A stretch of 21,083 nucleotides of DNA from a virus. The stretch is taken from IMG/VR virus record IMGVR_UViG_3300025141_000946, positions 1 through 21,083 of that record; one strand, written 5' to 3'. Below are positions 1 through 21,083 of this stretch, piece by piece. Made by a program: the position numbers and the translations under genes. Below the pieces are notes generated by a model that saw only the letters and a program-made list of their open reading frames with translations, made no database searches and had not been told where the DNA came from. The first letter of the stretch is position 1, and every line of letters begins with the position of its first letter.

Positions 1-941
1 TAGTTGAGAGCATGATGCTCGTCTACATTCTCTATTATTCTACCATAATCTGTCTTAATTTTACAGCCATCCCAGTATTTATTTCGCACTAAATCCTTGT
101 TGTAGAGGTGCTCTAAGTCCTTGTTTTTATTGCTAGAATACAACCAAGCGAAGGTTTTCACTTTGGCTTCTTCGCGGCTGAGTTCACCATCGAAAACGTT
201 CTTGACATTCCAATTATGGATGTCGTTCTTAGGTTGCTCAGCACCCGTTAGTGCCAGGAGCACCCTCAACTCTGCCGCGTTGAAATCAAGTTCAATAAGG
301 TAGTCGTTCTTTGGCTCAATGCAAGCCCTAAACTCTTTGTTCATCGTGAGAATCGGGAGGGTGTTTGGATTTGTCGATAGGCGACCGGTAATTGTCCCCC
401 ATGGGTTATAGTCAAAGACGTTCTTGACGGTTTGCAATGTGCGGTGAAAGTTCTGACCGCGGACACTACTCAAAAGATGCTTAATTGGACCAACGTCGAT
501 GCTAACGGTCTGTGAACGGATGCTAGAGAGCATTTCCACGAGGTTGTACATAAACTCATAGTTCTCTGGTCTGGGGTGGGTCTCTAAAACGTGTTTGGTG
601 ATCTTATTCTTGGCCGCAAGATACTCATAAAGGAAGTATTCGGGCAATACATCATAAAAACAATTATCCGCCAACGAAAGGTGTGCCGTGTTAAAGGACT
701 TGAGACACGCTCTAAGCGTTTTCTTGATGCGGGACCACTCCTCCTTCATCTCCTCCGGGCAAACGTCTGTGAGAGCCGCTCCGTGGCTGTAAATGCGTCC
801 TAACTCGTAATGACTTCCCGGGAGATGCGAGGAATATTCCCAAGTGCTCCCCTCCGAAGGAAGAATTGGGGTTGGGTTAATAATGTTGGCGGAATAAAAT
901 CCGATGCAATCTCTCTTGTTGTCTAAAAGCTGGAATAACAA
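1..941 (-). CDS. Family A (Pol I-like) DNA polymerase, 3' part cut off by window edge
   Basis: Replicative-type DNA polymerase; 313 codons are visible and the frame runs off the window before motif C. Seen directly: TGRLS at residues 185-189; motif A DFNAAELRVLLALTG from D219 (equivalent to catalytic Asp705 of E. coli Pol I) with E224 at the steric-gate spacing; DIHN shortly after; and motif B REEAKVKTFAWLYSS with R256, K260, F264 and Y268 at the same spacing as R754, K758, F762 and Y766 of Pol I. The Gly that usually follows the motif B Tyr is Ser. Only about 180 residues precede the palm, and I see no DxE exonuclease motif, so 3'-5' proofreading is probably encoded elsewhere. No ATG lies near the 5' end; the best start is TTG at 941-939, behind AGGAG that overlaps the stop codon of the upstream structural gene. 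The family call is very secure; the start is likely. Confidence 0.93.
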   Translation of the reverse strand, partial: MLFQLLDNKRDCIGFYSANIINPTPILPSEGSTWEYSSHLPGSHYELGRIYSHGAALTDVCPEEMKEEWSRIKKTLRACLKSFNTAHLSLADNCFYDVLPEYFLYEYLAAKNKITKHVLETHPRPENYEFMYNLVEMLSSIRSQTVSIDVGPIKHLLSSVRGQNFHRTLQTVKNVFDYNPWGTITGRLSTNPNTLPILTMNKEFRACIEPKNDYLIELDFNAAELRVLLALTGAEQPKNDIHNWNVKNVFDGELSREEAKVKTFAWLYSSNKNKDLEHLYNKDLVRNKYWDGCKIKTDYGRIIENVDEHHALN

Positions 942-952
942 GATGTCTCCTA
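942..952 (-). promoter_or_regulatory. Ribosome binding site fixing the TTG start of the polymerase
   Basis: On the minus strand the upstream gene ends in TAG and reads on as TAGGAGACATC before TTG. AGGAG uses the last two bases of the stop codon and sits 5 bases before TTG. This explains the lack of an ATG and suggests translational coupling of the polymerase to the preceding virion gene. Confidence 0.7.
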
Positions 953-2332
953 GTAGAGCTGGCGTAAGCTAGCATTTTCTACTAGTATTGTATCACCTAG
1001 GGTGCGATTGTCAAGTGCAAAATTAACTCCGTTTTTGAACTGGAGATCCATGGCGCCGTAATCGTAGATATAATCGCGAAAGACTGTATTCACGTAATCT
1101 GCTACATTCTGGAGGGGCGACAGTGTCTGATTCGGTCTCACAGAGTATACCTCATATGCTGTCATCTTTACACTCTTGAGCTTGGGGGGTGCCAATGGGG
1201 CGTTAACCTCAGTTTGGCGCAGATCGACGTACAAGTCGATTAGCATCCTGGTGGGCAACGTATCTGCCGGGGCTGTGCCGTCGATAACCTGTTGTGCTGT
1301 GGCGCCAAGGGGCGCGCGAGGGACGGTCTTGATTGGGCAGGTGCTGTTAATTAGTTCAATCGGCGTATCCGGTAATGCCATCCCGCGGATTCCGAATGCG
1401 TCATCTTCATAACGTGGAGACATCTTTAAAAGCTTTAAATAAGAATTAACTAATATATTAATCAAATCATTAAAATCTGTCAAGTGTGTTTTGTTATAAA
1501 AAGTGCTAAAGAATGTGTCTTTGGTAATAGCAGTTCCGTCACTTAACATTATATTCTTTAATCCCGTATCCATAAAAGCGCTTGAAAATAAATCGGCTGT
1601 TAAAACCCACGGCATATCTTTATTGACTGTAAATCCATACTTTTTCGCACACCTTCTATAAAACTCGAAGTTGGGATCGCTTATGAATTTTTCATACTTC
1701 TCTCTATCATCACTTGCATCATCTCCAGAAATTGAAATGCTGATGCCTGATGTAAAGATGCTCGTCTTGCTTGATAATAAATAATTCGTTTTAGTAATTG
1801 GTGTCATTGTGGCAACTGTTAATAGGTAGTTCCGGTATGCCTTCAAAAATGTGGGGAAGTCTTTAATCTCGGAGGCTATCTTCCCTTTGAGGGATCGAAC
1901 AAATGCATTACATAAACTCTGTGCAAACGTTGCGTAGCGTGAGTCCGGAGAGTCAAATCCTTTATACGCTTTCATTTCAAGCAACCGTGGATTTCCTGTA
2001 CGCACAACGGCGCCGACAGTGTTAGCTTTGGCCATATGTCGCACGAACTTCTCAAATGCGACGACGGCAACATTCAGCGCAGAAACACGCACACCAGCAG
2101 AAGATGGTATTGATTTCAAATTTTCAGTTCCCGGCAAAATAGAATTCTGGAATTGGTCAATGCGCCCATATAACAGTTTATTATACCATACATCGAGGGG
2201 TGGCGGGAAGGTAGAAGGATATATTTTTTCTTTATATAAAGATCGCTGATAAAAGAGTGCCTTCGAGGACATAGAGTTGCGCCCTCGTGGGTTTGTTAAA
2301 TCGGCTATTGGATAGTTGAAAGTGTCGGTCAT
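950..2332 (-). CDS. Conserved virion-module protein of unknown function (460 aa)
   Basis: I do not recognise a named family, although the central part (about residues 145-260, rich in aromatic residues, with FYRRCAKKYGF and PWVLTADLFSSAF) looks like a conserved protein of marine myoviruses. No signal peptide, membrane segment or enzyme motif is evident. Near the end it has a segment running from a VYSVRPNQTL stretch to an aromatic VFRDYIYDYGAMDL stretch. Its ATG lies two bases after the stop of the 1199-residue gene, so the two are probably translationally coupled and co-transcribed. Being last in a run of tail and baseplate genes, it is most likely a baseplate or baseplate-attached structural protein (inference from position). 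The DNA polymerase begins immediately downstream. Confidence 0.6.
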   Translation of the reverse strand: MTDTFNYPIADLTNPRGRNSMSSKALFYQRSLYKEKIYPSTFPPPLDVWYNKLLYGRIDQFQNSILPGTENLKSIPSSAGVRVSALNVAVVAFEKFVRHMAKANTVGAVVRTGNPRLLEMKAYKGFDSPDSRYATFAQSLCNAFVRSLKGKIASEIKDFPTFLKAYRNYLLTVATMTPITKTNYLLSSKTSIFTSGISISISGDDASDDREKYEKFISDPNFEFYRRCAKKYGFTVNKDMPWVLTADLFSSAFMDTGLKNIMLSDGTAITKDTFFSTFYNKTHLTDFNDLINILVNSYLKLLKMSPRYEDDAFGIRGMALPDTPIELINSTCPIKTVPRAPLGATAQQVIDGTAPADTLPTRMLIDLYVDLRQTEVNAPLAPPKLKSVKMTAYEVYSVRPNQTLSPLQNVADYVNTVFRDYIYDYGAMDLQFKNGVNFALDNRTLGDTILVENASLRQLY

Positions 2333-2334
2333 AG

Positions 2335-5300
2335 CTATGGAAATCGTCCTGCCATGGCAGCATCGGCGCGCTGCTTGTCGTTATATCTGTTCCCTTCCTC
2401 CGTCGCTGTCGCGAGGTCTACCCCTTCCGCGAGCAGTTCTTCCGTTTTTGCCTCGCCTAAAGATTGGTTTATTTCTTCTTGCGAGCTGTGTATGTTGACC
2501 TCATCGTCGGCGCTGTCGTCGTCGTCGCCGGCGCCATACAGCATCGACAGAAGCATGGGATTAACATGCGGCGCGTCCAGTCGAGTCACGCCGCGGATCG
2601 CCACCACATCTGCTGTGCGTCCGCCCATCTTTCTGAGTCCTTCTTGAAGTGCGGAGACCGATACAGTATAGCCGCTCGGGGATATTACATGCTTCACACT
2701 TTTTATCATAAAATATCCCCCCAAGCCCAATAAAGTCGCCACTCTTTCGTCTGTATTAATGGCAGTTGGCCAAATATAAATATATTGACCATTCTTAAAT
2801 AAGGTGTTCCCCACTAATTCTAGATTGGCACTGTAAAGTTCTCTTAATTGAGCGGCGCCTAGGCTGCCTTCTTTTTGAATTTTTGATTCGCGGAGATACT
2901 GCTGTTCTATACGACTGAAATTTATGCTTTTAACAAGACCAGTCGAAGAACCCAAATAATTATGATATATACCATCACGAATGTCTTGTCCGAAATCGCC
3001 AGACCTACTCTTTGGTTTTGCATCAGTGCTGTATAACACCAGCCCCTGAAGTATACTATATTTATTTTTATCAGCCGAATCGGTCGGCGCTATATCGCCG
3101 GTATCATCTAGGTTGCCTTTTGCTCTAGCTAGATCAATTACCGCGGCGGTCTCACCAGGTTTTAAAGTCCTAGCTGTGTTGCTGAAGCTGACTATAGATG
3201 TGTCAAATCGAGTTTTATTGTAGGCACGATTACCGAAGCACGTCTTACCCAGAGCCTCCGAAATCATTCCGCATATATCTTTTAAAAATCGTATCAAAAA
3301 ATATGTATCCTTGCCTGGTTTGACCACGTTATCCTTAAACCATACATTGAAAACATCTAGTGATATTGGAATACTACCGATATTAATACGCCTCTTGATT
3401 GCACCATTACCATCCCAAGTAAAGTCATAGCCCGCGTCGCTGAGATCTTGTATGAGAGCCGCTTCATTGATATTATCTGCTGCAGCTAACTGCCGCGGGT
3501 TTGAAGCCTGGAATAGCAACAGAGGATTGATAATATCAATCTCCCCAAAGAACGTCATATAATCTAGCACCCCATCACCATCAGGGTCAAAGATGCTCTG
3601 ATTTCGCCCCAGGATGGAATCAATCAAATCGCCCAAATAGAAAAAAGGAATATAAATATTTTCGTGCCCTAGGGCGCCTTCTCCATGCTGCATCCAACTT
3701 GAATCAAAACTGCTATCCATAGCCTCTGTGTCAATAGGCTCCCCTGTATTAATAGACTCGTTTACAAACTGAAGCATATCCTTGCCTTGAGCACCTGGTT
3801 TACTTTGATTGGGTGTAAGAGTTTCTTTAGGATCCAATAATCTATATCCTCTTTCAGCTGTGCTAGCTGACATTTTACGTCTGGCTTCAGCAGCTCGGCG
3901 CTTTTCGTCGTCTATCTCTCCTAGGCGTTCCAGCATAAGCTCCGCAGGGTTGACCTCAAGGGTTTGCATCTTTATAAATCCAGGTATAGGCTGCCCATGA
4001 TCATTTCTTCCATAGAGGGGGTTTAAAAATCTCTTATACTTTTTTAGCCTATCCTCGTTTTCAATCTTTTTCTTCTCTGCTAAGAGTTCTTTTTTTTCTT
4101 TCGGCCTCATACACTCCCAATTCTTATTCCAACGTTTCAGGCGGGCACCATGTCCACCCAAGATATCTGCCTGGGGGGATACCAAGATTCCAGTCAACGC
4201 TGCTTGATACTCGATTGAAAGTTCTATTGACCCATCCTGCTTAAACTGCAGATTATGACGCGTCTGTTGTAAAAACAATGAAATACGTGTCGAGCGTAAA
4301 GCCCTACGTAATTTTTGAATGTCCTTAAGCTCGATGCCACTATCCGGAGCCAAAAGATCCTCTAGATTAGGCGGGGTCGACCACCCGGCAACCACTTTTA
4401 TGCGGTAGGTTTCTCCAGCATGTGTACCTTGCGAAAACTGGGATTTAATATCATCAACGTTTGTAGCACTGTTGGCATTAGCATCCCGGGGATCGCATCC
4501 TGCCTCATCCCGAATTTTCTTAAACGATGGGGGTGATATTAATAGGTCAAGGGGACTTGGTTTACTGCGCCCGGCGGCCATGGAGCCCTGGAATAGATCC
4601 TGTACACTCTGAAAGTAAAATGTCAAATTAGCAGAAATGTTATTATCTACAGTTTCTGGTTGCATACCATCGAGGCTCCATGTAAAGCTCTTTAATCCGT
4701 ACCCAGAGAAGCGACCTCCGCCTGATCGCAACATTCCAGAAATTTCCTCTGGATCTATGAAGTTGGGAATCTCCAACTCCTGTTGCCTTATGATACGAGT
4801 TGGATTTGTTTTATCATAATCGACTCGATAAATTTTAATATGTGGAACCAGCAGCGCCTGAACATGCGGGGACAAATTTAATAACTGCCTAACGGCAGAT
4901 GTTTTAGCACCGTGCTGTATTTTAGAGATAGTGGTACCCGGGTCGCCGGAGAGGGGCACGATGTGCTGGTAATCTGCGTTTCTTTCTTGATAGGCTGATA
5001 GGGTATCTATGTTTTCCATTAAGAAACATTGATAATCAAAGGGATTGATCTTGATCTTTTTTAGTTCGCTGATCTCGGCAGCTTTGTCCATAATGCCATA
5101 TCCAGCCGATGAGGGTGAGATGGCGTCTAAGACCTCGCTCTCTACCTGCAGCCCCTTGAGATTCTTGGCGAGCGTGTTAAGCACTTCTTGGTATAATTCT
5201 TCATATCTAGGGTGGTTCTTAAATGTCGCCACATGCATATCAGACAAAGCCTTATATACGTCGTGCTGTTTCGGAGCGAGCGCGTTGCCTCTGAAGATAA

Positions 5301-5934
5301 GAACTTTCGAGTAGTCGACACCGACTACAGCTTCAAAGAGAGGAACGACGAGGGGGCCCGTGGCGATGAGAACTTCCCTGTTCTCGCTGACGAGCCTCAG
5401 CACTACAGGATTGGATTCATCGTCGCCGATGACGCGCTTGAGATCAATTGGTCGCAACTGACCCGAGGATCCTGCCAAACTGTTTCGATATGCAATTGCC
5501 AATAATTGAATATCTTTTACATATTCTAGCTTGGTGAGGCTCTCGATCCCTTCGGACTCGATCGCGTATTTCAAATTAAGTATCTGGCGATCGTCGAGCT
5601 TTTTTATCGCGTTTTGGAACTTGGCGCTATTCTCTGCATAAAACCCTTTGTGCAGTTTTGCGGCAGCTTGAATCGCTGGTCCATCTTTAAAAACGTAGAA
5701 CTGCTCCTCGCCGGTTCCTTTAGAATCTGGAAAGAAAACGGGTACCTTCGTCAGCTCTTGAAGGACCTCCTTGTTGGTGTCAATGTTATTTAAGTCATCA
5801 TTGAGATCCCGATCTTCATGAGCATCATTAAATATATTTATAATATCTTTAAATATCAGTTCCTTTGTCAGGATCTCAACTACGCCATGCCAGTTCTCTA
5901 TAGCTTCGAAAAGGTTGTAGGTGTTAGAGCTCAT
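2335..5934 (-). CDS. Large baseplate/hub-like structural protein (1199 aa)
   Basis: Largest gene of the window. The N-terminal 300 residues are charged and mainly helical in appearance. A middle segment (near residues 340-480) has a LVPHIKIYRVDYD strand and a GYGLKSFTWSLDGMQPE stretch followed by NISANLTFYFQSVQDLF, the kind of beta-rich region seen in tube and baseplate proteins. Residues 783-791 (DPDGDGVLD) form an EF-hand/dockerin-like calcium loop. The C-terminal region (about 1010-1100) has NLELVGNTLFKNGQYIYIW followed by LGLGGYFMIKSVKH, resembling hub proteins of the gp27/gpD kind. The extreme C-terminus is acidic (a DDDD run) and probably disordered. It lies between a LysM/gp53-like gene and another virion gene. 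The hub role is inferred; no lysozyme domain is visible. The ribosome binding site is weak (GATGGG). Confidence 0.55.
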   Translation of the reverse strand: MSSNTYNLFEAIENWHGVVEILTKELIFKDIINIFNDAHEDRDLNDDLNNIDTNKEVLQELTKVPVFFPDSKGTGEEQFYVFKDGPAIQAAAKLHKGFYAENSAKFQNAIKKLDDRQILNLKYAIESEGIESLTKLEYVKDIQLLAIAYRNSLAGSSGQLRPIDLKRVIGDDESNPVVLRLVSENREVLIATGPLVVPLFEAVVGVDYSKVLIFRGNALAPKQHDVYKALSDMHVATFKNHPRYEELYQEVLNTLAKNLKGLQVESEVLDAISPSSAGYGIMDKAAEISELKKIKINPFDYQCFLMENIDTLSAYQERNADYQHIVPLSGDPGTTISKIQHGAKTSAVRQLLNLSPHVQALLVPHIKIYRVDYDKTNPTRIIRQQELEIPNFIDPEEISGMLRSGGGRFSGYGLKSFTWSLDGMQPETVDNNISANLTFYFQSVQDLFQGSMAAGRSKPSPLDLLISPPSFKKIRDEAGCDPRDANANSATNVDDIKSQFSQGTHAGETYRIKVVAGWSTPPNLEDLLAPDSGIELKDIQKLRRALRSTRISLFLQQTRHNLQFKQDGSIELSIEYQAALTGILVSPQADILGGHGARLKRWNKNWECMRPKEKKELLAEKKKIENEDRLKKYKRFLNPLYGRNDHGQPIPGFIKMQTLEVNPAELMLERLGEIDDEKRRAAEARRKMSASTAERGYRLLDPKETLTPNQSKPGAQGKDMLQFVNESINTGEPIDTEAMDSSFDSSWMQHGEGALGHENIYIPFFYLGDLIDSILGRNQSIFDPDGDGVLDYMTFFGEIDIINPLLLFQASNPRQLAAADNINEAALIQDLSDAGYDFTWDGNGAIKRRINIGSIPISLDVFNVWFKDNVVKPGKDTYFLIRFLKDICGMISEALGKTCFGNRAYNKTRFDTSIVSFSNTARTLKPGETAAVIDLARAKGNLDDTGDIAPTDSADKNKYSILQGLVLYSTDAKPKSRSGDFGQDIRDGIYHNYLGSSTGLVKSINFSRIEQQYLRESKIQKEGSLGAAQLRELYSANLELVGNTLFKNGQYIYIWPTAINTDERVATLLGLGGYFMIKSVKHVISPSGYTVSVSALQEGLRKMGGRTADVVAIRGVTRLDAPHVNPMLLSMLYGAGDDDDSADDEVNIHSSQEEINQSLGEAKTEELLAEGVDLATATEEGNRYNDKQRADAAMAGRFP

Positions 5935-5951
5935 TGTACAAACCCATCTTT

Positions 5952-6290
5952 TTAACTCTTGGTGACGCGAAGGACGTTGTTAAGGGGAAGTGGTATAATA
6001 ACCACATCGCCAATACGTACGCTGGCTTCGGTTGGAAGTTGGTTGTATAACGCAATCACCCACCAATACTGGGGGTCGTCATAATAGCGAATTGCCAACT
6101 TATAAAACCTATCCCCTACTGACCATATATGGCGGATTCTTGTTAAGTCGCTGCGCTGGCGTGCATTGGGGACCAACATTCTGGATGTTCCATAATATCG
6201 GATAAAGGGAACTCCACGCTCTTCCAAGATATCCCGGTAAGATTCGTCTTCGTTTTTAAAGATTATGCGGTTGTCGTATCTATTTCCCAT
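5952..6290 (-). CDS. 53: LysM-type baseplate wedge protein, gp53-like
   Basis: Small 112-residue protein. Residues about 55-100 form a LysM-like unit: IWSVGDRFYKLAIRYYDDPQ, then YWWVIALYNQLP, and a closing RIGDVVIIPLP. The 'NP/DPxxYWVxxxxN' element is typical of T4 gp53 and of LysM baseplate proteins in contractile systems, where it joins wedge or tube parts in the baseplate. It is shorter than T4 gp53 (196 residues), so it may be a minimal version. In phages a LysM fold of this type need not bind peptidoglycan. The start ATG follows TAGGAAC by a usual distance, 15 bases after the preceding stop. An alternative is a CIS LysM tube-initiator component. Confidence 0.65.
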   Translation of the reverse strand: MGNRYDNRIIFKNEDESYRDILEERGVPFIRYYGTSRMLVPNARQRSDLTRIRHIWSVGDRFYKLAIRYYDDPQYWWVIALYNQLPTEASVRIGDVVIIPLPLNNVLRVTKS

Positions 6291-6305
6291 GTGTTGTAGT
6301 TCCTA

Positions 6306-7307
6306 TTACTCGTCGATGATCTCGCCGTCCTCACCGGAGTATGATCTTTCTATTTGGTCCTGTGTCGGCGGAGGAGTGGCACCGAATTGAACCCTCCCGG
6401 TCATCGATGAAGCATCCGCCTGATTATCCGCAGCGCGGGCGAGAGCCCTCGTTTCTTCTTCTCTTTGTTCCGCAGTAAGCTCTGGCAGCGACGCGATCCC
6501 TTCATCAATAGCTCGCTGTTCGGGAGACCGGGTGTCGTCCACCGTGGTTCCCACATTGGCAGGCTCGCCAGGTGGAGCTGCGGGCGGGGAGGGGGTAGAA
6601 TGCACAAAGGGGAAACTGTTTTGAATCTCCTTTTTGCCTCCAAAAACAAATGATGAATTGAATCCCATCGCTCTCAGGGTCGCGGTAGGTGTAAAACTGG
6701 GTGCCCAGCCTACCAAGTGTGTATGCAAAACGGTAAAACTAAAATTCAAACTTACTTTTTTTGGAATATAATTCCTTATGCCTAGCCCCAACTGTTCCAC
6801 ATTGAGATGAGCTTTTTCAGGTATCGACGGTGTCATAAACCCACCCTCACCCATGTCGGGCTGATATGACAGACCGCCATTAATATAGCCAACGAGGCGG
6901 TCACCGTTTGCATTAGAAATCAAATTCGTCCACTTAATTGACAAAAGTGGGGCGCCCTGGAGCACGTTCTGGATCGATGGGGTTTTGTTACTATATACAG
7001 GATATAAGAATTTCATAAATTTGGCAATCTTTTGCAAGTTCTCCTGTCCGTGCTCTAAAGAATCGTTAACAACGTCGAATCCCAACGTAATGCTTCGTCG
7101 TGTTCCCTGAAAAGTAGAAAGGGGGTCCATTCTACCATATACCTGAGTCTCATTCCATTGTGAAGTGTAGTTATCCGAAAATGTAGTCACCCAACCTTCA
7201 AACTCCACCATCTCACCGGTGGGGATGTGCTGGATTGATATTGTAAAGAACTCATTTGTTCGCAATGCTGGATATGCGTTGGTGGTTCCGGGAATATTGG
7301 TGCTCAT
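6306..7307 (-). CDS. Tail tube/baseplate junction protein (gp48/gp54 or CIS tube-like)
   Basis: 333 residues. The first 205 form the conserved part: FEGWVTTFSDNYTSQW, then VYGRMDPLSTFQGTRRSITL (residues 57-74), FDV, KFMKFLYPVYS (98-106), a GDRLVGYINGGLSYQPD strand pair (135-151), and IPKKVSLNFSFTVLHTHLVG (181-200). The VYGRMDP...TRR pattern is one I associate with proteins that start or cap contractile-tail tubes on the baseplate. The last 100 residues are rich in Pro, Ala and Glu and look disordered. The position directly behind the tape measure and before the gp53-like gene matches T4, where genes 48 and 54 follow 29. I cannot say which of the two it replaces. The start has a good Shine-Dalgarno AAGGAG. 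Confidence 0.6.
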   Translation of the reverse strand: MSTNIPGTTNAYPALRTNEFFTISIQHIPTGEMVEFEGWVTTFSDNYTSQWNETQVYGRMDPLSTFQGTRRSITLGFDVVNDSLEHGQENLQKIAKFMKFLYPVYSNKTPSIQNVLQGAPLLSIKWTNLISNANGDRLVGYINGGLSYQPDMGEGGFMTPSIPEKAHLNVEQLGLGIRNYIPKKVSLNFSFTVLHTHLVGWAPSFTPTATLRAMGFNSSFVFGGKKEIQNSFPFVHSTPSPPAAPPGEPANVGTTVDDTRSPEQRAIDEGIASLPELTAEQREEETRALARAADNQADASSMTGRVQFGATPPPTQDQIERSYSGEDGEIIDE

Positions 7308-7322
7308 GACTTCCTATACTCC

Positions 7323-9578
7323 TTAAGCCAGACTATTCTTATAGTAGGGGCTGGGACCTCCGCCATTCTGAAGTCCGTTTTGTGTCACTTGTGTCGCGAA
7401 TTGAGTTCCGGCAGATAATTCAACGTTTACATTCTTCCCAGCTTTGGTTGCTTCGAGCAACTCAGCTAAAAGTTGATTAGTCTCGGCGTTATTTGCCCCA
7501 CCTGAGGCATCACCTCGTGCCCGGGAAGGGATTGAGGCTCCTAACTGTGGGGACCTAGGGGACGAGGTGAAGGCTTCTAACTGTGGGGACCTAGGAGACG
7601 AGGTGAAGTCTCCAAAGAGGGGACCTCCGGGTTCGGCTGCAACAATAAAATCTTGTTCGCTAGGCTCTATCACCTGCCCACTAGAGGTGATTATAACGTC
7701 ATTAACTTTTTTAGTCCCGGCGCTAGCGAGGCCAAAAGTTGCAGCGCCGAGGGTGCCGGCAATGCCTGCCCACATCGCGATGCTAGCGCCGCCCGTAAAC
7801 GGAGCAGCAATCATAGCCGCTACGCCTGCCGCCATGAGCCCAGCAGTGGCAAAATGAGGAAGCATATTGATTGCTTTCCCGAGCCAACCGGCAAAGGTAG
7901 CAAATACTTTAATCATCGGTACCAGAGTCTGTTCAACAAACGGACGAAGATCTTTGGCAAGTACAGCGAAAGCGGATTTTAATTGATCCACCATCTTTTG
8001 GGTAGAACGTGCCTGCTCTTCTACTTCCTTTTGAGTCTGTGCCTGCAACTCATATTCAGCTGTCGACATCTTCATGATTCTGGATGCCTCGTCGACACTC
8101 ATACCAAGTGCAGAGGCAATTGCTTGTTTTTCAAATCGATTCATTGCATCAAATTGCATGCCTGAGGCGTCGACAGTATCGCGGATCATCTGCAGCCGTT
8201 CACCTTCCTTGGCGTTCAGCATGTCAATTGAGTTGAGGTATGGACCACCCAAGATTGCATTCAACTTGCCAACAGAGGTTGCGGCACCCTCGAATGTATC
8301 GAATTGTTTGGTTATTGACATAAGCTTGCCGACGGCAATACCTGTTGCTTTTGCTTGCTTGGCTAAGTCTTCAAAGACATCTATTGCCTGCTCGCCGTAC
8401 TTACTGAGTTCTGCAAAGGCGCCTTCAAAGTCGGAGGCCATCTTGTCCATGGGAACTTCGAGAGAGGCTGCGGCACCACCAATCCGCAACATCGTGGCTT
8501 GAATAGATCTCGGTCCTTGCCCAAGAGAACGGGATAGTTGATCAAAGATCTTCCCAGCAGTACCGGCGGAAACACCTAGCTTCTCGTACAGGACTGCTGT
8601 GTCGACCAGCATCTGTCGGCTGGCGCTGCTTAGCTCTGTAAACTGAGAGAAACTGGAATAGAGAGCCTGGAAAGCTTTGCCGGCGTCGGCGGCTGATACC
8701 CCGGCGAGGAAATTACGACGTTCAGTCTGAGCAATCTCTAGATTATACTTTGTGCTGGCTCCTGTTGCTTTGCGGAAAGAAGAGATGGCTTCATCTTGTG
8801 CGGTGATGAGCTTCATTGTGCCACCAATTGCCAACTCGGCGACCTTTAAGAAACCAGCGCGCCCGAGAGATTTAGAAACCTTCCCCATTGCTCTTGATAA
8901 GCCGCCGGGACCTGTGGCTGTTCCCTTCATCGTGAGGAATTGCTTTTTCAAATTCATCACGGTTTCTATCGCGCTGCCGTTCTTCAGACCCAAGCCGAAC
9001 GTCGTTTGTCCGAGGCGCTCAAGCTGTTCAGTCAGTCCTTTTTCACCCTCGAGGGCTTTGGTATTTAGTTTGAATTGGTGTTCTGCTTCAATCAACTTTT
9101 TGCGAAGGTGCTCGGTGCCATCGGCGACTTCTTTGTCTGTCGCACCTTGTTCGCGCAGCGTGTGGGTCAGTTGTGCCAGCTCAAGCTCCGCATGCTTGAC
9201 AATGATTTGTTGTTCCTTAAGTTCTTTGGCAAATGCTTTTGATGTACTTTCAGTTAAATCGTTATAGATTACATCAATCTCTTTAAGTTCCTGCTTAAGG
9301 AAGTCCATAGCCTTTTTCTGTTCGTCCAAAGCGTCAGTGGCGATACGCGCTGAATTGGCATAGGCATCCTGGCGAAGCTTCTGGTTCTCAAGCTCCGTGC
9401 CCAAATCCGACGCAGCTTTGGTGGTTTGCTCCAAAGCCTCTTTTTCTTCGCCGGAGGATTGCGCCGTACCGGTTGAGGGTTTTCCGGATTCCTTATCCCC
9501 TGACTTTTTACCTCCAGGAGATTGGGCGCGCTGTAATTCTTCTAAAATTGCTTGTAGGAGTTGTACCTCGGACGCCAT
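7323..9578 (-). CDS. Tail tape measure protein (751 aa)
   Basis: Sets tail length and is carried inside the tail tube (functional analogue of T4 gp29). The N-terminal third (about residues 40-190) is heptad-rich and strongly predicted coiled coil by eye. A central Ala/Ser/Lys-rich helical region follows, and a hydrophobic Gly/Ala-rich segment, from GLMAAGVAAMIAAPFTGGAS to GTLGAATFGLASAG near residues 580-630, is the usual membrane-seeking part. Near residues 655-679 a 12-residue unit (FTSSPRSPQL plus two) is directly repeated. At 1.5 angstrom per helical residue, 751 residues would span about 110 nm, slightly longer than expected for T4 gp29 (590 residues). Start ATG follows GGGGGG at the end of the preceding gene. 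Position after tube and chaperone-like genes fits. Confidence 0.9.
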   Translation of the reverse strand: MASEVQLLQAILEELQRAQSPGGKKSGDKESGKPSTGTAQSSGEEKEALEQTTKAASDLGTELENQKLRQDAYANSARIATDALDEQKKAMDFLKQELKEIDVIYNDLTESTSKAFAKELKEQQIIVKHAELELAQLTHTLREQGATDKEVADGTEHLRKKLIEAEHQFKLNTKALEGEKGLTEQLERLGQTTFGLGLKNGSAIETVMNLKKQFLTMKGTATGPGGLSRAMGKVSKSLGRAGFLKVAELAIGGTMKLITAQDEAISSFRKATGASTKYNLEIAQTERRNFLAGVSAADAGKAFQALYSSFSQFTELSSASRQMLVDTAVLYEKLGVSAGTAGKIFDQLSRSLGQGPRSIQATMLRIGGAAASLEVPMDKMASDFEGAFAELSKYGEQAIDVFEDLAKQAKATGIAVGKLMSITKQFDTFEGAATSVGKLNAILGGPYLNSIDMLNAKEGERLQMIRDTVDASGMQFDAMNRFEKQAIASALGMSVDEASRIMKMSTAEYELQAQTQKEVEEQARSTQKMVDQLKSAFAVLAKDLRPFVEQTLVPMIKVFATFAGWLGKAINMLPHFATAGLMAAGVAAMIAAPFTGGASIAMWAGIAGTLGAATFGLASAGTKKVNDVIITSSGQVIEPSEQDFIVAAEPGGPLFGDFTSSPRSPQLEAFTSSPRSPQLGASIPSRARGDASGGANNAETNQLLAELLEATKAGKNVNVELSAGTQFATQVTQNGLQNGGGPSPYYKNSLA
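7541..7612. repeat. 36-bp tandem duplication inside the tape measure gene
   Basis: Two direct copies at 7541-7576 and 7577-7612. The first 32 bases differ only at one position (ggg versus gga after ggacctag) and the last four diverge. Being a multiple of three, the repeat adds a 12-residue Ser/Pro/Arg-rich unit without breaking the frame. Confidence 0.9.
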
Positions 9579-9590
9579 TTATAAACCCCC

Positions 9591-9920
9591 CTAGTTGGCA
9601 AATGGCCAGCGGATGCCGGTTTCGAATTCGAATTTTCTTACGGCATCATCGAGCTGGTATTTTGAGTTTAGTGTCTGTGCATCATTGAGACCATGCTTTA
9701 CAAAAGAGTCCATATAACGCTTTTCACGTTGGAGGGCGGTAAAAAAAGAAGTTATTTGTGAAGGATTGCCGCCCATTGAAACGTTTAAGCTTGGGGCGCG
9801 CCCGCTATACAAACTTTGCATTAAAAAATATACATCATTTGAAAAATCGCTATAAACGTCCTCTGTGAGAATCGCATTATTCTTCATATTCAAGTTCAGA
9901 TGAATCTTCTTTTTTGTCAT
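9591..9920 (-). CDS. Small conserved-looking tail-module protein, unknown function (109 aa)
   Basis: I do not recognise this family. It is a 109-residue soluble protein with a basic start (MTKKKIHLNLNMKNN), a helical centre and a distinctive end, FEFETGIRWPFAN. It starts with ATG behind the GAGGG of AATGAGGGCTCATAA and ends 12 bases before the tape measure start. It is the first gene after one copy of the ACTATTTA intergenic motif, so it may lead a transcript carrying tape measure and baseplate genes. Position between a chaperone-like gene and the tape measure suggests a role in tape measure handling or hub assembly (inference only). A second in-frame ATG lies 11 codons in. Confidence 0.7.
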   Translation of the reverse strand: MTKKKIHLNLNMKNNAILTEDVYSDFSNDVYFLMQSLYSGRAPSLNVSMGGNPSQITSFFTALQREKRYMDSFVKHGLNDAQTLNSKYQLDDAVRKFEFETGIRWPFAN

Positions 9921-9938
9921 TTATGAGCCCTCATTAAA

Positions 9939-9946
9939 TAAATAGT
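9939..9946 (-). promoter_or_regulatory. ACTATTTA intergenic motif upstream of the 109-aa gene / tape measure cluster
   Basis: Coding-strand ACTATTTA sits in the 49-base gap after the frameshift-extension stop, 18 bases before the ATG. It is one of five copies, all in gene gaps and all in the same orientation. The function as a late promoter or processing site is inferred. Confidence 0.45.
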
Positions 9947-9969
9947 CGCTGGCGCAAAAAGGCGTCGGT

Positions 9970-10159
9970 TCAACCCTTCATCGCTTCTTCTAATTGTTTA
10001 TTTTCTTCTTCGTACTCTTTAATTAGTCTTTCTACAAACCAATGTCGCAGCTGAATAGGCAAGTTATATGCCTCGAAAAATGACCAGCCGCCATGATGCT
10101 TGAGAATAAAGAGTTCTTCGTATACCGAAGCTTGGTAACTAGTCGCTAGGCCAAAAAAA
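9970..10159 (-). CDS. Start-less downstream frame: tail-assembly chaperone extension made by frameshifting
   Basis: After the T7 run in the gp26-like gene, another frame stays open for 60 codons to a TGA at 9972-9970. It reads GLATSYQASVYEEL, then HHGGWSFFEAYNLPIQLRHW, and ends in a charged helix KEYEEENKQLEEAMKG. The 'NLPIxLRxWFVERL' element and acidic helix look like small hub/tail-assembly proteins that follow gp26 in T4-like phages (recognition from memory). Upstream, this frame is closed by TAA at a GGTAATG sequence, and no ATG, GTG or TTG occurs before the conserved part (the first TTG is inside the NLP element). Expression therefore needs a shift to the +1 frame, by +1 or -2 slippage. 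The alternative is a sequencing or assembly indel in the T run. Confidence 0.65.
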
Positions 10160-10996
10160 GTCTGCCGTGAGCGGCATTACCACCTTCCCGGCGTAGGAGC
10201 AGCGATCGCAGGTAAACTCGTGATTGAGGTCGACGTCGGGCTTGATCTTCTCGTAAATGCGACGTAGGAAACGTGAATCCATTGATGGCATAAGATCTAC
10301 AAACTGTGCCACCATGCCAGGATCTACTACACCATTCACTGAAACAATGACAGCTTTCAGTAGATCGGTGCTGCGACTATCAGGAAGATTCATTTTCTTC
10401 TTTCTTTCTGCAGCGGCAGACAATTGCTTCTCGGTGCCAGCAGTTAAAAGTCGCACTTCTAAGACTACGGCAGTCGTGGGAAGTTTAAATTTGAATGTGC
10501 CCCCGGGAGTTACCTCGATGTCTTCGGGGATTGAGTCTGCACAATGGAGGCTTAACGCATGCAGATCAAATGTTGTGTTGTTTACCTCATTGCAGTTGGG
10601 GCAAGTCAAACTCGTAGCATAATCAGCACCAAACCCTGTGATGCGAGCGCCGATGACGAGCGCGTTTTTATCTCCAATTAAGAAGTCATCCAGATTTAAT
10701 CCCTGATCAACCAAGAGCGCCTGGAGCATTCTATCTAAGGCGATGCCCTTTTTCAGCAATGCTTCACTTGTTAAAATGTCTTCTTCTTTTGCCGTCATGT
10801 GACGGAGTTCCACAGACTCTACACCTGCCAGGGGACTGTCTTCTGTATAAAATCTACCTTTACTGGGGAGATCAACAAATTCTGTTGGTGTTACAAATGA
10901 AAAAATATCTCCACCCGTAGTCATGGTGGGCGGTGGGGGGCTGTTATCCTCGGGGCGTGGTGGTGTAAGTCGCTCTGAATTCTTTTTGCGAGCCAT
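10139..10996 (-). CDS. 26: gp26-like baseplate hub/tail-assembly protein with zinc ribbon
   Basis: 285 residues. A Pro-rich N-terminus precedes FVDLPSKGRFY (residues 40-50) and ELRHMTAKEEDILTSEALLK (63-82), a pattern I associate with the T4 gp26 baseplate family. Two CxxC pairs, C132/C135 (CPNC) and C263/C266 (CDRC), are placed to form a split zinc ribbon. The C-terminal part has VDLMPSMDSRFLRRIYEKI. It is longer than T4 gp26 (208 residues). The gene sits between tail tube and tape measure, the slot where many long-tailed phages encode the frameshifting G/GT tail-assembly chaperones. It ends at TAG shortly after a T7 run that leads into a second open frame. Ribosome binding site is AAGAAGGT, in an 18-base gap after the tube gene. 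Confidence 0.78.
   Translation of the reverse strand: MARKKNSERLTPPRPEDNSPPPPTMTTGGDIFSFVTPTEFVDLPSKGRFYTEDSPLAGVESVELRHMTAKEEDILTSEALLKKGIALDRMLQALLVDQGLNLDDFLIGDKNALVIGARITGFGADYATSLTCPNCNEVNNTTFDLHALSLHCADSIPEDIEVTPGGTFKFKLPTTAVVLEVRLLTAGTEKQLSAAAERKKKMNLPDSRSTDLLKAVIVSVNGVVDPGMVAQFVDLMPSMDSRFLRRIYEKIKPDVDLNHEFTCDRCSYAGKVVMPLTADFFWPSD
10153..10159 (-). other. Candidate programmed frameshift site (T7 run)
   Basis: On the coding strand the zero frame reads GAC TTT TTT TGG CCT. With TTT in the P site, a +1 slip (to TTT GGC) or a -2 slip (TTT re-pairing two bases back) both keep perfect pairing and enter the 60-codon downstream frame. The slip must occur between the upstream TAA of the new frame and the downstream TAG of the old one, a window containing the T7 run. 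A 5-bp hairpin TGCCG-CTCA-CGGCA (10163-10176) ends three bases upstream, and CTAG-CGA-CTAG follows downstream. The direction of shift is not decided by sequence alone. Confidence 0.6.
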
Positions 10997-11014
10997 TAAT
11001 TACCTTCTTTCTTA

Positions 11015-11590
11015 TCACGGATCGGCAGAAAATGAAATCGCAGGTCCGGGTGTGTATATGGCATAATCATACCGCATTGTGACCGAAACATTAAGTAATT
11101 CTGTATCATTGTCGTAGTTTAAATCACCAAAAGTTGCATTAGTTATAAATGCATTAATCAATTGCCATTCACCAACATTGCCACCTTCGCCATTGAGTTC
11201 CTGAATGTTCACGAGACCAAGAGCGGTGAGTGCGTCTTTCTTATTAACTGTGCCGGGTGCCTGATTACTGTTAATGACGTCTTCCTGGCGATCCGGTCGC
11301 AGGTAGCCCATGTCAGTAAGGGCGTTCATAAGGAGAGCATTGCCGTCAGGGTTGATGGCGTTAACGATCACAGCGTTGACGGTTTGCCATTCAACAGAGC
11401 CGGGATAGTAATAGGTATTTCCCAAAAACTTATGGGGAGCTTCGCCCACCGTATAAGCTGGCTTCGTGACCGACTTGGCAAGATATTTAGCGTACGTGAA
11501 CTCGCTGCTGGGACTTACAAGCCCCGGGATGTCTAAGATAAATCTATGTGCGCGTTTTGGTTCTGATAAAGCGCTTGTCCAGAATGGCAT
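11015..11590 (-). CDS. 19: Tail tube protein (gp19-like)
   Basis: 191 residues; subunit of the inner tail tube. It begins FWTSALSEPKRAHRFILDIP and continues YLAKSVTKPAYTVGEAPHKF (about 31-50), FLGNTYYYPGSVEW, then NALTDMGYLRP, the usual layout of T4 gp19-type tube proteins (163 residues in T4). The end VTMRYDYAIY fits the last barrel strand. It follows the sheath gene, as gene 19 follows gene 18 in T4. Start ATG has AAGGAG nine bases upstream. It is separated from the sheath gene by a hairpin and an ACTATTTA motif and so probably has its own transcript start, continuing into the gp26-like gene. Confidence 0.88.
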   Translation of the reverse strand: MPFWTSALSEPKRAHRFILDIPGLVSPSSEFTYAKYLAKSVTKPAYTVGEAPHKFLGNTYYYPGSVEWQTVNAVIVNAINPDGNALLMNALTDMGYLRPDRQEDVINSNQAPGTVNKKDALTALGLVNIQELNGEGGNVGEWQLINAFITNATFGDLNYDNDTELLNVSVTMRYDYAIYTPGPAISFSADP

Positions 11591-11620
11591 TGTTTATATA
11601 CTCCTTATAAGTTCTAAAGT

Positions 11621-11628
11621 TAAATAGT
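11621..11628 (-). promoter_or_regulatory. ACTATTTA intergenic motif upstream of tail tube gene
   Basis: Coding-strand ACTATTTA lies two bases or fewer after the hairpin that follows the sheath gene and 30 bases before the tube ATG. The arrangement (terminator, then motif, then leader with a good Shine-Dalgarno) is what one expects of a promoter for highly expressed tube protein. The promoter role is inferred. Confidence 0.5.
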
Positions 11629-11650
11629 GTGGGAGGTAAAAACCTCCCAC
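11629..11650 (-). terminator. Hairpin after tail sheath gene
   Basis: Coding strand GTGGGAGGT-TTTT-ACCTCCCAC: a perfect 9-bp stem with a 4-base loop, five bases after the sheath TAA. The tail after the stem is ACTATTTAACTT rather than a clean U run, so it may be a weak terminator or an RNA-stabilising/processing hairpin. Confidence 0.65.
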
Positions 11651-11654
11651 TTTA

Positions 11655-14492
11655 TTAATCGTCAAATGACGCTCCTGTTCTCGTGATATTAAAATCAATT
11701 GCAATAAATTCAATAGCTCGTGTGGGCTTCAGGAATATACGCGCATACATTATGTTTCTATCAACCAAATCCGGGGTTGTCGTTGTGTCATCAAGAACAA
11801 GCTTGTAATCAGAGAGACCGAAGTTTGTCTTAATGTCAGCAAGAATCGGTGTAACTGCAGAGATAAACCGATTCCAGGTTGTCTGTACGTTAGGATCGAA
11901 GAGAAGGCGCGATGCAACTTGCGAAATGCGCTTCTTAACAAAGATCATAAGACGTCGGACGTTAATGCGATCCAATGCTGATGGTGTAATCTGAAGGGTC
12001 TTCTGACCGAAGATTACAATCCCTTCTGCGGGGAACTTAGCAATGGGGTTAATATTGGCTGCATACAGATTATCCCGATCGACGCGGCGCAGATGATGCG
12101 AAACATCCGTAATAGGAATACCAGCAGCACCCTCGGTGAGTCCGCCTCGGTTGAAACCAGCCGGCGCGAACCAGACCTGTGTCTTCTTCTGCGAACTTGA
12201 GAATGTTCCCAAAGCTGCAACAGAAGGGGGCAACCAGACCATGGAGCCGTTGATGGTATCTCTTCCGCGGATCCATGGGAAGAAAGTACAAGCGTAAGAA
12301 CTATTCAGTGCCCGGGAGCGCAAGCTGTTAATCACACTGCTAATTTCGCTAGCGGTGTTATTACGTGCAATTGCGGTGCCTTCAGCGCGGGGTTTGAAGC
12401 CACCCTCAAGATCAACAACTGCCAGAGCATCTGCGCGGTCTTCGCACACATTAATCAACTGGTTCGTAAGACCACTCTGCTTAATGCCCGGGATGGATGC
12501 GAGATTCATCTCAACCACCTCGGGATCTGCTGTAGAGTCGATAGACTGTCGAATCGAGTTAAAGGTGTAGCTCGTCGTGTCGGTAGGCGTAGTGCCATCC
12601 CACTGACTATTACGGAAGGGATCAAGCTCGGTAATATCTAAGCCATCGAAACCACCGTAGAGGGGTACCGTAAAGCGGTCGAAGCCAGCGTCGAGGACGC
12701 CAGAAACAGCACCGTTAACATTCACCAAGGCGGTGCCATCGGCATGCGAACCAGAGACCCAAGTACCCGCGGAACCACTGATGTCATCCAGAGTGAAATA
12801 CATCGAGAGTTCCCTGACTCCAGTAGAGGCGCCGGCGAACATGTCGCCAACCATTTGTCCGCGGGGGCGGAGCAAATCGATATTAGACTGGTCAAAGACG
12901 GTTCCGCCGGCGGTGCGGCTAGCCTGGAACCCAAAGTATGCATCGGTCGCGTTATTAAGGTTACCGGATGCAGCGCTGACGCGCAGTTCGGGTGCGGGAT
13001 AAAGTACTGAAGCACTGAGTTGTGATCCCGCGACAACAAAAACACCATCGGTGATTTCAGCGGCGCCCGCGATGCTCACGGGACGGGCTTCTACGTGGAG
13101 GGCTGAACCGGTGACCCAGTTTCCAGCAGAAGTAGATGCAAGGACGGTATCGTCCTCATACTTCACAATCCCCCTAAAGCCAAAGGGAAGCAAACTAGCA
13201 TTTTCACCAACCGTATCTTCATTAACGGCCACGCGGATGTACTGGGAAACATTGTTATAGTCACCCTGTTGGATGTAGCGACGCTCTGTTGAATTCCATG
13301 TAGTGTACTTATCACCAACTTTGCGGGCGATGTAGTTTAATGACTCTGGGTTCAGGGATAGATCGTTGAACTGTTCAACTACCTTAACCACATTGTCTGA
13401 ATCGTCGAGCTTGCGAACCACCAGAGAGAATGAACCATAATCGCTTGATTCATTGGTGGATATCTTAATATCCTGGATAGAGACCTTAAGGTTTCTATTG
13501 GTCCAGTCTCCGGGCTGGTTAAGAGCGTGAACTGTGAACAGAGTGGGCATATCGAGAACACTAAAAGAGTTTGATGCCGCAGCGCGTTGAAGAACATCGC
13601 AACCAATAATAGCCGGGGACTGAGCGCTTTGGACAGGGCTCCTAAAATTATCGGCATCATTGCCAGAGTTGGCAAGATTGACGATCGCAGCGTATGTGCT
13701 GCCGCCAGGATCTGTGATATTCGCCTTTAAGTGGCGATCAAACGTCTCTCCCAAGAAATAGTTATCAGTCGACGTCATAATCGTACTATTAGTACGCTGG
13801 GGGGTTGTATTAAACACCTTTCGAATATACTTTGAGTCATTTACACTAAAGTTGAAACTAGTGGTCTTATTAGTTCCCGCCGAGTTGGCATTGTTGACAA
13901 TCATCTTGAACTCATACGGATTTCCGTTGTCAACGACGACCACGTTAGAACCCGTAGTAGCAACATCCGAACCGCTAACACTTACACCGGCTGTCGTAAC
14001 CAAGGTGCCAGACAGCTGAAGGTAAGTGGAAGCATCCGTGGTATAGAATACAGCAGCAAGCGCGCCAGTAAGAGAGAGTGCTCCTGCAGATTCAAACACC
14101 ACAAGTCCCCACGCCTTACCATCGTCACCGCCGCTCCAGCCGGCTTTACCAGCGGCTGCGGCGGACGAGTCTTCATTTCCAAGAAGACGAATATAGGTTA
14201 AGGGAGAACTATTACGAAGATAAGCTTGTGCAGCATAGGCTCCATATGTAGGAGCGGAAACATTCGCGCCTAGGCGCCAAACATCTCCATTGAGGGCTCC
14301 GGGAATTGGAGCACCAAATACATTGACAAACTCGGAAAATGAGTTAACCGTAGTGGGACGCAAGGCTGGTCCTTTTTCTGCACGACCTATAACAACCGGT
14401 CCTATTCCTGCTGGAGAGGCTGGCATTTGAGAATTATCAATTTCGTTGACAAAAACTCCGGGTGATACAAATCTATAATTTTTTACTGACAT
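11655..14492 (-). CDS. 18: Contractile tail sheath protein (gp18-like, enlarged)
   Basis: 945 residues; forms the contractile outer tail. The N-terminus FVSPGVFVNEIDNSQMPASP with VVIGRAEKGPALRPTTVNSF is a classic sheath start. The conserved C-terminal domain includes FFPWIRGRD, PPSVAALGTFSS, VWFAPAGFNRGGL, NLYAANINPIAKFPAEGIVI, FGQKTL, INVRRLMIFVKKRI and FDPN...TWNRF, ending with IEFIAIDFNITRTG. T4 gp18 has 659 residues; the extra ~290 lie in the middle (roughly 110-680), a Ser/Thr/Asn/Asp-rich beta region likely displayed on the outside of the tail. The start has AGGAG and follows an ACTATTTA motif; a hairpin lies after the stop. This suggests a transcript of its own. Confidence 0.97.
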   Translation of the reverse strand: MSVKNYRFVSPGVFVNEIDNSQMPASPAGIGPVVIGRAEKGPALRPTTVNSFSEFVNVFGAPIPGALNGDVWRLGANVSAPTYGAYAAQAYLRNSSPLTYIRLLGNEDSSAAAAGKAGWSGGDDGKAWGLVVFESAGALSLTGALAAVFYTTDASTYLQLSGTLVTTAGVSVSGSDVATTGSNVVVVDNGNPYEFKMIVNNANSAGTNKTTSFNFSVNDSKYIRKVFNTTPQRTNSTIMTSTDNYFLGETFDRHLKANITDPGGSTYAAIVNLANSGNDADNFRSPVQSAQSPAIIGCDVLQRAAASNSFSVLDMPTLFTVHALNQPGDWTNRNLKVSIQDIKISTNESSDYGSFSLVVRKLDDSDNVVKVVEQFNDLSLNPESLNYIARKVGDKYTTWNSTERRYIQQGDYNNVSQYIRVAVNEDTVGENASLLPFGFRGIVKYEDDTVLASTSAGNWVTGSALHVEARPVSIAGAAEITDGVFVVAGSQLSASVLYPAPELRVSAASGNLNNATDAYFGFQASRTAGGTVFDQSNIDLLRPRGQMVGDMFAGASTGVRELSMYFTLDDISGSAGTWVSGSHADGTALVNVNGAVSGVLDAGFDRFTVPLYGGFDGLDITELDPFRNSQWDGTTPTDTTSYTFNSIRQSIDSTADPEVVEMNLASIPGIKQSGLTNQLINVCEDRADALAVVDLEGGFKPRAEGTAIARNNTASEISSVINSLRSRALNSSYACTFFPWIRGRDTINGSMVWLPPSVAALGTFSSSQKKTQVWFAPAGFNRGGLTEGAAGIPITDVSHHLRRVDRDNLYAANINPIAKFPAEGIVIFGQKTLQITPSALDRINVRRLMIFVKKRISQVASRLLFDPNVQTTWNRFISAVTPILADIKTNFGLSDYKLVLDDTTTTPDLVDRNIMYARIFLKPTRAIEFIAIDFNITRTGASFDD

Positions 14493-14525
14493 TCGTTTTA
14501 TCTCCTAAACCTGGGATATCGTTAT

Positions 14526-14533
14526 TAAATAGT
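14526..14533 (-). promoter_or_regulatory. ACTATTTA intergenic motif upstream of tail sheath gene
   Basis: Coding-strand ACTATTTA lies in the 62-base gap between gp15-like and sheath genes, 33 bases before the sheath ATG. The copy is not preceded by an obvious hairpin. A promoter or processing role is inferred from recurrence. Confidence 0.5.
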
Positions 14534-14554
14534 ATTGGTTGATCCTAATAGAAA

Positions 14555-15502
14555 CTAATCTCTATAAAATCCGCCTTTAATATTCTCCGGGATATCTCCA
14601 AAAATTACCTTTTCTCGCGAAAGTTTAAACTCGACCGCGTTTTCACGTCGGACAATGACCGGTTTTTCCTGGTTTTCGCCCTCTCCTATAAGATAGCCGA
14701 GTACTTCAATATTTATTGTATTTTCATAATTTCGACGGTCCATCCCTAAAGAGGCTTTGTTCGAAGTATTGCCAAAATTACCATCGATGAAAACTTCATA
14801 ATAATGATTCTCGTAACTAATCCTCTTTGGCATCCGAGAATTACCTGGGATCGTTATGAAGGGACGAATAAGCTCATTGAGTTGTTGTTGGTATTCTGTA
14901 CGAACTGTTATCTCATAATTTACTGTTACCCATGTTGGGATAGGGATCGTGATGGTCTCATATACGGTCCTTTGAGTAGACATGTTCCGCTTGTTAGAAT
15001 TCGCCATCTTCCCGCTAACATTTTTATCAGGACCATATTTTCTTTTTGCATAAGCATTCTGAAATTCTGCTGTCTTCTTCTGGTTGATCTGACACGCAAC
15101 CGTAATGGTGCCCCCTTTAGCATCGGGCTCGGGGTACAGGTTTGCATATACTGTACCTTTTCGAGTCGGGTCTTTATTCACAGAAGCACGGTTAATAGAG
15201 ATAAGGGGCAACACTAAAAGCTCTGAATTGTCTCTCAAGTCCTTATTATGCTTGATTTGATAAGCGCGCTCGGCTGTGACCCACAAAACGGGAACCTTCT
15301 TGAACCCATCATTGGTGGTGACTGATAAATTTAGGTCTTCATCAATAAACTGAAGCATCGCGCCATCAATTGTCTCCAACGATGATGGCATAATCTCTAT
15401 TTCTTGAAGTTTCTCTTCTACGCCCTTGTTACCGACGTAATCAAAGCGATCTTTGCGCGCTTTATCTTCAATTTGAGCCTGCGATTTCTTGCTTCGAGCC
15501 AT
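14555..15502 (-). CDS. 15: Tail completion/sheath-terminating protein (gp15-like)
   Basis: 315 residues. T4 gp15 caps the tail tube and sheath and binds the neck. Similar features here: KKVPVLWVTAERAYQIKHNK (about 67-86), an LPLISINRASV strand, a central TITIPIPTWVTVNYEITVRT (about 187-206) followed by EYQQQLNELIRPFITIPG, and late INIEVLGYLIGEGENQ, paralleling gp15's conserved 'PI...YE++I+TRYE...EQILPYF' and final 'W-LTFEVNGW' regions. It is somewhat longer than T4 gp15 (272 residues). It sits between gp13-like and sheath genes; T4 has 13-14-15 in that order, but no gp14 gene is seen here. The start overlaps AAGGGA in a 12-base gap. Confidence 0.78.
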   Translation of the reverse strand: MARSKKSQAQIEDKARKDRFDYVGNKGVEEKLQEIEIMPSSLETIDGAMLQFIDEDLNLSVTTNDGFKKVPVLWVTAERAYQIKHNKDLRDNSELLVLPLISINRASVNKDPTRKGTVYANLYPEPDAKGGTITVACQINQKKTAEFQNAYAKRKYGPDKNVSGKMANSNKRNMSTQRTVYETITIPIPTWVTVNYEITVRTEYQQQLNELIRPFITIPGNSRMPKRISYENHYYEVFIDGNFGNTSNKASLGMDRRNYENTINIEVLGYLIGEGENQEKPVIVRRENAVEFKLSREKVIFGDIPENIKGGFYRD

Positions 15503-15514
15503 TGACTATTTCCC

Positions 15515-16786
15515 TTAGCCCACAAAGATGCCGGCAGGGATATTTTCCACAACCTTCTTGGTGGAATCCTGCAAAGTGGCGTCAACAGAGGCCATCTCGG
15601 CGTATGTAAGCTCGTCTAGGGTGGACTTCAATTCTTCTCGTAGGGCATCTTGTTCGGATTTTGCTTGCGAAAGCAAATCTGATGCGTTTAGGGTTACACT
15701 TTCTCCGGGGATGGGGACGGTGGCAAATTTACCACGAACTTGTCCTAAAATCTCCTTTGTCAGAGCTAACGCGAAGCGGCGGATCCATTGTTTACCAATT
15801 GCATTAATATTTTCATACGGAATATTCTGAAACGGCAACGTATTCATATTATTGATGCCATCGATACCGGATTTTGGCTGTCCTACGCCTTCTTCCCAGG
15901 GCGCATACTGCTGATCGATTGTAAACTCAACCCAAATCTTTTCAGGGCTTGTACTGTCTGGGCGAGGAAAGATTCTTAAATTATTATCTTTTAGTTCATA
16001 CGAATAGTGTGAAATTCGAGTCCATAAAGCATCTTCATATGCCATAGCTTGAAGTTTGTTTTGCCATGTCGGGACAATTTCAAAGGTAGAGTCATCAGCA
16101 TATTGTCCATACGTCCTCATGTTGCCGACAACAGAAAATCCACCGTAATAACCATAAAATCGCCACATGGCGCGTGGGGTTTTAAAAAATACTTTTCGGA
16201 TTATTACTCTTTTATCCTTGATTTGATCATAATAAGGAAGTGACGGAGTTAAAGCCGAAGAGGCTGAGAGGAGGGTCTGCAGATCATAATCTTGTTGTTG
16301 AGCCACGCGGTCTACAGATGCTGAATAAATTGGCAGTGTGCCTCCAAGACCGACCTCGGTGATAGTTCTTTCCGAAACGCGGCGAGCGAATCCATAATCG
16401 AACCGCGGATATTTAAGACTAACATTTATTCCTTCAAGATCGTCTCCACTAACAATTTGACCGTCCTGGTCAAAGGATGCAGTCTGCGCTCCCAGCAAAT
16501 TAGATAACGAATTCTTACTCTGATGAATGTTAACGATATAAGAATATTCTAAAACAGCTTCCTCATAAGCAGCATAAACACTACCCTCGGCCAATTCAAT
16601 ATCCAGCACATCTCCGCCAAGCTTCTTATAGGTATATGCCACTTGGTCGGATGCGCCAGAGAGGAAAGCATCGGAGCCGGCATATATACCGAACGGGAGG
16701 GTTACTGCCACCATGGATGCAGAGCCGGTTGCTGTTAAAACATTCGAATTAGTTGTTGATCGCGGATTTAAATTTGGAATTGCCAT
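15515..16786 (-). CDS. 13: Neck protein (gp13-like)
   Basis: 423 residues; head-completion/neck protein joining the filled head to the tail. The match to T4 gp13 is best at two places: YKKLGGDVLDIELAEGSVYA (about 52-71), corresponding to gp13's '[20 protein letters not shown]', and the C-terminus, where a W-x-ALALTKEILGQVRGKF segment leads to IPGESVTLNASDLL, SEQDALREEL and the final IPAGIFVG, like gp13's ending. The protein is about 110 residues longer than T4 gp13 (309), including an insertion of about 30 between the ALREEL helix and the last motif. It follows the capsid gene terminator and an intergenic TATTTA-type motif, and is followed closely by the gp15-like gene. Confidence 0.88.
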   Translation of the reverse strand: MAIPNLNPRSTTNSNVLTATGSASMVAVTLPFGIYAGSDAFLSGASDQVAYTYKKLGGDVLDIELAEGSVYAAYEEAVLEYSYIVNIHQSKNSLSNLLGAQTASFDQDGQIVSGDDLEGINVSLKYPRFDYGFARRVSERTITEVGLGGTLPIYSASVDRVAQQQDYDLQTLLSASSALTPSLPYYDQIKDKRVIIRKVFFKTPRAMWRFYGYYGGFSVVGNMRTYGQYADDSTFEIVPTWQNKLQAMAYEDALWTRISHYSYELKDNNLRIFPRPDSTSPEKIWVEFTIDQQYAPWEEGVGQPKSGIDGINNMNTLPFQNIPYENINAIGKQWIRRFALALTKEILGQVRGKFATVPIPGESVTLNASDLLSQAKSEQDALREELKSTLDELTYAEMASVDATLQDSTKKVVENIPAGIFVG

Positions 16787-16811
16787 GGATGTCTCTCTTA
16801 TAATCTAGTAC

Positions 16812-16818
16812 TAAATAG
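16812..16818 (-). promoter_or_regulatory. CTATTTA intergenic motif upstream of gp13-like gene
   Basis: Coding-strand CTATTTA starts at the last base of the terminator stem after the capsid gene and ends 25 bases before the gp13-like ATG. Four of the five copies have A before the C; this one has T. It could also serve as part of the terminator tail. Confidence 0.42.
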
Positions 16819-16849
16819 AAAGCCCCGCCTCAAAAGAGACGGGGCTTTC
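16818..16849 (-). terminator. Intrinsic terminator after the major capsid gene
   Basis: Coding strand GAAAGCCCCG ... CGGGGCTTTC gives a 10-bp GC-rich stem, extended inward by 3 bp past one mismatch around a TTTT loop. It lies 27 bases after the capsid stop codon and is followed by TATTTAG, a short T-containing tail. The symmetric stem with AAA/TTT ends could work in both directions. Confidence 0.85.
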
Positions 16850-16876
16850 ACTATTTTGACCTTACGTCAAGTATGT

Positions 16877-18628
16877 CTAGACTAAGTCGCGAACGACAAC
16901 CAATCCGTACATATCAGGACGAACCATCTTCTTGGCATATCGAGTCATCACGCCCTTGCGAGGCACGAAGTCTTCAACACCGAAGATCGTCGGGGTGGTC
17001 TGCAGCGGCACATAAGGTGCGTACACATAGCCACTCTCAAGGAAGCTACTTCCACGTCGTCCAACAAGGACAAGCTGACGCGGGAAGTAAGGATCGACCA
17101 TAATGTCGAACTTCTTCGAAAGCGAACCAACCTTAATAGCACCCGCGTCGCCGCGGTCACTATCAGCAGTCACATTGGCACGGAAGCCAGCAGTGAACTC
17201 AAGGATGTTGGCAACTTCAGGCGAACAAACGACAAAGTTGGCAGCACCGCGGAGTGTCTTGCGGTGGATCTGTGCAGAGACATCGTTGATAGTCTCAACG
17301 AGAGTCTCGTACCACTCACTCACATTACCTGTGAAGTCAGGAGTACCACTGGCGCCGATTTCGGCACCGGTCTCGCGGTTCAGGAAACGACCTGGAGCGC
17401 GGGACCAAAAGCGGGTACCAGCTGTGGCACCGCGGACGAGGTCCTCAAGGATCTCGCGATCGATCTCAAGAGCGATCTGCTCCGAGAGGATCTGTGTAAG
17501 CTCAACCTCTGCGTCAAGGTTGTGGTAGGCGTTAAGATCTTGTCCTAACTCCGGAGTCCACTTAGCCTTGAGCTTCTTGGTGATAGCTGTAACAGCCACA
17601 GAGTCGACCTTGATGTCGATCTCGGGGATGTTAGCCTCATTCTCCAAGCCCCACATATCAGCACCAATGACTGAGCCGAGCGCGCCGGCATTGTCAAAGT
17701 TGTCTGTGATTGTGAACGACGCGGTGTCGCACGCTGCAAGAGCGATTGAAGACGCGTTGTTAGAGCCGGTTGTGCTTGTATCCATCACAAAAAGGATCTG
17801 ATCCGAATCACGGAAATCAGCCCGGGTCAGGCGACGCACCTGGCGAGCGCTCGACAGGGGGGCGGTGCCGATGGCGCCGTCCCACAAAGTAATGGTAACA
17901 AAGTCCTCAGCATTCCACTGATCAGTGCTCGGTGAAATATCAGACGCAGCACACTGCGCGACAGCAACATACGAGCCGGACAGATCCGGATCGAAGTCAA
18001 CGAGGCGATCGCCATCAGCTGCAGACTGTGCAGCAGTACGATTAGTACCTGCGGCGCCGGTCCAAGAAGACGGAACACCCACAGTACCCGAAGCAACAAT
18101 TGTCAGTGACACGGCAGCCGAACTGGTCGGAGACGTGTAACCGTTATTGAGTGCGTACGGGCCAGCTTCTGCGTTCTGCCCTGTGAGCAGCACACCGCCG
18201 GTGAGTTGCGAACCGATTCGTCCGCCACCATAGAGCGACTGCTCCTCGCCCGACAAGCCGTAACCGACTCGGGGGAGACCTGGACCACTTGTAGATGTGG
18301 TGAAGTCCAGGAAGAAGATGAGACCACTGGGTAGACTCATCGGTTGAACGCTAACGAGTTCGTTGGCGATCAGGTTGCCGAATACACGGCGAACGAGGGG
18401 GAATGCGACAGCCGCAAAACCCTCAACGTCTCCGCCCGACATGGACGAAGACTCACGGAGTAGCTCTTTTGCCTGATTCTCAAGCAAACGGGCCATACCG
18501 TTCCGAACCGTATCATCACCGAGACCCTCAAGAAGACCTGTGTTCTCCCACTTAGAAATGAGAGCAGAGCCTTCCGCAGAAAGGTCGCGATTAACGATAC
18601 CTTCGGTCAATTTCTGTACAATAGACAT
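16877..18628 (-). CDS. 23: Major capsid protein (gp23-like)
   Basis: 583 residues; T4-superfamily HK97-fold capsid protein. Diagnostic stretch: LLENQAKELLRESS (48-61), GDVEGFAAVAFPLVRRVFGN (66-85), LIANELVSVQPMSLPSGLIF (86-105). Further conserved parts are KKLKAKWTPELGQDLNAYH, the AELTQILSEQIALEIDREIL region and the end APYVPLQTTPTIFGVEDFVP with KMVRPDMYGLVVVRDLV. In T4, gp23 loses about 65 N-terminal residues to the gp21 protease after an (I/L)xE site; LRE at 57-59 is a candidate (inferred). A Ser/Thr/Gly-rich stretch around residues 150-240 may be an exposed insertion. It has the strongest ribosome binding site in the window (AGGAGGT) and is followed by a strong terminator, fitting very high expression with the scaffold gene. 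Confidence 0.98.
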   Translation of the reverse strand: MSIVQKLTEGIVNRDLSAEGSALISKWENTGLLEGLGDDTVRNGMARLLENQAKELLRESSSMSGGDVEGFAAVAFPLVRRVFGNLIANELVSVQPMSLPSGLIFFLDFTTSTSGPGLPRVGYGLSGEEQSLYGGGRIGSQLTGGVLLTGQNAEAGPYALNNGYTSPTSSAAVSLTIVASGTVGVPSSWTGAAGTNRTAAQSAADGDRLVDFDPDLSGSYVAVAQCAASDISPSTDQWNAEDFVTITLWDGAIGTAPLSSARQVRRLTRADFRDSDQILFVMDTSTTGSNNASSIALAACDTASFTITDNFDNAGALGSVIGADMWGLENEANIPEIDIKVDSVAVTAITKKLKAKWTPELGQDLNAYHNLDAEVELTQILSEQIALEIDREILEDLVRGATAGTRFWSRAPGRFLNRETGAEIGASGTPDFTGNVSEWYETLVETINDVSAQIHRKTLRGAANFVVCSPEVANILEFTAGFRANVTADSDRGDAGAIKVGSLSKKFDIMVDPYFPRQLVLVGRRGSSFLESGYVYAPYVPLQTTPTIFGVEDFVPRKGVMTRYAKKMVRPDMYGLVVVRDLV

Positions 18629-18649
18629 TAATATAACCTCCTAGTATTA

Positions 18650-19750
18650 TTATTGTTTTGTTAAACCTGCTAAATGCAGCATTCGATCCATCTTTGGATC
18701 GACTGTTGCCTCGTTGTTTTTCTTAGAGTTGAGTAAAAGCGAAGTAGGTCTTGTAACTGCTTCACGAAGTGTTTGTGGTCGTGTTCTCTGATCAGGAGTG
18801 GACCCCACTGCGTTTTGAATTGTTTCAAAAATTATATTTGCTTCTTCAACAGAATTGGCAGATTGAACAGCTTCGACAATATTAATTTTTTGTCGCTCAT
18901 TCAGGGAGGCGCTGCTTAGTGCCTTGTTTTGATAAACAAGTTTGGCGTTTTCCAAGTTCAACCTTGTGAGTTGATCCTTGGATTCAATTAAAAGAGCACG
19001 AAGCTCTCTTGTTGATTCATTAAGGTCAGAGATCTTAGATTCATAAAGCCCGGCATCCGATACCACATCGGGGGCTGTATGTACGGTCTCTTCGATCTCT
19101 TCTTCGTCGAGATGGGCGGCGGCTGCTTCCTCCATAGCCTCGTCGTTAGCTTGAACGACGCTATTATAAGCAGAACCCTCGGCGGACCAGCCTTGAGGGC
19201 GCGCGACCATGTCTACCACTAGCTCTTCAACCAAAGAGGATAACATTTCTTCGGTGAGGTGGATTTCTTCGTCTTCTTCTAATTCTGTTTTGGCATCTCC
19301 GCGCAAGTCGGCAGCGTCGATGGGACCGGGTTCGTTTGGATCTTCCACGGTGGCGGCATCGTCGTCGGGATTCACTGACACAGCGACCTCAGCAAGGTCC
19401 ATTGCAGCTTCAGTCGCAGGTATCAAGTCTGCTGGGGTCAATTCAGATCCTTCTGCATCGATGCGCTCCTTAAGCGCATCGAAGTCGATCTCGATCAGTT
19501 CTTCGGTGGCTGCGCCTTCGAGTTCTTCGTTTTGAAATGCGTAGGGAACGTCTTCAGTAAAGGTAGCGTCGGCGCCATCCTCTTCGGATTCTTCCAGACC
19601 AAGTCCTAGTTCGTCCTGCTCTAAAAGTGTGGAAAGGGCGCCCTTAACCTCGACCGAATACTTCTCTAGCACGGCTGTTTCCGCATTCTTAAGTGCAGCT
19701 TCCTTAAGGGCTTTAGCGTCTACAATCGCTTCTTCTAATAGTGAAGACAT
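18650..19750 (-). CDS. 22: Prohead scaffold/core protein (gp22-like)
   Basis: 366 residues, very acidic between residues 45 and 225 (runs such as EESEEDGADA and LDEEEIEE), with a coiled coil at about 235-282 (YESKISDLNESTRELRALLI, then LTRLNLENAKLVYQNKALSS) and a compact helical end (NERQKINIVEAVQSANSVEE, closing MDRMLHLAGLTKQ). This architecture and the position directly before gp23 fit the internal scaffold on which the T4 prohead is built and which the prohead protease later removes. The family is poorly conserved in sequence, so the call rests on composition, coiled coil and order. Only 21 bases separate it from the capsid start. It is led by an ACTATTTA motif 34 bases upstream and GGAG. 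Confidence 0.8.
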   Translation of the reverse strand: MSSLLEEAIVDAKALKEAALKNAETAVLEKYSVEVKGALSTLLEQDELGLGLEESEEDGADATFTEDVPYAFQNEELEGAATEELIEIDFDALKERIDAEGSELTPADLIPATEAAMDLAEVAVSVNPDDDAATVEDPNEPGPIDAADLRGDAKTELEEDEEIHLTEEMLSSLVEELVVDMVARPQGWSAEGSAYNSVVQANDEAMEEAAAAHLDEEEIEETVHTAPDVVSDAGLYESKISDLNESTRELRALLIESKDQLTRLNLENAKLVYQNKALSSASLNERQKINIVEAVQSANSVEEANIIFETIQNAVGSTPDQRTRPQTLREAVTRPTSLLLNSKKNNEATVDPKMDRMLHLAGLTKQ

Positions 19751-19784
19751 AGAATTAACTCCAAATCTGATGATTCATCAAAAA

Positions 19785-19792
19785 TAAATAGT
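19785..19792 (-). promoter_or_regulatory. ACTATTTA intergenic motif upstream of scaffold/capsid genes
   Basis: Coding-strand ACTATTTA lies 34 bases before the scaffold ATG in a 77-base gap, with the leader containing a short inverted repeat TGATGAATCATCA. It is in the place expected for the promoter of the scaffold-capsid transcript; that role is inferred. Confidence 0.5.
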
Positions 19793-19827
19793 TCGTAAGA
19801 TGGGGAAATGACTAATAGTTATGATTT

Positions 19828-21072
19828 CTAGTGTCCCTGCTGCCTGTTATCTGTTAAAATAAACCAATACGTGCCAGTACTCACCAGCGTAACGCTCTGC
19901 GCGCTACCCTCGATTTCGATTGAATCCTCTGGACCCTCACTCTGGTTGGAACCCATAAACTGACCGCCGGAGCCGGTGATCGTGAGGGTGTCGTCGCCGT
20001 TCCCCGTACTCAAAATGTGATATGTTCTTCCGACAATTCCGCTAGCAGCTGGGAGAGTTATGGTTCTGGTAGCATTTGTCGTAAGATCTACTGTGTAGTG
20101 AGTTTCGTTTAACGTTATGTTATTAGTAATGGCTGTATAATTTCCGGCCTGCGAGCCACTAACTTGAAAGGTGGAGTTGGGTGTTGCCGTGCCAATGCCG
20201 ACACTATCCGCACTCCCGTCTATCCTCATTACTTCTGCCCCAGAAGTTCCTCCGTATATGATAGTATCGCTGGTTGTGTCCGTACGTCCGATATCTACCT
20301 GATCAGTATATTGGGTACCAAGCCTCAATATATGAGCGGGGTAGAGGTTGAGGTCCGCGCTGGCAGTATTCGTTGTCAGAGACAATGTTCCGTCCGAACT
20401 CATATTAAAAATGGTGTAATTGCTTGTATCATAACCAAGCCTCATTATTTCTCCAGTATCTATTACGTGAAATTTTGCGGCGGGGCTGCCGGTTGTGCCG
20501 ATGCCGACATCTCCACTTTCTAGTATATCGAATGATGAACTATTAATTCGCCACGGCAACCCGCTGGTGCCATCAAACCCTATCTGATATCTTCCGCCGG
20601 GGTATGGAACACCAGCAAACCACTCCTCGTTGCCGTCGTCGCAGGTGAGGTGTATGCCCCGGGCGCGGTAGTCAATATTAGAGTTAAGCTCAATAAGGGT
20701 GGCAGTTGCCTGCGACGATGGTTGCATATTGCCTTTGATCAAAAGCTGGGCGCCGTCCTCGCCATTATCTCCCGATTCGATCTGAACGAGCGGGTTGGTT
20801 TGGGTGTGGCTAGACGAAATATGCAACATAGCTGATGGAGTGACGTCCTGTTTGTTTCCAAGACCGATCTTGCCGCCTAGAAGAAGATCTCCGGATCCTG
20901 AAATATCACCTATAACGGATAGTGCTTCGGACGGCGAATCGGTGCCGATGCCGACGTTGCCGTCGCCGCAGACAACGAAAACGTCATCATTGCTGTCCGA
21001 ATTGGTATAGAATAGATTGTCGCTGTCGCTTCCGGAAACATGCACCCGTCCCTTGATATTGCCGGCAGCCAT
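19828..21072 (-). CDS. Fibre/appendage-like structural protein with VGIGT repeats, 5' end probably outside window
   Basis: At least 414 residues, rich in Gly, Ser, Thr and Asn. VGIGT followed by a Ser/Pro turn and a beta strand occurs at residues 40-44, 189-193 and 291-295 (for example VGIGTATPNSTFQVSG), the pattern of beta-helical tail-fibre and surface-appendage proteins. The C-terminal 110 residues form a separate beta domain (TNATRTITLPAASGIVGRTY, then a final TGTYWFILT). No S74 intramolecular chaperone domain is visible, so the chain ends without the usual auto-cleaved trimerisation part. The first ATG has no Shine-Dalgarno (GCCTCCCATCC precedes it) and the frame is open to the window edge, so the real start may lie upstream. 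It probably mediates host or surface attachment; it could instead be a head decoration or whisker. Confidence 0.72.
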   Translation of the reverse strand: MAAGNIKGRVHVSGSDSDNLFYTNSDSNDDVFVVCGDGNVGIGTDSPSEALSVIGDISGSGDLLLGGKIGLGNKQDVTPSAMLHISSSHTQTNPLVQIESGDNGEDGAQLLIKGNMQPSSQATATLIELNSNIDYRARGIHLTCDDGNEEWFAGVPYPGGRYQIGFDGTSGLPWRINSSSFDILESGDVGIGTTGSPAAKFHVIDTGEIMRLGYDTSNYTIFNMSSDGTLSLTTNTASADLNLYPAHILRLGTQYTDQVDIGRTDTTSDTIIYGGTSGAEVMRIDGSADSVGIGTATPNSTFQVSGSQAGNYTAITNNITLNETHYTVDLTTNATRTITLPAASGIVGRTYHILSTGNGDDTLTITGSGGQFMGSNQSEGPEDSIEIEGSAQSVTLVSTGTYWFILTDNRQQGH

Positions 21073-21083
21073 GGATGGGAGGC

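Follow-up and report, generated by a model that had tools for sequence, protein, structure and literature searches.

A start-less +1 frame at the end of a gp26-like gene

How is a conserved reading frame expressed when it trails a gp26-like gene and has no start codon of its own? Xu et al. reportedly described, in 2004, a conserved frameshift in the tail genes of long-tailed phages. We analyzed one 21-kb virus contig, which constitutes its entire record, hereafter the window (the whole stretch of DNA, 21,083 nucleotides), for which a sequence-only reading had proposed a programmed "+1/−2" slip yielding a G/GT-like pair of tail assembly chaperones. Our analysis indicates that positions 9970–10996 on the minus strand are very probably the gene of a G/GT-type chaperone of a marine T4-superfamily phage, made via a +1 slip. 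The features on which this reading is based are listed below.

10139–10996, minus strand: gp26-like gene, 285 aa, the short product (TAC-N, "G"); PF12322, phrog_150
10153–10159, minus strand: run of seven Ts (T7); putative slip codon TTT at 10154–10156, followed by the T of TGG; from the sequence
10139–10141, minus strand: zero-frame stop TAG, 12 nt past the slip codon and 9 nt past TTT TTT TGG; from the sequence
9970–10155, minus strand: +1-frame extension (T part), 61 aa counted from the slip, ending at TGA 9970–9972; from conservation and an AF2 three-helix model
10163–10176, minus strand: 5-bp hairpin TGCCG-CTCA-CGGCA, three bases upstream of the T run; from the sequence
11015–11590, minus strand: tail tube gene, directly upstream of the gp26-like gene; phrog_4542 tail tube, E = 5.1e-17
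7323–9578, minus strand: tape measure gene, downstream; phrog_167 tail length tape measure, E = 5.1e-9
9591–9920, minus strand: ORF of 109 aa that separates the T part from the tape measure gene; no family match

The last codons of the gp26-like gene, on the minus strand, are GAC TTT TTT TGG CCT AGC GAC TAG. In the +1 frame, 68 codons (61 from the slip) lie open between a TAA at 10177–10179 on the upstream side and the TGA at 9970–9972, the first open position being 10176. Its first ATG, GTG or TTG is a TTG at the 39th codon, within the conserved part (NLPIQ). Direct reading of the sequence thereby confirmed the proposed gene end and the start-less +1 frame closed by TAA. A −1 slippery heptamer was rejected as the type of site in the window, given that the −1 (+2) frame is open only from 4 nt before the gp26 stop, a point that lies past the slip.

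The encoded protein belongs to the T4 gp26 family: it matched PF12322 (T4_baseplate) with E = 2.2e-11 and 44.3 bits, above the curated cut-off of 24.5, residues 43–282 aligning with positions 9–219 of the 219-position profile, and it matched phrog_150 (baseplate hub) with E = 2.6e-12. The gene sits between the tail tube and tape measure genes, the position of G/GT-type chaperone genes. The 109-aa ORF at 9591–9920 matched 0 families in Pfam or PHROGs at E up to 1.

Sequence, conservation, gene order and predicted folds are what the analysis shows directly; the slippage itself, its rate and the binding roles of the products are inferred. Most ribosomes would stop at the TAG at 10139–10141, releasing the 285-aa gp26-like protein. 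A minority would slip one base forward with tRNA-Phe on the second TTT of TTT TTT TGG and UGG waiting in the A site, the P-site tRNA moving from TTT 10154–10156 to TTT 10153–10155. Reading would then continue with GGC CTA and so on, giving a 341-aa fusion whose last 61 residues would fold into a small helical domain. If lambda is a guide, the segment shared by both products would bind the tape measure protein, and recruitment of tube subunits would fall to the rare extension.

Conservation of the slip site and the +1 frame

We assembled two sets of relatives. Clade A comprises the best 80 of 581 stretches from an IMG/VR scan with the window's gp26 (46–99% identity) plus the window, that is, 81 loci; a gp26 stop was readable in 79, and 56 distinct junctions were followed by 150 nt or more. 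For clade B, we scanned with the Mel-JY01 gp26 (from a Microcystis phage), retained the best 80 of at least 600 stretches and added Mel-JY01 itself, immuto and LR756508; of these 83 loci, 81 had a stop, and the distinct junctions numbered 66. Codon counts use another duplicate removal, which leaves 59 (clade A) and 68 (clade B) distinct rows; because the rows are related, these counts are not independent. The script that located slip sites required YTT_T (TTT or CTT with a T next) preceded by a Phe or Leu codon. This pattern was present in 159 of the 160 loci with a readable stop across clades A and B (127 distinct rows). The sole miss, L082, has TTT CTA (TTT_C) and was dropped from the rows.

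The +1 frame was open across the gp26 stop in all 56 distinct clade A junctions, versus 3/56 for the other alternative frame, and in all 66 of clade B, where the +2 frame was also open in 6. The slip codon was TTT in 59/59 clade A and 67/68 clade B rows; elsewhere in clade A gp26, Phe is encoded by TTT 411 times and by TTC 145 times (of 556). The A-site codon was UGG in 59/59 and 66/68 rows, respectively. The codon after TGG was CCT in every clade A row, compared with 223 of 949 Pro codons elsewhere in gp26. Because the Leu codon of the +1 frame accounts for this CCT, both frames look constrained from the slip onward. Conservation of the +1 frame in clade A likewise starts at the slip, with F-G-L in 59/59 rows. 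Further along, a +1-frame Pro at codon +32 is invariant in clade A and is encoded by CCT (22), CCC (15), CCG (12) or CCA (10). These results indicate that the +1 frame is conserved at the protein level, with third positions free.

The site was TTTTTTTGGCCT in 56 clade A rows and TTCTTTTGGCCT in 3; clade B had TTTTTTTGGCCT in 62, CTTTTTTGGCCT in 3, TTTTTTTACCCT in 2 and TTTCTTTGGCCT in 1. A homopolymer run in a metagenome contig might suggest a sequencing or assembly error, or a decayed gene, an explanation that we practically discount: the same junction occurs in 56/56 distinct clade A sequences and in isolate phage genomes, with both frames conserved. The contig nearest to the window (L002, gp26 99% identical) has the same T7 run and a different gp26 stop codon.

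The T part might alternatively be a separate gene, translated from a non-standard start codon or by stop-start reinitiation. In clade A, ATG, GTG and TTG were absent from codon −3 to +9 in 59/59 rows, and the +1 frame had a stop five codons before the slip (codon −5) in 50/59; in the remaining nine rows, the frame was open further upstream, some with an ATG there (e.g., L057). In clade B, 23/68 rows had an ATG four codons before the slip (codon −4), and the case against an independent start is therefore weaker in that clade. An own start may apply in these particular rows of both clades. The expected phase and lack of a start codon hold together in clade A, and in clade B the phase holds. Near-start codons were not conserved: CTG stood at the Leu codon after the slip in 10/59 clade A and 32/68 clade B rows. 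Relatives with an ATG of their own in the second part do exist, next to the gp26 stop in LR756511, L276 and L281, and also in KVP40 and most cyanophage-type rows. The sequence-only reading had regarded separate genes with a proper start as evidence against a frameshift; LR756511, L276, L281 and T4 are organized in this manner, and the seven reference phages of the −1 type (see below) depart from the +1 layout too, but all of them lie on branches other than the window's. A separate gene would also leave the YTT_T site unexplained, as well as the onset of +1-frame conservation at the slip, and the first standard start in the window falls inside the conserved part. We therefore consider a separate gene improbable. 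What the window and clade A display, namely a second ORF in another frame, without a start, and with a conserved slippery site in the overlap, is the arrangement of G/GT genes.

Direction of the slip

A −2 ribosomal slip, as in phage Mu, would reach the same frame as a +1 slip, and the T7 run of the window allows it. The variants at the site bear on this point. T7 is interrupted in TTC TTT TGG (3/59 clade A rows), CTT TTT TGG (3/68 clade B) and TTT CTT TGG (1/68 clade B), and each variant retains YTT_T. TTC TTT TGG, which also occurs in 14 of the 17 readable contigs of a third group (see below), offers no good −2 partner but allows a +1 move to TTT or TTC. Likewise, TTT CTT TGG of immuto, TTT CTA of LR756508 and TTC TTT CGT of GXN1 re-pair poorly after −2 and allow a +1 move. 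A −2 slip is thus very improbable, and of the two directions first proposed the relatives favor +1.

Slippage of the transcript on the T7 run was weighed in the same way. T7 is present in 56/59 clade A and 64/68 clade B rows (counting TTTTTTTGG and TTTTTTTAC), yet relatives with runs of only T4 (TTCTTTTGG) or T3 (TTTCTTTGG, TTCTTTCGT) keep the layout, which renders transcriptional slippage extremely improbable. Since the T7-breaking variants keep YTT_T, they favor the +1 slip over −2 slippage, transcript slippage and sequencing error alike. The anticipated conservation of the T run accordingly does not apply to T7 as such; what is kept is YTT_T or TTT_C. Re-pairing of the YTT tRNA one base on, with TTT or TTC, is possible in every +1 variant except LIS04 (TTT TTT AGT), where the earlier TTT can re-pair after +1. 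A P-site codon able to re-pair after +1 was found throughout clades A and B, in rows that the script had preselected for this pattern. Taken together with gene position, this conservation strongly supports the idea, put forward in the sequence-only reading, that ribosomes are programmed to enter the +1 frame where gp26 ends.

Layouts in distant relatives

We then compared the layouts of 18 reference phage regions by reading. Nine of them have the +1 layout:

LR756508: TTT CTA
Microcystis phage Mel-JY01: TTT TTT TGG
Flavobacterium phage immuto: TTT CTT TGG
Streptococcus phage GXN1: TTC TTT CGT
Bacillus phage SP-15: TTT TTT CAC
LIS04: TTT TTT AGT
RM378: TTT TTT TGG, extension weakly similar
BRock: TTT CGC
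LuckySocke: TTT CAG

TTT_C occurs in four of SP-15, LIS04, BRock, LuckySocke and GXN1. Seven of the 18 regions (KVP40, P-SSM2, Bellamy, Atu_ph07, XacN1, RAS14 and PA5oct) have a −1 layout with T_TTT_TTC or T_TTT_TTT, and six of these also have a start codon in the second part, PA5oct being the exception. LR756511 encodes the second part separately, from an ATG of its own. T4 gp26 lacks such an extension, genes 26 and 25 overlap, and gp51 is a separate gene.

A third IMG/VR group was collected with the gp26 of LR756508 as query (20 loci, 18 tested; L283 ends too early, leaving 17 readable). Fourteen of the 17 (10 distinct) have TTC TTT TGG CCT and an open +1 frame, and L282 carries TTTTTTTGG. 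In L276 and L281, the second part lies in the +2 frame and has its own ATG; the slip site is gone from L276, and in L281 CTT_T remains with the +1 frame closed. These two contigs are a natural control: where no usable shift exists, a start codon is present. A profile search of genome contigs yielded one contig, L263 (a bacterial MAG), with TTT TTT CGT and an open +1 frame.

Mapped onto a gp26 tree of 30 rows, the +1 and −1 labels each require two changes, and the full set of labels requires four. Because several rows are long-branched or open, we conclude from the tree only that the labels cluster and that −1 occupies two or more distinct branches, one beside T4 and one among the +1 lineages; it does not tell which way the changes went.

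A candidate −1 signal in cyanophage-type junctions

The cyanophage-type set was built from a scan with P-SSM2 gp26, taking the best 80 of at least 570 relatives (600 stretches) together with P-SSM2 and Bellamy; it contains 82 loci (L091, L092, L100–L179) with 68 distinct junctions. The −1 frame was open in 68/68 distinct junctions, and a script found TTTTTTC just before the gp26 stop without exception among the 82 loci. Upstream, an 8-base stretch able to pair with the anti-Shine-Dalgarno sequence, mostly GGAGGG (37/58), ends 7–9 nt before the site, with a mean energy of −8.69 versus −2.82 for controls (n = 58). The next 75 nt fold better than single-base shuffles (mean z = −2.66; n = 29, every second row). 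Cyanophage-type junctions thus carry a candidate −1 frameshift signal of classical build. An ATG lies just past the gp26 stop in most cyanophage-type rows, so that a separate start is possible there.

Two annotation details concern the −1-linked parts. P-SSM2 and Bellamy annotate them as separate gp26 and gp51. In Pseudomonas phage PA5oct (L099, 3804–4038), the −1-frame extension of gp26 contains no ATG, GTG or TTG, and no gene is annotated there on that strand.

Hairpin and other possible stimulators

The 5-bp hairpin of the sequence-only reading is present in the window, three bases before the T run. Four or five of its five pairs can form in 42/59 clade A rows versus 10/68 clade B rows, and it was rejected as a general stimulator owing to its absence from most of clade B. 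Clade A shows two-sided changes, the second pair being AT for GC in 4 rows and the innermost TA or TG for GC in 6, alongside many unpaired cells. The hairpin is probably a by-product of the MPLTA codons, although it may have a role specific to clade A.

No Shine-Dalgarno-like element was detected upstream of the site in clade A (mean −2.43 versus −3.03 kcal/mol for the control), and the element in clade B was weak (−4.67 versus −2.86 kcal/mol). Downstream of the site, no clear structure was found in every second row of either clade (mean z = 0.09 in A, n = 30; −0.72 in B, n = 34).

A broader scenario, to which we assign an even chance, is that frameshifting for two gp26-type chaperones extends across the T4 superfamily. 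It would be +1 (TTT_T or TTT_C, with no evident stimulator) in most deep lineages seen and −1 (T_TTT_TTC, with a Shine-Dalgarno-like element and downstream structure) in the cyanophage-type lineages. Within a single orthologous gene, the direction of the slip would have reversed at the same codons, and T4's separate, fused gp51 would be derived, replacing the frameshift.

Chaperone assignment of the products

A gp26 model from 58 sequences reached a mean pLDDT of 84.3. Its best PDB rows among 418 aligned chains were YqbN (3klu; Z = 6.2, rmsd 7.5, 91 aa) and the HK97 tail assembly chaperone gp13 (2ob9; Z = 5.6, rmsd 5.0, 86 aa), all under Z = 8, the tool's safe level; the next row had Z = 3.3. 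Foldseek alone placed HK97 gp13 second in its list (E = 2.6). YqbN is named as a tail assembly chaperone in an excerpt of PMC9603447.

The AF2 model of the T part is a three-helix unit with a mean pLDDT of 93.3. By hhalign, the T part matched the short gp51 of KVP40 with a probability of 91, cyanophage gp51 with 86 and T4 gp51 with 0.1; the apparent link to T4 gp51 thus runs through KVP40 and cyanophage gp51, and the direct profile match fails. Eight of 60 T-part members matched phrog_634, "baseplate hub assembly catalyst", at E ≤ 0.1 (best 0.0074). T4 gp51 itself reads as a gp26-like part followed by a C-terminal T-like part, the first of which rests on the gp26 tree and on the title of Vladimirov 2022.

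A sequence search of solved structures with the gp26 and T-part profiles returned nothing meaningful, and a fold search with the T part alone gave unrelated proteins (best Z = 3.6). Its position between tube and tape measure genes, the weak fold matches and the likeness of the T part to short gp51 make a G/GT-type tail assembly chaperone the best reading of the product. For the chaperone pair postulated from the sequence, conservation and gene position argue strongly and the folds weakly.

Separately, 40 of the 60 T-part members matched Pfam DUF6760 at E ≤ 0.1 (best 3.5e-5); the window itself scored 14.8 bits, under the cut-off of 27. These matches may tie the T domain to other tail-like systems, perhaps including contractile systems of bacteria. 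A search of 295 bacterial genomes from a single phylum gave no hits, its controls included, and carries no weight for or against such a tie.

Relation to known frameshifts

Frameshifting in chaperone genes is well documented. As excerpted, the Atkins review states that the shift is −1, −2 or +1 depending on the phage and names T4 as the exception to conserved G-T frameshifting ("except T4"; PMC5009743), and the PRFect paper reports both −1 and +1 shifts in SEA-PHAGES data, mostly in chaperone genes (PMC10885494). T4-like phages are described as having gp26/gp51 tail assembly chaperones, encoded in some of them by a short gene and a fused one, in work by Vladimirov, Gautam and Davidson (2022) as relayed by PMC10885494 and PMC12846349. 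The link between gp26/gp51 and G/GT chaperones, which the sequence-only reading had also drawn, was therefore already published. According to an excerpt of PMC12846349, Vladimirov 2022 also names poly-T signals for a −1 shift in the TAC-N genes of T4-like phages. We found no description of a +1 frameshift in gp26 in the literature searched, which consisted of open-licence papers. As far as searched, the deeply conserved +1 site in gp26 is new, chaperone frameshifting itself being known.

Lambda G/GT combines a −1 shift with gpG, whereas the window would combine a +1 shift at YTT_T with the gp26 family. T4 gp26/gp51 shares the gp26 family (PF12322) with the window, but T4 encodes the two proteins separately, without a frameshift, and the window would derive both from a single gene. 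The site of influenza PA-X presumably consists of a pyrimidine-UU codon in the P site followed by U or C. The window family resembles both PA-X and the CUU_U site of prfB in this respect, as illustrated by CTT_T in immuto and TTC TTT CGT in GXN1. The waiting codon of the window is UGG, not a stop, and the function differs. The CUU_U site is given as prfB-type in an excerpt of PMC10885494. The missing clear stimulator in the +1 clades recalls PA-X, for which stimulating signals are called not evident in the excerpted review (PMC5009743). The same source, in part, describes +1 frameshifts in structural genes of Listeria phage PSA, as proposed for the window; those shifts occur at a proline codon beside a pseudoknot or stop codon, in capsid and tail-shaft genes and not in a chaperone gene (PMC5009743). 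For Pseudomonas phage Adele, a myovirus, a TAC-N/TAC-NC pair was likewise deduced from a conserved open frame and a poly-T site, but the shift given in the excerpt is −1 at GTTTTT, unlike the +1 of the window (PMC12846349).

A conserved +1 site in many T4-superfamily relatives, isolates included, would narrow the T4 exception to one branch. Unannotated gp26 extensions would gain a function to test, and the orthologous gene would allow +1 and −1 frameshifting to be compared at the same place. Elsewhere in the window, a partial ORF at 3–941 (minus strand) that, judging from its motifs, may encode a family A DNA polymerase adjoins the tail genes.
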